DNA of 64,000 bases from Myxococcota bacterium (GTDB lineage Bacteria > Myxococcota > UBA727 > JABDBI01). Location of the stretch: positions 387,444-451,443 of the forward strand of contig JAZKCZ010000001.1 in NCBI GenBank assembly GCA_040387835.1, in the 5' to 3' direction. Positions 1 to 64,000 of the stretch are shown one piece after another; the stretch's first letter is position 1, and every line of letters starts with the position of its first letter. Made by a program: the position numbers and the translations under genes. The notes below the pieces were generated by a model. That model searched no databases. It was given only the letters and a program-made list of their open reading frames with translations, and was not told the DNA's origin.

Positions 1-1764
1 CGCTTTTAACGCTTCTAAATCAATTTCGAACACCGGCGATTGACCATGGTCACTCAAATCGGGGTGCAGATAGCCCATCTGGCCCACAAGTTTGTCCCCG
101 ACCAAAATATCCGCTGACTGCGCGGGATGCAAATAACTTGCAGGTGCCTGGGCCGGTATAAACTCAGCCTTAAGCTTTAAAGATTCAAGCAGCCCTTCCA
201 AAATACCTTTAAGCACATAGAAATCCGCACCCTGCATCACACCTGCAAGCATCAGCTTTTCGGTCGCGTACGAATCAGCGCTCATATTGTCCAGCGTCAA
301 ACCATCCGTCTGTGGCTGAGCACCTGCCTTATTGAGGCCTAAAAAGACGCAGCCAATTTCGAAAAATGCAGGCCGTTGCGCTTGTTGTCGCAAATTATAG
401 CCGACGTTTTGCATGAGGCCCGGCAACAGATTTGTTCGCATCGCCGACAACTCTTCGCCCAGAGGATTTTTAAGTTTTAGAGCTTCGACATTAGAAAAGC
501 GTGCTAGCTCCGAAGGGGAGCTAAAAGCGTAATTAACCGCTTCGAAAAAGCCAGAGTTCGCCAGATGCGTTTTAATATGCCGTTCGAGCTTGTCTAAAGA
601 CTTATCAATTGAAACACCTTCAGCCTGCTTTTTAAAAGTTAGCTCTGACGGAATCGCATCAAAGCCTATCAAGCGCATGGCTTCTTCAATCAGATCGATT
701 TCGCTGGTGATATCGGGCCTAAAAGTTGGCACTCTGAATTTTAAAGCATCATGAGCAGCGCGGCCAGCAGTCTCAATGCCGAGCGCTAAAAAGCGTGCTC
801 TGATTTGCACTGGGTCCATCTGAGACTCTGAAAGTCCCGAAAGTGCTGCGAGCCTGGCGGGTCTAAGTGAAATTTCCAATGGCTGAATGGGGTTTGCGTA
901 GATATCCACAACTTCACGTCGAATACGCCCGCCTGCAATTTCCTCAATTAGGCTGGCGGCTCTATCTAAAGCACCAATGACGCCATTGGGATCACAGCCG
1001 CGCTCGAAGCGATAACTTGAATCGGTGCTCATTTGTAAGCGTTTGGCTGTCTTGCGGACGCCAGATGGTTCAAAATAGGCTGACTCCAACAAAATATTTT
1101 GTGTGGTATTGGTCACTTCGCTGTTTTTACCGCCCATGACACCAGCAATGGCCAAGGCTTGTTCGTCGTCAGCGATGACCAGGTCAGTGCTCGTTAGGAT
1201 GCGTTCTTTGCCATCCAAAGTCACTAATTTTTCGCCTTCTTCGGCAAAGCGTACTTTCACGCCAAAGCGCCCTTTGGCTTTGGATAGGATATCTAAATCA
1301 AACGCATGCAGCGGCTGGCCTCGCTCCATTAATACCCAGTTGGTGATATCAACCACGTTGTTGATGGGTTTGATATTAATTGCGAGCAGTTTTTTTTGCA
1401 GCCATTCGGGGCTTTCGGCGATTTGAACGCCTTCGATAATGCGAAGCGCATATCTTGGGCACGCTTCTTTAGCCTGCACATGCACTTGGATCAGATCATG
1501 AATCGATGCACCGAGCTCTTTGACTGAAGGCGCCAAGAAAGTTGTTCTAGACAGGTAGATCGCCGCTAATTCACGAGCAACGCCAAAGTGGCTTAAAGCA
1601 TCGGGGCGGTTCGGAGTCACTTTGAGCTCTAAAATCGTGTCGTCTTCAAAGCTTTGAACTGACTCGATTTCAAGGCCAGCAAAAGTGAGTTTGCGGGCAA
1701 GTTCATCCGGCGATGCCCCGGTTAAATCAACGAGGCTGTGCAAAGTTTGAATGCTGACGTACAT
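1..1764 (-). CDS. pheT: Phenylalanine--tRNA ligase beta subunit, 3' end outside window, lacks B2 domain
   Basis: Beta subunit of the alpha2-beta2 enzyme that charges tRNA-Phe in the cytoplasm. The reading frame starts with ATG at 1764-1762 (MYVSIQTLHSLVDL) and stays open to base 1, giving 588 codons; the C-terminal anticodon-binding (FDX-ACB) domain lies beyond the window. Visible family blocks are the KVTPNRPDALSHFGVARE motif near residue 50, QPLHAFDLD near residue 150, and STDSSYRFERG near residue 230. Unusually, the N-terminal AGLEIESV block is followed after only a few residues by DTILELKVTPNRPD. In E. coli about 110 residues of OB-fold tRNA-binding (B2/EMAPII-like) domain sit between these two points, so that domain is absent here. 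No frame break is visible. The gene starts 4 bases after the pheS stop, so it is co-expressed with it. Confidence 0.95.
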   Translation of the reverse strand, partial: MYVSIQTLHSLVDLTGASPDELARKLTFAGLEIESVQSFEDDTILELKVTPNRPDALSHFGVARELAAIYLSRTTFLAPSVKELGASIHDLIQVHVQAKEACPRYALRIIEGVQIAESPEWLQKKLLAINIKPINNVVDITNWVLMERGQPLHAFDLDILSKAKGRFGVKVRFAEEGEKLVTLDGKERILTSTDLVIADDEQALAIAGVMGGKNSEVTNTTQNILLESAYFEPSGVRKTAKRLQMSTDSSYRFERGCDPNGVIGALDRAASLIEEIAGGRIRREVVDIYANPIQPLEISLRPARLAALSGLSESQMDPVQIRARFLALGIETAGRAAHDALKFRVPTFRPDITSEIDLIEEAMRLIGFDAIPSELTFKKQAEGVSIDKSLDKLERHIKTHLANSGFFEAVNYAFSSPSELARFSNVEALKLKNPLGEELSAMRTNLLPGLMQNVGYNLRQQAQRPAFFEIGCVFLGLNKAGAQPQTDGLTLDNMSADSYATEKLMLAGVMQGADFYVLKGILEGLLESLKLKAEFIPAQAPASYLHPAQSADILVGDKLVGQMGYLHPDLSDHGQSPVFEIDLEALKA

Positions 1765-1768
1765 AATT

Positions 1769-2788
1769 TTAAAACTGTTTTAAGAATCTAAAGTCGTTTT
1801 CGAAAAAGAGCCGAATGTCTGAAATTCCATGGCGCAACATCGCAATGCGCTCAACGCCCATCCCGATGGCAAAGCCTGAGAACTTTTCCGGATCAACGCC
1901 CGCGGTTTTCAGCACATTGGGGTGCACCAGGCCGCAGCCGAGGATTTCAATCCAGCCGGTTTCTTTGCATAGTCTGCAACCGGTGCTGTTTTCGCCTTGG
2001 CAGGCAAAGCAGCTCATGTCTACTTCGGCAGAAGGTTCTGTAAAAGGAAAGAAGCTGGAGCGCAGTCTAACTTTCGATTTTTCTGAAAATAGGCGTTTGA
2101 CCAAAAGCGTCAAAGTGCCTTTCAGGTCGGCGAAAGAAATGCCCTGGTCTACACAAAGTACTTCGATTTGGTGAAACATCGGGGAATGCGTGGCATCTTG
2201 GTCATGCCGGTAAACTTTACCGAAGCAAGCGACTCTAAAGGGCGGCTCTTTGAGCGCAAACATCGCGCGCAGCTGTACTGGGCTTGTCTGCGTTCTTAAA
2301 ACCACATCGGGCGCCAGATGGAAGGTATCTTGCATCTCGCGTGCAGGGTGATCTGCCGGGAAGTTTAAGGCTTGAAAGTTATAAAAGTCGTGCTCGATTT
2401 CAGGGCCTCTGACCGACTCAAAGCCTAAATCGGATAGAATATCCAAGATCTCATAGGCAGTCTGGGTCAAAGGATGAATGGCGCCTAAGGCAGGCTTTTT
2501 GCCTGGTAAAGTGACATCGATGCTTTGTTTAAGAATCTCTTGCTTAGCCGAATCCTGGAGCCGAAGTTTGGCGGCTGCCAAGAGCTCTTCGAGTTCATCA
2601 CGCAAAGCATTGGCTTCTTGCCCAAGAACTTTACGTTCTTCAGGTTTCAAAGAGCCCATGCTTTTTAAGATTTCGGAGAGCCGACCTTTTTTGCCTAAAA
2701 AGGCAACGCGCAAAGACTCTAGTTGTTCGAACGACTGAATGGCCGTCAAACTCTCCAGAGCGTTTGCGCGAATGTCTTTAAGCTGCAT
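1769..2788 (-). CDS. pheS: Phenylalanine--tRNA ligase alpha subunit
   Basis: Catalytic alpha subunit (339 aa, normal length) of phenylalanyl-tRNA synthetase. Class II motif 2 is seen in [20 protein letters not shown] and motif 3 in [18 protein letters not shown] close to the C-terminus. An N-terminal helical arm of about 90 residues precedes the catalytic core, as usual. A CxxC-x7-CxxC cluster around residue 260 (CFAC, CRLC) precedes [16 protein letters not shown]; this cysteine-bearing insertion occurs in many bacterial PheS and may bind zinc, though E. coli lacks it. The ATG overlaps the last 11 bases of rplT, so translation is probably coupled to that gene. It lies in the order infC-rpmI-rplT-pheS-pheT. 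Confidence 0.97.
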
Positions 2789-3128
2789 TGACCTTGGCCA
2801 CCAAGCTTGCGAATGCAGAACTGTCCGCGATGGCCAGCTCCGACAAAGCGCGCCGGTCCAAGGTGATGTTTGCTGCTTTCAGTTTAGCCATCAAAACGCT
2901 GTAGCTTAGGCCATTTTCTCTGGCAGCTGCGTTTAGACGGGTAATCCAAAGACGTCTAAATTGTCTCTTCTTCGCTTTACGATCTCTGTATGCATACACC
3001 AAACCACGCTCAACGCTTTCTACCGCAGTACGGAAGAGGCGGTTACGGGTTCCAATGTGACCGGAAGCAAGCTTTAAAATGCGCTTACGACGATGACGGG
3101 CTTTAAAGCCTCGAGTTACACGTGCCAT
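2778..3128 (-). CDS. rplT: 50S ribosomal protein L20
   Basis: Ribosomal protein L20 (116 aa, the standard length), an rRNA-binding protein needed early in large-subunit assembly. The characteristic start [19 protein letters not shown] and the block [20 protein letters not shown] are intact. It follows rpmI by 23 bases and overlaps pheS by 11 bases. In other bacteria L20 represses its own operon by binding a leader or intergenic RNA that mimics its rRNA site. I could not identify such a structure by eye in the short gaps here, so that mode of control remains possible but unsupported. Confidence 0.98.
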
Positions 3129-3151
3129 AATTCAAATCCTTCTTATACAAA

Positions 3152-3385
3152 CTAAAATAGGTAGGGAATCGAGCGTTCTGCGCGAGCGGAATCGCCTTTA
3201 TTCATATAACCAGCTTTCAATAGCTGACGTTTACGTTTGCGATTCTTATTGCTCAAACAATGTGACTTGCCCTTGGACGGAACTTTAATTTTTCCCGTAC
3301 CAGTAACGCGAAGGCGTTTAGCTGCCGCACGATTCGTTTTCATTTTGGGACTGTTTTTGCCCCTTGCTTTGTTACAACCTGCCAT
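3152..3385 (-). CDS. rpmI: 50S ribosomal protein L35 with N-terminal extension
   Basis: Ribosomal protein L35 (77 aa as read here; the family is usually about 65). The core begins at SPKMKTNRAAAKRLRVTGTG and ends in KGDSARAERSIPYLF. In most bacteria the protein starts directly at MPKMKT. Here about a dozen extra residues (MAGCNKARGKNS) precede it. The upstream ATG at 3385 has a good Shine-Dalgarno sequence (AGGAAGG a few bases before it), whereas the internal ATG at 3343 has none, so the longer start is favoured. The gene sits between infC (49 bases upstream) and rplT. Confidence 0.93.
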   Translation of the reverse strand: MAGCNKARGKNSPKMKTNRAAAKRLRVTGTGKIKVPSKGKSHCLSNKNRKRKRQLLKAGYMNKGDSARAERSIPYLF

Positions 3386-3434
3386 AAGACCTTCCTAATT
3401 CCTTTCTTTTTGCAAAAACACAAGAGGGGCCGTG

Positions 3435-4010
3435 TTATTTCTTCTTGCCCGGACCCACGATCATTACCATTTGCCGGCCTTCCATACGGGCTGGCGATTC
3501 TACAACGCCTTCTTCCTGAATTCTCTCGGCAACGCGCTTAAGCACATCAAAGCCGATTTCAGGATGAACGATTTCCCGTCCTCTAAACATCACGGTCACT
3601 TTGCCCTTATTGCCTTCAACCAGAAAGCTTCTCAGGCGAGCGACTTTAACTTCAAAGTCATGGATATCCGTTTTAGGGCGAAATTTAACTTCTTTAAGCT
3701 CAATAACCTGCTGCTTTTTCTTAGCTTCATTGGCTTTACGCTTTTGCTGATACTTGAACTTACCGTAGTCCATGATCTTGCAAACAGGCGGTTTTGCCAT
3801 CGGAGATACTTCTACCAGATCGAGTCCCATCGACTCTGCACGCCTTAGAGCGTCTATCGTTTGAAGAACGCCAAGTTGTTCGCCATCTTCAAGGATTACT
3901 CGAACTTCCGGAACTCTAATACGACGATTAACGCGTGGTTCCATTTGCTTGTGTCTAGGATTGTCCGGGGAATCGGGATTCATGCGTGGGGGGGGCTTTG
4001 GGAAAACGAT
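3435..4010 (-). CDS. infC: Translation initiation factor IF-3, probable ATC start codon
   Basis: IF-3 binds the 30S subunit, prevents premature 50S joining and checks start-codon pairing. The N-terminal domain (RVNRRIRVPEVRVI, then DLVEVSPMAKPPVCKIMDYG), the lysine-rich linker and the C-terminal domain (ELKEVKFRPKTDIHDFEVK, VTVMFRGREIVHPEIG) are all present. No ATG with a ribosome-binding site exists at the expected place: the ATG at 3983 has only a C-rich run upstream, and a longer frame back to 4220 would run across the divergent gene at 4084. ATC at 4010-4008 is preceded by AGGAG (4023-4019) at an ideal 8-base distance, giving 191 aa. Rare AUU/AUC/AUA starts are a known hallmark of infC and let IF-3 repress its own translation. 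First gene of the rpmI-rplT-pheST operon. Confidence 0.93.
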   Translation of the reverse strand: MVFPKPPPRMNPDSPDNPRHKQMEPRVNRRIRVPEVRVILEDGEQLGVLQTIDALRRAESMGLDLVEVSPMAKPPVCKIMDYGKFKYQQKRKANEAKKKQQVIELKEVKFRPKTDIHDFEVKVARLRSFLVEGNKGKVTVMFRGREIVHPEIGFDVLKRVAERIQEEGVVESPARMEGRQMVMIVGPGKKK

Positions 4011-4023
4011 GGCTATATCTCCT
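4008..4023 (-). promoter_or_regulatory. infC ribosome-binding site and non-canonical ATC start
   Basis: On the minus strand AGGAG (4023-4019) is followed by eight bases and then ATC (4010-4008), in frame with the IF-3 coding sequence. This is the only well-spaced Shine-Dalgarno sequence near the expected IF-3 start. Use of AUC would make infC sensitive to IF-3 proofreading, which is the established autoregulatory mechanism in enterobacteria (there AUU). Confidence 0.7.
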
Positions 4024-4083
4024 GGAGTAAATAAGTTAGACCGTCTTGCCTTAAAATAGAAGTTTTGACAAGAGAAACATACT

Positions 4084-4656
4084 TTGAAAAAAACATTCAT
4101 TAATCCATTCTTGGTAGCATTTTTGTTCGGCATTTTAGGTTTGCACCTAGTTAGAGAATTCAACGCCCGCAGGCTTACTGCGCCCCCTGCCCTTGTCGAA
4201 GTGCCTGACTGGGAACTCACCAGTCATGAAAACAAGCCTTTTGGCAGCAAGGATCTGAAAGGCAAAGTCGTCATCACCAGCTTCTTCTTCACCAGATGCC
4301 CCACCATCTGCCCTAAAATGACCCAAAGTATGCTGGAGGTTCAAAAGCGATTTACCAAATTAAAAGATAAGTCGGCATTTTTAACCATTACTATAGATCC
4401 AGAGTTTGACACCCCTGAAGTGTTATCTGACTTCAGACTTAAATATGATACTAATTGGACTTATTTAACCGGCGCAAAAAAAGATATTTTAAGTGTAGTT
4501 GAAGGAAAAATGAAGCTACCAATGGGGGATGGGCACCATGTAGCTGAATTGGTCTTATTTGACCAAGTAGGCGATCTAAGAGGCAAATTCGGTACGGATC
4601 CAACCTCGTTGGCCGCCTTAGAAAGGGCAGCTAAGCACCTTATTGACAATCCATAA
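4084..4656 (+). CDS. SCO1/SenC family copper chaperone, membrane-anchored
   Basis: SCO-type thioredoxin-fold protein (190 aa) that in other organisms delivers copper to, or reduces, the CuA centre of cytochrome c oxidase on the outer face of the inner membrane. An N-terminal hydrophobic segment (residues 7-22) anchors it. The copper site is visible: CPTIC (Cys72, Cys76) in FFFTRCPTICPKM, and a conserved His in GDGHHVAEL (residues 151-152). DPEFDTPEVL is the family's aspartate loop. The start codon is TTG, with GAG upstream; no better ATG exists before the anchor. It is divergent from infC, 73 bases away. No cytochrome oxidase genes are in the window, so the aerobic role is inferred from the family. 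Confidence 0.9.
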   Translation: MKKTFINPFLVAFLFGILGLHLVREFNARRLTAPPALVEVPDWELTSHENKPFGSKDLKGKVVITSFFFTRCPTICPKMTQSMLEVQKRFTKLKDKSAFLTITIDPEFDTPEVLSDFRLKYDTNWTYLTGAKKDILSVVEGKMKLPMGDGHHVAELVLFDQVGDLRGKFGTDPTSLAALERAAKHLIDNP

Positions 4657-4685
4657 AAACAGGTTACTTTTACACAAGGTTTTAA

Positions 4686-5360
4686 ATGAAAATATTATCT
4701 ATACTATTTGCGACTGCTTCCTGCTTGGCTTTTGGCCAACCTGAGATTTTAATTGAAGCAACGGGTAAAAATCCAAACGAGCGTCACGTCAATGCAACCC
4801 CCGACTTGATTGAATTGCTTGTTGATATTGACCCGAAAGCATACGGCTATCGCGCACAATCACACGACATGGCTGTGAATATGACTGCGGATCCACTGCT
4901 GAACGGTCGCTTTACTTTGGACTATAACTATAAATTGAGCTCACACTGGAAGCTGGTATTCCCCGTATCGTTTGAGCACACGAGCCTGGTGCTGCCCTTC
5001 GCCCTTCCAGTAGGCATTAGCTCTAATAATAGGATCGACAGCCAATGGTCCCTATTAGCAGGAGTTGGCGCGAAGCTACGCCTTTCCGAATGGATGCAAA
5101 AATCCAGCTTCTTTATCGAAGGCTGGCTCCAATCCGGTGTATATGCCCAAAATGCCAAAGGTTTTAGCGACACCCGCTATGCCGCCCGCATCCGCCCTTC
5201 CCTATATGTAGGCTGGGAACGCATTTTTGAAAGTGGTCTAGTATTCGGTATTAAGACAGGAATTGAAGCGAATTTAAACATACTAACAGGCACCCCTCTT
5301 GCGTATTCAGACAATAATGTTAACTTTGTGCCTGCGATTAACTTAGGATTTGCTTGGTAA
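4686..5360 (+). CDS. Predicted outer-membrane beta-barrel protein, unknown function
   Basis: A 224-aa protein I do not recognise. It has a clear signal peptide (MKILSILFATASCLAFG, cleavage before QPEIL). From about residue 70 on it shows alternating polar/hydrophobic strands (GRFTLDYNYKLS, WKLVFPVSFEH, WSLLAGVGAKLRL, SSFFIEGWLQSGV, GLVFGIKTGIEANL). It ends in AINLGFAW, a terminal aromatic typical of the beta-signal read by the BAM machinery. The barrel would be of 8-10 strands. It begins 29 bases after the SCO1-like gene and ends 5 bases before the lipoprotein gene that follows, so the two are likely expressed together. Confidence 0.75.
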   Translation: MKILSILFATASCLAFGQPEILIEATGKNPNERHVNATPDLIELLVDIDPKAYGYRAQSHDMAVNMTADPLLNGRFTLDYNYKLSSHWKLVFPVSFEHTSLVLPFALPVGISSNNRIDSQWSLLAGVGAKLRLSEWMQKSSFFIEGWLQSGVYAQNAKGFSDTRYAARIRPSLYVGWERIFESGLVFGIKTGIEANLNILTGTPLAYSDNNVNFVPAINLGFAW

Positions 5361-5365
5361 CTAAT

Positions 5366-6472
5366 ATGAAATTAAATCTAATCATAGCAACCGGCCTTTT
5401 AAGCCTCATAAGCGCCTGCGGCGGTCGTAGTCTAAACATAGACGCGATTGACCTAAGCCGCTACACGCTAAACTTGAGCGAATCACAGGACCAGTTCCCG
5501 GCTTATGTAAAGCTGATGACGCGTACCAGCGCTGCCGCCAAATTCTGTTCGACGGTGAACACCCCTGTTTGTCGTTCAGAGCAAGATATCTGGACAAACA
5601 AGGTCGCTGAGATTTGCGTTGAGCATCTGTCCAACGTTTGCCATATGGCCAGCCAGGTAATACCTGGTGAAGTAGAGGAAATAGCGAAATTTTTTGCTGA
5701 TAAAGAGCACGCAAAGCACTTATATGTTGTGGGTAAATCTAACGCAGATGTAGACGCCCGTATGTTCGCCATGGCCCGACAAGATAAGGGCTCTCACATT
5801 GTTAAGATCCTCTCAGATAGAATGACTGATGATGCGAAAGCGCAAGGTTGGACAGAGTCTGAATACAGCGCCGTATTGGCTGCGGTATTGAAAAAGTATC
5901 ACACCAAGTCAACTATCTTTTATATTAAAGGCCACAGTACTGACTATGCTTCTTATAACGCGGTTATAAATGCTGAGTATTCAGAGAGTCAAGGACGGGA
6001 GCGCTTGTTGCTTCAGTTTGTGCCTTTACCGGAGCTAGTTGGGTATGCACAGGAGCTTGCTAAAGCTAAAGGTATTTCCCCATTAGATGCTTTCAGGGCT
6101 TCTCTACTGGTATTCGCTTTCCTTCCGCATTATGCGTTTTTAACTGAGATTGATCAGGTTTTAGAATCAAGTAAGATGATTAGAGGCGCCTCGGATGCAA
6201 TCCTCGAAGCTGCTTTTGCTCAATATCAGTTAAAAGATCGATTGCAGAGAAACAACTTCGATGTGAAAAATAAAATGAAATTATTTGCATCAGAATATTC
6301 TCAGTTTACTTACGGCAAGATGAATACCGTCAGTGAAATGGTGAAAGAATACTCCGCTGCGTTTACTGATGAAAGCGCTCGTAATGTGAGCGATTTATAT
6401 GAAATGATAATGTCACTAGACAAAACCATTGATGACATGGGAACTAGATTCCGAAAATTTGAAATTATTTAA
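5366..6472 (+). CDS. Predicted lipoprotein, unknown function
   Basis: A 368-aa protein with a lipoprotein signal (MKLNLIIATGLLSLISACGG; lipobox ISAC), so it should be lipidated on the cysteine and held in the periplasm by a membrane. ATG at 5366 is chosen over an in-frame TTG at 5354 because it places the signal peptide directly at the N-terminus. The rest is soluble and largely helical, with four cysteines between residues 50 and 90 (FCSTVNTPVC, EICVEHLSNVC) that could form disulfides. No domain was recognised. It follows the barrel gene by 5 bases and precedes two small TWxERK proteins. A shared envelope function with these neighbours is inference. Confidence 0.75.
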   Translation: MKLNLIIATGLLSLISACGGRSLNIDAIDLSRYTLNLSESQDQFPAYVKLMTRTSAAAKFCSTVNTPVCRSEQDIWTNKVAEICVEHLSNVCHMASQVIPGEVEEIAKFFADKEHAKHLYVVGKSNADVDARMFAMARQDKGSHIVKILSDRMTDDAKAQGWTESEYSAVLAAVLKKYHTKSTIFYIKGHSTDYASYNAVINAEYSESQGRERLLLQFVPLPELVGYAQELAKAKGISPLDAFRASLLVFAFLPHYAFLTEIDQVLESSKMIRGASDAILEAAFAQYQLKDRLQRNNFDVKNKMKLFASEYSQFTYGKMNTVSEMVKEYSAAFTDESARNVSDLYEMIMSLDKTIDDMGTRFRKFEII

Positions 6473-6486
6473 AGGGAGAACTAAAA

Positions 6487-6777
6487 ATGAAAACGATGAA
6501 CTGGATGTTGCTATTAACTTTAACTGTTGCTGGATTCGCGGACGCTAAAACTTGGGCAGAAAGAAAAGCCGAAGCAAAGACCAAAATGGCTTTGACTGAT
6601 ACTAATCTTATGGCTGCCCTCGATGCCTTCGGCACACAAATGATTAATCTGAAAAACAGCAGGGAAGCGCATATGGACCAAACCGCTGAGAACGGAGTTA
6701 TGGCGGAGCATGCGGTAGATGGCGTTCGCAAAATAGCTGCCAAACTGGAAAGTGTTGACCTAAGCGAAAGTAAATAG
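6487..6777 (+). CDS. Small exported protein, TWxERK family, member 1
   Basis: A 96-aa protein with a signal peptide (MKTMNWMLLLTLTVAGFADA) followed by a helical mature region of about 75 residues. The mature N-terminus KTWAERKAEAKTKMALTDTN aligns residue for residue with that of the next gene (TWEERKSAAKARLALSNK), with conserved W, ER, K, AK, AL and a following LxxALxxF. The two are therefore tandem paralogues. A strong ribosome-binding site (AAAGGGAG) lies just upstream of the ATG, 14 bases after the lipoprotein stop. Function is unknown; the amphipathic, charge-rich helix could pack against the envelope or a partner. Confidence 0.75.
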   Translation: MKTMNWMLLLTLTVAGFADAKTWAERKAEAKTKMALTDTNLMAALDAFGTQMINLKNSREAHMDQTAENGVMAEHAVDGVRKIAAKLESVDLSESK

Positions 6778-6810
6778 TCGTTACAATGATTTGACTTAAA
6801 ATAGGACTTT

Positions 6811-7353
6811 ATGAGAAAACTGGCTGTAACATCTTTAACATTAATAATGCTGACGAGTACTCTTTCTTTTGCTGCTACTTGGGAAGAAAGAAAAAGTGCG
6901 GCTAAAGCTAGATTAGCTTTGAGTAACAAGCCACTTGAGGATGCTTTGCAGCAGTTTTCCGGTTCTATGACTACCGAATTTGGTAAGGTCAAAGGCGAGT
7001 TTGATAAGAAAGTGAACGTTTTAACTAAAGAAAATGAAGATTTACGCAAGAAAATAGGACAGCTATCTTCTTCCTTTGATGTTCAAGTGGGTAACACGCC
7101 GCTTGCTAGGACTATTATTTCTGATGAGGAAAAGGTCGGGCGCCCTCGGCCCGAGTTTCTGGATAAGAATATATGTAGTACTTTGAGCGCAAGGTATCTT
7201 TCTTCGTTGCCTTCCGGCAAATTTCTAGTCCAATGCACTACTGAAACTGACACAGCATGTCTGAAAATTGAAAACAATTTTTTAGATCAGGATTGGCCGG
7301 CAGTGCTAGAAATTGACTTGCCCTATCATTGTATACGTTTTGAATCTCAATAG
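6811..7353 (+). CDS. Exported coiled-coil protein, TWxERK family, member 2
   Basis: A 180-aa protein with a signal peptide (MRKLAVTSLTLIMLTSTLSFA) and the same mature start as its upstream neighbour (ATWEERKSAAKARLALSNKP). A coiled coil follows (about residues 50-90, KGEFDKKVNVLTKENEDL). It then carries a C-terminal extension absent from the shorter paralogue, with four cysteines (NICSTL, VQCTTETDTACL, HCIRF) that may form disulfides. The pair looks like a duplication in which one copy gained or the other lost the C-terminal domain. No known family recognised. Confidence 0.75.
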   Translation: MRKLAVTSLTLIMLTSTLSFAATWEERKSAAKARLALSNKPLEDALQQFSGSMTTEFGKVKGEFDKKVNVLTKENEDLRKKIGQLSSSFDVQVGNTPLARTIISDEEKVGRPRPEFLDKNICSTLSARYLSSLPSGKFLVQCTTETDTACLKIENNFLDQDWPAVLEIDLPYHCIRFESQ

Positions 7354-7416
7354 AATTTTTAGCTAATAGACTTTTTGCAAAGCCTAATTGTTTTGCATTC
7401 GCACAATTACAATATT

Positions 7417-7932
7417 ATGAAATATATATTTATTATCAACCTAGTTCTAATGTCATTTTCTGCAGACGCCATTAAATGCGCGAAAGGCTACGAGCCTTAC
7501 GAACATTTGGGTAAGGAAAAGTGTCGGTCGAAATGCGAATCTGGCGAACGCAATGCTGAGGGAACTTGTGTTTCACCAGTAAAAGAGAAAGCCTGCCCGC
7601 CTTCGCAGCATTTGTCCGGCAGTGAGTGTGTTGACAGATGCCGTGCGCAGTCAAATCAAGTATTTGATGCAGATAGTAAATCATGCGTCTGCTCGACTGG
7701 TTTTGAACGAATCGAAGGGGACTGTTTGGTTCTTTGCCCTGCGGGCACGAAGCGCCATCTAAAGGATTGTGCATTAATTCCCGTGGAAACGAGAGCTATT
7801 TCTGCCACAACGATAGGTGTTGTCGCAGCTGCCGCTACTGTTCTTAGTTTTATAGGGGCTGCAGTTTGGGCTGATATTGCGCGGGCAAATAAAATTGAAA
7901 AGGCTTTGCAAAATATGGGGAAACAACAATGA
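7417..7932 (+). CDS. Cys-rich exported protein with C-terminal transmembrane helix
   Basis: A 171-aa protein of unknown function. ATG at 7417 is preferred over an upstream TTG at 7375 because it yields a clean signal peptide (MKYIFIINLVLMSFSADA). The ectodomain, about residues 19-125, has some sixteen cysteines in short repeats of the form C-x5-Y, GxxC, CPxG, CxxGFERIEGDC, similar in spacing to small EGF-like or trypsin-inhibitor-like disulfide modules. A hydrophobic helix (TTIGVVAAAATVLSFIGAAV) and a short basic tail follow, predicting a single-pass protein with its cysteine-rich part outside the cytoplasm. The stop overlaps the next start by 4 bases, so the two are coupled. Confidence 0.75.
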   Translation: MKYIFIINLVLMSFSADAIKCAKGYEPYEHLGKEKCRSKCESGERNAEGTCVSPVKEKACPPSQHLSGSECVDRCRAQSNQVFDADSKSCVCSTGFERIEGDCLVLCPAGTKRHLKDCALIPVETRAISATTIGVVAAAATVLSFIGAAVWADIARANKIEKALQNMGKQQ

Positions 7933-8588
7933 AATATTTATTATTAATCACCTGCTTAACTTCTTCCTCCTTTCTATTTTCTAATCCAGACGAAGCGAGG
8001 CGCCTGGCTGAGCGAGCTAGTGGTGCCATGGAAGATGGCGATGTCGAATCAGCTATGGATATGTGGGCTCAGGCGGTTAGTTTAGACCCCACGATCGCTG
8101 GAGCATTTCCCTTGCTTGCTTCGACCACACAGATCTTGCCAAAAGGCGGCAGTGCCTTTGCATATTTAGGCGGCATAATCCGCAAATTGGTAGGACGAAA
8201 AAATTCGCGTGATGCGGCTAGAAGACTAGGCGCTGCCTACAAAGAAAGAGTTGGTAAACATAGAACTGTGAGCGGGTTCTTAAGCCAATTCGTGTCAGGT
8301 TTGCAATTACCTGTCAGAAGAGCGGCCGTGGATTCTGCAAATATGCATTTGCCAATGGGGTGGCAAATTAGCGCAGCGCAACAAAGAGGTGGCCAGCGAA
8401 CGCCTTTCGTTTTAAGTGGAGATAGCCAACTAGACCCAGTGTTATGGAGCCAGATTCAAGCTGCTCTTGCTGCCGGTAGCACTACAGGCGCTAGAGCCTC
8501 AACTGGTTCAAATCAAGATGCTCAATCAACTCGTGCTTTAAATAGCACCGACTCGGGTGAGGACTCTGACGAAGATCATACACGTTAA
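7929..8588 (+). CDS. Exported TPR-like protein, unknown function
   Basis: A 219-aa protein with a signal peptide (MKYLLLITCLTSSSFLFS). Residues 20-65 (PDEARRLAERASGAMEDGDV, then MWAQAVSLDPTIAGAFPLLA) match a tetratricopeptide-type helix pair. The middle is basic, and the C-terminus is low-complexity Ser/Thr/Asp/Glu (ending EDSDEDHTR) and probably disordered. ATGA overlap with the Cys-rich membrane protein upstream indicates translational coupling, so the two may form a complex in the periplasm. A rho-independent terminator follows directly, closing this transcription unit. Confidence 0.75.
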   Translation: MKYLLLITCLTSSSFLFSNPDEARRLAERASGAMEDGDVESAMDMWAQAVSLDPTIAGAFPLLASTTQILPKGGSAFAYLGGIIRKLVGRKNSRDAARRLGAAYKERVGKHRTVSGFLSQFVSGLQLPVRRAAVDSANMHLPMGWQISAAQQRGGQRTPFVLSGDSQLDPVLWSQIQAALAAGSTTGARASTGSNQDAQSTRALNSTDSGEDSDEDHTR

Positions 8589-8594
8589 GAGTTG

Positions 8595-8617
8595 AGCCCC
8601 ACTTGTGGGGCTTTTTT
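8595..8617 (+). terminator. Rho-independent terminator after the exported-protein operon
   Basis: AGCCCCAC and GTGGGGCT form an 8-bp GC-rich stem with a tiny loop, followed by a run of T residues. It lies 7 bases after the stop codon at 8588 and ends the transcription unit that runs from at least 6487. Confidence 0.85.
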
Positions 8618-8635
8618 GAATCCGCAAAAAACTTC

Positions 8636-8664
8636 TTGTAAAGCCGTTTTCAACGCTCTATCTT
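8636..8664 (+). promoter_or_regulatory. Putative sigma-70 promoter for the gene at 8717
   Basis: TTGTAA (8636-8641) and TATCTT (8659-8664) are separated by exactly 17 bases. They lie between the terminator at 8595-8617 and the gene starting at 8717, where a new promoter is expected. Call by eye only. Confidence 0.45.
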
Positions 8665-8716
8665 TTGGGAAGAAGTCGAGATGTATTAGTTCACTTAAAA
8701 ATCGATGGAGATTTAT

Positions 8717-9148
8717 ATGAAAAATTTACTGTTCAAAGTTATCCCTTTCGCACTAGTTGCAACTGCTGGTTATTCTCAAACTCAGTTGGAAACTCATCTA
8801 GATCATGCTTTGAAAGATGCGCAAGAGTTAACAAAAACTGCGCAAACTGCTCAAGCCGATCTTGCTAAAGCGCAAAAAGAGATTGCTGAGTTAAAAAAGC
8901 AAAACCAGTCTTATGGAGACGAAGTTAAGACACTTAAGTCAAAATCGGCTAGATCGAAAAAGGAAGCTGCCGAATTTGAGCAATTACGTCGGCAAAATGA
9001 AGCTTTGACTAATCATAATGAATCTTTGAAGCAGAAGTTAAGCAAAGCGAATGAATTTTTTAAAAGTTTTAATTCAGACGCTGTAGAAGCACAAGATAAC
9101 GCTCAGGAAGCTGTCAAATCTACTGAAGACAGTTCGGTGGAAAAGTAA
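8717..9148 (+). CDS. Exported coiled-coil protein, unknown function
   Basis: A 143-aa protein with a signal peptide (MKNLLFKVIPFALVATAGYS). Almost the whole mature part, about residues 25-120, is a heptad-rich coiled coil (AQADLAKAQKEIAELKKQN; FEQLRRQNEALTNHNESLKQ). The C-terminus is acidic. ATG at 8717 is chosen over the one at 8705 because GGAG lies 6 bases upstream of it. The gene begins a separate transcription unit after the terminator and is followed 13 bases later by another small exported protein. A structural or spacer role across the periplasm is a guess from the coiled coil alone. Confidence 0.75.
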   Translation: MKNLLFKVIPFALVATAGYSQTQLETHLDHALKDAQELTKTAQTAQADLAKAQKEIAELKKQNQSYGDEVKTLKSKSARSKKEAAEFEQLRRQNEALTNHNESLKQKLSKANEFFKSFNSDAVEAQDNAQEAVKSTEDSSVEK

Positions 9149-9161
9149 TAAGAGAGTTGAA

Positions 9162-9458
9162 ATGAAACTTAATTTATTCTCGTCACTTGTGCTAATTGCT
9201 TTCGTCTCTTCAGTTTCGGTTGCGGATAACAATCTGCCCAAAACAGAACCTGAGGTGACCGAGGTATCTGCCAAAGAGTGGAAAAAGTCGGCGGCAGAAA
9301 CTAAAGATGCTCTCGCGCATTTGGGCGGTACGCTGCGCGTGCTTGCCCAAAATGTTTACCAAGAAGAAGTCAAACCTGCCGGCCACGCGGTTAAAGAAAC
9401 CGCTTTAAAGTTCTGGAAAAAGGTTGAGAAGATATTTGGTAAAGACGCAGAGCTCTAA
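9162..9458 (+). CDS. Small exported helical protein, unknown function
   Basis: A 98-aa protein with a signal peptide (MKLNLFSSLVLIAFVSSVSVA) and a mature part with an amphipathic helix (SAKEWKKSAAETKDALAHLG) and a C-terminal lysine-rich helix (ETALKFWKKVEKIFGKDAEL). The W-x6-8-A-K/T-x-AL pattern faintly recalls the TWxERK proteins at 6487 and 6811, but the similarity is too weak to claim homology. It follows the coiled-coil gene by 13 bases with AGAGAG as ribosome-binding site. Its stop is 9 bases from that of the convergent hydrolase. Confidence 0.7.
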   Translation: MKLNLFSSLVLIAFVSSVSVADNNLPKTEPEVTEVSAKEWKKSAAETKDALAHLGGTLRVLAQNVYQEEVKPAGHAVKETALKFWKKVEKIFGKDAEL

Positions 9459-9467
9459 GGGCTATCT

Positions 9468-10175
9468 TTAAAAACCCCTTACACGTTTCCAGGTGGGCAG
9501 ATCTTTGATGCTCATCATGGGGTTATTCGCGCGCACTACCCCAAGAGATGCCTGTTCTCCTCCGTAGGCGTGACCTGGGTAAAGTGTCATATTGTCTGGC
9601 AGCGAGCTAAAGCGCTGCGTTAAAGTCTCATACATTTGTTCAGAGTTGCCGCCGGGTAGGTCTACTCGGCCGCAGCCTTCTAGAAATAACGTATCACCTG
9701 AAATTAGACTGTCTTTTAGCCGAAAGCACATGGAGCCAGGCGTATGGCCCGGGGTGTGTAGTAGCTCGATGGAAATGCTGCCTACCTGAACGACATCGCC
9801 GGATTCATGCAAAGCGAGATCCGATTTAGACATTCCGGTGATTTGGGTGATGCCAGGCGCTTCTAGTTTATGAGCGTGGCATTTGCACGGATTTAAGCGC
9901 ATGAGCTCAGCCAGACCTTCGATGTTCAGGCCGTAGGCGCTGCCGCCGATGTGATCGGGATGATAATGGGTGGCCAATGCGCCGGTGATTTTCATGCCGT
10001 CGGTGGCTGCGATGTCTAAGATTTCTTGGATTTCCCAGGCTGGGTCTACCACCACGCATTCGCGGGTGGTTTTATCACCTATCAAATAGATGAAGTTCTC
10101 CATTTGAGCAGCGAAGGGGTTGTTCTGGCCAAAGTCTCGGCCACCTAAGAGCTGCTTAAAGTAGAGCTCGCTCAC
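9468..10175 (-). CDS. Metallo-beta-lactamase fold hydrolase (glyoxalase II-like)
   Basis: A 235-aa cytoplasmic MBL-fold hydrolase. Metal ligands are visible: HYHPDH (residues 70-75), a His in [13 protein letters not shown], Asp in [14 protein letters not shown], and a final His in [11 protein letters not shown]. The order and the GDTLFxxGCGRxD block match the glyoxalase II / persulfide dioxygenase branch of the superfamily, which hydrolyses S-acyl-glutathione or oxidises glutathione persulfide. Which substrate is used cannot be decided here. An insertion with [11 protein letters not shown] lies between the first motif and the third ligand. The start overlaps the asnS stop by 4 bases, so the two form an operon. 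Confidence 0.88.
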
Positions 10176-11464
10176 GGGCTAAGCCTGTCGAGCGTTCTAG
10201 CAAACGGGATGGTCTCTCGCACGTGATGCAGGCCGCAGACCCAGGCGACGCAGCGCTCGATGCCCATGCCAAAGCCTGCGTGGGGGACGGAGCCGTAGCG
10301 GCGCAGGTCTAAGAACCATTCAAAATCAGATTGATTGAGGCCATGGCGCTTGATTTCGGCTAGGAGCAGCTCAAGGTTGTCTTCACGCTGCCCGCCTCCG
10401 ATGATTTCACCGTAGCCTTCAGGGGCTAAGATATCCATGCATTTGGCGTAGGTTGGATTTTCCGGGTCTTTCTTCATATAGAAGGCTTTGATCGCAGAGG
10501 GGAAATGGGTCACGACCAAGGGTCTATCGTATTGTTTGGTCAGCTCGGTTTCATGCGGAGAACCAAAATCGCCGCCCACGTCGATTTCCATGCCGAGTTC
10601 TTGGATTTTCTTGCAGGCATCCAAGTAATGCAGGCGTGGGAACGGCTTTCTTGTGTTTTTTAAGATCGTTAGGTCGCGTTCTAGGATGGTCGTTAGGTCT
10701 TTTTCGTGCTGGTTTAATACCCTGTCCACCACGAAGCATAGAAAGTCTTCTGCCAGGTTAATATCGCCTTCTAGGTCCATGAAGGCGGCTTCGGGCTCGA
10801 CCATCCAGAATTCGTTTAAGTGGCGCCTGGTTTTGCTTTTTTCAGCTCTAAAGGTTGGGCCGAAGCAATAAGTTTTACCGAAAGCCATGCAGGTGGCTTC
10901 TTGATAAAGCTGGCCGGATTGAGACAAAAAGGCTTTTCGGTCATCGAACCATTTGGTCTCAAACAAAGTTGAAGTGCCTTCACAGGCATTAGGCGTGAAA
11001 ATTGGGCTGTCGACTAACAGATAGCCATTTGAGTCGAAATAATCGCGGGTGGCTTTCACGATGGTGGCACGAATTCTTAAAATAGCGTGCTGACGCATGG
11101 AGCGTAGCCATAGGTGCCTGTTATCCATCAAGAAGGCATCTCCATGGTCTTTTTTGGAGATGGGGTATTCTTCGGAGCGGCTAACTACCTGAAAGCCAGT
11201 GACTTGCAGTTCATAGCCGCAAAAGGGCGCCCGGTCGTCTTTTTTGACCATGCCGGTGATGGTGAGCGAAGATTCTTGGCTGAGGCCTTTGGCAGCTTCA
11301 AATTCGGCTTCAGAAACGTCCGCTTGGCTCATGACAGCTTGGATAAAACCAGAGCCATCCCGAATTTGTAGAAACAGAATTTTTCCCGAGCCACGCTTAT
11401 TGTAAAGCCAGCCATTTAGGGTTACCTGCTGCCCTTCACTATTTGAAATATCTGCAATTGTCAT
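10172..11464 (-). CDS. asnS: Asparagine--tRNA ligase
   Basis: Class IIb synthetase (430 aa) that charges tRNA-Asn. It has an N-terminal OB-fold anticodon domain ([20 protein letters not shown]), motif 2 around [20 protein letters not shown], and motif 3 in [30 protein letters not shown] and the [14 protein letters not shown] block are typical of AsnRS rather than AspRS. The ATG at 11464 is used because a longer TTG start at 11500 would invade the divergent tdk coding region. No Shine-Dalgarno sequence is seen before this ATG, so the mRNA may be leaderless or weakly initiated. Only 18 bases separate it from the tdk start. Confidence 0.96.
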
Positions 11465-11482
11465 AAAAGGACTTATTAAACC

Positions 11483-12064
11483 ATGGAAAGAATGCGTCAA
11501 CTCAATACTGGAATCATCGAAGTTATTTGCGGCCCTATGTTTTCGGGGAAAACCGAGGAGTTAATTCGCCGCCTTCGCCGCGCTAAGATTGCTAAACAGA
11601 GAGTTGTCGTTTTCAAACCTTCAATCGACAAGCGATTTGATGAAGTTCAAATTGTTTCTCATTCAGCGCAAAAGATTCCGTCTATCCCTGTTGAGGACGT
11701 TGAATCGATTCAGCACTGCCTGGATCAATTGGATGCACCGCCTGATTTAGTGGGGATCGATGAAGCGCAGTTTTTTGATGCTTCTTTGGTTAACTTCGTG
11801 GAAGGTTTGGCCGATTCAGGTGTTCGCGTGATCTTATCTGGTCTGGATCAAGATTCGACCGGAAAGCCTTTTGGTCCGATGCCTGAACTATTGGCTGTTG
11901 CTGAGATCGTGACAAAGCAGTATGCCGTGTGTGTGGTGTGTGGAGCATTTGCCAGTAAGAGTTTCCGTTTAAAATCCGAGGCTACCCAAGTTTTGGTTGG
12001 TGCGAGCGACAGCTATGAAGCGCGCTGCAGAGCTTGCTACCACCAAGGGACTTCATGCCAGTAG
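11483..12064 (+). CDS. tdk: Thymidine kinase
   Basis: Type II thymidine kinase (193 aa), which phosphorylates thymidine to dTMP in pyrimidine salvage. The P-loop GPMFSGKT is at residues 17-24 and the Walker-B-like GIDEAQFF near residue 92. The zinc-binding cysteines CVVC and CRAC flank the C-terminal lasso loop. The start ATG is 10 bases after AAAAGGAC. It is the first gene of a salvage operon with the UPRT-like gene (10-base overlap) and hpt. Its start lies only 18 bases from the divergent asnS start, so both promoters must lie within or against coding sequence. Confidence 0.96.
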
Positions 12065-12873
12065 ACATCGCTTACCAAAAAATTCCGCATCGCCAGAGTG
12101 AAATTGAGCACCTCTACGGTCCTCAGGTGCATATTTTAGCGGACCCTTTTTTGCTCTCTCATTTGGCTTTTTTGTGTGAACAGCACACGGGCCAACCGGC
12201 CATCAATAGCGTGGTGAGAGATCTTTATCAGTATTTGATTAAAGCTGTTTTAAACGGCGAGTTTCCCCGGGCGCAAACTCAGGTGAACACCCGCATGATC
12301 GAGCATTCTCCTTTGGGTGTTTGGTGCGGAGAAGTGTTAGAGCGGCAGGTTAAAACTGTAACGGTTAATATCTTGCGCGCGGGTACCATGCCGAGCCAAG
12401 TATGCTTTGATTATTTGAATAAGACTTTGGAGCCCTCAGGCGTCCGCCAGGATCATGTGGTGATGTCGCGGGTAACTGACGGTAAGAACCAGGTAACGGG
12501 CTCGCATTTGGGCGATAGCAAGATCGGTGGCACGGTAGATAATGCGATTGTTATCTTCCCAGACCCGATGGGCGCTACAGGCAGCTCGCTGAGCACCGTG
12601 ATTTCGCATTACAAAAAAAATGTCGTTGGCAATGCGGCCAAGTTCATTGCGGTGAACTTGATTGTTACGCCGGAATATTTAAGGCGCTTAAAGACCGATC
12701 ATCCGGAAGTTATCGTCTATGCGCTTAGACTCGATCGGGGCGCTTCTTCGGAGCGAATTTTAAATGAAACACCAGGTCGGTTTTGGGACGAAGAAAGCGG
12801 CCTCAGTGAAAATCAATACATCTTGCCGGGCGGCGGCGGATTTGGGGAGATAATGAATAATGCCTACTGTTAA
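12055..12873 (+). CDS. Uracil phosphoribosyltransferase-like protein
   Basis: A 272-aa type I phosphoribosyltransferase resembling UPRT, which makes UMP from uracil and PRPP. The PRPP-binding loop reads FPDPMGATGSSLS (about residues 170-182), compared with DPMLATGGS in the E. coli enzyme, and VNILRAGTMP matches the preceding UPRT block. The protein is about 60 residues longer than E. coli Upp and ends in ENQYILPGGGGFGEIMNN rather than the usual uracil-binding end, so the exact base specificity is less sure. ATG at 12055 has AAGGG five bases upstream and overlaps tdk by 10 bases; hpt overlaps its end. Context supports nucleobase salvage. Confidence 0.85.
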   Translation: MPVDIAYQKIPHRQSEIEHLYGPQVHILADPFLLSHLAFLCEQHTGQPAINSVVRDLYQYLIKAVLNGEFPRAQTQVNTRMIEHSPLGVWCGEVLERQVKTVTVNILRAGTMPSQVCFDYLNKTLEPSGVRQDHVVMSRVTDGKNQVTGSHLGDSKIGGTVDNAIVIFPDPMGATGSSLSTVISHYKKNVVGNAAKFIAVNLIVTPEYLRRLKTDHPEVIVYALRLDRGASSERILNETPGRFWDEESGLSENQYILPGGGGFGEIMNNAYC

Positions 12874-13381
12874 TACACTGTTGTCAGCTGAAGTAATTGC
12901 TAATCGCATTGCAGAGCTTGGGAAGGAAATTTCCGAGCGCTATGCACATTTGGAACAGCCTTTGATGCTGGTTGGCGTTTTAAAGGGCTCGTTTATCTTT
13001 TTAGCGGATTTGTGCCGGCAGATATCCATCCCTTTGGAGGTCGAGTTTATCGGTGTTTCTTCCTATGGCGAGGCGACAAAATCTTCAGGTGTGGTCCAAA
13101 TCACTCAAGATTTGACTAAGCCTATCAAAGAACGCGCTGTGCTTTTGGTGGAAGATATCGTAGACACCGGTTTAACCGCTCGGTATCTGCTGGATAATTT
13201 TAAGACCCGGGAGCCATCTAGCATTGCGCTTTGCTCTTTGCTTGAAAAGCCGACCCAAAATCAGGGTACAATACCGGTAGACTTTTGTGGGTTTCAAATA
13301 CCTGACCAGTTTGTCGTCGGCTACGGACTAGATTGGGCGCAGAAAATGCGCAACCTCCCATATGTTGGAGTGGTGGAGTGA
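12860..13381 (+). CDS. hpt: Hypoxanthine phosphoribosyltransferase
   Basis: Purine salvage enzyme (173 aa) that converts hypoxanthine (and often guanine) to the nucleotide with PRPP. The PRPP motif is VLLVEDIVDTGLTARYL (about residues 94-110), and the flexible-loop block VEFIGVSSYGEATKSSGVV is intact. The C-terminal FVVGYGLDWAQKMRNLPYVG matches the family end. It overlaps the UPRT-like gene by 14 bases and is followed 3 bases later by the degenerate GGDEF gene, so all four probably share one transcript. Confidence 0.95.
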   Translation: MPTVNTLLSAEVIANRIAELGKEISERYAHLEQPLMLVGVLKGSFIFLADLCRQISIPLEVEFIGVSSYGEATKSSGVVQITQDLTKPIKERAVLLVEDIVDTGLTARYLLDNFKTREPSSIALCSLLEKPTQNQGTIPVDFCGFQIPDQFVVGYGLDWAQKMRNLPYVGVVE

Positions 13382-13384
13382 TGC

Positions 13385-14263
13385 TTGAAAGACGTGCTGC
13401 TATTTTCGAAGGTCGGTCGAAATAAGAACGGCTTCAATGAGAAAAGCCTAACGGTTTACCTCTTGGAGCTAAGCTTACTGATCGCCCAGTCACGGTTACC
13501 AGAAGCAGCCAATTTAGTTGCTCAAATTACTGGATCCGATGCCGTTTTATTAAAGCTGTCGCCCGAGATCTTTTCGACGAGTTTAAGCGAAGTCGATCAG
13601 TCCTTTCTAAGGGGTGAAGTTAAGCCCAAAGTCGGGCAGCTCAATAAGCTTAACTCCCTTTTGGAAACTGACTTGATGAACCTGGGTAGGCTTGAAGTCG
13701 GCGCTTATGCAGAAAACGATGTTTTGATTGCGGGTAAAATCGAACGGCATTTGAGCGAAGATCTTGCCAGGCGAGCGCGTTATGAAGAAGCGATTAAAGA
13801 CGCGCAAACTGGTTTCTTTGGACGTGAACTGTTTTTTGATTTTCTGGAACACGAGTTTAACCGCTCGCTTCGATACCAGGCGCCCATGTCGCTGATATTG
13901 ATGGATATCGATGGTTTTTCCAAGGTCTCCAATGCTGATCTTGTATTAAGTAAAACGGCGATGAGGATTCGGGCGGAAACCCGGCAGGGTGATTTTATTG
14001 CGCGGCTTTCGGAAAAGACGTTTGCATTGATTGAACCTATTACGACCATTCAAAATGCGAGTGAAGCGGCTTCTAGAATTCTGGCTAAATTCAAGCACTT
14101 ACCGGTGCTTATTCAAGAGACACCTTTGCAAATCCATCTGTCGATTGGCGTTGCCAGTTTGTCTCCTCAAGATGAATCACCAGTTGCCTTGATTGAAAAA
14201 GCGGATGTGGCATTGCAGGCCGCCAAACGCCTGGGCGGAAACCAGATTGTGGTTTTCGACTAA
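13385..14263 (+). CDS. Degenerate GGDEF-domain protein, probably catalytically inactive
   Basis: A 292-aa cytoplasmic protein. Residues 1-135 form an unrecognised helical N-terminal region. Residues 138-292 have the GGDEF (diguanylate cyclase) fold: DAQTGFFGRELFFDFLEHEF, then SLILMDIDGFSKV with the metal-binding Asp pair, and a C-terminal LSIGVASLSP and IEKADVALQAAKRLGGNQI. The active-site loop reads RLSEKTFALI where RxGGDEFALL is expected, and the NDxxGHxxGDxxL segment before it is shortened. Cyclic-di-GMP synthesis is therefore unlikely; a scaffold or sensor role is possible. The start is TTG, 8 bases after GGAG, directly behind hpt. Confidence 0.85.
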   Translation: MKDVLLFSKVGRNKNGFNEKSLTVYLLELSLLIAQSRLPEAANLVAQITGSDAVLLKLSPEIFSTSLSEVDQSFLRGEVKPKVGQLNKLNSLLETDLMNLGRLEVGAYAENDVLIAGKIERHLSEDLARRARYEEAIKDAQTGFFGRELFFDFLEHEFNRSLRYQAPMSLILMDIDGFSKVSNADLVLSKTAMRIRAETRQGDFIARLSEKTFALIEPITTIQNASEAASRILAKFKHLPVLIQETPLQIHLSIGVASLSPQDESPVALIEKADVALQAAKRLGGNQIVVFD

Positions 14264-14269
14264 TGCGTT

Positions 14270-14824
14270 ATGACGACGAGAATGACATCCATCTTGATCC
14301 CTATCGCAGACGGCAGCGAAGAAATAGAGGCCGTCACTTTAATTAACGTCCTTCGCAGAGCCGGCTTTGACGTGACCGTTGCCAGCGTCTCTCAGCTTGA
14401 AATCAAAGGCGCTCGGCAAATCAAATTAACCGCAGACAAGAAGTTGGAGGAATGCCAGCACGAATCTTTCGATGGCATCTTTTTGCCCGGCGGAATGCCT
14501 GGAGCCACCAACCTTGCTGCCTGCGAGCCTTTAATCGCCATGCTCAAAAAGCATGCGGGTGCAGACAAATATTATGGGGCTATTTGCGCCTCCCCCGCGG
14601 TGGTCTTAGCTGCCAATGGCCTTTTAGATGGAAAGAAAGCGACCACATATCCTGGCTTTGAAGCAAAGTTGCCTGACCAAACTTGCGCACAGGAACGCGT
14701 TGTCGCTGATGGCAACTGCATTACGGCGCAAAGCCCAGGTTCAGCGCAGGAATTCGCCCTGCGTATCATCGCTCACTTGGCCGGTGAAGGTAAATCAAAG
14801 GAAATTAGAGGCGATTTGTGCTGA
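14270..14824 (+). CDS. DJ-1/PfpI family protein (YajL-like)
   Basis: A 184-aa DJ-1 superfamily protein. The family N-terminus ILIPIADGSEEIEAVT carries the conserved acidic residue, and Cys106 sits in the nucleophile elbow GAICASPAVVLA. LPGGMPGATNL is the glycine loop. Bacterial YajL relatives protect against oxidative or electrophile stress and are described as chaperones or deglycases; which applies here is open. The ATG at 14282 is an alternative start that fits the family N-terminus equally well. The stop overlaps the aldo/keto reductase start, suggesting a shared stress or carbonyl-detoxification theme. Confidence 0.92.
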   Translation: MTTRMTSILIPIADGSEEIEAVTLINVLRRAGFDVTVASVSQLEIKGARQIKLTADKKLEECQHESFDGIFLPGGMPGATNLAACEPLIAMLKKHAGADKYYGAICASPAVVLAANGLLDGKKATTYPGFEAKLPDQTCAQERVVADGNCITAQSPGSAQEFALRIIAHLAGEGKSKEIRGDLC

Positions 14825-15660
14825 ACGTCAGCCGAATTGGCCTAGGTGGCATGCCGCTGTCTATCAGTGGCAGGCCTTTTGAAGCAGATGCCCTGGCTGT
14901 CATTCGAGCCGCTTTAGAGCTGGGCGTTGATTTTATCGATACGGCCAATGTCTATTGTCAAAGCGATGAAGATATTGGTCACAACGAACGATTGATTGCT
15001 AAAGCTTTGAAAAACTGGCGGGGCGACCACACAGTTTACATTGCCACCAAGGGTGGCCTGGAGCGCCCAGATGGCGCCTGGACCCAAAATGCCAGACCGA
15101 AGGCATTGCGCCTCGCTTGCGAGAAGAGCTTAAAAGCTTTGGAGGTCGAAAGGATATTTCTGTATCAATTGCATGCGGTTGATGCGCAGGTGCCTTTGGA
15201 AGATTCGGTTGGTGAAATCATGAGACTGCAAGAAGAAGGCAAAGTTCAGCATATCGGCCTATCTAATGTAGTTGTGGATGACATTAAAAGGGCGTTGGCC
15301 ATGACACCTATTATGAGTGTTCAAAATCGTTTTAACCCACTTTGTCAGCGTGACATTGAAAATGGCGTGATTGAAACCTGTTTAAAATATAAGTTAACTT
15401 ACCTTGCTTATAGCCCGGTTGGAGGCGGAAACTGGCATAAGGCCTTGGGAAATCACCCGACCTTACTTGATATTGCCAAGAAATATGGTATTAGCTCCTT
15501 CCAGGTCATGTTGGCTTTTGCCTTAGGTCAGGGACCTCATGTCGTAGCCATTCCGGGCGCCAGTAAGATTGCGAGCATAAAAGATAGCGTTCAAGCGTTA
15601 CAAGTAATCATAGAGCCGACGGATATGAAACGAATCAGTGACTTGGAAATGGTGGTTTAG
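14818..15660 (+). CDS. Aldo/keto reductase
   Basis: A 280-aa NADPH-dependent aldo/keto reductase of TIM-barrel fold. The catalytic tetrad is visible: Asp41 and Tyr46 in FIDTANVY, Lys78 in IATKGG, and His119 in LYQLHAVD. GKVQHIGLSN and the C-terminal VVAIPGASKIASIKDSV (cofactor binding) are typical of the family. The substrate cannot be predicted. The GTG start overlaps the end of the DJ-1 gene by 7 bases, and the stop abuts the next start directly (TAG ATG), so expression is tightly coupled. Confidence 0.93.
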   Translation: MLNVSRIGLGGMPLSISGRPFEADALAVIRAALELGVDFIDTANVYCQSDEDIGHNERLIAKALKNWRGDHTVYIATKGGLERPDGAWTQNARPKALRLACEKSLKALEVERIFLYQLHAVDAQVPLEDSVGEIMRLQEEGKVQHIGLSNVVVDDIKRALAMTPIMSVQNRFNPLCQRDIENGVIETCLKYKLTYLAYSPVGGGNWHKALGNHPTLLDIAKKYGISSFQVMLAFALGQGPHVVAIPGASKIASIKDSVQALQVIIEPTDMKRISDLEMVV

Positions 15661-15849
15661 ATGACAGACAAAAAAAAGAACGATCCGCTACAATTCGACA
15701 AACGTGTGATGCACAGATTTGTGCAAAATCATAAAATGACTGCCGCTGAAGTTCAGCAGCATTTGACCAAATTACCTGATTTGGAAAGTCAAAGTGAAGA
15801 CATTGCTTCGCGAATTTTTACTGAGAAAAAGGGGCATGGAAGCCGTTAA
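15661..15849 (+). CDS. Small conserved-looking cytoplasmic protein
   Basis: A 62-aa hydrophilic protein with no signal peptide. Its core DKRVMHRFVQNHKMTAAEVQ followed by LTKLPDLESQSEDI has the look of a short helical protein found beside housekeeping genes in deltaproteobacterial genomes, ending in an LPDLE motif; this resemblance is from memory and unverified. The ATG follows the aldo/keto reductase stop without a gap, and the gene's end overlaps the truA start by 14 bases. Both junctions argue that it is translated. Function unknown. Confidence 0.65.
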   Translation: MTDKKKNDPLQFDKRVMHRFVQNHKMTAAEVQQHLTKLPDLESQSEDIASRIFTEKKGHGSR

Positions 15850-16651
15850 GACGTGGCGATTGTGGGTGTCCTATCTCGGCACCCCATTTGCTGGCTTTCA
15901 AGCTCAGGCCGGCGTTAAAACCGTTGAGTCGGCTTTTCACGATGCCTTCGCCAAATTAGTTCCTGAGCCGCCCGATATCACGGGTGCAGGTCGCACCGAT
16001 GCGGGCGTTCATGCAAAAGGCCAAGTCCTATCTTGCCGCTTTGCCAGTCGCTTTGAGGCTAACACGCTTCCTAAAGCGCTGTCGCATTTTTTGAATCCCG
16101 AAATCATTGTCTATCGCGCAGATGAAATGCATGCTGATTTTGACGCTCAAAGGCAGTCTATCGGTAAAAGGTACGTTTATCGCCTGGCACTATCCGCGCG
16201 GGAGCAGCCTTTTAAGCACCTATACACTTGGCGCATCAAGAAGCCGCTCGATATTCAGGCCATGCGACTGGCTGCGCAGTGCTTGGTGGGTGAGCACGAT
16301 TATGAGAGCTTTCGTTCATCCCAATGCGGCGCCGCACATGCCAGGCGCTATATCTGGCAAATTTCTATCAATGATGATTGGGAAATCGATATTAGGGGCA
16401 ATGCTTTTTGTCATAATATGGTGCGCATTATCGTGGGCTCCCTTGTCGAAGTGGGTTTGGGTAAGCTAAAGGCTTTGGATATGCAAAGCATTCTAGATGC
16501 CAAAGACCGAACGCGCGCCGGGCGCACTGCCCCGCCTCACGGTTTAACTTTAGAAGAAGTTTATTATCCTGACGATTTAACTCAGGCGGGAATTCCCGAA
16601 GGTGCGAAATTTCCTAGATACCCGGTGAGCCTTGAGACTTGGCCATGTTAG
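15836..16651 (+). CDS. truA: tRNA pseudouridine(38-40) synthase
   Basis: TruA (271 aa) isomerises uridines 38-40 in the anticodon stem of many tRNAs. The catalytic Asp lies in GAGRTDAGVHAKGQV, and the family blocks SYLGTPFAGFQ, SIGKRYVYRL and AFCHNMVRIIVGSLVEVG are present. The start is placed at ATG 15836 (MEAVKTWRLWVSYLG) rather than an upstream frame start, because the family begins with this strand. Near the C-terminus, DRTRAGRTAPPHGLTLEEVYYP is typical. The stop overlaps the tatA/B start by 7 bases. Confidence 0.95.
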   Translation: MEAVKTWRLWVSYLGTPFAGFQAQAGVKTVESAFHDAFAKLVPEPPDITGAGRTDAGVHAKGQVLSCRFASRFEANTLPKALSHFLNPEIIVYRADEMHADFDAQRQSIGKRYVYRLALSAREQPFKHLYTWRIKKPLDIQAMRLAAQCLVGEHDYESFRSSQCGAAHARRYIWQISINDDWEIDIRGNAFCHNMVRIIVGSLVEVGLGKLKALDMQSILDAKDRTRAGRTAPPHGLTLEEVYYPDDLTQAGIPEGAKFPRYPVSLETWPC

Positions 16652-16860
16652 GGGTCGGGATATTTGAACTTTTGATGATTTTCACCGTTGCGTTGTTGGT
16701 GCTTGGACCAGACCAGCTGCCTAAGGCGGCCCGGGGCCTGGCCAAAATGTTATTTGAATTTCGCAAAGCCAGCGAAGATTTGCGTCTGACCGTCATGGGC
16801 GTGAGCGAAGAGAAACAAAATGGACCCGATAAGCTACCCCTTCATGACTCATCTATCTGA
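16645..16860 (+). CDS. Twin-arginine translocase TatA/TatB-type subunit
   Basis: A 71-aa protein with one N-terminal transmembrane helix (FELLMIFTVALLVLG), the GP hinge motif and an amphipathic helix (LPKAARGLAKMLFEFRKASE). It is the pore/adaptor component of the Tat pathway that exports folded proteins. FELLMI-LVLGPDQLP resembles TatB more than TatA (which usually has an FG hinge), but the length is closer to TatA. In genomes with a single such protein it may serve both roles. It overlaps tatC by 41 bases, so the two are certainly co-translated. Confidence 0.85.
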   Translation: MLGVGIFELLMIFTVALLVLGPDQLPKAARGLAKMLFEFRKASEDLRLTVMGVSEEKQNGPDKLPLHDSSI

Positions 16861-17563
16861 TTTGCGCCGCATGCTGGTGCGTGCCCTGTGGGGCGTACTG
16901 GTTGGCCTTATCGCTTGCTTTTGGGCCGCTGAGCATCTGCTCGCTTGGCTACTGGCGCCGATACAAAAGTCGATGGGCGAGAACGCTCGATTAATCGTTT
17001 TGAGCCCTCACGAATATTTTTTCACGGAAATGAAAGCGGCATTTATCGGGGGTGTTCTGCTTTCCAGCCCTTGGATATTTTATCAAATTTGGCTTTTTGT
17101 GGCGCCTGGGCTTTATAAGACCGAAAAGAAGATGGCGGCGGTTTTTGTTGGCGTGACCGCGTTTTGTTTTGTTGGCGGGGTGATGTTCGCGCAGTATTGC
17201 GTGTTTCCATCCATGTTTAGTTTCTTCTTGGGAACTTTGCCTGCTTATATTGAAGGGCAATACTCGATTGGGCTTTTGTTCGCGTTTTCCAGTAACTTGT
17301 TGCTGGTTTTCGGGCTGGTATTTGAAACACCGGTGTTGGTATTTATGCTGGCGTTCATGGACTTGGTGGCGCTGAGCACGCTCAAATCGGTCAGGCGTTA
17401 TGTGATTGTGGTGGCGTTTATTGTGGCAGCCATTTTGACGCCTACGCCTGATCCGATGACGCAGACCATGATGGCCGTGCCAATGATTCTACTTTATGAG
17501 CTGGGCTTATTTTTGGCGCGGCTCGCCAAAATGCGTCTTAATCAGGTCGCTGACCTCGTTTAG
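16820..17563 (+). CDS. tatC: Sec-independent (Tat) translocase protein TatC
   Basis: TatC (247 aa, six transmembrane helices) recognises the twin-arginine signal and nucleates the translocase in the inner membrane. The N-terminal MTHLSDLRRMLVRAL contains the conserved L-x-E/D-LR block, and SPHEYFFTEMKAAFIGGVLLS and SSPWIFYQIWLFVAPGLY are diagnostic. ATG 16820 is preceded by AAGAG; an internal ATG at 16844 is an alternative. Its 3' end overlaps the convergent response-regulator gene by 57 bases, so the two transcripts are antisense over that part. Confidence 0.95.
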   Translation: MDPISYPFMTHLSDLRRMLVRALWGVLVGLIACFWAAEHLLAWLLAPIQKSMGENARLIVLSPHEYFFTEMKAAFIGGVLLSSPWIFYQIWLFVAPGLYKTEKKMAAVFVGVTAFCFVGGVMFAQYCVFPSMFSFFLGTLPAYIEGQYSIGLLFAFSSNLLLVFGLVFETPVLVFMLAFMDLVALSTLKSVRRYVIVVAFIVAAILTPTPDPMTQTMMAVPMILLYELGLFLARLAKMRLNQVADLV

Positions 17564-17860
17564 GCGATAGGGCTTACGCACATGGTGATAGCTGGCATCA
17601 ACCGCTTCGTTATCCCCAAAGCCGCTGGTTAAGATGATGGGAATCTCAATTTTTTTCTCTTTAATTACCGCGATAGTGTCGTAACCGCCCAGCTTCGGCA
17701 TTTTGAGGTCCATGAGAATTAGATCTGGTAAGGTCTGGCTCAAAAATTCAACGCATTCGACGCCATTTTCGACTTCGCTTACTTCATACTGCAAGGCTGC
17801 CAGGTGCTCAGCTAAAGCACGCCGGATAAAGTGCTCATCCTCGCAGATTAAAATATGCAT
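17507..17860 (-). CDS. Receiver-only response regulator
   Basis: A 117-aa single-domain CheY-like protein. CEDE near residue 7 gives the acidic pocket, Asp51 in LILMDLKMPKLGG is the phosphorylation site, ILTSGFGD carries the conserved Thr, and VRKPYRL the conserved Lys. With no output domain it probably acts in a phosphorelay or by protein contact. It starts 62 bases from the divergent pstS. The intervening DNA is very AT-rich, with TATAAT-like boxes close to this ATG and no Shine-Dalgarno sequence. A link to phosphate sensing is suggested only by position, since no PhoR/PhoB genes are present in the window. Confidence 0.92.
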   Translation of the reverse strand: MHILICEDEHFIRRALAEHLAALQYEVSEVENGVECVEFLSQTLPDLILMDLKMPKLGGYDTIAVIKEKKIEIPIILTSGFGDNEAVDASYHHVRKPYRLNEVSDLIKTHFGEPRQK

Positions 17861-17922
17861 ATTATAAGTCTATTATATTTTATATAAAAATCCAATTATC
17901 TTGGCCTGAGGATAGAGGAAAC

Positions 17923-18777
17923 ATGCGGCAAATCATGGGCCTGGGAGCGATCTTGCTTCTAGCTGGGTGTTATTCTTCTGAAAAATCGATCCAAATAGAC
18001 GGATCTAGTACTGTTTTTCCAATTTCGGAGGCGGTCGCTGAAGAATTTCAGAAAATCGATAAAGCCAAAGTCACCATCGGGGTGTCTGGAACAGGCGGAG
18101 GCTTCAAGAAGTTTTGCGCAGGCAAATTAGCCATTGCCATGGCCTCTCGGCTGATTTCGGTCTCCGAGAAGGCACATTGCTTAGAGCAAGGCATTCGATA
18201 TCGGGAACTGAAGATTGCCATGGATGGCATTGTCATTGCCGTTCATCCTAAAAATAGCTGGATTTCGGCCATTAGCTTGGATGAGCTGAAGGCGTTATGG
18301 GAACCGGAGGCTGAGTACAAAGTAACTAAATGGCAGCAAATCAACCCCTCTTGGCCAGCAAAACCTGTGCATTTGTTTGCTCCGGGTGTGGATTCTGGGA
18401 CCTATGACCACTTTACCAAGGTGGTTGTTGGCAAGGAGCATGCGTCCAGGGGGGATATAACTTCAAGCGAGGATGACAACGTGTTGGTACAAGGCATTTC
18501 TACCGATCCGCTAGCCTTGGGATTTATGGGATTTGGATATTATTTGGAAAATAAGGACAAATTGAAGGCCCTATCCGTCAACGGGGTGATGCCAACCTAT
18601 GAGTCAATCCTTAATAAGACCTATGTGCCTTTATCAAGACCCCTGTTTCTGTACGTGGCTGAAAGGGAGTTTGCCAACCCTAAAGTGCTTCGACTGATCA
18701 AATTCTACTTAAATGACAGCGATGGTTTAATCAAAGAGGTAGGTTATGTTCCACTGCCACAAAAAACTATGCTGTGA
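17923..18777 (+). CDS. pstS: Phosphate ABC transporter substrate-binding lipoprotein
   Basis: PstS (284 aa) captures phosphate in the periplasm for the PstCAB transporter. It is a lipoprotein: the signal [16 protein letters not shown] ends in the lipobox LAGC. Phosphate-contacting blocks are [19 protein letters not shown] and [16 protein letters not shown], and [16 protein letters not shown] lies further on. SD GAGGAA precedes the ATG. The 3' end overlaps pstC by 32 bases. No recognisable Pho box (repeats of CTGTCAT) was found upstream, so regulation may differ from E. coli. Confidence 0.94.
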
Positions 18778-19624
18778 AAATTTCTTCTTGGCCTTCTTGA
18801 TGGCATCTGCGCTAATTAGCGTGGGCATTACGCTTGGCGTTTTGGTGGTCTTATTCACTGAGACGTTTATCTTTTTTGAGCAAGTATCTTGGCGAGATTT
18901 TTTGTTCGATACGAAGTGGACGCCGCTTTTTGCCAGCAAGCATTTTGGCATTTGGCCGCTGCTAGCAGGCACTTTTCTCACTTCGGCTATTGCGATGGCG
19001 GTGGCATTGCCTTTTGGTATTTTGGCGGCCGTTTATTTAAGTGAATTTGCCACCAGCAAGACCCGGCGTATTTTAAAGCCGCTTTTGGAAATTCTTTCTG
19101 GGGTGCCAACGGTCGTTTATGGGTACTTCGCGTTGGTATTTTTAACGCCTCTGCTGCAGCAGTTCGTGCCGGGATTGTCCGGATTTAACGCTTTAAGCCC
19201 TGGGCTTATCATGGGGATGATGATTATCCCTTTAGTATGCTCTTTAAGCGAAGATGCTCTCTATGCCGTGCCAATGCATCTGCGAGAAGCTGCCTACGCG
19301 TTAGGAGCGGGTAAAGTGACAACAATTTGCAGGGTGGTAATTCCGGCGGCTTATTCGGGGATTAAGGCTTCGGTTGTATTGGCGATTTCTAGAGCCATCG
19401 GGGAAACCATGATTGTAACACTGGCAGCAGGTCAACAGCCGCAGCTGACGTTGGATCCGCGTGTGCCCATAGAAACCATGACGGCTTATATTGTCCAGGT
19501 GAGTATGGGCGATACGCCCAGGGGTACGATTGAATATCAAAGTATTTTCGTTGTGGGGGCCACGCTTTTTGCCATTACCTTTATAATTAACTACCTGTTG
19601 GGCGCTAAGCGGAGAACATCGTGA
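18746..19624 (+). CDS. pstC: Phosphate ABC transporter permease PstC
   Basis: Inner-membrane permease (292 aa, six transmembrane helices) of the high-affinity phosphate transporter. The EAA-loop region reads [20 protein letters not shown] followed by [17 protein letters not shown], as in Pst[20 protein letters not shown] is also a family signature. The N-terminus is short, with two unusual cysteine pairs ([13 protein letters not shown]). The start lies 32 bases inside pstS and the stop overlaps pstA by 4 bases. Confidence 0.94.
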
Positions 19625-20448
19625 GAGCGCAAACGATATTTCGTTGGGTATGCCTGAGTGCCCTTTTGCTGCCGCTGGTGGTTTTGCTGCTTTTACTTGC
19701 TCAGTTGCTCTTTCAAGGGAGCGGCAGACTTGGTTTAGATTTTGTGACCAGCTTTCCCTCGCGCAAGGCTGAGCTGGCAGGCATCTATCCAGCGCTGGTA
19801 GGCAGCGTGATGCTGATGGCTATTGCAACTGCGGTGGCGATTCCGTTGGGCATCGGTGCAGCCATCTATTTGGAGGAGTACGCAAGCCATAATCTTTTTG
19901 CCCGCATGGTTGAGCTCAATGTGAGTAACTTGGCAGGCATTCCGTCGGTTATTTATGGACTTTTAGGACTCGAGTTATTCGTCCGGTTGATGGGCCTCAA
20001 ACAAAGCCTGCTCGCTGGCGCGCTCACGCTTGCTCTACTCATGCTGCCGATTATTATCACCGCGTGTCGGGAAGCTTTGAAAACGGTGCCAAGATCTTAT
20101 CAGGAGGCTTGTTACGCCTTAGGCAGCACAAAATTTGTAGCCATTATTAAAGTAATTATCCCGTTGGCGATGCCAGGCATATTAACCGGATCAATCTTAG
20201 CGATTTCCAGAGCCATCGGGGAAACGGCGCCTCTCATCGTTTTGGGTGCAGCCACTTATATTGCCTTCGTTCCGGATGGATTGGATTCGGAATTTACCGC
20301 CTTGCCCATTCAAATATTTAACTGGGTATCGAGGCCGCAAAAAGCCTTTTGGAATGATGCGGCCGCTGGGATCATTGTACTGTTGCTAACTTTATTGATT
20401 TTAAACCTTTTGGCCATTTTCCTCAGAAACCGGTTCGAGCGCCGATGA
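19621..20448 (+). CDS. pstA: Phosphate ABC transporter permease PstA
   Basis: Second permease (275 aa, six transmembrane helices) that pairs with PstC. Diagnostic blocks are [36 protein letters not shown] and the EAA loop [20 protein letters not shown] followed by [17 protein letters not shown]. Translation starts at GTG within the pstC stop (GTGA overlap) and ends in an ATGA overlap with pstB, so stoichiometric expression by coupling is likely. Confidence 0.94.
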
Positions 20449-21209
20449 TGCAAGTAAAACAATTTGAAGTTCAAAAGTTATCTGCTTGGTTCAACGATAC
20501 CAGGGTCTTGAACGAAATTTCGCTCGATATCTGTGCGCGGCAAGTAACGGCCGTGATTGGCCCATCAGGCTGCGGCAAATCAACCTTCGTTCGCTGCTTG
20601 AACCGCATGCATGAGCTATCCGAAGGTGCCAAACTCGAGGGCAGCATCTTTTTAGACGGCCAAGATATCCATGACGACCGCATCGATCCAGTGCTATTAA
20701 GACGCCGCGTCGGCATGGTCTTTCAAAAGCCAAACCCTTTCCCTCATTGGTCTATCTTAGACAACGCGCTGAGCGGGCTCAAACTGACCCAACGCTTAAA
20801 CCGCTCCAAAGCCATGGAAATCGCCGAATCTGCATTGACCAAAGCCGCTCTATGGGACGAAGTCAAAGACAGACTCTCCAAACCCGGTATCAGCCTTTCT
20901 GGTGGCCAACAACAGCGTCTGTGCATTGCCAGAGCCTTGGCGGTTGAGCCAGAGGTGATTCTAATGGACGAGCCCTGCTCTGCCTTAGATCCCATTGCCA
21001 CGGCCAGAATCGAAGACTTGATACATGAACTCAAGAAAAATTATACCATTGTGATTGTGACGCATAGCATGCAGCAAGCCGCCAGAGTCTCGGACCAAAC
21101 GGCATTTTTCTTGAGCGGTGTTTTGGTTGAATACGCAGACACTCGCCAACTGTTCACTTCGCCCAAAGACAATCGAACGGAAGATTACATTACAGGTAAA
21201 TTCGGATGA
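20445..21209 (+). CDS. pstB: Phosphate ABC transporter ATP-binding protein
   Basis: ATPase (254 aa) that drives phosphate import. Walker A is GPSGCGKST (residues 39-47), the ABC signature LSGGQQQRL (151-159), Walker B VILMDEP (171-177), and the switch His lies in [32 protein letters not shown] is the PstB-specific Q-loop sequence. It overlaps both neighbours by 4 bases. Confidence 0.96.
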
Positions 21210-21883
21210 GCAAACTCCACACTGACCGCGGCTACGAAAACGAATTAATCGACCTCAAATCAAGGCTTGCCGCCATGGCCTACGATGTTCAAAAGATGAT
21301 CCAAAAATCGATACTCTCTTTGGAAACTAAGGACACGAAGCTGGCCGAAGAAGTCATCCTGAAAGACCATGAAATCAACCGTGAAGAAATCGAAATCGAC
21401 GAGCTATGCCTGTTCCTCCTAGCCAGACGTCAGCCCCTAGGTATGGATCTAAGATTCGTAACCATTCTGCTCAAAATGGTAACCGACCTAGAGCGCATCG
21501 GAGATTTAGCCGCGAGCATTGCTAATAAAACACTGAAGCTACAAAAGATGCCGAGCATTGACATGCCGCCCTTAATCTTCGATTTGGCCAAAGGCGTCCA
21601 AAAAATGCTGCAACTAGCCATCGAAGCTTTCTTGGATGGCGATGCTGTCAAAGCATCAAGCATTCTGAAAAAAGACGACGACATAGACGAGCTCTACCAT
21701 CAGGTGTTTAGAGCCCTATTAAAAGATATGGCCAAGAACGAAAATCTGATTGAGCCGCTAGTACAAGTGCAATCAATAGCCAAATGGTTAGAGCGCATTG
21801 GTGACCACTGCACAAACTTGGCCGAATTCGTAGTGTTCATGGTAAGCGGCGAAAACATCCGGCACCTAGCGAAACTAAAATAA
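21206..21883 (+). CDS. phoU: Phosphate-specific transport system accessory protein PhoU
   Basis: PhoU (225 aa) is a two-repeat three-helix-bundle protein that links PstB activity to the phosphate signalling kinase and limits phosphate uptake. Both metal-binding helix motifs are visible: [20 protein letters not shown] in the first half and [20 protein letters not shown] in the second. It is the last gene of pstSCAB-phoU, with a 4-base overlap with pstB, and is followed by a repeat-filled gap of 350 bases. Confidence 0.95.
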
Positions 21884-21893
21884 CCAAGACCGT

Positions 21894-21928
21894 CGTCATT
21901 GCGAGGAGCGCAGCGACGTGGCAATCCA
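21894..21928 (+). repeat. Dispersed palindromic repeat, copy A
   Basis: Starts CGTCATTGCGAG, has a central AGCG/CAGCG segment and ends GGCAATCCA. The same element, slightly shorter and inverted, is found at 35837-35865. This type (translated as RHCERSEAI or LLRFARND) is scattered through intergenic DNA of many bacteria and is probably a non-autonomous or REP-like element. Confidence 0.75.
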
Positions 21929-22044
21929 TCCCCCACCCGCCGCATCGCGTCCGCCCGGGCAAGAACGTCCGCCTCCGGCGTACAAAGCCCGGGCTGTCTG
22001 CGCTTGTGCGCCAAAATGGCGCGTGGAATCAACGGCCTCCCCTT

Positions 22045-22062
22045 TGTCATCCCGGGGTGACA
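22045..22062. repeat. Short palindrome TGTCA...TGACA
   Basis: TGTCATCCCGGGGTGACA is an 18-base near-perfect palindrome centred on CCCGGG within the repeat region. It could be part of a dispersed repeat or a protein-binding site; no gene starts nearby. Confidence 0.5.
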
Positions 22063-22099
22063 TGGTTTCTCGGCCCGAAGGGCAGATAATACCCAGCAG

Positions 22100-22136
22100 C
22101 CCAGGTCAGAGTGAGCGTAGTGAACGTCGGCCTGGG
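22100..22136. repeat. Inverted repeat CCCAGG...CCTGGG
   Basis: Six-base arms separated by 25 bases containing GAGTGAGCGTAGTGAACG, itself typical of dispersed hairpin repeats. Part of the composite repeat region after phoU. Confidence 0.5.
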
Positions 22137-22196
22137 TAGGCACGTCTCCCCACCAATTGAGCCCTGAAGGGGCGCCCCAGCTCCGCGTCCGACCCG

Positions 22197-22225
22197 TTGA
22201 CCGATCCTCTTATTTAATACATATT
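22197..22225 (+). promoter_or_regulatory. Putative promoter for the TraB-like lipoprotein gene
   Basis: TTGACC (22197-22202) and CATATT (22220-22225) are 17 bases apart. Transcription would begin about at the ATG at 22234, and no Shine-Dalgarno sequence is present before it, so the mRNA may be leaderless. Call by eye. Confidence 0.35.
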
Positions 22226-22233
22226 ATCGGCCA

Positions 22234-23154
22234 ATGTTAACACTTCGTATAGTATTTATAACTGCATTTGCGTTAATCTCTGGCTGCGGTGGGCAAGATC
22301 CCGGAACGCCTTTTGAAATCGGGCAACCATACGTTCGTGCTGTGTTTGAAGACAACAGCTCTGGAAGGCTAAAGATGTCCGCTAAAACTTTCGTGCCCCT
22401 AAGTGGCGAAGGACCCAAAGTCACCCTGATGGGAATGATCCATATTGGTGAGTCCGATTTCTATAAAAATGTTCAAGACAAGATCGATGGCGCCGATTTG
22501 GTCCTATTTGAAAGTATCGGAAATCCTTATGGTGATTCTTATAGCGCAACTGCGTTCTTTGCGCCCGCATGTAGAACGCTATTTGGGATGACCGATTATA
22601 CTACAACGGCTAGCGCTCTCAGGCTGTCAAACCAATATTTACAATACCCTCATGAGAGATCCATATGGGCTGATTTGAGTTTAGAGGGTTTCTTAGACCA
22701 GTTCTTACGAACAGAATTTGCTAATGGGCTGCGCCGTGAACTACCGAACGGCATTTGGGATTCTAAATGTTATCAACTTCTATGGTTAATTAATAAAGGA
22801 ATTAAGGCACAGCCAGACCACGAGTTTAAAGATATCGATTTTTTAGCCGATCCATCTATCGTTGCCTCGAAACTTCGAAATATAACTCTATCTGAACTCA
22901 CGCGAAGAGCCATCGCTGAGGGCGTAGCAACTCTAAGCGAACGTTCGGAGTATTTTCCCGGCTTTAGAGAAGTATTAATTGAACGCCGCAATGACGTGGT
23001 GCTACACAGATTAAGAGACCACTTAAATTTTGGTGGCGGTGAAATCCTGATCGTATACGGAGCCGCTCACATGCCCGACATTGAAGCGCGCTTTACGAAG
23101 CAATTTAACTACGTGCCCGATAGAGAACGTCTATTAACCGCATTTGAGTTTTAA
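22234..23154 (+). CDS. TraB/GumN-like (Tiki superfamily) lipoprotein
   Basis: A 306-aa lipoprotein (MLTLRIVFITAFALISGCGG, lipobox ISGC). It shows the two GxxH motifs of the TraB/GumN/Tiki/ChaN-like superfamily: GMIH at residues 67-70 in LMGMIHIGESDFY and GAAH at 276-279 in LIVYGAAHMPDIE. It also has the acidic LVLFESIG block between them and a conserved ERRNDVVLHRLRD arginine region. Eukaryotic Tiki proteins of this fold are metalloproteases; bacterial members are mostly uncharacterised. Periplasmic location is expected. It stands alone after the repeat region and converges on the coiled-coil gene at 23174. Confidence 0.82.
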   Translation: MLTLRIVFITAFALISGCGGQDPGTPFEIGQPYVRAVFEDNSSGRLKMSAKTFVPLSGEGPKVTLMGMIHIGESDFYKNVQDKIDGADLVLFESIGNPYGDSYSATAFFAPACRTLFGMTDYTTTASALRLSNQYLQYPHERSIWADLSLEGFLDQFLRTEFANGLRRELPNGIWDSKCYQLLWLINKGIKAQPDHEFKDIDFLADPSIVASKLRNITLSELTRRAIAEGVATLSERSEYFPGFREVLIERRNDVVLHRLRDHLNFGGGEILIVYGAAHMPDIEARFTKQFNYVPDRERLLTAFEF

Positions 23155-23173
23155 GAGCCCGTCTTAGACCAAT

Positions 23174-24127
23174 CTATCGTCTTCCAGAATTAGTCCCTGC
23201 CCCTTGTGAGCCGGACTGACCGACTACTGTACGATTTCGTCGTTCCTCAGCCTTCAAAGCAGCAATTTGCTGTTTACAGTTGGCTATCTGTTTCTGCAAA
23301 TTAGGATCATTTTGCCCTTGCGGCGTGCTAGCCATTGCCTCTAAGCGGTCTAGAATATTCGTTAATCGATCGAGCCTCACAGCAATGGGAGCTGGAGGTG
23401 AATTTTGGATAGCGCTCAATATCGCCTGGGCGTTTTGTGTAATCACAGGCAACATGCGGCGTATGGAATCTGCCGTTTTAGCCTCTTGAAGCGTCGTTTC
23501 AGCTTTTTTAACACGCTGTTCTGCATTCTGTGCAACTTGCTCCCACTCGGGGTCGCCCTGGTGCTGTGCCGCATCGCTTATCTGGCGGGCAGCATTGTTC
23601 TTTTGATACAAAACTTCCAACAGGGCTTTATCTGAATCTGAAAGACCTTTAGTTAACTCAGCCAGGTCCTTCTCATTCGGTTTCATAATAAGCGCGCCCA
23701 AGCTCTCTTCTTTAACTTCCGCCATACTTTCTTTACCGGTCAAAGCTTGCATGCTTTCTTTCGACTTCAGGTATCGGGCATTTAATGCTTCAGGAATCTG
23801 CTCGCCGTACTGCTTTTGAATTGCCGCGTGTGCCGCCTCTAGATTTTGTGCATGTTTGTCGATTTGAAAAGTTAAGCCAGCTTCATCAGGCGACCTTGCC
23901 TTAAGGGACAACAACTTATTTGTTCTACCTTCAAGTTTATCCAAAAGCGCGATCTGCGAGGCCAAAGTTTCAGGCACCTTCGTCACTTCAGTTCGGCTTG
24001 GGGGGTCCATTCCCAAGACATTTAACCCTTTTGGTGAATCATCCTTTGGTTCACCCATTTTCGGCGCATCATCTGGTGCGTTAACCTGGCGGTGAATGGA
24101 CGCATTAGGCAGTTCAAATTCTGGCAT
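23174..24127 (-). CDS. Predicted coiled-coil protein, unknown function
   Basis: A 317-aa hydrophilic protein without signal peptide or transmembrane segment. The first 60 residues are Pro/Asp-rich and probably disordered. The rest is helical with coiled-coil segments (LASQIALLDKLEGRTNKLLS; VAQNAEQRVKKAETTLQEAK; LQKQIANCKQQIAALKAEER), ending in a Gly/Ser/Arg tail. No domain recognised. The ATG has AGGAG upstream, and the AT-rich DNA before it (TTGAAA, 18 bases, TATTAT) looks like a promoter. The composition is somewhat like secreted effector or surface-associated scaffold proteins, but that is only an impression. Confidence 0.7.
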   Translation of the reverse strand: MPEFELPNASIHRQVNAPDDAPKMGEPKDDSPKGLNVLGMDPPSRTEVTKVPETLASQIALLDKLEGRTNKLLSLKARSPDEAGLTFQIDKHAQNLEAAHAAIQKQYGEQIPEALNARYLKSKESMQALTGKESMAEVKEESLGALIMKPNEKDLAELTKGLSDSDKALLEVLYQKNNAARQISDAAQHQGDPEWEQVAQNAEQRVKKAETTLQEAKTADSIRRMLPVITQNAQAILSAIQNSPPAPIAVRLDRLTNILDRLEAMASTPQGQNDPNLQKQIANCKQQIAALKAEERRNRTVVGQSGSQGAGTNSGRR

Positions 24128-24216
24128 GCATTGCTCCTATTTATATATAATATCATTCTCAAGTTCTGATTTTCAAGTTCATTTACTTTTCCCTAAAATC
24201 ATTTATAAATAGCCCC

Positions 24217-25380
24217 ATGCTTCACGACGTAGTCATTCTTTCTCGCGCTCGGACGCCTATTGGTAGTTTCAATGGCGGCTTGAGCCGGTTTTCGGCGCCC
24301 GAGTTAGGGGCCGCGGCTTTGAAGGTGGCGGTTGAACGGGCGGGTCTAAGTGGAAATGATATCGGCGAAGTCTTGATGGGTCAGGTGCTAACGGCTGGTG
24401 TTGGGCAGGCGCCGGCTCGGCAGGCGGCTTTGCGGGCGGAGATTCCTGCCTCGGTTCCCTGTACGACTGTTAATAAGGTCTGTGGTTCGGGGCTTAAAGC
24501 AGTCATGTTGGGTGCGCAGGCGATTTTATTGGGAGAGGCGCAAATTGTGGCGGCAGGGGGCATGGAGTCTATGACTCAGGCGCCTTATCTTTTACCTAAG
24601 GCCAGGTTTGGATATCGACTTGGCAGCGGGCAGGTTTTGGATGCCATCTTACAAGATGGCTTGTCGGATCCTTATACGCAGGCTCATATGGGAACTTTTG
24701 GGGACCAATGCGCGGCTGAATTCGCATTCTCGCGCGCGGACCAAGATGATTTTGCAAAGATTTCTTATGAAAGAGCTTTGAATGCTCATAAGAATGGCTA
24801 TTTCAAGAACGAACTTGCTTTCATTGGTATCGAAGAAGATGAAGAGCCCAAGAATTACAAGCCGGAAAAGATGCCAGTATTAAAGCCCGCTTTCGGACCA
24901 AGCGGCACGGTTACGGTCGCAAACGCTTCAAAAATAAACGATGGTGCGGCAGCGTTGGTGCTTGCTAGCGGCACAGAAGCTCAAAAGCGTGGTTTAAAGC
25001 CCCTGGCTAAGATTATTGGCACAGGCACTTTCGCGCAGGAGCCAGCTAGATTTACAACCGCACCGATTGGGGCGATTCAAAAGGCCGTTCAAAATGCCGG
25101 CATATTGCTGAGCGATATTGAATATTTTGAGATTAACGAAGCGTTTTCAACTGTCACCATGGCCTGCACTAAAGAATTGAATCTTAGCGCAGAGCGAGTC
25201 AATGTTTGGGGCGGCGCGGTGGCTTTGGGGCATCCTATTGGGAGCTCTGGGGCACGAATTTTATGTACTTTGATTTCTGTTTTGCAGCACCATCAGGCAA
25301 AATATGGCTGTGCGGCCATTTGCTTAGGCGGTGGTGAAGCGGTCGCGGTTATTGTTGAGAATATGCTGTTATCAAAATGA
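24217..25380 (+). CDS. Acetyl-CoA acetyltransferase (thiolase)
   Basis: A 387-aa thiolase that condenses two acetyl-CoA to acetoacetyl-CoA or runs the reverse cleavage. The acyl-accepting Cys89 lies in TTVNKVCGSGLKAVM, and the catalytic His/Cys pair in ALGHPIGSSGARI and CLGGGEAVAVIV. FEINEAFSTVTMA is the usual NEAF motif. Length and motifs fit the biosynthetic type (PhaA/AtoB), which acts in polyhydroxybutyrate, ketone-body or mevalonate routes. No such partner genes lie in the window. Its stop overlaps the following membrane protein by 4 bases. Confidence 0.95.
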   Translation: MLHDVVILSRARTPIGSFNGGLSRFSAPELGAAALKVAVERAGLSGNDIGEVLMGQVLTAGVGQAPARQAALRAEIPASVPCTTVNKVCGSGLKAVMLGAQAILLGEAQIVAAGGMESMTQAPYLLPKARFGYRLGSGQVLDAILQDGLSDPYTQAHMGTFGDQCAAEFAFSRADQDDFAKISYERALNAHKNGYFKNELAFIGIEEDEEPKNYKPEKMPVLKPAFGPSGTVTVANASKINDGAAALVLASGTEAQKRGLKPLAKIIGTGTFAQEPARFTTAPIGAIQKAVQNAGILLSDIEYFEINEAFSTVTMACTKELNLSAERVNVWGGAVALGHPIGSSGARILCTLISVLQHHQAKYGCAAICLGGGEAVAVIVENMLLSK

Positions 25381-25961
25381 GTCAGACCCTTTTACACGAC
25401 CAGTCTTTCGAAATTGTTGAGCCGCCTCAGGCGGTGGCGATACCTATGGTTCACCCTCAGATTGATCAAGATTTGACCTGGTGGATTGCAGGCGGCGCGG
25501 CTGGTTTTTTTGTATTGCTGGCGCTTTTGCTAATGCTGCGGCCTAAAAAGCGCCCAAAAAAGCCCGCTCCAGTTAAGCAGGCCGATATACTGCCGCTGCC
25601 TAAGGCGCCGGAGCCAATGCCAATTACCGCCATGCCAAGACCGCCAGTGGTTAAAAAGCCGAATTCGAAAGTTCAGTCTTTGTTAGATAAATACGATTTT
25701 AATTTGGCAAATATCGAAAGTCTGGCGCCGCAGCAGATTGTTAATGCGGCCAAAGAAGTCACCGCGGAACGCCTCGCGCTAGCGCTGCTGGGCTGCACGC
25801 CTGAAATTGCCGACGGCATTTTAAACGCCTTTGAACTATCTGAGCGTGAACTCATCAAAAATCAGATGGCGGAGCTTTCTGAAGCGCCGGTACAGAAAGT
25901 GATCGAGGCGAAGAAGGATTTGCTCGCAAGGCTTAAGAAACTTAAACCGCAATCCAGCTAA
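25377..25961 (+). CDS. Single-pass membrane protein with FliG-like helical C-terminus
   Basis: A 194-aa protein. One transmembrane helix (residues 36-57, AGGAAGFFVLLALLLMLRP) is followed by a Lys/Pro-rich linker (to about residue 100) and a helical domain. That domain (NAAKEVTAERLALALLGCTP, then IADGILNAFELSERELIKNQ) has the spacing of the FliG/MgtE-N type armadillo-like helices; this is a weak resemblance seen by eye. There is no signal-peptide cleavage site, so the C-terminal domain is probably cytoplasmic. It is coupled to the thiolase by an ATGA overlap, an odd pairing, and its 3' end overlaps convergent yciO by 20 bases. Confidence 0.7.
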   Translation: MSQTLLHDQSFEIVEPPQAVAIPMVHPQIDQDLTWWIAGGAAGFFVLLALLLMLRPKKRPKKPAPVKQADILPLPKAPEPMPITAMPRPPVVKKPNSKVQSLLDKYDFNLANIESLAPQQIVNAAKEVTAERLALALLGCTPEIADGILNAFELSERELIKNQMAELSEAPVQKVIEAKKDLLARLKKLKPQSS

Positions 25962-26568
25962 CATCGCCTGCGCCTTCTCTGATTACCACAGGATACGGAC
26001 CGCTGAGGTCAACCACCGAAGAGTCAGAGCCATCTAAAATACCGGCATCCAAAATCAAATCCAAATCGTAGCCCATGTGCTCCACGATTTCTTGCGCACC
26101 AAAGAGCGTGCGTTCACCGACTTTGGCGCTACTGGAAACAATCGGCTTTTTATACGTTCTTGCCAAAGCCAAAGTCACTGGGTGATTGGGAACACGGATG
26201 CCGACGGTGTTACGCTTACTTTGAAATATGCGTGGCACTTCAGGCGTCGCTCTCAAAATAAATGTGTAGGGGCCAGGCAAGTAGCGCTTCATAATGCGAT
26301 AAGCATCGCTTTCAATCAGCGCATATCTAGCGATATCTGACAGGTCAGGCACCACAAATGACAACAAGTGTTCAGGATCGATGGCACGAAGTTTATAAAT
26401 GCGGTCGATGGCCTTCTTATCTAGGATACCGCAGCCTATTCCGTAGTTGGTATCGGTGGGATAAGCGATCACGCCTCCGCGCTCCAAAGTCGCGACAGCG
26501 TGAGCAATCATGCGTGGTTCGGGAAATTCAGAGTCTATCCTGAGCCGTAGATAAGAACTATGGGCCAT
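25942..26568 (-). CDS. yciO: YrdC-domain protein, YciO subfamily
   Basis: A 208-aa member of the Sua5/YrdC/YciO family, related to the enzyme making threonylcarbamoyl-AMP for the t6A modification of tRNA. GGVIAYPTDTNYGIGCGI near the N-terminus, LPGPYTFILRATPEVPR, VGIRVPNHPV and the C-terminal VVIREGAGDVSW match the YciO branch. The function of YciO is less settled than that of TsaC. It is the last gene of mnmG-mnmE-yciO, 12 bases after mnmE, so a role in tRNA modification fits the context. The last 20 bases overlap a convergent gene. Confidence 0.9.
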   Translation of the reverse strand: MAHSSYLRLRIDSEFPEPRMIAHAVATLERGGVIAYPTDTNYGIGCGILDKKAIDRIYKLRAIDPEHLLSFVVPDLSDIARYALIESDAYRIMKRYLPGPYTFILRATPEVPRIFQSKRNTVGIRVPNHPVTLALARTYKKPIVSSSAKVGERTLFGAQEIVEHMGYDLDLILDAGILDGSDSSVVDLSGPYPVVIREGAGDVSWIAV

Positions 26569-26580
26569 GGCCGCAGTGTA

Positions 26581-27885
26581 CTACTTTCCAATGCAAAATC
26601 GACTAAAAATTAAATCTAAGACGTCTTCATTCAGGCTTTTGCCCAGCAAACGGTCCAAAGCCTGCCCTGCACCACGTAATTCGAAGGCAACGATTTCATC
26701 AGGTTCAGCCCGGTTTAAAGCATAGAGCGCTTCCATCAAAAACTCTTTGGCCTTTTGCACTTCGTCTTTTTGCCGAATCTTGGTGAGCATGGTCTCGTTG
26801 AGATCTGTGCCAGAGCCTACCAACAGCTCCGCCAGCCGGGTTTTTAATTCGCTTAGGCCATCGCCTGTCTTGGCTGAGATGCTCAAAGTGCTAACGGAAG
26901 CGGTTACCTGATCAGCTTTGGTTGAGACTTTTAAGATCGGCGTGGCAATGCCTGCCGGGATAATATCAGCTTCTTGACCCGGTTCTTCAAGCCATAAAAT
27001 TAAGTCGGCGCGCTCTAACTCACGTTTCGCTTTTTCAATGCCGAGGCGCTCGACTGGATCTAAATCCGCGGCTTCTCGAATGCCGGCAACGTCCACCAAT
27101 GTGACTGGTATGCCACCTAAAACCCAGGCGGCTTCTATAACATCGCGAGTGGTACCCGGCATATCGTGCACCAAGGCTTTATCTTCGCCCAGGAGGGCAT
27201 TTAGCAGTGTGGATTTGCCCGCATTAGGAAGACCAACCAAAACAATGCGCGCGCCGTCCATTAAGCGCCTGCCGATTTTAGCGCTGCTGAGCAGCTTTGC
27301 TAAAGTTTCAATTGCCCCAGTGAGTGCTTGTTCTAAACGGTCTCTTTGAGCGCTGCCTAAATCTTCGTCGGGGAAATCAAGCCTGGCTTCGATTTCACAA
27401 AGAGCATCCACCAAGGTGATGCGGGTGGGCTCTAAGTATTCGGCTAAAGCGCCTTTGAGGTTTTTAAGCGCTGCTTTGGCTGCTTGCTCTGAACGTGCGT
27501 GGATTAAGTCAGCGATGGCTTCGGCTTCGCATAAGTCGATTTTGCCAGACAAAAACGCTCGGAGGCTGAACTCACCAGGGTTTGCCGTTCGAACGCCTAG
27601 GCGTCTGAGTTGCTCTAAAACTTGCTGGATGACCACAGGGCTTCCGTGGAGCGTGTATTCCACGCAGGGCTCCCCGGTGAAGCTTTTGCCCTCTGGAAAA
27701 GTTATGCAAATGCCGTCGTCTAAATCGGCGACATCGCCCCTGGTGGCGACAAAATGCTTTTGGGGGGCAGATTTGGGCTTGAATAGACGAGCATTAATAT
27801 TGAGCGCTTCGGGGCCGCTCATTCGAATAATCGCTAGGGCGCTTTGGCCTGGTGGCGTTGCCAATGCGCAAATGGTGTCACGCAT
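26581..27885 (-). CDS. mnmE: tRNA modification GTPase MnmE
   Basis: MnmE (434 aa) works with MnmG to add the aminomethyl-type group to wobble U34 of several tRNAs. The N-terminal formyl-THF-binding domain (MRDTICALATPPGQSALAII), the G domain with P-loop GLPNAGKSTLLN and GTTRDVIEA, and the C-terminal FCIGK with its catalytic Cys are all present. ATG at 27885 has AGGA upstream and overlaps mnmG by 8 bases; a longer frame exists but would add an unrelated leader. The length is slightly below the E. coli protein (454). Confidence 0.95.
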   Translation of the reverse strand: MRDTICALATPPGQSALAIIRMSGPEALNINARLFKPKSAPQKHFVATRGDVADLDDGICITFPEGKSFTGEPCVEYTLHGSPVVIQQVLEQLRRLGVRTANPGEFSLRAFLSGKIDLCEAEAIADLIHARSEQAAKAALKNLKGALAEYLEPTRITLVDALCEIEARLDFPDEDLGSAQRDRLEQALTGAIETLAKLLSSAKIGRRLMDGARIVLVGLPNAGKSTLLNALLGEDKALVHDMPGTTRDVIEAAWVLGGIPVTLVDVAGIREAADLDPVERLGIEKAKRELERADLILWLEEPGQEADIIPAGIATPILKVSTKADQVTASVSTLSISAKTGDGLSELKTRLAELLVGSGTDLNETMLTKIRQKDEVQKAKEFLMEALYALNRAEPDEIVAFELRGAGQALDRLLGKSLNEDVLDLIFSRFCIGK

Positions 27886-29611
27886 GGAGATCCTGGGCAG
27901 CAGCATAGGCTGCTCGTTTGATGGCAACCAAGATAAGACTTTGCGCGGCTGGGGTAATGCCGCTGATGCGGGAGGCATGACCTAAGGTGCGCGGCCTATG
28001 GGTTTTTAGCTTCTCGAATACCTCGTTGCTGATGCCAGCGATTTGTTGTTCGAACACGTGTTCGGGGATTAAATGACTTTCCAGATCAATTTGTTGTTTC
28101 AGCTCTCGCTCTAGTCTTGCCACGTAGCCAGCATATTTTTGTTCGATTTCAGCTCGGCGGCGCACGCGTGGGTTGGCATTTTCTTGAGCTTTCTGGTCTG
28201 CGGCGGCAGCTTCGAAGGCTTGCATTGCTTGGTGTCTTTCGCTGGATAAAAGGCCAGTTCTAGCGCCGACATCCATTAGCCGCGCGTACACGTTGTCTTC
28301 TCTTAGGGCTAAACGATGCTCAGCGCGAGAGGTGAACATGCGATAGGGCTCTTCGGTGCCTAGTGTGATTAAATCGTCTATGAGCACGCCGGCGTAGGCT
28401 TGATGGCGGCCGAGGATGACCGGCTCTTGCTCTTTCAGGGCCTTCGCTGCGTTTAAGCCAGCGATGAGGCCTTGAACGGCGGCTTCTTCATAGCCGGTGG
28501 TGCCGTTAATTTGGCCAGCACAATAGAGGCCCTTGATGTTTTTGGTTTCTAAGGTGTGGTGCAGTTGCGTCGGTTTGACAAAGTCGTATTCGACCGCATA
28601 ACCCCACCTGGTGACTTCGACTTGCGACAAGCCTTTCATGCTGCGCAAGAAATCTAGTTGAACGGCGGGAGGCAGCGAAGTTGATAGGCCGTTTGGGTAA
28701 ACTTCATAGGTATCTAGACCTTGAGGTTCTAGAAAGATTAGGTGCGACTCTTTCTGCGCAAAGCGAACCACTTTGTCTTCGATGCTCGGGCAATATCTGG
28801 GTCCGGCGCCCCCGATTTGGCCGTTATAAAGAGGTGCTCTGCCGGAGTTAATGGCATCGGTAATAACCCCATGAGTCTCAGCGTTTGTGTAAGTGATGTG
28901 GCAGGAAATCTGCGGCAAAACAGGCGCTTCACTTTCGAAAGAAAACATCGGCGCAGGTGCATCGGGTGCTTGTTCTTCTAACAATGAGTAGTCGATGGTG
29001 CGGCTGTCGATACGAGGACAGGTACCGGTTTTCAAACGGCCTAACTCTAAACCTAAGTTGGCTAGAGAGGCAGATAGGCCTGAGGTGGGTGCTTCCCCTG
29101 CTCTACCGCCGGGCATCATGGCGTGGCCGAGGTGCAACTGGCCGCCCATGAACGTTCCGGTGGTGATAATAACGGTTCGTGCGTGGATTTGCCCGGAGTG
29201 CTTGGTGGACACGCCGGTGATTTTGTTGCCTTCAGACATGAGGCCCACCACGTCATCTTGACGTAGGTGCAAATTGGGCGTGGCAAAGATGCGTTCGGTC
29301 ATGCGGCGGCGGTAGCGCTCCATGTCGCTTTGACACCGGGTGGCTTGAACCGCTGGACCTCTGGATGCGTTGAGTGTTCTGAAATGAATGCCGGTCAGAT
29401 CGGCGATTTTTGCCATCTCACCACCGAGTGCGTCTATCTCTTTGACCAAGTGGCCTTTGCCGACGCCGCCAATGGCAGGGTTACAACTCATGGCCGCCAT
29501 GCGGTCGAGTGACCCCGTAATGAGCAAGGTTTTTAAACCCAAACGCGCTGTGCATAAGGCGGCCTCGCAGCCAGCATGGCCACCGCCTACCACTAAAACA
29601 TCGAAAAGCAT
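27878..29611 (-). CDS. mnmG: tRNA uridine-5-carboxymethylaminomethyl modification enzyme MnmG
   Basis: MnmG/GidA (577 aa) is the FAD-dependent partner of MnmE. The FAD Rossmann motif VVGGGHAGCEAALCTARLG is at the N-terminus, followed by MSCNPAIGGVGKGHLVKEID, RTLNASRGPAVQATRCQSD and MFTSRAEHRLALREDN, all highly conserved. It is about 50 residues shorter than the usual 620-630, with the shortening in the C-terminal helical domain that contacts MnmE and tRNA. It heads the operon mnmG-mnmE-yciO and is divergent from an outer-membrane protein gene. Confidence 0.96.
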   Translation of the reverse strand: MLFDVLVVGGGHAGCEAALCTARLGLKTLLITGSLDRMAAMSCNPAIGGVGKGHLVKEIDALGGEMAKIADLTGIHFRTLNASRGPAVQATRCQSDMERYRRRMTERIFATPNLHLRQDDVVGLMSEGNKITGVSTKHSGQIHARTVIITTGTFMGGQLHLGHAMMPGGRAGEAPTSGLSASLANLGLELGRLKTGTCPRIDSRTIDYSLLEEQAPDAPAPMFSFESEAPVLPQISCHITYTNAETHGVITDAINSGRAPLYNGQIGGAGPRYCPSIEDKVVRFAQKESHLIFLEPQGLDTYEVYPNGLSTSLPPAVQLDFLRSMKGLSQVEVTRWGYAVEYDFVKPTQLHHTLETKNIKGLYCAGQINGTTGYEEAAVQGLIAGLNAAKALKEQEPVILGRHQAYAGVLIDDLITLGTEEPYRMFTSRAEHRLALREDNVYARLMDVGARTGLLSSERHQAMQAFEAAAADQKAQENANPRVRRRAEIEQKYAGYVARLERELKQQIDLESHLIPEHVFEQQIAGISNEVFEKLKTHRPRTLGHASRISGITPAAQSLILVAIKRAAYAAAQDLHA

Positions 29612-29631
29612 GTGTATTTTTTATCAAATAG

Positions 29632-29646
29632 CTTGATTTCATCAAG
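29632..29646. promoter_or_regulatory. Perfect inverted repeat between mnmG and the divergent barrel gene
   Basis: CTTGAT-TTC-ATCAAG, six-base arms around a three-base centre, lies midway in the 71-base divergent gap. It could be an operator acting on one or both promoters. No matching regulator was identified. Confidence 0.35.
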
Positions 29647-29682
29647 TGGGTGGGGGTAATTGCCTGAGGAAGAGGTTTTTAG

Positions 29683-30264
29683 ATGAAAAAGCATTTTCTC
29701 TTCGCGTGTTTATTCGCCTGCATAGGCCATGCGCAGTACTTCAATAATAACGCGTTTCAGCTCAGCGTGGGTTGGATGGGCATGGATTCGACCGCAAGTT
29801 TTATGACCCCTACCAATGCGACCAACCCTTGGCCGACATCCGACCAACTCCAGATTGGGCTCGGTTATCAATACGCTTTGTCCGGTTATAATCTCTGGTG
29901 GGTGACTCAAAGTGAGCTGGCTTTAGGCTACGCAAAAAACTATGGCCTTTCGGACTCACAGATTTTGACTGGGATTACCGCATTTACGGGCCTACGATAT
30001 AATTTTGCCACTTTAGCTTGGCGGCCATTTGTTATGGGCGGCGTTGGTTTGTTAACGCTTTTTACCGACCCTAACAGCGTGACGTCCACCAATGGGACCA
30101 CCTCGAGATCTTGGATGACCTTTCAAGTGGGGCCAGGCATCGAGTGGATTTTTACTGACGAAATGAGCTTTCAGCTAGAAACCGGTGGGCTGGCATTTTT
30201 GGATTTTCAGCGTGCCGCAAGATTTTCTTACGTGGCCCGGCTATCTTACCTAATCTATTTCTAG
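29683..30264 (+). CDS. Predicted outer-membrane beta-barrel protein
   Basis: A 193-aa protein with a signal peptide (MKKHFLFACLFACIGHA) and a run of amphipathic strands (FQLSVGWMGMDST; LQIGLGYQYALSGYNLWWVT; SELALGYAKNY; WRPFVMGGVGLLTLF; MSFQLETGGLAFLDF). It ends VARLSYLIYF, a terminal aromatic beta-signal. It would form a small, probably eight-stranded, barrel of the OmpW/OmpX size class; no specific family recognised. It is only 6 bases upstream of prkA, so the two are probably co-transcribed. Confidence 0.78.
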   Translation: MKKHFLFACLFACIGHAQYFNNNAFQLSVGWMGMDSTASFMTPTNATNPWPTSDQLQIGLGYQYALSGYNLWWVTQSELALGYAKNYGLSDSQILTGITAFTGLRYNFATLAWRPFVMGGVGLLTLFTDPNSVTSTNGTTSRSWMTFQVGPGIEWIFTDEMSFQLETGGLAFLDFQRAARFSYVARLSYLIYF

Positions 30265-30270
30265 GAGCCT

Positions 30271-32469
30271 ATGGAACGCTGGATTGAAGAAAGCAAAGAT
30301 GAATTCAAACAGCATCGGATGATTCTGTCATTCGATGATTATTTGGCTGAACTCAAAAAGTATCCAAGGCGGCATTTGCGAAATGCTGCTCAGTATTTTT
30401 TAGACGTCATTGATCACTTTGGTTCATACGAAGTTTATCCTTCTACCGGCGCGCTAAAACGTTACAAAGTTTTTGATGCGGAGTTCAATCAGCACGAAGG
30501 CCAAGTTTTAGGTCAGGAAACCGTCCAAGATGAGCTCGTTCGCTTAATCCGGAACTTTGTAAGAGCCGGCCGCATCGACCGTCTCATCTTGCTGCATGGC
30601 CCCAACGGGTCAGCCAAAACCAGTCTAATCCAAGCACTTACTCGCGGCGCTGAGTATTTTAGTCACCAAGATGACGGCGCGTTGTATCGCTTTAATTGGG
30701 TTTTTCCGCCAAAAACAACTGTCCAAGGCGGTATCGGCTTTTTTTCTGCGGGCGGCAGTGAATCGAGCTCTTATGCCTATCTAGACAGCACGCAAATGGA
30801 ATCAAAAATCCTTTGCGAGTACAAAGACCATCCTATCTTACTGCTGCCGTTGGAACTTAGAAGCAAACTATTTGAAGAGCTTGAACTCACCTCCAACGTG
30901 GCAGACATTTTTAGGAAAGGCGATTTATCCAGCAAAAACAAGAAAGTCTTTGATGCCCTGCTAGCCAGCTACCAAGGCGATTACAAACAAGTTTACAAAC
31001 ATATCCAAGTTGAAAGGTTTTATCTTTCAAAACGATACCGCAAAGGCATTGGCACCGTTGAGCCTCAAATGGCTGTGGACGCCTACTCGCGTCAAATCAC
31101 CGCAGACCAGTCCATGGGTCAGCTACCAGCTTCGCTGCAACATATTACGTTATACGAGTCTGCCGGGCCACTGTCTGACGGCAATCGCGGCCTCATCGAA
31201 TATAATGACCTGCTGAAGCGGCCGATTGAAAGTTGGAAATACTTGCTTGCCGCCACTGAGCAAGCGCAAGCAAGCCTAGACACCATGTCTTTAGCGCTTG
31301 ATACGCTGATGATTGCCTCTTCCAACGAACTTCACTTGAATGGCTTTAGAGAATACCCCGATTGGCAGTCGTTTAAAGGCAGGTTCGAGTTAATTCGAGT
31401 GCCCTATTTGCTCAGATATTCGGACGAGCTAAAAATCTATCAAAGCCAAATCCCCAAAGCACTTCATGGCATTCATATTGCACCGCATGCACTGGAGCTT
31501 ATTGCGCGCTGGGCTATTTTAACCCGCCTTGAAAGCCCTAAGATGGGCCAGCTTGCAGGAATCCAAGAAGAAATTGTCAAATCGCTAACGCCGCTGGAAA
31601 AACTCGAACTGTATGACTCAGGCATTCCATCTGAACGCTTCACCCAAAGAGAATCCAAAGAGCTAAAACAACTCATACCTACGCTGTTTCACCAGTATGC
31701 CGATGATTTGGAGTACGAAGGCCGCTATGGCGCTTCGCCTCGTGAAATCCGAATGATTCTGCTGAACTCAGCCCAAGCACCTAATTATGACCATCTGTCA
31801 CCCATTGCCGTGATAGACGAGCTCAGAGAATTTGTACGCGAAAAAACTTCCTATGAGTTTTTAAGACGAGAACCAGTCGGCGAGTACCGAAACCCAGTGC
31901 AATTTGTCGAGCTGGTTCGTGAGCAATATCTTAAGCAATTGGACGAAGAGATTAAGAACTCTCTAGGCTTGGTAGAAGCAGGCTCGCATTTCGAGATGTT
32001 CGAGAGATATGTCAGACATGTCTCTGCCTGGACCAAAAAAGAAAAAATGCTGAGCCCCATCACCGGCAAGCTTGCAGATCCAGACGCTGAGCTCATGAAC
32101 CAAGTCGAGTCTGTGCTACTGGCGCGCGGCGAAAGCGCCGAAGAATTCAGGCAGTCCATGATTACCCGCATCGGCTCCTTCCGACTGGAACATCCTGATC
32201 AGCCGGTTGATTATCATACGCTGTTTAGTAACCACTTAAGAAGATTGAAAGAGGACTACTACGGTAAACAAAGTAAGACGGTAAATCACATCCTTACTTG
32301 CTATCTGAAGATGGAAGAAGGCGACACCAAGGGAATCAGCGCCAAAGATATCGAACAAGCGCAAGTGCTGAAGAATAACCTGCTTGCCCTGGGATACACC
32401 GAATCTTCCGCCCGCCAGGCGGTTGCCTACTCGTTCAACAACTCCCACCCCTTGTCACCCCGGGCTTAG
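30271..32469 (+). CDS. prkA: PrkA-type serine protein kinase / AAA+ protein (YeaG-like)
   Basis: A 732-aa PrkA family protein. The N-terminal AAA+ module has Walker A GPNGSAKTS (residues 110-118) in LILLHGPNGSAKTSLIQAL. The C-terminal part carries the PrkA-specific region (IASSNELHLNGFREYPDWQS, FELIRVPYLLRYSDELKIY, GRYGASPREIRMILLNSA). In E. coli the relative YeaG is a Ser/Thr kinase in stress adaptation, and in Bacillus PrkA affects sporulation. It is roughly 90 residues longer than YeaG, with the extra length mostly at the C-terminus. The usual partners YeaH and SpoVR are not adjacent; the upstream partner is a beta-barrel gene 6 bases away. Its stop overlaps the convergent gene by 4 bases. 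Confidence 0.92.
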   Translation: MERWIEESKDEFKQHRMILSFDDYLAELKKYPRRHLRNAAQYFLDVIDHFGSYEVYPSTGALKRYKVFDAEFNQHEGQVLGQETVQDELVRLIRNFVRAGRIDRLILLHGPNGSAKTSLIQALTRGAEYFSHQDDGALYRFNWVFPPKTTVQGGIGFFSAGGSESSSYAYLDSTQMESKILCEYKDHPILLLPLELRSKLFEELELTSNVADIFRKGDLSSKNKKVFDALLASYQGDYKQVYKHIQVERFYLSKRYRKGIGTVEPQMAVDAYSRQITADQSMGQLPASLQHITLYESAGPLSDGNRGLIEYNDLLKRPIESWKYLLAATEQAQASLDTMSLALDTLMIASSNELHLNGFREYPDWQSFKGRFELIRVPYLLRYSDELKIYQSQIPKALHGIHIAPHALELIARWAILTRLESPKMGQLAGIQEEIVKSLTPLEKLELYDSGIPSERFTQRESKELKQLIPTLFHQYADDLEYEGRYGASPREIRMILLNSAQAPNYDHLSPIAVIDELREFVREKTSYEFLRREPVGEYRNPVQFVELVREQYLKQLDEEIKNSLGLVEAGSHFEMFERYVRHVSAWTKKEKMLSPITGKLADPDAELMNQVESVLLARGESAEEFRQSMITRIGSFRLEHPDQPVDYHTLFSNHLRRLKEDYYGKQSKTVNHILTCYLKMEEGDTKGISAKDIEQAQVLKNNLLALGYTESSARQAVAYSFNNSHPLSPRA

Positions 32470-34517
32470 CCCAATTTCGCCAAAGTATCCCGTATATCGT
32501 CTCTGATGATTTGCGTTAGCCAAGTAGGATGTTGATGGGCCTTGTGTAATTTGGCGGCTTCCTCCGCGTAATCTTTAAGCAACTCCCTGCCCATGGGTGT
32601 TAAATGATACTCGCATAAACCGTAGCTAAAATTGCCCTCTGTCCCCGGCGGCAAAGGTTCAATGCCCAGCATGGACAGCACTTCATCGGTTCGCAAGCGA
32701 CAATACCAATTCGCGGCAATCCAAGGCATCGCACGTTTCTGCGCTTCAAAAGATAGCAACTTGGTAGCGCCCCGATGCTGGACCGCCTCACGGATTAAGT
32801 GGTTTTCTTCCAAGACAAGATGATGGCTTTCTTTAAGCTCTTTCCATTTTGAAAGCAGCGGATGATGCCTTGGCGTATGGGCTGCTGATTTACGCACTAG
32901 GTGCGAAGGAAATAGCTTCTGCAATTCGATCTCAGCTTCTTGCACCGGCACATCTTGCTTAACTTCTTCATGGATATCGAGCGGTGACTGCTTTAGGATT
33001 TCCAAAGCAGCGCTCATTTTAGACAGCTGTATCTCCATTTCGGTGTGGCGATGAATCACCTCAACCTCATGCTCCAGCCGCTGGCGGTCATGCACCATGG
33101 GTATATTTTCTTGAAAGTGCTGAACACAACGAAAACGTTCAGTGGCATTGGGAAGATTGCGCAATTGAATTGGCAGATGCTGAATGCCTTTTTTTACCAG
33201 AGTTGTTTGCGCAATGCTTTGAGCTTTACTTCTTAGATACCCTTTGCAGTTAATTAATTCTTCTGGAAGCTGGGCAATCTGCTTTAGCTTATCCTGCAGG
33301 CCGTACTGAATTAGCTCATCCTCCATCGAAATCAGTGCCTCTTCGTTCCAGTCTTTCAACAGAACCCGTTCATGACCCTGCGCAACGTCAATTTCTCGCA
33401 GCACTTCTTGATAGTGGTGCTGAACGGGAAGTTTTAACTCTTGGTATTCAGTTCCTAACTTGGCCATGATTTCGGCAAAGAGCTTTTCCCTCTCAGGGAG
33501 GCTTTGAGCGATTAGCGGAAAAAATGATAACTGCCCAACTAGCTCTCGATACAAAGGCGCAATTTCCTGCTGCCTTTTAATCTTCAGCATGCTCTTTTCG
33601 TAAAGTACCGTTGCTTGCATGATAAACTCGGTGCAGAGAGCAGCATCCTTGCCATATTGTAGCGGAATCAAATCCAATATTTGTCCAAAGCAGCCGGAAA
33701 GCTCTTCCTGTGTACCTAAATTCAGATGTCGATAGTCGAGCTTTGTAAGTTCTTGGCTTTCGAAAGCCAGGCGTTCGATTTGCAGATACTTTCTATCTAT
33801 TTGATGTCTCAAATCATATTTCAACTCGTACTTAAACGGCATGAGCTCAAGCCGACCTAAGATGCTTTGATATTGCCATTTACGTTTAGCAAAATCATCC
33901 GATTTCAACTTTTCAAACGAAAACGGTGTGATTTGCGTGTCCGTAAAGACTTGCTCCATCTTTTGGCAATAGAGGCGCTCCAGCGAGGCCTTTAAACTCG
34001 TTTTGGCCTCAGGCAGAAGGAGCTGGCTTTTATCCAACGCGCGAACAATTTGTTCGTGCGTTTTTTCGCAGCTTTCTAAACTTGTTTCACTTTGTAGCGC
34101 GGGGAAAATCTCGCGCTCAAAACGCATGGCCTCCAAAGCAGACTGGGCTTTTACCAGCTCAGCCTGAAGGTGCTCTGAAGTTTCATTGGGCCCAATGCCC
34201 GCTTCTGCAAACTTTCGCTCCAGCCTGGCCACGTTTTGCTGAGCTTTCTCGAGGCTTTCCTGAGCCTTTTTAAAATCAGGCCCCCGCACCACGGCAACGG
34301 TCTTGGCAAGTTTTGCATAGGCTTTGTGCGCGTCCGTGTAGCCATTCCAGGCATCGAGCGCCTGCGTCCGCTCGGCACGCGCCGAATCCAGCTCAGCATG
34401 CGGATGCGCCTTCAAAAACTGAAGCTTTCGCTCCAAATCCTCTGCGAGCAGCGCTTGCTCTTCAATCTCATCAACATGCTTTAAAACTGGCTTCGCACTA
34501 CATAAGTCAACGGGCAT
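32466..34517 (-). CDS. Large helical/coiled-coil protein, unknown function
   Basis: A 683-aa cytoplasmic-looking protein with no signal peptide or membrane segment, and very rich in Glu, Lys, Leu and Gln. Coiled-coil segments dominate (KKAQESLEKAQQNVARLERK near residue 85; HRHTEMEIQLSKMSAALEIL near residue 490). A more globular C-terminus (residues 600-683) contains WIAANWYCRLRTDEVLSMLG and YHLTPMGRELLKDYAEEA, possibly a winged-helix-like end. ATG at 34517 is preferred over one at 34580 because the latter would overlap the small gene just upstream. No homologue recognised; presence next to KfrA/integrase suggests an accessory origin. Confidence 0.7.
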   Translation of the reverse strand: MPVDLCSAKPVLKHVDEIEEQALLAEDLERKLQFLKAHPHAELDSARAERTQALDAWNGYTDAHKAYAKLAKTVAVVRGPDFKKAQESLEKAQQNVARLERKFAEAGIGPNETSEHLQAELVKAQSALEAMRFEREIFPALQSETSLESCEKTHEQIVRALDKSQLLLPEAKTSLKASLERLYCQKMEQVFTDTQITPFSFEKLKSDDFAKRKWQYQSILGRLELMPFKYELKYDLRHQIDRKYLQIERLAFESQELTKLDYRHLNLGTQEELSGCFGQILDLIPLQYGKDAALCTEFIMQATVLYEKSMLKIKRQQEIAPLYRELVGQLSFFPLIAQSLPEREKLFAEIMAKLGTEYQELKLPVQHHYQEVLREIDVAQGHERVLLKDWNEEALISMEDELIQYGLQDKLKQIAQLPEELINCKGYLRSKAQSIAQTTLVKKGIQHLPIQLRNLPNATERFRCVQHFQENIPMVHDRQRLEHEVEVIHRHTEMEIQLSKMSAALEILKQSPLDIHEEVKQDVPVQEAEIELQKLFPSHLVRKSAAHTPRHHPLLSKWKELKESHHLVLEENHLIREAVQHRGATKLLSFEAQKRAMPWIAANWYCRLRTDEVLSMLGIEPLPPGTEGNFSYGLCEYHLTPMGRELLKDYAEEAAKLHKAHQHPTWLTQIIRDDIRDTLAKLG

Positions 34518-34530
34518 ATTGACAATACGC

Positions 34531-34791
34531 CTAACTATCGAGGTTTGGCCGCGGGCCGGATTCGTCGTCAGAAGAATCATTGTAACCGGTCCGAGGAAGC
34601 ATAGGTGGTGGCAGCGTGGCGAAGGCTACGCCAAGCAGCTGCGCGAGCGGTACATCCTGCGGTCGATCCTGAGGCGCTGGAGGCGCCTCGCCTCTGTAAA
34701 CTGATAGTCCACACGGCGGCGGCTTATCTGGCTGCGCTATCGTTGCAAGGGAAATCAAGTAACTCGCAATGAGAAGTTTAACTAAATTCAT
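34531..34791 (-). CDS. Small exported Pro-rich protein, unknown function
   Basis: An 86-aa protein with a plausible signal peptide (MNLVKLLIASYLISLATIA, cleaved before QPDKPPPCG). The mature part of about 67 residues is rich in Pro, Asp and Gly and holds a single cysteine; it is probably disordered. It sits 13 bases upstream of the 683-aa coiled-coil gene on the same strand, which suggests a two-gene unit. The coding assignment rests on the signal peptide and spacing only. Confidence 0.5.
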   Translation of the reverse strand: MNLVKLLIASYLISLATIAQPDKPPPCGLSVYRGEAPPAPQDRPQDVPLAQLLGVAFATLPPPMLPRTGYNDSSDDESGPRPNLDS

Positions 34792-34846
34792 TCAGATTTC
34801 TTTTTGAGACCTCAGCCCTTTCTCGTCAATAGCGCCCAGGCTTCTT

Positions 34847-34866
34847 CTGATAATGTTAGTTATCAG
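34847..34866. promoter_or_regulatory. Inverted repeat in divergent region upstream of kfrA-like gene
   Basis: CTGATAA-tgttag-TTATCAG, perfect seven-base arms around six bases, lies in the 165-base gap between the divergent genes at 34791 and 34957. KfrA proteins are known to bind inverted repeats at their own promoter, so this is a candidate operator. Confidence 0.45.
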
Positions 34867-34890
34867 CGCAAACCATATCAAAACACATCA

Positions 34891-34915
34891 TACTATTTAA
34901 TACTACGATATAGTA
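34891..34915. promoter_or_regulatory. Second inverted repeat upstream of kfrA-like gene
   Basis: TACTAT (34891-34896) and ATAGTA (34910-34915) face each other across 13 bases that contain a further TACTA. It could be a second regulator site or part of the promoter. The region is AT-rich. Confidence 0.35.
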
Positions 34916-34956
34916 CGACCTTGATTTTCATCTCGATACTGTGCTAAACAACGAGA

Positions 34957-35832
34957 ATGAACGGTATGAACACGGCGAGAACACGCAGAGAGAACGAAGT
35001 TTGGCAGGCATGTGACGACTTATGGGCGCTAAACGCGAACCATGATGCGTTGAAGGGCGATGAAATTCGCACACAGCTCATTAAGCTTGGCTATAAAAAA
35101 GGCAGCCCTAACGAAATCTATAAATACCGCCAAACCTGGAAAGAAAGCCGGGGTATTTCTGAAATGGCCGTGGTAGAAGCTGGACAGCAGTCAGACCCCA
35201 TCTCCAGGGCTGTTAGTTTGGTATACGAGCAGATTCAGCTGGAAGCTGCACAGAAGATAACCGCCATCCAAACTGACTCCGAAAGCCAAGTTCAAATTCT
35301 GAAAGAACAAAACCAAGAGCTAATTTTAGCGTGCGAAACCACCCTGCAGAAACACGAAGCGCTATCAGAAGACCACGAGGGCTTAAACATTGCCCACGAA
35401 ACCCTCAGGGAGGCGCTGGCTAAAGAACAGTCAGAGCATAAAGAAACCAGGATTAAGCTAGAGGGCTCTGAATTTCTATTATCGGAAATCAAAGCCGTAT
35501 ATGTTGGTCAAGTTGCCAAACTTGAACAAAGCAGCAAGCAACAAGCGGTATTTTTAAGCGATGAAATCTCAGCGCTTAAATTAGAACTGCGCTTAGAGCG
35601 AGATTTAAGAATGAAGTTGGAAGCTGATAAAATACGTTTGGAACGCACGGTACATTTGCACCAAGAGCGGTCAGACAAAGCGGCTCTCAAAACAAAACTG
35701 CAAGAAGCTGCCTTGTTGAAGAAGGAATTCCAAAAAATCGGCTCTTTAATTAAAGCCGCCGTCAAAACTGCATCCCGCGTGAAAAAGTCAAAAAAGCTGG
35801 CTAAAAAGCCTATCGAGGTCGCTTCTCTATGA
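34957..35832 (+). CDS. KfrA-like DNA-binding coiled-coil protein
   Basis: A 291-aa protein. Residues 10-65 (RRENEVWQACDDLWALN, then KLGYKKGSPNEIYKYRQTW) resemble the KfrA N-terminal DNA-binding domain, with the family's V..A...L start and the GSPNxIxxYxxxW helix-turn-helix end. Residues 90-260 form a long alpha-helical coiled coil (ESQVQILKEQNQELILACET), and the C-terminus is Lys-rich. Plasmid KfrA is a transcriptional autorepressor with a role in stable maintenance, and related genes often precede tyrosine recombinases in integrated elements. The stop overlaps the recombinase start (ATGA), and inverted repeats lie upstream. Confidence 0.8.
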   Translation: MNGMNTARTRRENEVWQACDDLWALNANHDALKGDEIRTQLIKLGYKKGSPNEIYKYRQTWKESRGISEMAVVEAGQQSDPISRAVSLVYEQIQLEAAQKITAIQTDSESQVQILKEQNQELILACETTLQKHEALSEDHEGLNIAHETLREALAKEQSEHKETRIKLEGSEFLLSEIKAVYVGQVAKLEQSSKQQAVFLSDEISALKLELRLERDLRMKLEADKIRLERTVHLHQERSDKAALKTKLQEAALLKKEFQKIGSLIKAAVKTASRVKKSKKLAKKPIEVASL

Positions 35833-36908
35833 CCCGTGGATTGCTTCGCTTCGCTCGCAATGACGAGGCTTTATGCGGCGCTTCAGGTAGCAATCGTTGC
35901 CAGACCCGTAAGTGCCAAATTGCGGCGCAACATGACCGTGAGGCAATCGACGCCTGGTTGGTGGAATATGCTCATAAAGAAACAACCCATCGGGCCTATA
36001 AAAAAGAATCCGAGCGATTGCTGCTATGGGCGGTCGCACAAAAACGTAAAGCGTTCTCTTCACTAGACCGCCAAGACTTCGAAGAGTATTTTGCCTTCTT
36101 ATTAAACCCAAGCCCAAAAGACTTATGGTGCGGGCCTAAAGGCAAGCATTTCGAATGGAAGCCCTTTGTCGGCCCCTTAAGCCAGTCTGCTCAAAAAACC
36201 GCCATTGCCATTATTGACTCACTGCTCAACTACTTAGTTCAAGCAGCTTATCTAGATTTCAACCCCATCTCATTAATGCGCAGACAACTCGGGCGCTTTA
36301 GCCCAACGATTCAAACCGAACGCATGCTAAACGATACCGAATGGTCGGCTTTCCTAGGCGTCCTGCAAGAACTACCAGAAGATTTAGACAAAGCCCGACT
36401 TCGATTCTTGGTAGCCTTGCTATTTCTGCTAGGCCTTCGCATCCAAGAAGTGGAAAATCATGTATTCGGCGATTTCAGGCAAATCGCCGGTGACTGGTGG
36501 TTTTTCGTCACTGGCAAAGGGGACAAAAAAGCAAAAATCCCGGTGAATGAAGATTTGATCGCTGAAATGATGCGCTTTAGAAGATGGCTGAGACTCAGTG
36601 AGCTGCCAAACCCCGATGAGCGCTACCCTCTCATACCTTCATGGCGCAGCAACGGCGCCTTAAGCACCCGTCAAATGAGCGCATTAATTAAGTCTTTGGC
36701 TCTAAAAACTGGCCTTGCCGGTCTTGAAAAACTATCGCCGCATTGGCTGAGACATCATTCAGCAACAATGCAGGACAAAGCAGGCGTGCGCTTTACGCAT
36801 ATTAAAGCCAATCACCGTCATGAAAATGAGCAGACCACCAGGCGTTATGTGCACAGCTTGGACAAAGAGCGCCATGAAGATATGCAAAAACTCAGATTAG
36901 CCCTCTAA
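35829..36908 (+). CDS. Tyrosine recombinase/integrase with repeat-derived N-terminus
   Basis: A 359-aa site-specific recombinase. Catalytic residues are visible: Arg204 in LLGLRIQEVEN, Lys230 in VTGKGDKKAK, His305 and Arg308 in HWLRHHSAT, His331 in NHRHENEQTT, and Tyr340 in RRYVH. The core-binding domain runs from about residue 38 (REAIDAWLVEYAHKETTHRA) to 150. Residues 1-13 (MTRGLLRFARNDE) are encoded by a dispersed palindromic repeat (35837-35865), so the native start may have been further in, near residue 35. It is coupled to the KfrA-like gene. Together they suggest an integrated element or an orphan recombination module; its target site is unknown. Confidence 0.9.
   Translation: MTRGLLRFARNDEALCGASGSNRCQTRKCQIAAQHDREAIDAWLVEYAHKETTHRAYKKESERLLLWAVAQKRKAFSSLDRQDFEEYFAFLLNPSPKDLWCGPKGKHFEWKPFVGPLSQSAQKTAIAIIDSLLNYLVQAAYLDFNPISLMRRQLGRFSPTIQTERMLNDTEWSAFLGVLQELPEDLDKARLRFLVALLFLLGLRIQEVENHVFGDFRQIAGDWWFFVTGKGDKKAKIPVNEDLIAEMMRFRRWLRLSELPNPDERYPLIPSWRSNGALSTRQMSALIKSLALKTGLAGLEKLSPHWLRHHSATMQDKAGVRFTHIKANHRHENEQTTRRYVHSLDKERHEDMQKLRLAL
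35837..35865 (-). repeat. Dispersed palindromic repeat, copy B, inside integrase 5' end
   Basis: On the minus strand this reads CGTCATTGCGAGCGAAGCGA and then AGCAATCCA, matching copy A at 21894-21928 except for a shorter centre. It lies immediately after the integrase ATG and is read in frame as coding sequence. Confidence 0.8.
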
Positions 36909-37604
36909 CCCGCCACGGAAATTAACGCCCAACATCAAGCTAAGATTGGTGGCATTTTGAATATTGCCAAAGCCGGCCAATCCAATGACATCTATTTCAG
37001 AAGTGATGCCATAAAGCGCTTCCAGGTAAAGCGGCGTCTTTTTAATTAGATGCTCATGGTGACCTGAAGTGTTAAATTCTGCGAGCTCGGTCTTGAAGTT
37101 CAGACAGATGGCGGGGTTAACCTGCCAAGAGAGTCTGATGGGAAAATGAAAAGTCGCCTGCGTCTCAGCTTCATACCAATTTAAAGTCATGAGTTGGTCA
37201 AAAAGCACCACGTTCATCAACCCGCGCTTCACCGGCACAAATAAAGCAAAGCCGACAAACAACTCCTGCAAAACCATCCTGTCAAAGTTAAACGGCAAAA
37301 TAAAATTCGCTCGGCCGCTAATATAAGGGCTGTTAAAGGCCCAATATGCACCGGTCAAATTAATGCGCCTTTTAGGTACAGGCGTTGCCCCTGAAGGCGC
37401 TTCCATCCCATCCCACGAAATACCAAGCTGCATGTTATCGGAAAAGCCATAGCCCATGCCCAGCTGCATCAGGCTCTTTTGGTCGAAGCGCAGTGTGCTC
37501 TCAAAAGAATTACGAGGCATGGTGAGCGGCCTATCTACTAAAGCAATCGGATAGGATTCCGCCAACAAGGCGCTTGCAAGCAAAAGACTTAACAAAACTT
37601 TCAT
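36897..37604 (-). CDS. Predicted exported beta-strand-rich protein
   Basis: A 235-aa protein with a signal peptide (MKVLLSLLLASALLAESYP). The mature region alternates hydrophobic and polar residues as in outer-membrane barrels (QLGMGYGFSDNMQLGISWDG; RINLTGAYWAFNSPYISGR; LFVGFALFVPVKRGLMNVVL; LSLMLGVNFRGG), but it ends GGLEG without a terminal aromatic, so barrel insertion is less certain. ATG at 37604 has AGGAG six bases upstream. It lies 10 bases after the oxoglutarate dehydrogenase gene on the same strand. Its 3' end overlaps the integrase by 12 bases tail to tail. Confidence 0.72.
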   Translation of the reverse strand: MKVLLSLLLASALLAESYPIALVDRPLTMPRNSFESTLRFDQKSLMQLGMGYGFSDNMQLGISWDGMEAPSGATPVPKRRINLTGAYWAFNSPYISGRANFILPFNFDRMVLQELFVGFALFVPVKRGLMNVVLFDQLMTLNWYEAETQATFHFPIRLSWQVNPAICLNFKTELAEFNTSGHHEHLIKKTPLYLEALYGITSEIDVIGLAGFGNIQNATNLSLMLGVNFRGGLEG

Positions 37605-37613
37605 CAACAGCTC

Positions 37614-40600
37614 CTAAGCAACGTCAATATCAGCCGACTGGTCTTTAGAAAAATCAAAGGCCGCTTCCATAATGGCCTGTTGCTGACGAGCATGAACTTT
37701 CGGCGACCCGGTTGCTGGGGATGCATTTTCCCTACGCCCAATATAACGAGCCATAACGCCTAATTCTTTCAGCTTGCTCTGCGCAAACAAGTAAGCGCCG
37801 CAGTTTTTGGGCTCTTCTTGCAACCAGACGATATCTTTTACCGCAGGCAATTTAGGCAAGTTCAGCGGGTAGAGTTGTTCCAAACGCCAAATGCTTACTT
37901 CAGAGCCCAACTTGTTTTGCTGACGCCATCGATCCAGATCCCAGTAAACTTTGCCCGAGCATAAAATCAGCCGCTTCGTCTTTTTAGAAATCGGCGCTCT
38001 AGGATCCAGCAATACTTCATCAAATTGACCCGAAGTCAGCTCAGAAAGCTGGGATGCGGCATCTTCTGCTCGAAGTAAACTTTTATGCGTGAACACTACC
38101 AATGGCTTTTTAACATCTTTGGCTTGGCGTCTAAGCAAGTGATAAAACTGTGCCGGCGTGGTGCAATTCGCAATGCGCCAGTTATCCTGAGCGCAAAGCT
38201 GTAAAAAGCGCTCCAATCGCGCGGAACTATGCTCAGGCCCCTGCCCGTCATATCCATGAGGCAAAAACAGCGTCAACCGGCAAGTCTTGCCCCATTTGGC
38301 TTCAGACGAAGCAATAAATTGGTCAATCTGGATCTGTGCACCGTTAAAGAAGTCACCAAACTGCGCTTCCCAAATCACCAACGCTTCGGGATTCTGCAGT
38401 GAGTAACCATATTCAAAACCCAACACACCTTCTTCGCTTAATGGCGAGTCATAAATCTGGAAGTTACCAAATTGCTGCAAAGGGATATAAGGCTTACCGG
38501 TATTAACATCGTACAAAACAGCATGGCGATGCGCAAAGGTACCCCGCCCACAATCCTGCCCGCTGATGCGCACAGGCGTTTTTTCCTGCAGCAGAGTCGC
38601 ATAAGCCAAAGTCTCTGCCATCCCAAAATCAATGCCCGGCTTACCTTCAAAAATCATCGCCCGGCGCTTGTCCAAGACTTGCGCTTTAACACGAGGATGA
38701 AGCTCTATGCCCTCTGGCTCAAAAACCAAAGCTTCGGTCATGCGCTCCAGCTCTTTTTTCGGAAAGAGAGGCACAGCTTGCCGAGTGAACTCAGGAGCAG
38801 GGATAAAGTCAGCCAACGCCCCCTGACCCTTTTCGCGCACCGCACTCAAGGCATTTTCAAACACCTGGGTATGGCTTTCTTCCATGGCCCGCAGTTCATC
38901 TTGCTGCAAATCGCCGCGTCGCATCAGCAGCTCTGCATATAAAGTCGCTACCGACGGATGTTTTTGAATAGCCGCATATAAAATTGGTTGGGTGAAACTT
39001 GGCTCATCGCCCTCGTTATGTCCATAACGCCGGTAGCAGACCAAATCGATCACCACATCGCGCTTAAACATCGTGCGATATTCGGTAGCCATCTTAATCG
39101 CTCGCAGGCAGGCCTCTGGGTCATCCCCATTTACCCTAAACACTGGCGCATTAATAGCGCGCGCAATATCCGTGCAGTTTAGCGAGCTACGCGCCTTTTC
39201 AGGTGCTGTGGTGTAGCCAATCTGATTATTGACCACAATGTGAATGGTCCCGCCAGTTCGATACCCTTCCAAAGTAGACATCTGTAAGACTTCGTAAACC
39301 ACGCCCTGCATGGCAAACGCAGCGTCACCATGAATCAAAATCGGGACGACTTTTTCGCGCTCGACATCTTCCAACCAATCTTGTTTCGCGCGCGCTTGCC
39401 CTTCGACCACAGGGTTAACCGCCTCTAAATGTGACGGGTTACAGGCCAGTTCAACCTGCATCTCTTTACCATCCAAAGTCAGCTTGCCTTTAGCGCCTAA
39501 GTGATACTTGACGTCCCCAGAGCCCTGAAAGCTCTTGGGGTCAATGTCATCAAATTCTGCAAAAATAGCCGCGTGCGGCTTACCCACAACGTTCGCAAGC
39601 ACATTCAAACGGCCACGATGCGCCATACCGATAATGGCATGCTCAGCGCCAGCTTTAGAAATTTGCTCCAACAAGCTCTGCAGCATCGGAATCAAAACTT
39701 CAGCGCCTTCAATACTAAAACGCTTATGCCCAATAAACCGCTTGTGCAAAAAGTGCTCAAACCCTTCCGCCTGCAACAGCTTGGTCAAAATCTGCTTCTT
39801 CTCCAACAGATTAAAGGGCTCCTGCTCGTGCTCAATACGTTTTTGCAACGAAGCTTTTTGCGCCACTTCGTGCATGTACATATACTCAACGCCCATGCGG
39901 CGGCAATAAGCATTGCGAAGTTGCTTCAAGATCAGCCGCAGTGGTGCACTCTTTTGCGGTAGCGTGCCCAAAGTGTCAAAATCCCGGTCCAGATCCCAAA
40001 TGGTCAACCCATAATTTTGCAAATCAAGCTCAGGATGCTGACGAGGGCTTAAATGCAATGGATCCGTATGCGCGAGCAAACACCCCCGCACGCGATAAGC
40101 ATGAATCAGCTGACTCACCCGCATCGCTCGTTCCGTCTGAATGGAGTCAGCATTCTGACCCAAAACCACCGCCTGGTCAGCTTTTAATACATAGGGGTGA
40201 TGCGGAATGCGAAGCGCCTCAAAAACCTGGTCATAAAAGTTGTCCGCGCCAATTAACAGCTCATGCAGCTGTGCCAAAAAGTGCCCAGACTCAGCACCCT
40301 GAATCACGCGGTGATCGTAAGTCGAAGTCACCGTCATGACTTTGCCGATACCCAGCCCCCTCAAAGTTTCAGGTGAAGTCGCCTCAAACTGCGCTGGATA
40401 GCCAATGCGTCCGGTCGCAATAATGCAACCCTGCCCCGGCATCAAACGAGGCGTAGACGAAACCGTCCCAATGCCACCCGGATTGGTCAACGTGACTGTA
40501 GTGCCGTCAAAATCTTCAGGCTTCAGCTGATTCTTACGAGCCATATCAATCAGCGCATTGTAAGCCTTAAAAAAGGTCCAGAAGTCCATGTTCTGGCAAG

Positions 40601-41150
40601 CTTTCAGATTAGGCACCACCAAAGTCCGCCCGCCATCGCGTGCGGGCAAATCAATCGCTAAGCCCAAATTAATATCCGGCCGGGTTACCTTGAAAATGCG
40701 CGTGTCTTCGCGCGAAAAACCGTTATTCAAAGCCGGATTGGTCTTCAGGGCTTGCACGATGGCAAAAGCAATTAAATGCGTAAAAGAGCATTTCGGATAA
40801 GCTTCATCGATCAAATAATCGTTGATCATCTCCCGATTTTCTTCGAGAACTTTAACCGGAATATCTTTAAGCGAGGTAGCCGTCGGCACCTGCAAACTCA
40901 ACTCCATGTTTTCGACAATCTTACTGGCAATACCAACCAAAGGCGTTTTGGTCTTACTTGCACTGGCAGTTTCCGGCTCAATCTTCTTAGTAACCGGCGC
41001 AGGTTCTGCCTTTGCGACTACAGCAGGCGTACCGTCCGAAAAATAAGCCCGCCACTCTTCCGGCACACTCACCGGGTCTGCTTGCCACTGACTCCTTAAG
41101 ATTTCGACATAAGTTGCATTCAGTCCGAAAGAATTGAGAGCTTCTGCCAT
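37614..41150 (-). CDS. kgd: Fused 2-oxoglutarate dehydrogenase E2-E1 (Kgd/SucA type)
   Basis: A 1178-aa enzyme of the TCA cycle. Residues 1-40 are the SucA N-terminal segment (ATYVEILRSQWQADP). After a linker, residues 95-310 form an E2 succinyltransferase catalytic domain with the DHRVIQGAES motif (279-288, His280). Residues 370-1178 form the thiamine-diphosphate E1 component (AIIGMAHRGRLNVLANVVGK, GSGDVKYHLG, NPSHLEAVNPVVEG, LPHGYDGQGPEHSSARLERF). There is no lipoyl domain. This layout matches mycobacterial Kgd rather than the separate SucA/SucB of most proteobacteria, so lipoyl transfer must use another E2. No sucB or lpd is adjacent. The ATG has AGG eight bases upstream. Confidence 0.95.
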   Translation of the reverse strand: MAEALNSFGLNATYVEILRSQWQADPVSVPEEWRAYFSDGTPAVVAKAEPAPVTKKIEPETASASKTKTPLVGIASKIVENMELSLQVPTATSLKDIPVKVLEENREMINDYLIDEAYPKCSFTHLIAFAIVQALKTNPALNNGFSREDTRIFKVTRPDINLGLAIDLPARDGGRTLVVPNLKACQNMDFWTFFKAYNALIDMARKNQLKPEDFDGTTVTLTNPGGIGTVSSTPRLMPGQGCIIATGRIGYPAQFEATSPETLRGLGIGKVMTVTSTYDHRVIQGAESGHFLAQLHELLIGADNFYDQVFEALRIPHHPYVLKADQAVVLGQNADSIQTERAMRVSQLIHAYRVRGCLLAHTDPLHLSPRQHPELDLQNYGLTIWDLDRDFDTLGTLPQKSAPLRLILKQLRNAYCRRMGVEYMYMHEVAQKASLQKRIEHEQEPFNLLEKKQILTKLLQAEGFEHFLHKRFIGHKRFSIEGAEVLIPMLQSLLEQISKAGAEHAIIGMAHRGRLNVLANVVGKPHAAIFAEFDDIDPKSFQGSGDVKYHLGAKGKLTLDGKEMQVELACNPSHLEAVNPVVEGQARAKQDWLEDVEREKVVPILIHGDAAFAMQGVVYEVLQMSTLEGYRTGGTIHIVVNNQIGYTTAPEKARSSLNCTDIARAINAPVFRVNGDDPEACLRAIKMATEYRTMFKRDVVIDLVCYRRYGHNEGDEPSFTQPILYAAIQKHPSVATLYAELLMRRGDLQQDELRAMEESHTQVFENALSAVREKGQGALADFIPAPEFTRQAVPLFPKKELERMTEALVFEPEGIELHPRVKAQVLDKRRAMIFEGKPGIDFGMAETLAYATLLQEKTPVRISGQDCGRGTFAHRHAVLYDVNTGKPYIPLQQFGNFQIYDSPLSEEGVLGFEYGYSLQNPEALVIWEAQFGDFFNGAQIQIDQFIASSEAKWGKTCRLTLFLPHGYDGQGPEHSSARLERFLQLCAQDNWRIANCTTPAQFYHLLRRQAKDVKKPLVVFTHKSLLRAEDAASQLSELTSGQFDEVLLDPRAPISKKTKRLILCSGKVYWDLDRWRQQNKLGSEVSIWRLEQLYPLNLPKLPAVKDIVWLQEEPKNCGAYLFAQSKLKELGVMARYIGRRENASPATGSPKVHARQQQAIMEAAFDFSKDQSADIDVA

Positions 41151-41231
41151 TTAGACTGCCTACTACGCTTCTATTTGAAAGCCAAGTTGTAGTAGCTTTG
41201 AACGAGTGAGAAATTTGACCCCCGGTAGTCG

Positions 41232-43583
41232 ATGTGTGACCGAAATGGGCGGAGCCTGTCTCTGAAGACTTTTCAGGCGACACTTATCTATTCGGCCGTA
41301 GCGCTTTGTTTTACCATTGGTGTCTTTACTGCTGGCCAATCGCTACTCCCTGAACACTTCATCGAAGATGCGTTAACGCCCGACACGGAAAAAACTCAAG
41401 GTATTCGCTCATTCGACGATCCAACGCCTGTCCTGCTTGAACTAGGCCGCGAACGCTTAGTCGCTGAAGGACTCCACAAAGGAAAACTCTATAAGTGGAA
41501 CCCCTACTCGGGCGGCGGTGCACCATTATGGGCGGAACAGGGAAGCCCTTTCTTCCCTACCAAGTGGATCTACTACGCCGCTCCTTCCAGAACCACGTAT
41601 CATATCAGTTTAATTGCAAGGTTAGTCCTATCAGCCTTGGGCATGCTGTTTTTACTACGTGCTCTTGGTCTAAAGGAGAGATGGTCTCTAGCTGGCGGCA
41701 TGTTTTGGGAGGGCTCAGGCTCTTTATTTGCTCAACTAGCCTTTAATAACACTGGCGCCATCTTCATGATGCCCTGGGCGTTGTGGAGCGCTCATCGCCT
41801 TGTAAATGAACCGAGCTCAAAAACAGCGGCCGTAGCGGCGTTCATCATTGGCATAACAGCACTGGGTGGCCATCCCGTATTAACTACATTGGCGTTTATC
41901 GCTTTTGCTTTATATTGGATTGGCAGCGTTGTTGTTTTACCAAATCGTAAGAGCTATTTACCAATCGTCGGATGGTCAATTTTAGCGGTGATTTTGGGGT
42001 TAATGATTAGCGCGGTTGCTACCCTACCCTTATTAGAGCTAATCCAAAACGGTATTTCATATAAATCTGGCGCTGCGGGGGAAAAAGCCTGGGAATTTAG
42101 ACTATTTGCAGCCAGATATATGCTGCCTTTGGCGCTATTTACACCTAGCATACTTGCAGCGACTAGAGATATGCTGCCAGCTGGATTTTGGCCTACGGCT
42201 CAAGGTGCTTCTATTGGTTTAACGGTGCTTTTCTTGGCTCTGTCGAGCTTTTTAAAAATGGAGCGAAAGCTAGTCCCTCTAGTTTTTGTACTGCTGATAG
42301 GAATCGCGTTAACATTAGTTCCAATCGGAACCTCTTGGATACACAGTATTCCAATTATCAAAACCATTTTACCTTGGTATGGCTATCCGCTGATTACCCT
42401 TCCTTTATGTGCTTTTGCAGCGGTTGCTCTTAACCGACTGGATGAAAACAGGAGACTCTCCTCTCAATATACGGCGCCTGCACTTTTGATTCTCGCTGGG
42501 TTCGTCGTGACCGCTGGCGCTAATTTTGGCGCAAACTGGGTGAAGTTACCTCCTACCGCATTCCTAAGTCTGCTAGCGGTACCAGTGATACTTATACTGC
42601 TCTTACGATGCAAGACATACCCTCGACTAATTAACTCTTTTATAGCACTCGCATTCTTGGAAATTCTGATTCTTAGAGTAACGACCATCTTTCATCCGCA
42701 GTCTGTTGCCCTGACAGAATGTTATAGTGAAAAGTGCTCTGCTCGAGGGTCGATATTATCATCCTCCGACCAATATCGATTTATCGCGCCTAGTTTCACT
42801 TTTCTTATGCCCAATGCAAGCATTTTATTTGAGCAGAGGGACTTCAGAAGTTGCTCGCCACTACCCATAAGTAGATATACAAAATATCTGGATCTGATTG
42901 GCCCCTGGGATCATAATACATTTCAATACCCTGGCGCACTACAAATCCCACTTTTAAGCAAGGCAGCTGTAAGTAAAGTTATCAATGTCACAAGAAAATA
43001 TCCACAAAGCGGAGTTCTGTTAAACGGTTACGAAAATACCCATGACGATGGTTTGGTCCAGCTTTGGAATGATAGTAATGTGGCGCTATTTGAAAACCAG
43101 TTAACATTGCAGCGGATTCGCGTTAGCCAAAATGTGGAGAGGGCATTCGGCCAGAATGATGCGATTAACAAGCTTAACGGCTTAAAAAATGCTGATTTAT
43201 GGGCTCAAACCACTGTTATTGAGCTACCTGAAATTTGGACTGATACTCTCCCAACTCCTACCCCTGGCATATCAAACCAGATTGTAGCATCCGAGGATGT
43301 GAGTCCCGATCTACTGAAGATAAGTGTAAATTTTAAACAAAAGGGTTTCCTGGTGATTTCGGATACTTTCTATCCAGGGTGGAAAACATATCTAGATGGC
43401 AGGGAAACTCAAATTTTTCCAGCAGACTTAATGTTTAGGGCCATTTCCAGTCCTATAGGCAAACATCAAATAGAACTAATCTATGACCCCATATCCTTTA
43501 AAATTGCCGCTTGGGTGACCGTTTTAGGTCTTCTCTTTGCCTTCGCTGCATTATTCCTTCGCAAACGAAATGTTGCCATCTAA
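41232..43583 (+). CDS. YfhO-like multi-pass membrane protein
   Basis: A 783-aa membrane protein with about twelve transmembrane helices and a periplasmic C-terminal region. The N-terminal loop WNPYSGGGAPLWAEQGSPFF and the C-terminal ISDTFYPGWKTYLDGRET, followed by IGKHQIELIYDPISF and a last helix, are characteristic of the YfhO family (GT-C fold). YfhO is linked to glycosylation of teichoic acid-type polymers in Gram-positives. Here it probably transfers a lipid-linked sugar on the outer face of the inner membrane. First gene of the glycan cluster, divergent from kgd. Its end overlaps the next membrane protein by 14 bases. Confidence 0.82.
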   Translation: MCDRNGRSLSLKTFQATLIYSAVALCFTIGVFTAGQSLLPEHFIEDALTPDTEKTQGIRSFDDPTPVLLELGRERLVAEGLHKGKLYKWNPYSGGGAPLWAEQGSPFFPTKWIYYAAPSRTTYHISLIARLVLSALGMLFLLRALGLKERWSLAGGMFWEGSGSLFAQLAFNNTGAIFMMPWALWSAHRLVNEPSSKTAAVAAFIIGITALGGHPVLTTLAFIAFALYWIGSVVVLPNRKSYLPIVGWSILAVILGLMISAVATLPLLELIQNGISYKSGAAGEKAWEFRLFAARYMLPLALFTPSILAATRDMLPAGFWPTAQGASIGLTVLFLALSSFLKMERKLVPLVFVLLIGIALTLVPIGTSWIHSIPIIKTILPWYGYPLITLPLCAFAAVALNRLDENRRLSSQYTAPALLILAGFVVTAGANFGANWVKLPPTAFLSLLAVPVILILLLRCKTYPRLINSFIALAFLEILILRVTTIFHPQSVALTECYSEKCSARGSILSSSDQYRFIAPSFTFLMPNASILFEQRDFRSCSPLPISRYTKYLDLIGPWDHNTFQYPGALQIPLLSKAAVSKVINVTRKYPQSGVLLNGYENTHDDGLVQLWNDSNVALFENQLTLQRIRVSQNVERAFGQNDAINKLNGLKNADLWAQTTVIELPEIWTDTLPTPTPGISNQIVASEDVSPDLLKISVNFKQKGFLVISDTFYPGWKTYLDGRETQIFPADLMFRAISSPIGKHQIELIYDPISFKIAAWVTVLGLLFAFAALFLRKRNVAI

Positions 43584-45012
43584 TAAACACTCTCAGGAAC
43601 GGCTAGAAAATTTTGGCAGATTCTGCCTGTGGCTCGTGAATGGTTACCTATTAGGCACGGTTGTAAAACTATATTGGAACGCCTTATTTTATGCTCCAGT
43701 CAACAATGATGCTGGAACATTTCTATCGCTTGTCGAAAAAATACGTGAGGGGCACATCCTATTCAAAGATTATAGAAACGGATATGCACCTTTAGCGTTC
43801 CACATTCTCGCATGGATAAGAGAGGTCACTCCGAAAGCTTGGCCTGATTACAACGTATATTTAGGAACAGTCCTACTCTTTCTGCTTGCACAAGGCCTCC
43901 TAGTCTACCTAACTCTACGCCATTTCCGAATCAGCCATATACTTTGTATATTTGCCGGTTTATGGACGACATTAGCTTTAGGTAGGTACGAAGGCTTCTT
44001 CATATTTCTAGAACCGTTCGTCGCATTCTTTACTCTGCTCGGAACCTGGCTAATGTTGCAAAGCCAGCGAAGAGTTCTGTTTATTGTTCTAGCGGGTGTT
44101 TCGTTTAGCCTAAGCGCCCTATCCAAGCAGTACGGCATTTTAGCGCTCCCGGCAGTCGGCTTTTATCTTCTGTATTTTTCTAACAGTCCCAAGGAGCGGC
44201 TAACGAAAGCAGCTTTGTTTACTGTCGGCTTTGTTTTGCCCCTGACAGCCTTTCTAATATACTACTGCGTCGTACAAGGAGTTTCGGTCGCAAATCTCTT
44301 TCAGCAACTCGCAATGAATGGATACGCAAATAACCCAAACATTTCTATTAACCACCGCTCTATGGTCTTAAAATTTAGCCGCCAAATTGGCTTACTACTA
44401 TCTATCGCACCTTTCTTTTTTTTGGTTTTGTTCTCATGGACCAAAACCAACGTACTATTTTTGTTATTCAGTCTATCTTTAGGCCTGTCCACTTTAGTCC
44501 GGCCATTTCAACATTACTTCGGTTTAATAATATCATTTATCATCATATTTCAAATAATCGTTTTTGCTGGCTTAGTGGGCCGCCATCGAATTGCTAGAGC
44601 ATGTCTTGTTTTATACATCGGTTGGGTCAGCTTTCAAACAATAGCCCTTAGCCAGTTTTCATTTGCAGAGCAAAGCAGACTAGCTCAATATGAATTAGCT
44701 CATAAAATTAATAGCAAATGGCCCGCGGACACGGAGTCCTTGGTTTATGCCGCCCCTGAATATATGTATTTGGCGAGGTTAAAACAACCTGACGACTCTT
44801 TCGCATTTCTTGCCAACTTTTCGGGAGCCGAACAGATTGCGCTCATAGGTAAGAGTCACCATATCCTGGTAGACACCCAAAATTTTGAATATTTCTTCAG
44901 GGAAAAAGATAAGGTTGAACGACTAGGTAAACCTTTCTACACTGTTTTGACCGAAAACGGATTCAAACAAATCGATTTTTTCTACAATCGTTTCCAACTA
45001 TGGCAAAGATAG
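43570..45012 (+). CDS. GT-C fold glycosyltransferase-like membrane protein
   Basis: A 480-aa protein with about eleven transmembrane helices. The first periplasmic loop contains APVNNDAGTFLSLVEKIREG, giving an acidic residue early in the loop, and then LFKDYRNGYAPLAFHILAWI. This is the pattern of GT39/ArnT-like lipid-sugar-dependent transferases. The C-terminal soluble part is about 100 residues. ATG at 43570 is taken over an upstream TTG at 43537. It overlaps the YfhO-like gene by 14 bases and the aminotransferase by 13, so it is tightly linked to sugar synthesis. Likely function: periplasmic transfer of a polyprenyl-phosphate-linked sugar. Confidence 0.8.
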   Translation: MLPSNKHSQERLENFGRFCLWLVNGYLLGTVVKLYWNALFYAPVNNDAGTFLSLVEKIREGHILFKDYRNGYAPLAFHILAWIREVTPKAWPDYNVYLGTVLLFLLAQGLLVYLTLRHFRISHILCIFAGLWTTLALGRYEGFFIFLEPFVAFFTLLGTWLMLQSQRRVLFIVLAGVSFSLSALSKQYGILALPAVGFYLLYFSNSPKERLTKAALFTVGFVLPLTAFLIYYCVVQGVSVANLFQQLAMNGYANNPNISINHRSMVLKFSRQIGLLLSIAPFFFLVLFSWTKTNVLFLLFSLSLGLSTLVRPFQHYFGLIISFIIIFQIIVFAGLVGRHRIARACLVLYIGWVSFQTIALSQFSFAEQSRLAQYELAHKINSKWPADTESLVYAAPEYMYLARLKQPDDSFAFLANFSGAEQIALIGKSHHILVDTQNFEYFFREKDKVERLGKPFYTVLTENGFKQIDFFYNRFQLWQR

Positions 45013-46103
45013 AGTTCAATAAGCCCTATATAGCCCCAATGACGGCTGATTATATTGGGCAAGCTCTGCGCTCAGGGTCAATCGTTGGTAATGGGCCATT
45101 TACCAAGAAATGCCACTCATTTTTCCAAGAACGTTACGGATTTTCAAAAGTACTATTAACGAGCTCATGTACGGACGCATTAGAAATGTCTGCTCTCTTA
45201 TGTGATATTCGGCCGGGCGATGAAGTCATCATGCCTACCTATACATTTGTATCGACGGCCAATGCGTTTGCGTTAAGAGGGGCAGTAATTCGCTTTGCCG
45301 ATTCCGAGCGGGAAACGCCATCAATATCCGCAGACGAAATCGAAGCGTTAATTACTCCCAAGACTAAAGCGGTAGTTGTCGTGCATTACGGCGGTGTAGC
45401 TTGCGATTTAGATCGAATTTGCGATATTGTTCGCCAACACAAGCTTTTTCTAATTGAAGATGCAGCACACGCCATTGACTCATATTGGAATGGAAAACCC
45501 TTAGGCTCATTTGGAGATTTAGCAACCTTCTCTTTTCATGAAACCAAAAATATTGGTTGCGGTGAGGGAGGCATGCTGGTGATTAATAACGCAAAAATGC
45601 ATGAAACGGCGGAAATCGTCTGGGAGAAAGGCACTAATCGTTCTCAATTCTATCGAGGACAGGTGAATAAATACAACTGGCAAACTCTCGGCTCCTCATT
45701 TCTTCCCTCAGATCTCACAGCGGCCTGCCTTTATGCTCAGTTGCAAGAATTAGATTCCATTCAAACTCAGCGTAAGGAAATATGGCATCGGTACCAGAAT
45801 GCCCTCGCTAGCTTTCCTGTCAGATACGGAGCCTCAGCAAATGGGCATTTATATTACATAGAAAGCAGCCGCGAAAACGTGCTCGAAGATTTTGCGGCGG
45901 CTGGAATTCAAGCTTTATCCCACTATATCACCCTACATGACAGTCCTTTTTATGCTGACAAGCATGATGGCAGGGAATTGCCTAACGCGACACGCTATCA
46001 AAAGACGTTAATACGACTTCCAATTTACGTTGGTTTAACCACCGCGGAACAAAATGAGATAACAGAACATGTATTCTTACTGCAAAAAAATCCCTCTACC
46101 TAA
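45000..46103 (+). CDS. DegT/DnrJ/EryC1-type sugar aminotransferase (WecE-like)
   Basis: A 367-aa PLP-dependent aminotransferase very close in pattern to WecE/RffA, which makes dTDP-4-amino-4,6-dideoxygalactose from dTDP-4-keto-6-deoxyglucose. Conserved stretches are VLLTSSCTDALEMSALLCDI, GDEVIMPTYTFVSTANAFAL, FLIEDAAHAIDSYWNGKPLG, the PLP-lysine motif FSFHETKNIGCGEGG and KGTNRSQFYRGQVNKYNW. RmlA and RmlB, which supply the keto sugar, are encoded further along this cluster. It overlaps the previous gene by 13 bases and the following cupin by 35. Confidence 0.9.
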   Translation: MAKIEFNKPYIAPMTADYIGQALRSGSIVGNGPFTKKCHSFFQERYGFSKVLLTSSCTDALEMSALLCDIRPGDEVIMPTYTFVSTANAFALRGAVIRFADSERETPSISADEIEALITPKTKAVVVVHYGGVACDLDRICDIVRQHKLFLIEDAAHAIDSYWNGKPLGSFGDLATFSFHETKNIGCGEGGMLVINNAKMHETAEIVWEKGTNRSQFYRGQVNKYNWQTLGSSFLPSDLTAACLYAQLQELDSIQTQRKEIWHRYQNALASFPVRYGASANGHLYYIESSRENVLEDFAAAGIQALSHYITLHDSPFYADKHDGRELPNATRYQKTLIRLPIYVGLTTAEQNEITEHVFLLQKNPST

Positions 46104-46653
46104 TCTCCAAGCAACAGGTCAAAATTCCTTGCTTGAGTTTAAAACCCCCGCTGAACAAGCTAAGGTTTACCTGTCTGATTCGGGTATAATTAAAGAAGTT
46201 ATTTATACCAACCTGGTGACAGGCGAAAAAAAGGCAATTTCTGCCTCTGACGCTACGGAAATAACCGTCGGCTCAGGCAATTGTCAGCGACAGGTTCTGC
46301 ACTTTCTATTGCCTTCGTCTCTGCCAAGCATGCAACTTCGCCTAGGATTAACCACGCATACAGGTATAGGAACGTGGTCCAGTCTTCCCCATGGGTTTGA
46401 GCATAATCTAGAGCCTGATTTCGAGGAAGTTTTCTTTTACGTACTTTCTGGCGCAACAGAAAAGGCTATTCAAGTAGGCAAAGGTGTTTGGGCAGATGGC
46501 ACCTCTGTAGACGCAATATGGCCCGTTGAAAATCAAACATTCAGTACCATTCCAATGGGGTATCACCCCGTAGTCGGCGAACCAGGAGTAAAGGTATCTT
46601 ACGTTTGGGCCTATCTCGCAAAAAAGAAAGAATGGGAAAAAGTTACCGTATGA
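46069..46653 (+). CDS. IolB/KduI-like cupin, probable sugar isomerase
   Basis: A 194-aa double-strand beta-helix (cupin) protein. THTGIGTWSSLPHGFEHNLE followed by PDFEEVFFYVLSG, and STIPMGYHPVVGEPGVKVSY near the C-terminus, match 5-deoxy-glucuronate isomerase (IolB) and KduI, including the metal-binding His and Glu positions. It is shorter than IolB (about 270 aa) and lies in an amino-sugar context, not with inositol genes. A role in isomerising or epimerising an activated sugar is therefore more likely than inositol breakdown. Start ATG 46069 lies 35 bases inside the aminotransferase gene; the stop overlaps the SDR start (ATGA). Confidence 0.75.
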   Translation: MYSYCKKIPLPNLQATGQNSLLEFKTPAEQAKVYLSDSGIIKEVIYTNLVTGEKKAISASDATEITVGSGNCQRQVLHFLLPSSLPSMQLRLGLTTHTGIGTWSSLPHGFEHNLEPDFEEVFFYVLSGATEKAIQVGKGVWADGTSVDAIWPVENQTFSTIPMGYHPVVGEPGVKVSYVWAYLAKKKEWEKVTV

Positions 46654-47321
46654 CAAAAACCGCGGTCGTTGTTGGGGCTACGGGAAATATTGGGAAAGCT
46701 GTATGCCAAATATTGCGAGAAGCAGGATACGCAATTGATCCCACCTGGTTGGGAGCAGAGCGGCCAGATGCAACGCAAAAAGAGTCCTATCTTAACTTGC
46801 CTCCTAAGATAGATTTTGCTCTTTATCTTGCGGGAATTAATCATATCTCTAAAGCGGAAATACTATCGGACGAAGACTGGGATAAAGTGCATGATGTTAA
46901 CCTCAAAGGCGCTTTCCTGTTTGCCAAAGCGGCCTTTCCCAGCCTGAAACAGGCTCCATCGTCCAGCTTTGTCACCATTTCCTCTATTATGGTTACCCAC
47001 CCCTACCCCAATCGTCTAGCATACGCCACGGCGAAAGCTGGCTTAGAAGCTATGACCAGAGTTTTAGCGGTCGAATGGGGATCCTATAATATTAGCACCC
47101 ATTGCCTACGACTTGGGCATATGAATAGCCTGATGAAGAGCACCAGCGCCAATCCTGCCTTACTTGCTGCAGCCCGTCAGCTTACTCCCACCAAACAGTT
47201 AATTGAGCCCTCTTCAGTTGCAAAGTATATTCTTTGGCTGGCCGAAGGTGGTTGCAAGTCCATTTCAGGGAGCGTTCTAGACTTCGACCCCGCATATACG
47301 ATCAATCGGTGGCCACTATGA
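46650..47321 (+). CDS. Short-chain dehydrogenase/reductase
   Basis: A 223-aa classical SDR. The cofactor motif is GATGNIGKAV at residues 9-18 (GxxGxIG), LAGIN follows, the catalytic Ser lies in SFVTISSIM, and the YxxxK motif is YATAK in NRLAYATAKAGLEAMTRVLA. It is of the FabG/sugar-reductase size. It is coupled by ATGA overlaps to both the cupin before it and the ATP-grasp gene after it, so it probably reduces or oxidises an intermediate of the same sugar pathway. Confidence 0.88.
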   Translation: MTKTAVVVGATGNIGKAVCQILREAGYAIDPTWLGAERPDATQKESYLNLPPKIDFALYLAGINHISKAEILSDEDWDKVHDVNLKGAFLFAKAAFPSLKQAPSSSFVTISSIMVTHPYPNRLAYATAKAGLEAMTRVLAVEWGSYNISTHCLRLGHMNSLMKSTSANPALLAAARQLTPTKQLIEPSSVAKYILWLAEGGCKSISGSVLDFDPAYTINRWPL

Positions 47322-48508
47322 GCTCGAAACCAAAAGCAATTTGGGTTTTTGCCGGAGGGCCTATGCAAAAGCCCCTGGCTGAAAAAGTTAAGCAACGTGG
47401 CTATCAGCTGATTTTAACAGACCCATCCGAATTCCCATTTTGTGGGTCGGTTGCCGACAAGATAGTCAAACTTGATACCCATGATTTAAAGGGTAACTTA
47501 GATGCTTCCGAATCGATAGCCGAAGCATATGATGTTCGAGCTGTCATAACGGCTAGCTCCGACGCATGCGAAGGTCCTGCGTTATTAGCGCAAAAATTAG
47601 GCCTTTCAGGTGTCGATCCGGCAATTGCCCACATTTGCAGACAAAAGCACCTTACTCGTGCAGTTTTAAAGCAAGCCGGAATCCCTCAACCTGATATTCG
47701 ATTAGCTCAAACGTTTGAAGAGGCGAAACAAATTGTCCAAGAGATAAAGCTTCCAGTTTGTTTTAAGGCTACTGACAGTTCCGCGAGCAGAGGTTTCTCA
47801 GCACTGCGCGTTGCAACAGATGTTAGTGAAAAAGCTTTTAACGACGCAAAATCCAATGGGAGCACGGGATCGATCATTATAGAAACCCTACTAGAGCCAA
47901 TTGAGACCGAAATTGCTGAACAGTCCCTGGAAACCCTTTGGTATAATGGAAAGATGTATTGGCTTAATTGGGTCGATAGAATCTTCAGAAAAGATATATT
48001 TTCATACGATGATCTTGCCATCTATCAATCAGCTGACCTATCTTGGGGAATTGAAGTCGGACATTTGAACCCTGCCTTACACCCAAACCAAACCTTAGAT
48101 GCCGTACGCGAAATGGTCTATTCTGCCGGGGTCGCCCTCGGTCTTCACCTGCAGAAAGGTGGGCACATTATGAAATGCGACACCATGTTAACGAAACAAG
48201 GGCCGGTTATCCTAGAAGTAACTTTGCGTTTATCTGGCGGTTGGGATTCGGGCGGTAGCTCCCTACTAAGAGGCGCCGATTTCATTGGCGGAGCAATCGA
48301 AATGGCGCTGGGTAGAGAGTTAACTCTAGATTTATACTATAAGTATTTCACTTTTAAATACCCAGCACTCCATGCAGCGGTATTAACAAAGATTCCGTCC
48401 GATTCTAAAGACTGTATGGGCCGAATGTTTTCGATTGGCGCAGGCAACTCAAGACAGCATGCGATCGCAAATGCCAAAGAAAGACTTGAGGCTGGATTCT
48501 TCGTCTAA
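47318..48508 (+). CDS. ATP-grasp ligase
   Basis: A 396-aa ATP-grasp enzyme. The N-terminal pre-grasp domain begins IWVFAGGPMQKPLAEKVKQR. The ATP-binding region contains LPVCFKATDSSASRGFSALR, the familiar Lys/Gly-rich loop, and the C-terminal HIMKCDTMLTKQGPVILEVT with LRLSGGWDSGG gives the metal-binding Glu and the Arg. Such ligases join a carboxylate to an amine via an acyl phosphate (D-Ala-D-Ala, PurK, carboxylate-amine types). In this setting the amine could be the 4-amino sugar made by the aminotransferase. That is inference; the substrate is unknown. Confidence 0.85.
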   Translation: MSSKPKAIWVFAGGPMQKPLAEKVKQRGYQLILTDPSEFPFCGSVADKIVKLDTHDLKGNLDASESIAEAYDVRAVITASSDACEGPALLAQKLGLSGVDPAIAHICRQKHLTRAVLKQAGIPQPDIRLAQTFEEAKQIVQEIKLPVCFKATDSSASRGFSALRVATDVSEKAFNDAKSNGSTGSIIIETLLEPIETEIAEQSLETLWYNGKMYWLNWVDRIFRKDIFSYDDLAIYQSADLSWGIEVGHLNPALHPNQTLDAVREMVYSAGVALGLHLQKGGHIMKCDTMLTKQGPVILEVTLRLSGGWDSGGSSLLRGADFIGGAIEMALGRELTLDLYYKYFTFKYPALHAAVLTKIPSDSKDCMGRMFSIGAGNSRQHAIANAKERLEAGFFV

Positions 48509-48531
48509 TTACTCCATTTAGCAGGTGGAAT

Positions 48532-48675
48532 ATGACCATAACAGCATATCGGAAATTAAGTCACGCAAGCAAATTGCGAGAGGAATCGTTGGAAAAGAAC
48601 TTGAAGCGCGTCTTTTTTGCGACAAAAATTCGCTCAACCAAGCGGATGGGAAATTGTTCTTCAAAAGGTGAATGA
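48532..48675 (+). CDS. Possible 47-aa small basic protein
   Basis: ATG at 48532 is preceded by AGGTGGA, and the frame (MTITAYRKLSHASKLREESL, ending MGNCSSKGE) stops at 48675, overlapping the GT2 start as ATGA. The overlap style equals that of the other gene junctions in this cluster, which favours translation. It is basic, has no membrane segment, and might instead be just a leader that couples translation into the glycosyltransferase. Confidence 0.4.
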   Translation: MTITAYRKLSHASKLREESLEKNLKRVFFATKIRSTKRMGNCSSKGE

Positions 48676-49610
48676 GAGTAATGAAGTTATCCATTGTTTC
48701 AACGCTTTACAAATCGGAGTCCTATGTAGCTGAGTTTTGTGAGCGATGTGAACTAGCTGCCCAATCTCTTGTCGGCGATAGCTATGAGATAATTCTAGTC
48801 AACGACGGTTCTCCGGATCGAAGTTTAAGTTTAGCCCTAAAGGCACAGAAAACACTATCTAATTTAGTCGTATTAGATCTATCTAGAAACTTTGGGCATC
48901 ATAAAGCTATCATGGCAGGTCTGCATGAAAGCAGTGGTGACAAAATTTTTATGATCGACTGTGATTTGGAGGTCGCACCAGAGTCATTAATCGATTTTTG
49001 GAATTCGTTTGAGCATGATGCTTCTGCAGACGTTATTGTCGCAACCGTCGAGTCAAAAGGGAACTCATTTTTTAAAGGTTTGCTGAGCAACGCTTTTTAC
49101 TTCATCTACAACAAGCTGGTCGATTTAAAATTAGACAATAAAGAACTGGCAACAAGATTGATGAATCGAAGCTACCTTGACGCGCTACTCCAATATCCCG
49201 AGTATGAATTGTATTTAGGAGGACTACTGCATGATGTTGGTTTCAAACAAGTGAACATTTTGGTGTCCCGGACCTCCAACAAAGTTTCATCCTATTCACT
49301 AAAGAAGCGAGTAGACCTAGCACTGACTGCGTTGTTTTCTTTCAGCTCAAAGCCCTCACTCTATATTTTCTACTCAGGCATATTTTTCTCTGCCATATCC
49401 GTTGGTTATTCTGCATTTATTATATCTCAAAAGTTAATCAGCGGACGACCTTTACTGGGATGGACTTCTCTGATGGCTGCAATATGCGTCATTGGCGGTA
49501 TCACCATCTCTTCGATCGGTATTATAGGGATTTACACTTCAAAAATATTTTTTGAGGTGAAGAATAGGCCATTATATCATATCAAAAAAATCTATCGCCA
49601 TGGAAACTAG
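48672..49610 (+). CDS. GT2 polyprenyl-phosphate glycosyltransferase (ArnC/GtrB/DPM-like)
   Basis: A 312-aa family 2 glycosyltransferase. The GT-A domain shows LSIVSTLYKSESYVAEFCER, EIILVNDGSPDRSLSLAL, LDLSRNFGHHKAIMAGLHES and the DxD-type MIDCDLEVAPESL. Two transmembrane helices follow (LYIFYSGIFFSAISVGYSAF; AAICVIGGITISSIGIIGIY), as in ArnC, GtrB and dolichol-phosphate mannose synthase. It probably moves a sugar from a nucleotide onto undecaprenyl phosphate at the cytoplasmic face. An internal ATG at 48681 is an equally good start. It overlaps the GH57-like gene by 11 bases. Confidence 0.9.
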   Translation: MRVMKLSIVSTLYKSESYVAEFCERCELAAQSLVGDSYEIILVNDGSPDRSLSLALKAQKTLSNLVVLDLSRNFGHHKAIMAGLHESSGDKIFMIDCDLEVAPESLIDFWNSFEHDASADVIVATVESKGNSFFKGLLSNAFYFIYNKLVDLKLDNKELATRLMNRSYLDALLQYPEYELYLGGLLHDVGFKQVNILVSRTSNKVSSYSLKKRVDLALTALFSFSSKPSLYIFYSGIFFSAISVGYSAFIISQKLISGRPLLGWTSLMAAICVIGGITISSIGIIGIYTSKIFFEVKNRPLYHIKKIYRHGN

Positions 49611-50742
49611 CGCAACTCAAGCTTGGGCCATTTTCTATTTAAATTTAATGTTCTCTTCCATTGAGGAAGAGCGGCGGCTTGAAGTAATCCAGAAATGCTA
49701 TTGGCCGCTATTAAGGGTAATAGAAGAAACAGGATTTCCTTCCGGCATTTCCATGGCAGGATATACGCTGTCAGAAATTGGACGACTAGATCCGGCCTGG
49801 ATAGCTGCACTTAAGAATTTGATGGAGCGGGGCTTGGTGGAATTTATTGCAGCCGGTCAATTTCAAATCATAGGTCCTTTGGTCCCTAACGCAGTCAATC
49901 GAGCCAATTATCGTTTGGGCAACACGACGTATAGAAATATCTTAAATCAAGTACCGAAGTTAGTCCTTGTGAATGAGCAATGCTTTAGTAATTCAATGAT
50001 AGATCACTATATTGATGCAGGTTATCAAGGCTTTATTATGGACTGGGATAATATCCAGCTTGCCAATCCAGGACTTAACCCTTTGTGGCGTCATGCGCCC
50101 CAGATCGCAGTGAGTGCCAGCGGTCGTCTATTGCCAGTCCTTTGGGATCAATCGATCGCTTTTCAGAAATTCCAACGTTTTGTACATGGTTTAGACTCTC
50201 AAGACTTATACGACGAATGGCTCAATCGTTATCTTCAAGCAAAGCCAGCCGCAATAAGCATTTACTGCAATGATGTTGAGATTTTTGATTTTCGCCCGGG
50301 TCGTTTCGTCAATGAGCCCATACACACAGGGCCATCTGAATGGATAGCTATTGGAAAACTGCTATCGAGCTATCTTCATAACTCGCAGCTTAAATGTGTT
50401 TTACCTCACAAATTACTGACGAACTGTAATGCGAAGCCAGAAACAGCACTAAAATTGACGACGGCAGCAATGCCGATACCAACAAAAAAGCAGGAACACT
50501 ATAACGTTTTAAGATGGGCAGTCTCGGGACGAGATAATATACATATAAATAGCAGGTGCTTAGCCTTGGCTCGAGCGTTGGACGACTCCAAATTAACCGA
50601 GGAGCCACACTGGGAGGAACTTTGTTATCTTTATGCCAGCGATTTTCGAACCCATATTACGGAGCGTCGTTGGCAATCTTATCTTCAACGGCTAGCCAGT
50701 TTTGAAAGTAGGTGGATTAAACCCAATGCCTACAACCAATAA
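49600..50742 (+). CDS. GH57-like glycoside hydrolase, catalytic part
   Basis: A 380-aa protein resembling the N-terminal beta/alpha barrel of family GH57 (4-alpha-glucanotransferase/alpha-amylase type). It has FPSGISMAGYTLSEIGRLDP, LMERGLVEFIAAGQFQIIGP, a candidate catalytic Glu in LVLVNEQCFSNSMIDHYIDA and GYQGFIMDWDN. The last 70 residues resemble the helical region following the barrel in Thermococcus-type enzymes. Normal enzymes of this class (about 650 aa) continue into a beta-sandwich; here that part is the next, overlapping gene in another frame. There is no signal peptide, so it acts in the cytoplasm. Confidence 0.72.
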   Translation: METSATQAWAIFYLNLMFSSIEEERRLEVIQKCYWPLLRVIEETGFPSGISMAGYTLSEIGRLDPAWIAALKNLMERGLVEFIAAGQFQIIGPLVPNAVNRANYRLGNTTYRNILNQVPKLVLVNEQCFSNSMIDHYIDAGYQGFIMDWDNIQLANPGLNPLWRHAPQIAVSASGRLLPVLWDQSIAFQKFQRFVHGLDSQDLYDEWLNRYLQAKPAAISIYCNDVEIFDFRPGRFVNEPIHTGPSEWIAIGKLLSSYLHNSQLKCVLPHKLLTNCNAKPETALKLTTAAMPIPTKKQEHYNVLRWAVSGRDNIHINSRCLALARALDDSKLTEEPHWEELCYLYASDFRTHITERRWQSYLQRLASFESRWIKPNAYNQ

Positions 50743-51541
50743 CAACACTTTGATCCGCATAGAAACCAATTCAATGGGTATCGAATTGAATACAAAACAT
50801 GGATTAGACATTCAGAGGCTGTGGCTCAACAACGAACCAAATAAGGCTATTTTGGGTAGAATACCTCTAGGCTATTTTGAAGATATTCGGATCGGAAGTG
50901 AATTTCACAGTGGACATGTTGTTTTTCAACAACCCGGGCATTTGCTCAACAACGATTTGATCCCCTGTGTTGCAAATCTAAGCGAAACAGAAGGTTTCAA
51001 GAGGGTTCATACTCAGCTCCGAATGCCTTTAGGTCCCATGGAAAAGGAATATCGAATTTACAACGCGACAAATCGTGTAGATCTAATATGTAGACTTAAT
51101 TGGACCTCATATCCGCATGGCTTGCTTCGGCTCGGACATATAACACTTCTTCCAGATGCTTTCGATGCTGGTAGCCTGTGGTACGCCACCCATAATGGTG
51201 GGCCAGCCTTGGAGAAATTTTATCTAGACGGGCCAGATTTCAACCAACGTCGACCTGTCTCATTCGGAGTATCTGCAACGACCGCGGTAGGAATGACCGA
51301 GAATATCATGTTAATTGGTGACAATAAATATCATTTAAAAATCGGCATTAAGAGAGAGGACTTAGCAGTAGTTCCGATGATTATTTGGCAAAAACATAGC
51401 GAGAGTTTTCTTATGCAAGTTAATTTCTCGGCGGGCGAGCTCGACGACACGAGGCACGGAAAGACAGCAGAGAAATCAAACCAACCATTAATATTTCATA
51501 TGAGTCTGGAAATTTCGACTATGGATATGACAGAAAAATGA
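50726..51541 (+). CDS. Beta-sandwich protein, probable C-terminal half of the GH57-like enzyme
   Basis: A 271-aa protein built largely of beta strands (LIRIETNSMGIELNTKHGLD; LRLGHITLLPDAFDAGSLWY; THNGGPALEKFYLDGPDF). It resembles the mutarotase-like beta-sandwich that ends GH57 glucanotransferases. ATG at 50726 has AGGTGGA about ten bases upstream and overlaps the GH57-like gene by 17 bases in a different frame. Either two subunits replace one ancestral chain, or a frameshift has split it. Both ORFs are otherwise open and conserved-looking, which favours a true split. It overlaps rmlB by 4 bases. Confidence 0.65.
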   Translation: MPTTNNNTLIRIETNSMGIELNTKHGLDIQRLWLNNEPNKAILGRIPLGYFEDIRIGSEFHSGHVVFQQPGHLLNNDLIPCVANLSETEGFKRVHTQLRMPLGPMEKEYRIYNATNRVDLICRLNWTSYPHGLLRLGHITLLPDAFDAGSLWYATHNGGPALEKFYLDGPDFNQRRPVSFGVSATTAVGMTENIMLIGDNKYHLKIGIKREDLAVVPMIIWQKHSESFLMQVNFSAGELDDTRHGKTAEKSNQPLIFHMSLEISTMDMTEK

Positions 51542-52512
51542 GCTCCGTCCTTCTGGTCTCAGGCGCAGCTGGTTTTATCGGCAGCTTTTTTGTGGAAGTG
51601 GCTATCGCTGCCGGCTATCGCGTTATCATACTAGATAGCCTTACCTATGCTGGCAAACTCGAAAATCTGGAGGCAGTTCTCGCGTCCACCCAAGCAGAGT
51701 TAGTAATCGGCAATATTTGCAATGGCGAGCTGGTGACAAGGCTTTTGACCACCAACAATATAGATGCCCTCATTAATTTCGCTGCCGAATCCCATGTAGA
51801 TCGCTCCATTGAAAACTCCGCTCAGTTCATCCAAACCAACATCATCGGTACCTATACCCTCTTAGAAGCTGCTCTTACTCATTTCCAAAGCAATCCCAAC
51901 TTCCGCTTCATCCAAATATCTACCGACGAAGTCTACGGCGAACTGGGCCCAACTGGTAAATTTAACGAAGAAACCCCCGAAAGGCCAAACTCGCCCTACT
52001 CCGCCTCGAAAGCCGCAGGCGATATGCTCGCGAACGCGTGGTTCCACACCTATGGCCTGCCAGTTATCACCACGCATTGCTCCAATAACTACGGCCCAAG
52101 GCAGGACTCCGAAAAGCTTATACCGCATTTGGTACGCTGCGCCCTGGAAGGTAAGAATCTACCTGTCTATGGCGATGGCACGCATGTGCGAGATTGGATT
52201 CATGTAGAAGACCATTGCGATGGGATTATGTTGGCTTTGGAAAAAGGCGCTCCTGGCCAAAACTATTGCTTCGGCGGCGATGCTGAACGAACCAGCCTAC
52301 AAATTGCGGAGTTTGTCTGTGATACCATGGGCGTCGATAAGAGCCGCATTGAGTTCATTGCCGACCGCCGGGGGCATGATAGACGTTATGCCATTGATGA
52401 TTCCAAAGCTCAGCGTGAACTAGGGTTTAAACGCAAGCACGAGTTCGAGCAAAGCCTAAAAGAAACCATCCACTGGTATGTAGAGCAATACAATTCGGTC
52501 CTTGTGCCTTAA
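51538..52512 (+). CDS. rfbB: dTDP-glucose 4,6-dehydratase
   Basis: RmlB (324 aa; E. coli 361) is an extended SDR that makes dTDP-4-keto-6-deoxyglucose. The NAD motif SGAAGFIGSFF is at the N-terminus. INFAAESHVDRSIENS, the Thr-Asp-Glu catalytic triad in ISTDEVYGELG, PYSASKAAGD with YxxxK, and THCSNNYGPRQ with HVRDWIHVEDHC are all diagnostic. It supplies the substrate for the WecE-like aminotransferase in the same cluster, and RmlA encoded at 53371 supplies its own substrate. Confidence 0.94.
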   Translation: MSSVLLVSGAAGFIGSFFVEVAIAAGYRVIILDSLTYAGKLENLEAVLASTQAELVIGNICNGELVTRLLTTNNIDALINFAAESHVDRSIENSAQFIQTNIIGTYTLLEAALTHFQSNPNFRFIQISTDEVYGELGPTGKFNEETPERPNSPYSASKAAGDMLANAWFHTYGLPVITTHCSNNYGPRQDSEKLIPHLVRCALEGKNLPVYGDGTHVRDWIHVEDHCDGIMLALEKGAPGQNYCFGGDAERTSLQIAEFVCDTMGVDKSRIEFIADRRGHDRRYAIDDSKAQRELGFKRKHEFEQSLKETIHWYVEQYNSVLVP

Positions 52513-52532
52513 CAGCAAACTGCAGCTTAATT

Positions 52533-53342
52533 CTAGCTTTGCAGTACACCAATCAAACTGCTTCCTACAGGAATTTTGAGGCCTCGGTTGATAAATAATA
52601 ATTCTGCGGCATTGATACCGTTGAGCACTCTCTGCGCAATTAAACCTGCCTGATGATTTTCTGACTCGGACCGAGTGACCTCAATAACAGGGCGTCTTCT
52701 ACCAAAATGGTAGGGCATAGATCTCAAAAGAAATAGTGGCAAAATAGCATAAGAAAAAAAGTAGCTGGACCAAAGCCAATTAAATCCAGCTTGTTTTGCT
52801 AACTTCTTCATGGTCTTAGTCGTGTGGCGCCTGAAATGGCCAGCCGCCGAGTCAACATCAGACCAAAGGAATTGATAAGCAGGCACTGTGAAGTAAACAT
52901 ATGCGCCACGGGGAATGTGGTTTCTTAACTGAGTCATGAATTGGACGTCATCGTCAACATGCTCGATCACATCAAACAATCCGATGCCACCAACTCGGTT
53001 CGCAGAAAAATCAAAGTTCTGAAAAAACATATTATACACATTTGAAATGCCCCGGCTCCGGGCATTGAGGCAGCCCTGATATCCTGGCTCGATTAAAAAT
53101 GAATCTCGCTCTGGGAAGGACCTGGCTATCTGTTGGAGTTGGTAGCCATTTCCGCCACCAATGTCGGCAAAACCATTTTCAAAGGGAAATTGCCTAATCA
53201 CGCTTGAAATGACCTCATTTCGATGCCGAAACCAAAAGCTTAGGTCCTCTATTTTCAGACATTCGTCATTGCTACTATCCGGATATGAAATGCTAAGATC
53301 TTCCTTTCCCACCCACACGCCATTTTTATCAAGCTGCAACAT
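52533..53342 (-). CDS. SAM-dependent methyltransferase
   Basis: A 269-aa class I methyltransferase. The SAM-binding glycine motif is GFADIGGGNGYQLQQIARSF, with the acidic LIEPG at strand 2 and IGLFDVIEHVDDDVQFMTQL and YVYFTVPAYQFLWSDVD following. HFRRHTTKTMKKLAKQAGF is typical of methyltransferases in sugar or polyketide clusters. A hydrophobic stretch (SYFFSYAILPLFLLRSM) suggests membrane association. It lies on the opposite strand between rmlB and rmlA and probably methylates a sugar or a lipid-linked glycan. Confidence 0.85.
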   Translation of the reverse strand: MLQLDKNGVWVGKEDLSISYPDSSNDECLKIEDLSFWFRHRNEVISSVIRQFPFENGFADIGGGNGYQLQQIARSFPERDSFLIEPGYQGCLNARSRGISNVYNMFFQNFDFSANRVGGIGLFDVIEHVDDDVQFMTQLRNHIPRGAYVYFTVPAYQFLWSDVDSAAGHFRRHTTKTMKKLAKQAGFNWLWSSYFFSYAILPLFLLRSMPYHFGRRRPVIEVTRSESENHQAGLIAQRVLNGINAAELLFINRGLKIPVGSSLIGVLQS

Positions 53343-53370
53343 AAGCTTTAAACTAACCTTAAATCGCCGG

Positions 53371-54246
53371 TTAAATCAGCAATAATTTTGTCAAATAGTT
53401 GGCGTATTCGTTTTTAGGGCCTAACTCTTCGGCGCGTTTGAGAATGTCTTCATCCGTCAGCCAGCCTCTTCGCCAGGCGATTTCTTCCAGGCAGGCCATC
53501 TTGAATGCTTGTCTGCGCTCTAAAGTTGCTACGAAGTTGCTGGCATCCAACAGGCTGTCATGCGTGCCAGAATCCAGCCAAGCGAAGCCTCTGCCTAGCA
53601 TTTCTACATAGAGTTCGTTTTGTTGTAGATAGACGCGGTTTAGATCGCTGATTTCCAGTTCGCCTCTGGGTGAGGCTTTTAGGCTGCGCGCTATTTGAAC
53701 CACTTGTGAGTCGTAAAAATACAAGCCTGTCACAGCCAAATCGGATTTGGGTTGTGCAGGCTTTTCTTCTATAGAAATCGCTTTGCCGGCTTTATCCAGC
53801 TGCACGACGCCGAACGCGGTGGGATTGTTGACTTGATAGGCAAAGACGGTGGCGCCTTTGGTCCGGTTTCTGGCGCGTTTAAGATGGTCGGATATGCCTT
53901 GGCCGAAGAATATATTGTCGCCTAGGATCAAACTCACGCTGTCTTGGCCAATAAACTCGGCGCCGATTAAGAAGGCTTGAGCAATGCCTTCGGGGCGGTC
54001 TTGCGTTGCGTAGGTGATATTTAGGCCTACGTGAGCCCCTGAGCCTAATAACTGTTGGTACGAGGGCAAATCACGTTCCGTTGAGATAATCAGAATATCT
54101 CGGATATCCGCCAGCATTAAGACTGACAGCGGATAGTAAATCATGGGTTTGTCGTAAACAGGCAACAAATGTTTTGAGATCACCTGGGTGAGTGGATGCA
54201 GCCTGGTTCCCTGCCCGCCTGCTAAGATGATGCCTTTCCAACCCAT
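53371..54246 (-). CDS. rfbA: Glucose-1-phosphate thymidylyltransferase
   Basis: RmlA (291 aa, normal length) makes dTDP-glucose from dTTP and glucose-1-phosphate. The nucleotide motif [20 protein letters not shown], then [45 protein letters not shown] and [20 protein letters not shown] are all intact. It is first in the dTDP-sugar route used by RmlB. It lies on the minus strand, 28 bases upstream of the methyltransferase and 20 bases after the SMR-like gene. Confidence 0.95.
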
Positions 54247-54266
54247 GAGATATTTTAGTATATAAG

Positions 54267-54590
54267 TTAAATGTTAATCAAGATGATGCCGATTAATATT
54301 AGGAAAAGGCCGGCCAGGCCGAACAGACTAATTTTTTCCGCTAGAAAATACCAGCTGACAAAGGTGATACCGCCGATGACGAAGGCTGCTGAAAATGGTT
54401 GAGCGAAGCTTAAGGGGATTTTTTGCAGACACCAGTAATAAACGATATAGGATACACCAAGCAGGCTGATGCTGCTAAAGACCATGGGGGAAAAGAAGCT
54501 CTGCCCTTTTAAGCTCGCGCATTTCATGACGTAGCTTCCACCTAAACTGAGTATGTTAGAAAGTAAAAGCGCGCCAAAATACGGATCCAT
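54267..54590 (-). CDS. SMR/EamA-type four-helix membrane protein (ArnE/F-like)
   Basis: A 107-aa protein with four transmembrane helices ([74 protein letters not shown]). It has the size of EmrE-type exporters but lacks the essential glutamate in helix 1, so drug/proton antiport is unlikely. ArnE/ArnF, which flip undecaprenyl-phosphate-aminoarabinose, are four-helix proteins of this superfamily. Next to RmlA and a GT2 enzyme, a lipid-sugar flippase role is attractive but unproven. Confidence 0.75.
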
Positions 54591-54609
54591 GAGTAATTAT
54601 TAACATAAG

Positions 54610-55503
54610 ATGGCACCTCGATTCTTTCTACTGTCTGCAATTTTTCTCTGGGCAACGGCCTTTGTGGGCATCAGAGTTGCGTTGACGGATTTTTCTCCGG
54701 GCGCCCTTGCTCTATTTCGCTTTTTGGTTGCGGGTATTTGCCTGGTGCCGCCTTATTTGCGGGTTAAGAACAAATCTCGCATCGGGCTGCGGGAGTTGGG
54801 TTTGTTGGTTTTAATCGGGCCAATTGGCATGGGCTGTTACAGCGTTCTGCTCAATCAAAGTGAACTACAAATAACTGCAGGGATTGCTAGTCTGGTGGTC
54901 TCGTTGACGCCGGTTCTCTCGAGTTTAATGGCTATCACTTGGCTTAAAGAAAAACCTTCCACAGGTATGTTTTTGGGAATCTTACTGAGCTGTCTAGGTC
55001 TACTGCTTATCGCTTTTGAAAATATCACAGACTTCGAATATAACTGGGCCATTTTCTTGGTTGTCCTGGCTGTGGTTTGTGGGGCAATTCAGTCGGTTTC
55101 CCAAAAGGTGCTGCTGAAGAACTGGACGGCACTGGAGCTGGTGAGTTTTGCGATGTGGTTAACGTTGTTGGCACTTACGCCTTATACGTTGGACCTTGTG
55201 CACGAGATTCACACGGCTTCTTATTTTACAATTATTGCGTGTATCTATTTAGGGATCGTGCCAGCTTTTTTAGCGCAGTGGCTTTGGAGTCATGGGTTGT
55301 CTAAAGTGCCGTTGATACATGCCAATAGTTACTTGTTCACCATGCCGTTAATCACTGCGCTGATTGGTTGGTTGGCTTTGGGTGAAAAGCCTGGGCTATT
55401 TGGGGTACTTGGGGGCCTAGTGGCGCTTTTGGGTGCTTTTGTTAGCGTTCGTCAACGGTCAATGCCCAGAGAAGATCTTGAGTATATTGACTCCCCGGGT
55501 TAG
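54610..55503 (+). CDS. EamA family (drug/metabolite transporter) permease
   Basis: A 297-aa protein with ten predicted transmembrane helices arranged as two EamA repeats (FFLLSAIFLWATAFVGIRVA at the start; LIHANSYLFTMPLITALIGW in the second). The family exports amino acids, nucleotides or other metabolites, or flips lipids; the substrate cannot be told. It is divergent from the SMR-like gene, 19 bases away, suggesting shared control. Its last 62 bases overlap the convergent TPR gene, and the C-terminus encoded there (RQRSMPREDLEYIDSPG) is hydrophilic. Confidence 0.9.
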   Translation: MAPRFFLLSAIFLWATAFVGIRVALTDFSPGALALFRFLVAGICLVPPYLRVKNKSRIGLRELGLLVLIGPIGMGCYSVLLNQSELQITAGIASLVVSLTPVLSSLMAITWLKEKPSTGMFLGILLSCLGLLLIAFENITDFEYNWAIFLVVLAVVCGAIQSVSQKVLLKNWTALELVSFAMWLTLLALTPYTLDLVHEIHTASYFTIIACIYLGIVPAFLAQWLWSHGLSKVPLIHANSYLFTMPLITALIGWLALGEKPGLFGVLGGLVALLGAFVSVRQRSMPREDLEYIDSPG

Positions 55504-57139
55504 CGGCGAAGGCTTTCCGAGCATGCTTCCTGGCGGTTGGTAAATCGCCGAGTCGCCAGCGTATCTGAGCTAAAGTCGCGTGCGCTTCGGAGAAATTAGG
55601 TGAGAAAGTGAGCGCTTTTTGCAGGACGGACTCCGCTTCTTTAAAGCGCTTGCTTGAGAAATAACAACGGCCGAGATTCGATAGAAACTGTGCGTCATCT
55701 GGCGACAGAGCCACGGCTTTTTCTAGAGCGATGATGGCGACATCTTGATGACCGCATTCCAGGTGGGCGATACCCAGTCCGTTGGCGATGTCTGGGTCGT
55801 CGGGCAAGAGCCGCATCGCTTTTTCCAAAAAAGAGATGGCTTCTTCGAACTGGCCGGTTTCGATGAGCGCTCTGCCTAGAGCATGGTTAATATCGCCGTC
55901 ACCAAAGTTATAGCGATACGCCACACGGAACATTTCGACAGCCTTAGGCCAATTTTGGATGAGCTCGTAGGACAGGCCGCGCAAATACTCGGAGCGGCCA
56001 GGTGGTAGCGCCGATTTGGCTTCGCCGGCTGCTTCAACTAGATCGAAATATGGGCCTGGGATATCCCGCCAGGCAAAGTTGCCGCACGGGTGTTCGGGCA
56101 ATTCTAGGAGTGCATCATATTCTAAAGCATCGACACCATCGGCAGATTGGTCGTGTACGAGAATATCTGCTTTATGCTTAAGATCTTTGATTAAACTTTC
56201 GGGTGTCTTGGGGTCCACAATCAAAATCGAATCTTCGCAGAAGCTCACAACTCGCACTTGGTCAATGTCCGGCCTAAATGGCTTAATCGCGCCTACCACG
56301 AGTTCCGGAAACGCTGCAATACTAGCGATTTGATCGCCAACCAAGACGGCAGCGAATAAGTCCCTGTCTTCGTGCAGATAGACGACGCAGTCAAATTTCC
56401 GAACGCCCATTTGGCGTTTAGATTCGCGCCAATAGTGTTCGAACAGTTGAGCAGAATCCCCAACGATGGGCCGTAGAGAATCTTCAAAAGCGCATTCTAC
56501 TGCCCAAACGGATTTGCGATGCTGCTGAATTAACGCGCCAGGCCAGGCTTTTTGAAATCCTAATGAGCGCAGCGAAATTTGAACGGGTTTGCCTAAATAC
56601 TGCCAATCGACTTCTCTTAAAGGCTCGGACCATTCGGAAATCATTCGGCGCGAAAAGAGTGCAGATTCGAGTGCAGGCTCCCAGGAAATCCCGGTTGGTA
56701 AAATGTTTTTCAAAGACTGCAGCAGTTTGAGCCGTTGGTTTACTTTTGCTTTATGGCTTTTGACAGTGGTCTCAATTTCTTGACCAAGCCAAAGGCTTTC
56801 GGAGGCAGGTCCTAAGGAATCTTCTTTGGCAAAGAAAATAACTTGCGTGCTATGCGTTGCACGCCACCCCGAATAAGCCGGATGCAGATGTTGGTTCTGG
56901 TGAATAATTTCCTGCCAGGTTAGGATTTGAAACCGATTGCTCGGATGCTTTCCTGGCAGAATATTTTGCTGAATTTCTTTGGCAATCTGTTTGGTTTCAT
57001 GCTCCGAATAATGATAGCTCTCTGGAATTAATAAAATATAAACCCAGTCGCTGAGCATGAAAAATAGAATTGTTTGTTCTTCTTCGACTCGCTCAAAAGC
57101 GTCTCTAATTTTTTGCTTTAAAGCCAAAGAAGTTTGCAT
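55442..57139 (-). CDS. TPR-repeat protein with unknown N-terminal domain
   Basis: A 565-aa cytoplasmic protein. Residues 1-370 are not recognised. Residues 395-560 hold about five tetratricopeptide repeats (WPKAVEMFRVAYRYNFGDGD; FEEAISFLEKAMRLLPDDPD; QDVAIIALEKAVALSPDDAQ; FKEAESVLQKALTFSPNFSE; LPTARKHARKAFAANPGSQY), which normally bind protein partners. It follows the 7-TM metalloprotease gene by 26 bases, itself 13 bases after ffh, so the three appear to form one unit. Convergent overlap of 62 bases with the EamA gene. Confidence 0.82.
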   Translation of the reverse strand: MQTSLALKQKIRDAFERVEEEQTILFFMLSDWVYILLIPESYHYSEHETKQIAKEIQQNILPGKHPSNRFQILTWQEIIHQNQHLHPAYSGWRATHSTQVIFFAKEDSLGPASESLWLGQEIETTVKSHKAKVNQRLKLLQSLKNILPTGISWEPALESALFSRRMISEWSEPLREVDWQYLGKPVQISLRSLGFQKAWPGALIQQHRKSVWAVECAFEDSLRPIVGDSAQLFEHYWRESKRQMGVRKFDCVVYLHEDRDLFAAVLVGDQIASIAAFPELVVGAIKPFRPDIDQVRVVSFCEDSILIVDPKTPESLIKDLKHKADILVHDQSADGVDALEYDALLELPEHPCGNFAWRDIPGPYFDLVEAAGEAKSALPPGRSEYLRGLSYELIQNWPKAVEMFRVAYRYNFGDGDINHALGRALIETGQFEEAISFLEKAMRLLPDDPDIANGLGIAHLECGHQDVAIIALEKAVALSPDDAQFLSNLGRCYFSSKRFKEAESVLQKALTFSPNFSEAHATLAQIRWRLGDLPTARKHARKAFAANPGSQYTQDLLWALTVDER

Positions 57140-57165
57140 CGAATTAAGAGTCTAACATGAGACTC

Positions 57166-59199
57166 TTAGTGTTTTGGCCAAACTCCCAATAAAAAGCGTT
57201 CTCCCAGACTAATTGCTCTTGCCCGCTCGGCCATATCCGAAAAGCGAATTTTATCCGCCGGCCTGCTTGCTTTATTTCGAAGGTCATCAAAATCTGCCAC
57301 TGCTTGCTCCGACTGACCAACTTGAGATTTAGCCAAAGCATAGAGCCTTTTAGATTCCTGTCCGACCCATCCTTCTAAGTTGGTTGGCATCAACAAAAGA
57401 CCGGTATCGAAGTTTCCAGCTAAGATTTGAAATCGGGAGAGTAGGTACAATGCACTGTCTTTCGACAAATCGTTATCGTTTGCCTTGCCAAGAAAATAGC
57501 CTAATTTACCATAGGCGGCACCTGCCGTTAGGACGTCCTCAGGCTTTGCATTAAGAAGTTCAAGACTTGCTTTAGCGTAAGGCGCATCATTGACAAGTGC
57601 ACTTTTAATGGCCAACTCGCGCTGACGATAGATGGGCAGTTCATCGGTCTTCAAAGCTGCCGTAGGATTTTGGGGAACTGCCTGAACTGTGGAGCCCTTT
57701 TCGCAGGTAGCGAGTAAAACAGATTTTTCCGAAAAATCGTTAGCAACGGACGGCAACGCATCAGGTGGTAGAGGCAAATTTTGGAGCTCGAGGCGGTAGG
57801 CATTTAAAAAGGAGTCTCTCAAGTTAACTTGCCCCGCCTCTGCTAACCTGCGCACCGCTTTTGCTCGACAAACTTGGGTATGGCACTGCTTATCAATCGT
57901 CGAGCCTAACAAAGCAGCCGAAGCGACATAAGCTCTGGAAGATGATTGGGACCAGAACGACCATAAATCAGTTTCCAACAGATTTTCAGGATGCTTTTCA
58001 AAGCCCAAGCGATACAGTGCTGCAGCTTGTTCTTTCAGATCCAGGTCATTTTGAAGGCTTAACTCAGGCGTCAAATAAGTCGCTAACCCTTCGGACAAGC
58101 CTAAGTTCGGCAAGACGCCAAAAACGCCAGGCAGGCCCCAGAGTGTGCCGCCAATCTCTCCGATCAATACATGGGCGATTTCGTGGCCTAAAGTTGGGTG
58201 AGGTATTTGCGAATGCGTAATATGAATCTGCCGGTGCGCAGGCAGTGTAAAGTGCACATGCTTTGCGCCCGTGTGATGCGCCAAAGAATCCATCGAATCA
58301 TATAACCAGATATCTATCGAGCGGTGCGTTTCGATGCCTGTTCGCTGCTTTAATCGCTCGAGCCAAAAGCTTGCTTCCTGCAAAATGCCCTGCGCATGAT
58401 CTTCGCCTACAGAGGCCAAGCGGGTATGCAGCGTAATTGGTCCGCGCACCAAGACATCGGGATAATCCTTTTTACGCTCACGCAATGAAGGCGAGATTAA
58501 AGCAGAGCTCTTAACTTGCACCACCAAGGCCGAAGCACCTAAAAAGAAAACCAGCCAAAACTGCGTTGCATGTTTTTTCCAAGGCATTCCCAAAACAAAC
58601 AAAGCCGCCGCATAAAGCAGCGCGCTCATGCGATAAGCGACCAACGTAGGAGGAAGTTCCTGGCCCTTGAGCAAATCTCCAGCAAGCAAAAACCAATACG
58701 GGTCGTAAAAGCGCATCGATGGATTTGACCACCAGAGGGCTAGATGAAAGCCGGTATAGAGGGCCCAAATAGCCAGTCCTAAAACAACCGCAAAATGGAG
58801 TCTGCCGACCAGTCGTCCGAGCCAAACGCCCGTAACCAAACTCAAACAAAGCTGCGGCACTAAAATGGCGACAAAAGGCAAAATGCCTGATGACGGGCTG
58901 CAACTTTGAAAGCTCCAAGAATGAATTAAAATCGTCAAGAAATAACCAAGGACCGCAAAAAACACCCAGGTACCTTCACGGTAAACGTCATTAACGAAAC
59001 CTTTATTGCTTCTTAATGCACCGCGGCAAATGCCAGCAATGTAGCAAAGAGGCGCTAAAAAGATGCCTAAGAAAAGAGCCGCTTCTCCGGTTGGCGTGCT
59101 TAAAAGTGGTGAGGACCAAGCAAATATCAATGCCGCAATTGATGCAAGCACCAAGAGCATGGACGCAGTCGACGGAAATCTATTCTTTTTCAGGTTCAT
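57166..59199 (-). CDS. Seven-TM membrane protein with gluzincin metalloprotease domain
   Basis: A 677-aa protein. About seven transmembrane helices fill residues 12-230 (TASMLLVLASIAALIFAWSS; VLGYFLTILIHSW; FAVVLGLAIWALYTG). The rest is soluble and probably extracytoplasmic. It carries the zinc motif HEIAH at residues 339-343 (PTLGHEIAHVLIGE) and a candidate third ligand, Glu370, in LGLSEGLATYL, the gluzincin HExxH-E arrangement of peptidase MA-like families. The C-terminal 150 residues look helical and TPR-like. I do not know a described family with this whole architecture. It lies 13 bases after ffh, suggesting a link to membrane-protein biogenesis or quality control. Confidence 0.8.
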   Translation of the reverse strand: MNLKKNRFPSTASMLLVLASIAALIFAWSSPLLSTPTGEAALFLGIFLAPLCYIAGICRGALRSNKGFVNDVYREGTWVFFAVLGYFLTILIHSWSFQSCSPSSGILPFVAILVPQLCLSLVTGVWLGRLVGRLHFAVVLGLAIWALYTGFHLALWWSNPSMRFYDPYWFLLAGDLLKGQELPPTLVAYRMSALLYAAALFVLGMPWKKHATQFWLVFFLGASALVVQVKSSALISPSLRERKKDYPDVLVRGPITLHTRLASVGEDHAQGILQEASFWLERLKQRTGIETHRSIDIWLYDSMDSLAHHTGAKHVHFTLPAHRQIHITHSQIPHPTLGHEIAHVLIGEIGGTLWGLPGVFGVLPNLGLSEGLATYLTPELSLQNDLDLKEQAAALYRLGFEKHPENLLETDLWSFWSQSSSRAYVASAALLGSTIDKQCHTQVCRAKAVRRLAEAGQVNLRDSFLNAYRLELQNLPLPPDALPSVANDFSEKSVLLATCEKGSTVQAVPQNPTAALKTDELPIYRQRELAIKSALVNDAPYAKASLELLNAKPEDVLTAGAAYGKLGYFLGKANDNDLSKDSALYLLSRFQILAGNFDTGLLLMPTNLEGWVGQESKRLYALAKSQVGQSEQAVADFDDLRNKASRPADKIRFSDMAERARAISLGERFLLGVWPKH

Positions 59200-59212
59200 T
59201 ATCTCATTAAAG

Positions 59213-60655
59213 TTACCGTTTTTTATTTTTCTTACGGGCTAGCTTTTCTCTCCTTCTTTTATCCTTTCGGTCTGGTGATGGTTTTGGCATCGAAAAACCT
59301 GGGCTTGGTGCCATACTACGCATACCCATCGCAGGATTCAAGCCTGGCATTTTGCCTAAATTGCCCATCATATCTTTCATCATCTGAAACTGTTTCAAAA
59401 GCGCGTCTACCTCTACTTCGGTTCGCCCGGATCCAAGTGCAATCCGCTTTCGGCGGGATTTAAACTTAGCAATGACTTCCGGTTGCTTGCGTTCTCGAGG
59501 GGTCATGGACAGAATCATGGATTCAATCTTGCGCATCTGCCCTTCCCCATCGGCCGCTTTAATTTGAGCGCCCATTTGACCCATCCCAGGCAGCTTTTCC
59601 ATTAGGCCGGCCAATGGTCCCATTTTGCGCAGCATTCGGATTTGATTTAGAAAATCTTGCAGTGAAAATTGGCCTTTGAGCATGCGTTCGGCATCTTTTT
59701 CAGCTTGGACTTTATCTACATGCTCTTCAAAATCCTGCACCAAAGACGCGATATCGCCCATGCCTAGGATCCGACTGGCCAAGCCTTCAGGTCTGAACTC
59801 TTCTAAATTAGCGGCCTTTTCGCCGGTTCCTAAAAACTTAATCGGCTTTTTGGTGATGGCCTTAATGGACAAGGCCGCGCCGCCGCGTGCATCACCGTCC
59901 AACTTGGTGAGAATAAAGCCGTCAATTTCCAGGCGGCGGTTAAATTCAAATGCCGTGGTCACCGAATCTTGACCAATCATGGCATCGACAACCAGCAAGA
60001 TCTGATCCGGCTTCGCCAGATTTTTAATAGATTCAAGCTCACGCATCAACGTGTCATCTATGGCCAAGCGACCTGCGGTATCGAATATGACCAGATCGCA
60101 GCCCAGCTCACGCGCCCTTGCAAAGGCGTTTGCGCATAATTGCGGGGGCGCCAGCGCGGCATCGGCATACACTGGCACACTCATCTCGGCGCCCAAAATC
60201 TCAAGCTGTCTGACAGCGGCGGGCCGATAAATGTCTGCAGCCACCAACAACGGTTTGCGCGATTTCTTTTTAAAATAGGCAGCCAACTTGGCAGTGGTAG
60301 TTGTTTTTCCTGCACCTTGAAGACCAACCATCATGATGCTGCCAATAGGTTTGGACAGCTCCACGCTGGTGCTTTCGGGGCCCATCAAATTTACCAGTTC
60401 ATCTTGGCAAATTTTAATAAAATGCTGAGCGGGGCTGACTTTGCGCTTTTGAAAAGCGGTGGTGACTTCTTTGCCTAGAGACTTCTCTTTCACCGCAGCC
60501 AAAAATTGTTCGATGACATCAATATTGACGTCTGCTTCCAAAAGAGAATCTCGAACTTCACTTAGCGCCGTGTTGATATTACTTTCTGTCAGGACAGCTT
60601 GCCCATTTAGAAAATTTCTGGCATTTCGAAAACCTTTAGATAACGTATCAAGCAT
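59213..60655 (-). CDS. ffh: Signal recognition particle protein Ffh
   Basis: Ffh (480 aa) binds signal sequences of nascent membrane proteins and 4.5S RNA. The N domain (FRNARNFLNGQAVLTESNIN), the G domain with P-loop VGLQGAGKTTTTAKLAAYFK, FDTAGRLAIDDTLMREL and LTKLDGDARGGAALS, and the Met-rich M domain (FQMMKDMMGNLGKMPGLNPA) are present. The tail is strongly basic (ending KLARKKNKKR). ATG at 60655 starts the family N-terminus; a longer frame to 60811 would cross into the divergent HU/IHF gene and is rejected. A metalloprotease and a TPR gene follow. Confidence 0.96.
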   Translation of the reverse strand: MLDTLSKGFRNARNFLNGQAVLTESNINTALSEVRDSLLEADVNIDVIEQFLAAVKEKSLGKEVTTAFQKRKVSPAQHFIKICQDELVNLMGPESTSVELSKPIGSIMMVGLQGAGKTTTTAKLAAYFKKKSRKPLLVAADIYRPAAVRQLEILGAEMSVPVYADAALAPPQLCANAFARARELGCDLVIFDTAGRLAIDDTLMRELESIKNLAKPDQILLVVDAMIGQDSVTTAFEFNRRLEIDGFILTKLDGDARGGAALSIKAITKKPIKFLGTGEKAANLEEFRPEGLASRILGMGDIASLVQDFEEHVDKVQAEKDAERMLKGQFSLQDFLNQIRMLRKMGPLAGLMEKLPGMGQMGAQIKAADGEGQMRKIESMILSMTPRERKQPEVIAKFKSRRKRIALGSGRTEVEVDALLKQFQMMKDMMGNLGKMPGLNPAMGMRSMAPSPGFSMPKPSPDRKDKRRREKLARKKNKKR

Positions 60656-60713
60656 GTTCGCCTTCTTAGCTTGGCGTTTGCTAAAAGCCAAATACCTGTT
60701 GTAGGTTTTAAAG

Positions 60714-60995
60714 ATGCTGAAGAGTGAATTGATCGAACGATTAGGAGATGAATCAAAAGGCATCTCCGGAGAAGACATAGAAACCGTGGTCAAAACTATT
60801 TTTGACACCATGAGTGAAGCTTTATGCCAGCATCACCGTATTGAAATACGAGGTTTCGGATCTTTTTCCGCTAAAAAACGCCGTTCCAGAAACGCACATA
60901 ACCCTAAGACGGGCGTCAAAGTAACGGTGCCAGAAAAATGGGTGCCCTTCTTTGTGCCCGGTAAAGAGCTCCGCGAGCGCGCCAACAATGCCTAG
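60714..60995 (+). CDS. HU/IHF family DNA-bending protein (IHF-like)
   Basis: A 93-aa bacterial DNA-binding protein. It begins MLKSELIERLGDESKGISGE, followed by the beta-arm region IEIRGFGSFSAKKRRSRNAH and the arm tip NPKTGVKVTVPEKWVPFFVP. The length and the RNPKTG-type arm fit IHF-beta or HU. IHF bends DNA at defined sites, HU less specifically; I lean to IHF-beta by the start sequence. It is divergent from ffh (58 bases between), and its stop overlaps the CinA-like gene by 8 bases. Confidence 0.93.
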   Translation: MLKSELIERLGDESKGISGEDIETVVKTIFDTMSEALCQHHRIEIRGFGSFSAKKRRSRNAHNPKTGVKVTVPEKWVPFFVPGKELRERANNA

Positions 60996-61686
60996 GGCTT
61001 CCGCGATTATCATTGGCAATGAGATCTTAAATGGCAAAGTTCAAGACGCCAACACTCAAACCCTTGCGCGGGTGCTCTTTGAGTGCGGCGTTGCCTTAAA
61101 ATGTGTCGAGACCATCCCTGATCATACTGAAACCATCGTGGAGACTGTCAGAAAGCATAGCGCGACTTACGATTTGGTTTTTACTTCAGGCGGTATCGGG
61201 CCCACCCATGATGACATCACCTACGATGGCGTTGCGAAAGCTTTTGGTCAAAATCTCGCCTTGCATGCTGAAACCGTTCGTCGCTACAGAGAGTTTCACG
61301 GCAAAGAGCCCAATGAGGCAAGAAAGCGAATGGCGCTGCTTCCGGAGAACGCCGAAGTTTTTTTCAATGACGGCTTATGGGTGCCTACAGTTTATTTGAG
61401 GCCAGTTTATGTTTTGGCAGGCATCCCTGAATTATTTACCCAAATGCTGGAAGGCATTAGACACCGCTTCACCTATCAAAGTTTTGAACGAGCGCTGATT
61501 TATACTGACCGTTTAGAAGGCGATATTGCAGCTGAACTTGAACAGGTTCAACAGCAGTTTTCAGATGTTGAGATTGGCAGTTATCCTCAAAAACCTGGCT
61601 CTGACCATCGTGTGATGCTGAGCGTTGAAGGCGCAAACGCTGAACATGTTCGACAAGCGGCCGATTTGATCGAGAAGTTTGTTTGA
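60988..61686 (+). CDS. CinA/MoaB-Mog-type molybdopterin-binding domain protein
   Basis: A 232-aa protein with the MPT-binding (MoCF) domain of CinA: ASAIIIGNEILNGKVQDANT, then CVETIPDHTETIVETVRKHS, DLVFTSGGIGPTHDDITYDG and a C-terminal region VYVLAGIPELFTQMLEGIR. CinA has a second deamidase domain (PncC); that is absent here, so this matches the stand-alone CinA-N type, related to ADP-ribose/CoA pyrophosphatases and to FAD synthase modules of eukaryotes. ATG at 60988 overlaps the HU/IHF stop. The stop overlaps the HprK-like gene by 4 bases. Confidence 0.88.
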   Translation: MPRASAIIIGNEILNGKVQDANTQTLARVLFECGVALKCVETIPDHTETIVETVRKHSATYDLVFTSGGIGPTHDDITYDGVAKAFGQNLALHAETVRRYREFHGKEPNEARKRMALLPENAEVFFNDGLWVPTVYLRPVYVLAGIPELFTQMLEGIRHRFTYQSFERALIYTDRLEGDIAAELEQVQQQFSDVEIGSYPQKPGSDHRVMLSVEGANAEHVRQAADLIEKFV

Positions 61687-62477
61687 ATCAATACACCGCG
61701 TTTGGTCTAAAGATTTCCAGCGAAATTACGCTGCCTCCCTTACCATCCTCAGCGTTTGACGCGCCCGACATTTGCATCAGGCAAGGCCCAATTGATAACC
61801 CGACTTTCGCCATTCCTACCATTGGCAAGTTCCTGGTTGCTGGGATTGAGGAAATCATATTCGAACCAATGCCAGCTGCATCGCATAAAGATATAATTCC
61901 GTTTATTTTAGGCTCATGCTTAGGCATTTTGCTGCAAAGGCGTGGCAACTTAGTGTTGCACGGCAATGCCATCACAGCAGGCAATCAATGCGTCATATTC
62001 ATCGGCCCCTCGGGAGCAGGCAAATCGACCCTCGCAGGTGGCTTTTTAAGGCAAGGTTACTCAATTCTGAGCGATGATTTATGCGTCATTACGCCTGAAC
62101 ACCAAGTATTGCCGGGTTATCCGCAAATTAAGCTATGGCGCGACTCTGCGCAAATGCTTGGGTATGACTGCTCAGGTCTAGAGCCTGTCTTTCAAAGGCA
62201 AGATAAGTTCGCGATTCCTATTGCCGATAATTTCACTGGATCGGCAAAGCCCCTCAAGCAAATTTATGTATTGGCGCCTTTTGAGCAAACGCCGTTTAGT
62301 TCACTCAAATCCCTTATCGACAATACTTACAGGCTAACGTTTATTGAAAGCAGCGAAGAACGTGCTAAGCACCTTTTACAATGTCAATCAATCTTAACAA
62401 ATATCCCTCTAAAATCGCTCTCGCATCGAGCTCCCCTAGACGACGTGAACTTTTACAAAGCCTTGGTTTTGAATTAA
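61683..62477 (+). CDS. HPr kinase-like P-loop protein
   Basis: A 264-aa protein with the C-terminal fold of HPr kinase/phosphorylase. The P-loop is GPSGAGKST (residues 108-116) in CVIFIGPSGAGKSTLAGGFL, followed by GYSILSDDLCVI, which supplies the metal-binding acidic residues. LVLHGNAI just before it is also typical. The N-terminal 90 residues are unlike HprK. No HPr or PTS genes are in the window, and proteins of this type also occur as small-molecule or peptide kinases in biosynthetic clusters, so the substrate is open. The TTG start lies in a TTGA overlap. Its last 97 bases overlap maf in a different frame. Confidence 0.75.
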   Translation: MNQYTAFGLKISSEITLPPLPSSAFDAPDICIRQGPIDNPTFAIPTIGKFLVAGIEEIIFEPMPAASHKDIIPFILGSCLGILLQRRGNLVLHGNAITAGNQCVIFIGPSGAGKSTLAGGFLRQGYSILSDDLCVITPEHQVLPGYPQIKLWRDSAQMLGYDCSGLEPVFQRQDKFAIPIADNFTGSAKPLKQIYVLAPFEQTPFSSLKSLIDNTYRLTFIESSEERAKHLLQCQSILTNIPLKSLSHRAPLDDVNFYKALVLN

Positions 62478-62959
62478 CTTTATTGGACCCCAATATTGAC
62501 GAGTCTCAGCGTCCAGATGAAACGCCTGAAAATTTGGTGTTGCGGCTTGCGGTTGAAAAGGCCCAAGCAGTGGCTCACCTCACGGACCTGCCCATCATGG
62601 CTGCCGATACGGTCGTGGTTGTTGAGGGTGTTATCCTGGGCAAGCCGCATGACATCCATCACGCACGTGACATGATTTTGCAGCTGTCTGGCAAGGAGCA
62701 CTTGGTACTGACGGGGTACGCCCTCTCCTACCAAAACCGACTAGTCAATAATCTGGCGCAAACAACAATTACATTCCGAGATTTGTGCGATTACGAAGTA
62801 GATAACTATCTGCAAACAGGCCAATGGGCAGGCAAAGCCGGCGCATGCACCCTACAAGGCGCCAGCGGCCCGTTCGTGAACAACATCAACGGCAGTCTTG
62901 CGAACGTCTTAGGCCTACCCCTAAACGAAGTCCTAGCCGCCCTACAAAAGGTTGCATAA
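62381..62959 (+). CDS. maf: Maf family nucleotide pyrophosphatase
   Basis: Maf (192 aa) hydrolyses non-canonical or modified nucleoside triphosphates. The signature IALASSSPRRRELLQSLGF is at residues 12-30, with ETPENLVLRLAVEKAQAV, IMAADTVVVVEGVILGKPHD and WAGKAGACTLQGASGPFVNN following. The first 97 bases, including the SPRR signature, lie inside the HprK-like gene in another frame, so the overlap is real for at least about 60 bases. Which of the three Maf substrate classes (dTTP/UTP or m7GTP type) it belongs to I did not decide. Confidence 0.93.
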   Translation: MSINLNKYPSKIALASSSPRRRELLQSLGFELTLLDPNIDESQRPDETPENLVLRLAVEKAQAVAHLTDLPIMAADTVVVVEGVILGKPHDIHHARDMILQLSGKEHLVLTGYALSYQNRLVNNLAQTTITFRDLCDYEVDNYLQTGQWAGKAGACTLQGASGPFVNNINGSLANVLGLPLNEVLAALQKVA

Positions 62960-63002
62960 CCCCTCTCCCGAGCCACATTTGCAAACGCAGGTTGAAGATT
63001 TT

Positions 63003-63572
63003 ATGAGTATTTCTATGAAACTTTTTAATTCTTTCGCTTTAAGTTTCCTAATTAGCTCATGCCTCTCTGCTGAAGAGGATTACTGTCTTGCTAGCCCGAG
63101 AGAACGCGCTCAAGTTTTCATCACAGAGCAGTTCAAACTGCAGAACTTTAATAACCCAATGCATCTTGCCTATATCCTTGCTACCGCAGAACATGAAACC
63201 GCCAATTTCACTTCGATGAAGGAAATTGGTGGTGAGAGAAAGAAGTACGCGCCTTGGTACGGGCGTGGTTACCCTCAGCTGACGCATAAGGCGAACTACG
63301 AGAAATATACTAGATTTCTTGGCGTTGATTTAATGACGAATCCGGATCTGATGCTTAGGGAAGACGTTTCGGCGCGCGTTATCGTTCATGGAATGATGTA
63401 TGGCTGGTTCACAGGCGTGAATCTGACTCATTTTATCAATCCCAATCGATGTGACTTTGTTGCGGCTCGCATTACGGTGAATGCTAGAGACCGGGCTGAG
63501 AAAATTGCTGGGGTTGCTCGGAGGTGGGCAAAATGGTTTGGGAACAGGGAAAAGCCCTCTCCCGATTTTTAG
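63003..63572 (+). CDS. Exported GH19-like chitinase/lysozyme
   Basis: A 189-aa exported glycoside hydrolase of the GH19/lysozyme-like type often found as phage endolysins. The N-terminus (KLFNSFALSFLISSCLSAEE) is a signal peptide, with ISSC as a possible lipobox. MHLAYILATAEHETANFTSM carries the catalytic Glu. WYGRGYPQLTHKANYEKYTR is the hallmark block, and DPDLML- and MMYGWFTGVNL-like segments follow. The likely target is peptidoglycan. ATG at 63003 is used, with 63015 as an alternative. No phage genes surround it, so this is probably a host-used cell-wall enzyme or a domesticated lysin. Confidence 0.82.
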   Translation: MSISMKLFNSFALSFLISSCLSAEEDYCLASPRERAQVFITEQFKLQNFNNPMHLAYILATAEHETANFTSMKEIGGERKKYAPWYGRGYPQLTHKANYEKYTRFLGVDLMTNPDLMLREDVSARVIVHGMMYGWFTGVNLTHFINPNRCDFVAARITVNARDRAEKIAGVARRWAKWFGNREKPSPDF

Positions 63573-63573
63573 C

Positions 63574-64000
63574 TTATTTTTTTAGTTTTTGTACAGCCTT
63601 TAGGCCGTCTTCGGTTAGTAGGTAGCGTTTGGTTTTTTTATCTTGCGATACTTGCTTAATATAATGGTTATGGCTGTGTACCATTCTCGAGACGTTAATT
63701 GGGTATAGCTCTACTTCGGCCGCTTGAAAGACTAACGCGCTGACGTCATGCACACTGATGCCATCATAATATGCAGCATCATCTGCGGCTTTAAATGCCC
63801 ATAGGATCCACGCTAGGCTTCGTTTGCCATCAAGTTCTGCTTCTTGATGAAGCAAAGGCAAGTCATGTGGATGCAGGCGGCGGTAGATTTGGTCTGCGCG
63901 CTCTGAATAGATAGGCTCAAAGGATTTAGATATCTTGAGGTTATCTAATTTCTTTTCCGAAGTTTTGGCTTCGGGTAAGGAAGACTTGAACGACTTAAAG
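63574..64000 (-). CDS. Hypothetical protein, C-terminal part (runs off right edge)
   Basis: The minus-strand frame ending at 63574 stays open to the window's last base, giving at least 142 codons without a start that must be used; the real start is outside. The visible part is hydrophilic (FKSFKSSLPEAKTSEKKLDN; RADQIYRRLHPHDLPLLHQE) and has an apparent helical C-terminal domain with WILWAFKAADDAAYYDGISV and SHNHYIKQVSQDKKTKRYLL, then TEDGLKAVQKLKK. The last segment has the beta-wing look of a winged-helix domain. Function unknown. Its stop is 1 base from that of the convergent lysozyme gene. Confidence 0.65.
   Translation of the reverse strand, partial: FKSFKSSLPEAKTSEKKLDNLKISKSFEPIYSERADQIYRRLHPHDLPLLHQEAELDGKRSLAWILWAFKAADDAAYYDGISVHDVSALVFQAAEVELYPINVSRMVHSHNHYIKQVSQDKKTKRYLLTEDGLKAVQKLKK

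Follow-up and report, generated by a model that had tools for sequence, protein, structure and literature searches.

A recurrent cupin, SDR, ATP-grasp and GH57-like gene set in a Myxococcota glycan island is a candidate maker of N-acyl groups on amino sugars

Unusual N-acyl groups without known makers occur on many amino sugars and nonulosonic acids of bacteria. WecE-like and PseC-type aminotransferases leave a 4-amino group, and its usual acylating enzyme is a GNAT (WecD or PseH). In the Arn pathway (ArnB-ArnA-ArnC-ArnT), 4-amination and N-acylation are followed by GT2 transfer to undecaprenyl phosphate and then by a GT-C enzyme. The described systems nearest to the locus reported here are two flagellin loci. 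Shewanella oneidensis sfmABCDE, which acts on a nonulosonic acid, encodes a short NeuB-like protein, an SDR, a methyltransferase and an ATP-grasp enzyme (PMC3765264). In the Clostridioides difficile type B flagellin locus CDR20291_0244-0247, an FdtB-like aminotransferase adjoins an ATP-grasp ligase needed for the flagellin peptidylamido-sugar (PMC5207246). Mutants tie the ATP-grasp genes to flagellin sugar building in both species (PMC3765264, PMC5207246). These mutants do not show the same role for the proteins described below.

We analysed 64,000 nucleotides of a Myxococcota genome (hereafter the window), which contain an island of glycan genes. A sequence-only reading had singled out a run of aminotransferase, IolB-like cupin, SDR and ATP-grasp genes as an unfamiliar combination. 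Family and model matches show that these identities were right in outline (DegT/WecE, KduI/IolB cupin, SDR, ATP-grasp). In the open-licence literature searched, we found neither a described pathway with these four genes nor a description of the set of cupin, SDR, ATP-grasp and GH57-like genes that we define here.

Table. Genes of the island and the adjoining dTDP-sugar genes (positions within the window)
Feature	Position	Strand	Basis
GT-C membrane glycosyltransferase, YfhO/PgfM2-like; putative export-side partner, first gene of island	41232..43583	+	Weak matches to PF09586 YfhO and NF047590 PgfM2
Second polytopic protein, probable GT-C glycosyltransferase	43537..45012	+	47- and 13-base overlaps with its neighbours
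WecE-like DegT aminotransferase; local sugar supplier, outside conserved set	45000..46103	+	NF008687, PF01041
KduI/IolB-type short cupin, 194 aa; core	46069..46653	+	PF04962, relatives, AF2 model
SDR oxidoreductase, 223 aa; core	46650..47321	+	PF13561 109 bits, Ser-Tyr-Lys site
ATP-grasp carboxylate-amine ligase-like enzyme; core	47318..48508	+	Identity to relatives, model matches
GT2 polyisoprenyl-phosphate sugar transferase, PgfS/ArnC/CsbB type	48672..49610	+	NF047588 PgfS and ArnC, both below cut-off
GH57-like catalytic half; core, N-terminal part	49600..50742	+	PF03065 46 bits
GH57-like C-terminal domain as its own ORF; core	50702..51541	+	Identity to C-terminal part of relatives
RmlB, dTDP-glucose 4,6-dehydratase	51538..52512	+	PF16363 262 bits
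RmlA, glucose-1-phosphate thymidylyltransferase	53371..54246	-	PF00483 243 bits

The conserved unit is cupin, SDR, ATP-grasp and GH57-like protein, and the aminotransferase is a local partner. Scanning one genome per species with a single cupin sequence as query, a pattern scan that picks up near relatives only, gave five loci with 52-61% identical cupins. Wide profile searches, which covered a sample of the gammaproteobacterial class and the phyla to which two relatives belong, added one true new locus (L046); the scans were not exhaustive. The six nearest cupin relatives, 52-61% identical to the window cupin, are those of two gammaproteobacterial MAGs, a Thermodesulfovibrionales MAG, a Nitrospirae MAG, a Syntrophorhabdus MAG and L046. 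In all six, the cupin adjoins an ATP-grasp gene, an SDR gene or both, and genes for one or two SDRs and a GH57-like protein of 660-690 aa follow at a distance of a few genes. With the window included, the four gene types co-occur in 7/7 loci. Their order is ATP-grasp-cupin-SDR at L024, L027 and L028; L025 and L026 keep this order but have a gene with a methyltransferase domain after the cupin and before the SDR, and L046 shares the window's order, cupin-SDR-ATP-grasp-GH57. The SDRs take two forms: L024, L025 and L046 have a window-like protein of 223-229 aa, and L026-L028 have two other SDRs instead. The aminotransferase is PseC-type in five of the six relatives, only 27-32% identical to that of the window, and none was seen near the L027 set. 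The neighbourhood search that the sequence-only reading had proposed bears out part of its unit: cupin, SDR and ATP-grasp recur in six relatives, but the aminotransferase swaps type, and the GH57-like protein is the real fourth member.

Five of the six relatives' loci are pseudaminic/nonulosonic-acid-like clusters, with a NeuB-like gene in the same cluster at L024, L025, L026, L028 and L046. At L024, PseB, PseC and PseF all exceed their cut-offs, and the cluster also has a NeuB/PseI-like protein and a gene that matches PseG weakly. After the set, L027, L028 and L046 carry Maf-type (MptE-like) glycosyltransferases, and their genomes contain both flagellin and Maf glycosyltransferase; L028 adjoins genes resembling FlgK and flagellin/FlgL, and just downstream of L046 lies a flagellin gene. 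No flagellin match was found in the window genome or in the genomes of L024, L025 and L026.

The ORF coordinates confirm the successive overlaps of 35, 4 and 4 bases reported for the run from aminotransferase to ATP-grasp, and alignment with the first residues of relatives supports the predicted starts of cupin, SDR and ATP-grasp. The chain extends beyond these four genes: the upstream membrane protein gene overlaps the aminotransferase gene, and a second run of overlapping genes spans 48672-52512. Across the whole window, 25/41 same-strand neighbour pairs overlap, so overlap is weak evidence for a single unit. The evidence for the gene set is its conservation across distant genomes. The 163-base gap between the ATP-grasp and GT2 genes encodes nothing like the relatives' genes, which rejects a remnant gene there; a 47-codon ORF within it matches no Pfam family.

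The window aminotransferase scores 286.7 bits against PF01041 (DegT/WecE) and, at 468 bits, exceeds the NF008687 cut-off of 375, while falling below that of WecE TIGR02379 (410.7 versus 434.85 bits). Its best solved relatives are WecE structures (4piw, E 1e-97; 6blg, E 2e-95), and the PLP lysine motif SFHETKN is present. RmlA and RmlB beside the island put a supply of dTDP-4-keto-6-deoxyglucose in place. A genome-wide search found no RmlC in the window genome, and there is therefore no rhamnose drain. With RmlA and RmlB adjacent and RmlC missing, the WecE-like aminotransferase is the only outlet that we see for this intermediate. The window genome also has no NeuB/PseI condensing enzyme (PF03102), which is found in 5/5 relatives' genomes checked (gammaproteobacterial, Nitrospirota-type and Syntrophorhabdus MAGs). 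Among the seven genomes (window and six relatives), none has a WecD above cut-off. Nor does any have a PseH above cut-off, weak matches never lying on set-bearing contigs; this absence is weak evidence, being read from draft MAGs, and PseH-like GNATs can score below cut-off.

The cupin belongs to the KduI/IolB family, with 58.5 bits against PF04962 (gathering cut-off 23.9), although the match covers only the C-terminal half of the profile (positions 115-252). Taking it as IolB does not hold: it scores 53.9 bits against IolB TIGR04378 (cut-off 205) and has 194 aa versus about 270. The AF2 model (mean pLDDT 82) has the expected fold, with the IolB-like 2qjv as top PDB match (E 4.9e-6) and KduI structures also among the best, but the metal motif HxH...E...H appears incomplete. 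H108, E119/E120 and H166 are invariant when the window cupin and its relatives are aligned, while the second His of HxH is replaced, by F in one alignment and by E in another. Isomerase activity is uncertain, as one canonical metal ligand appears to be missing. No inositol catabolism genes (iolACDEG) lie beside the cupin, whose neighbours are glycan genes in all seven loci.

The SDR keeps its YxxxK site and the preceding Ser, and is 62-66% identical to the cupin-adjacent SDRs of L024, L025 and L046. The ATP-grasp protein has no Pfam match above cut-off, but is 40-49% identical to its cupin-adjacent counterparts in L024-L028 and 35% identical to that in L046. Its model, which has low confidence over the C-terminal 50 residues, adopts an ATP-grasp fold nearest to 4dim, 3vot, BacD and PurK (E 1e-14 to 3e-17). 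These represent glycinamide-ribonucleotide synthetase-type enzymes, L-amino acid ligases (3vot/BacD) and PurK, and from them we infer that the protein may form amide bonds. PurK-type ATP-grasp enzymes also make N-carboxylates, a point that we count against the amide scheme set out below.

The GH57-like protein of the relatives corresponds to two overlapping ORFs in the window, each matching one half. The first shares 37-43% identity with the N-terminal part (~380 aa) of the relatives' proteins, and the second 28-32% with their residues ~405-673. Both candidate catalytic acids (NEQ and NDxE motifs) are kept, though the gene is split, and the His of the first conserved GH57 region is Tyr. Given the split gene and this replacement, the window protein may be inactive. 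The amide scheme leaves the GH57-like protein without a role, and this too is counted against it.

The setting is not clearly that of an O-antigen: the window pairs a GT2 with a YfhO/PgfM2-like GT-C, and the relatives have clusters of nonulosonic-acid and flagellin-glycosylation type. The product of the island's first gene matches YfhO with 22 bits (C-terminal, below cut-off) and PgfM2 with E 2e-4, and that of the second has no Pfam or NCBIfam match. The GT2 scores 173 bits against PgfS and 107 bits against ArnC, both below cut-off (529 for ArnC). Undecaprenyl-phosphate-based three-component glycosylation offers a precedent for pairing a GT2 with a YfhO-like GT-C (PMC7389260).

The island, at about 41232-51541, was probably acquired horizontally. 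Its GC3 is 0.39-0.45 (0.417 for the first gene) versus about 0.5-0.55 for most neighbours; RmlB (0.542) and RmlA (0.555) are unlike the island. No close relative of the cupin was found in 58 genomes of the same phylum, or of the ATP-grasp protein in 195. We base the acquisition on this difference in GC3 together with the relatives missing from the phylum sample, and the latter argues against vertical inheritance within the phylum. We also rejected a phage-borne origin, since viral contigs and phages yielded no relative of the cupin, and a plasmid-borne one, since plasmids yielded no close ATP-grasp. Plasmid cupin matches are 28-31% identical and mostly annotated iolB, and the one examined lay among metabolic genes. 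An anti-phage defence system was considered and rejected, as PADLOC matched none of the proteins.

We propose that the island produces an N-acylated amino sugar and exports it, with the conserved set serving as acid maker and amide linker in place of an N-acyltransferase; we regard this reading as evenly balanced between right and wrong. What we observe is the gene content, the family memberships, the conservation of the set, the change of aminotransferase partner and the lack of rival genes; the reactions, their order and the acid we infer. RmlA and RmlB would produce dTDP-4-keto-6-deoxyglucose, which the WecE-like aminotransferase would convert to dTDP-4-amino-4,6-dideoxyhexose. The cupin and SDR would shape a small sugar-derived acid by isomerising and then reducing it, in the manner of KduI and KduD. 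The ATP-grasp enzyme would activate the acid's carboxylate with ATP and form an amide between it and the sugar amine, the step for which WecD or PseH would otherwise serve. The GT2 would then move the decorated sugar to undecaprenyl phosphate, and the GT-C enzymes would hand it on to an acceptor on the outer side of the membrane. By enzyme type, WecE-like and PseC-type partners both yield a 4-amino-6-deoxy sugar. We assign the amide-making role to the ATP-grasp enzyme because the set stays constant while the base sugar changes, and because no WecD or PseH scores above cut-off. A wider claim, that this is a portable pathway in which the set amide-links its own acid to whatever 4-amino sugar the host makes, on dTDP-hexoses and nonulosonic acids, and on flagellin and other surface glycans, is tentative, and we lean somewhat against it.

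The same genes could act on the sugar ring. The cupin would epimerise or isomerise, and the SDR reduce, an NDP-sugar or free sugar, and the ATP-grasp enzyme would add a common metabolite such as an amino acid. Keto-sugars are substrates of RmlC- and FdtA-type cupins and of SDRs in many sugar pathways, and several NDP-sugar enzymes accompany the set. However, this cupin belongs with KduI/IolB, which are free uronate isomerases, and not with RmlC or FdtA. The base sugars of the hosts also differ (dTDP-hexose versus UDP-HexNAc-derived nonulosonic acid), which a separable substituent fits better. We consider ring remodelling unlikely.

Still less probable, in our view, is that the set builds a whole additional sugar, or sugar acid, to be attached as a residue of its own; the GH57-like protein would act as glycosyl transferase or hydrolase in building it, and the ATP-grasp enzyme would amidate it. 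In favour, the GH57-like protein is present at every locus with both candidate catalytic residues kept, and the Shewanella flagellin nonulosonic acid does carry a further 236-264 Da moiety (PMC3765264). Yet neither a cupin nor a GH57 gene is part of the described sfmABCDE, and the window's own GH57-like protein is split and has Tyr for the His of the first conserved region. That split, and the frequency of overlaps in the window, would also suit a chance or decaying cluster of polysaccharide genes that overlap by accident and share no pathway here. The recurrence of the same genes, in altered orders, in distant lineages makes this very improbable, as do the intact cupin, SDR and ATP-grasp ORFs, which are 35-66% identical to relatives of the same type.

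Should the amide scheme be correct, it would assign roles to a branch of KduI/IolB cupins distinct from IolB and to a family of GH57-like proteins. The set is rare yet widely scattered and swaps aminotransferase partners, and it predicts a sugar-amine amide made by an ATP-grasp enzyme and not by an acyl-CoA transferase. It is a concrete candidate for making the unusual N-acyl groups noted above.

Like sfmABCDE, several of the set's relatives combine NeuB-like, SDR, methyltransferase and ATP-grasp genes. Compared by description only, the Shewanella system differs in having a TPP enzyme and no reported cupin or GH57-like protein, whereas the window genome lacks NeuB and flagellin. The C. difficile locus likewise places a sugar aminotransferase beside an ATP-grasp ligase, but has a cyclodeaminase and a FemAB-like acyltransferase where the window set has cupin, SDR and GH57-like protein. 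Five of the six relatives have the set among pseudaminic/legionaminic acid biosynthesis genes (PseB, PseC, PseF, NeuB/PseI-like and PseG-like, of varying completeness); the set itself falls outside the textbook pathway, and the window genome is without NeuB. IolB and KduI, the latter with the KduD reductase, share with the window the cupin family, the predicted fold and a known isomerase-then-SDR pairing, although the window cupin is shorter, scores below the IolB cut-off, has an altered HxH and lies near no inositol or pectin genes. The GT2 and YfhO/PgfM2-like GT-C resemble the CsbB-YfhO and PgfS-PgfM three-component systems, but match them weakly only. In outline the proposed scheme is similar to the Arn pathway; it differs in its dTDP sugar, its WecE-type aminotransferase and an ATP-grasp enzyme in place of the formyltransferase. 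The enzymes and their context are of known kinds, while their combination and its portability look new.

The set of cupin, SDR, ATP-grasp and GH57-like genes occurs in two forms. One short SDR characterizes the window and three loci of the window cupin's six nearest relatives (L024, L025 and L046), and two other SDRs characterize the remaining loci (L026-L028). We find that the window ATP-grasp is nearest to the two-SDR form, while the window SDR and cupin are nearest to the one-short-SDR form. These divided sequence affinities suggest that the window set was put together as a mosaic.

The window GH57-like protein is spread over two overlapping ORFs in different frames, each still open; a single ORF encodes it in all six relatives. 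The split point falls in a poorly conserved linker. This arrangement could reflect either gene fission or a frameshift, the latter belonging to the organism itself or to the assembly. A Pfam search with the small ORF preceding GT2 returned no match. The KGD-like protein adjoining the island carries E2-type and E1 domains on one chain, as read by eye from the sequence.

Features of the window and of relatives' loci
Feature	Location	Remark
KGD-like fused 2-oxoglutarate dehydrogenase	window 37614-41150 (-)	1178 aa
47-codon ORF	window 48532-48675	ATP-grasp/GT2 gap; 4-base overlap with GT2 start
GH57-like ORFs	window 49600-51541	
Methyltransferase	window 52533-53342	strand opposite to set
Methyltransferase-domain protein	L024:15093-16019	
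Methyltransferase-domain protein	L025:7846-8766	
Methyltransferase-domain protein	L026:7887-8828	
Methyltransferase-domain protein	L028:7855-8772	

Around L046, on contig C28 of genome G787, a stretch of about 8 kb takes in the set together with a Maf gene and a flagellin gene, making this a good locus for testing flagellin glycosylation. A methyltransferase-domain protein (~305 aa) is encoded close to the ATP-grasp in four relatives; the only methyltransferase of the window is encoded on the opposite strand. The proximity in these four loci resembles the Shewanella oneidensis sfmABCDE operon (PMC3765264), where SfmD likewise lies near an ATP-grasp.
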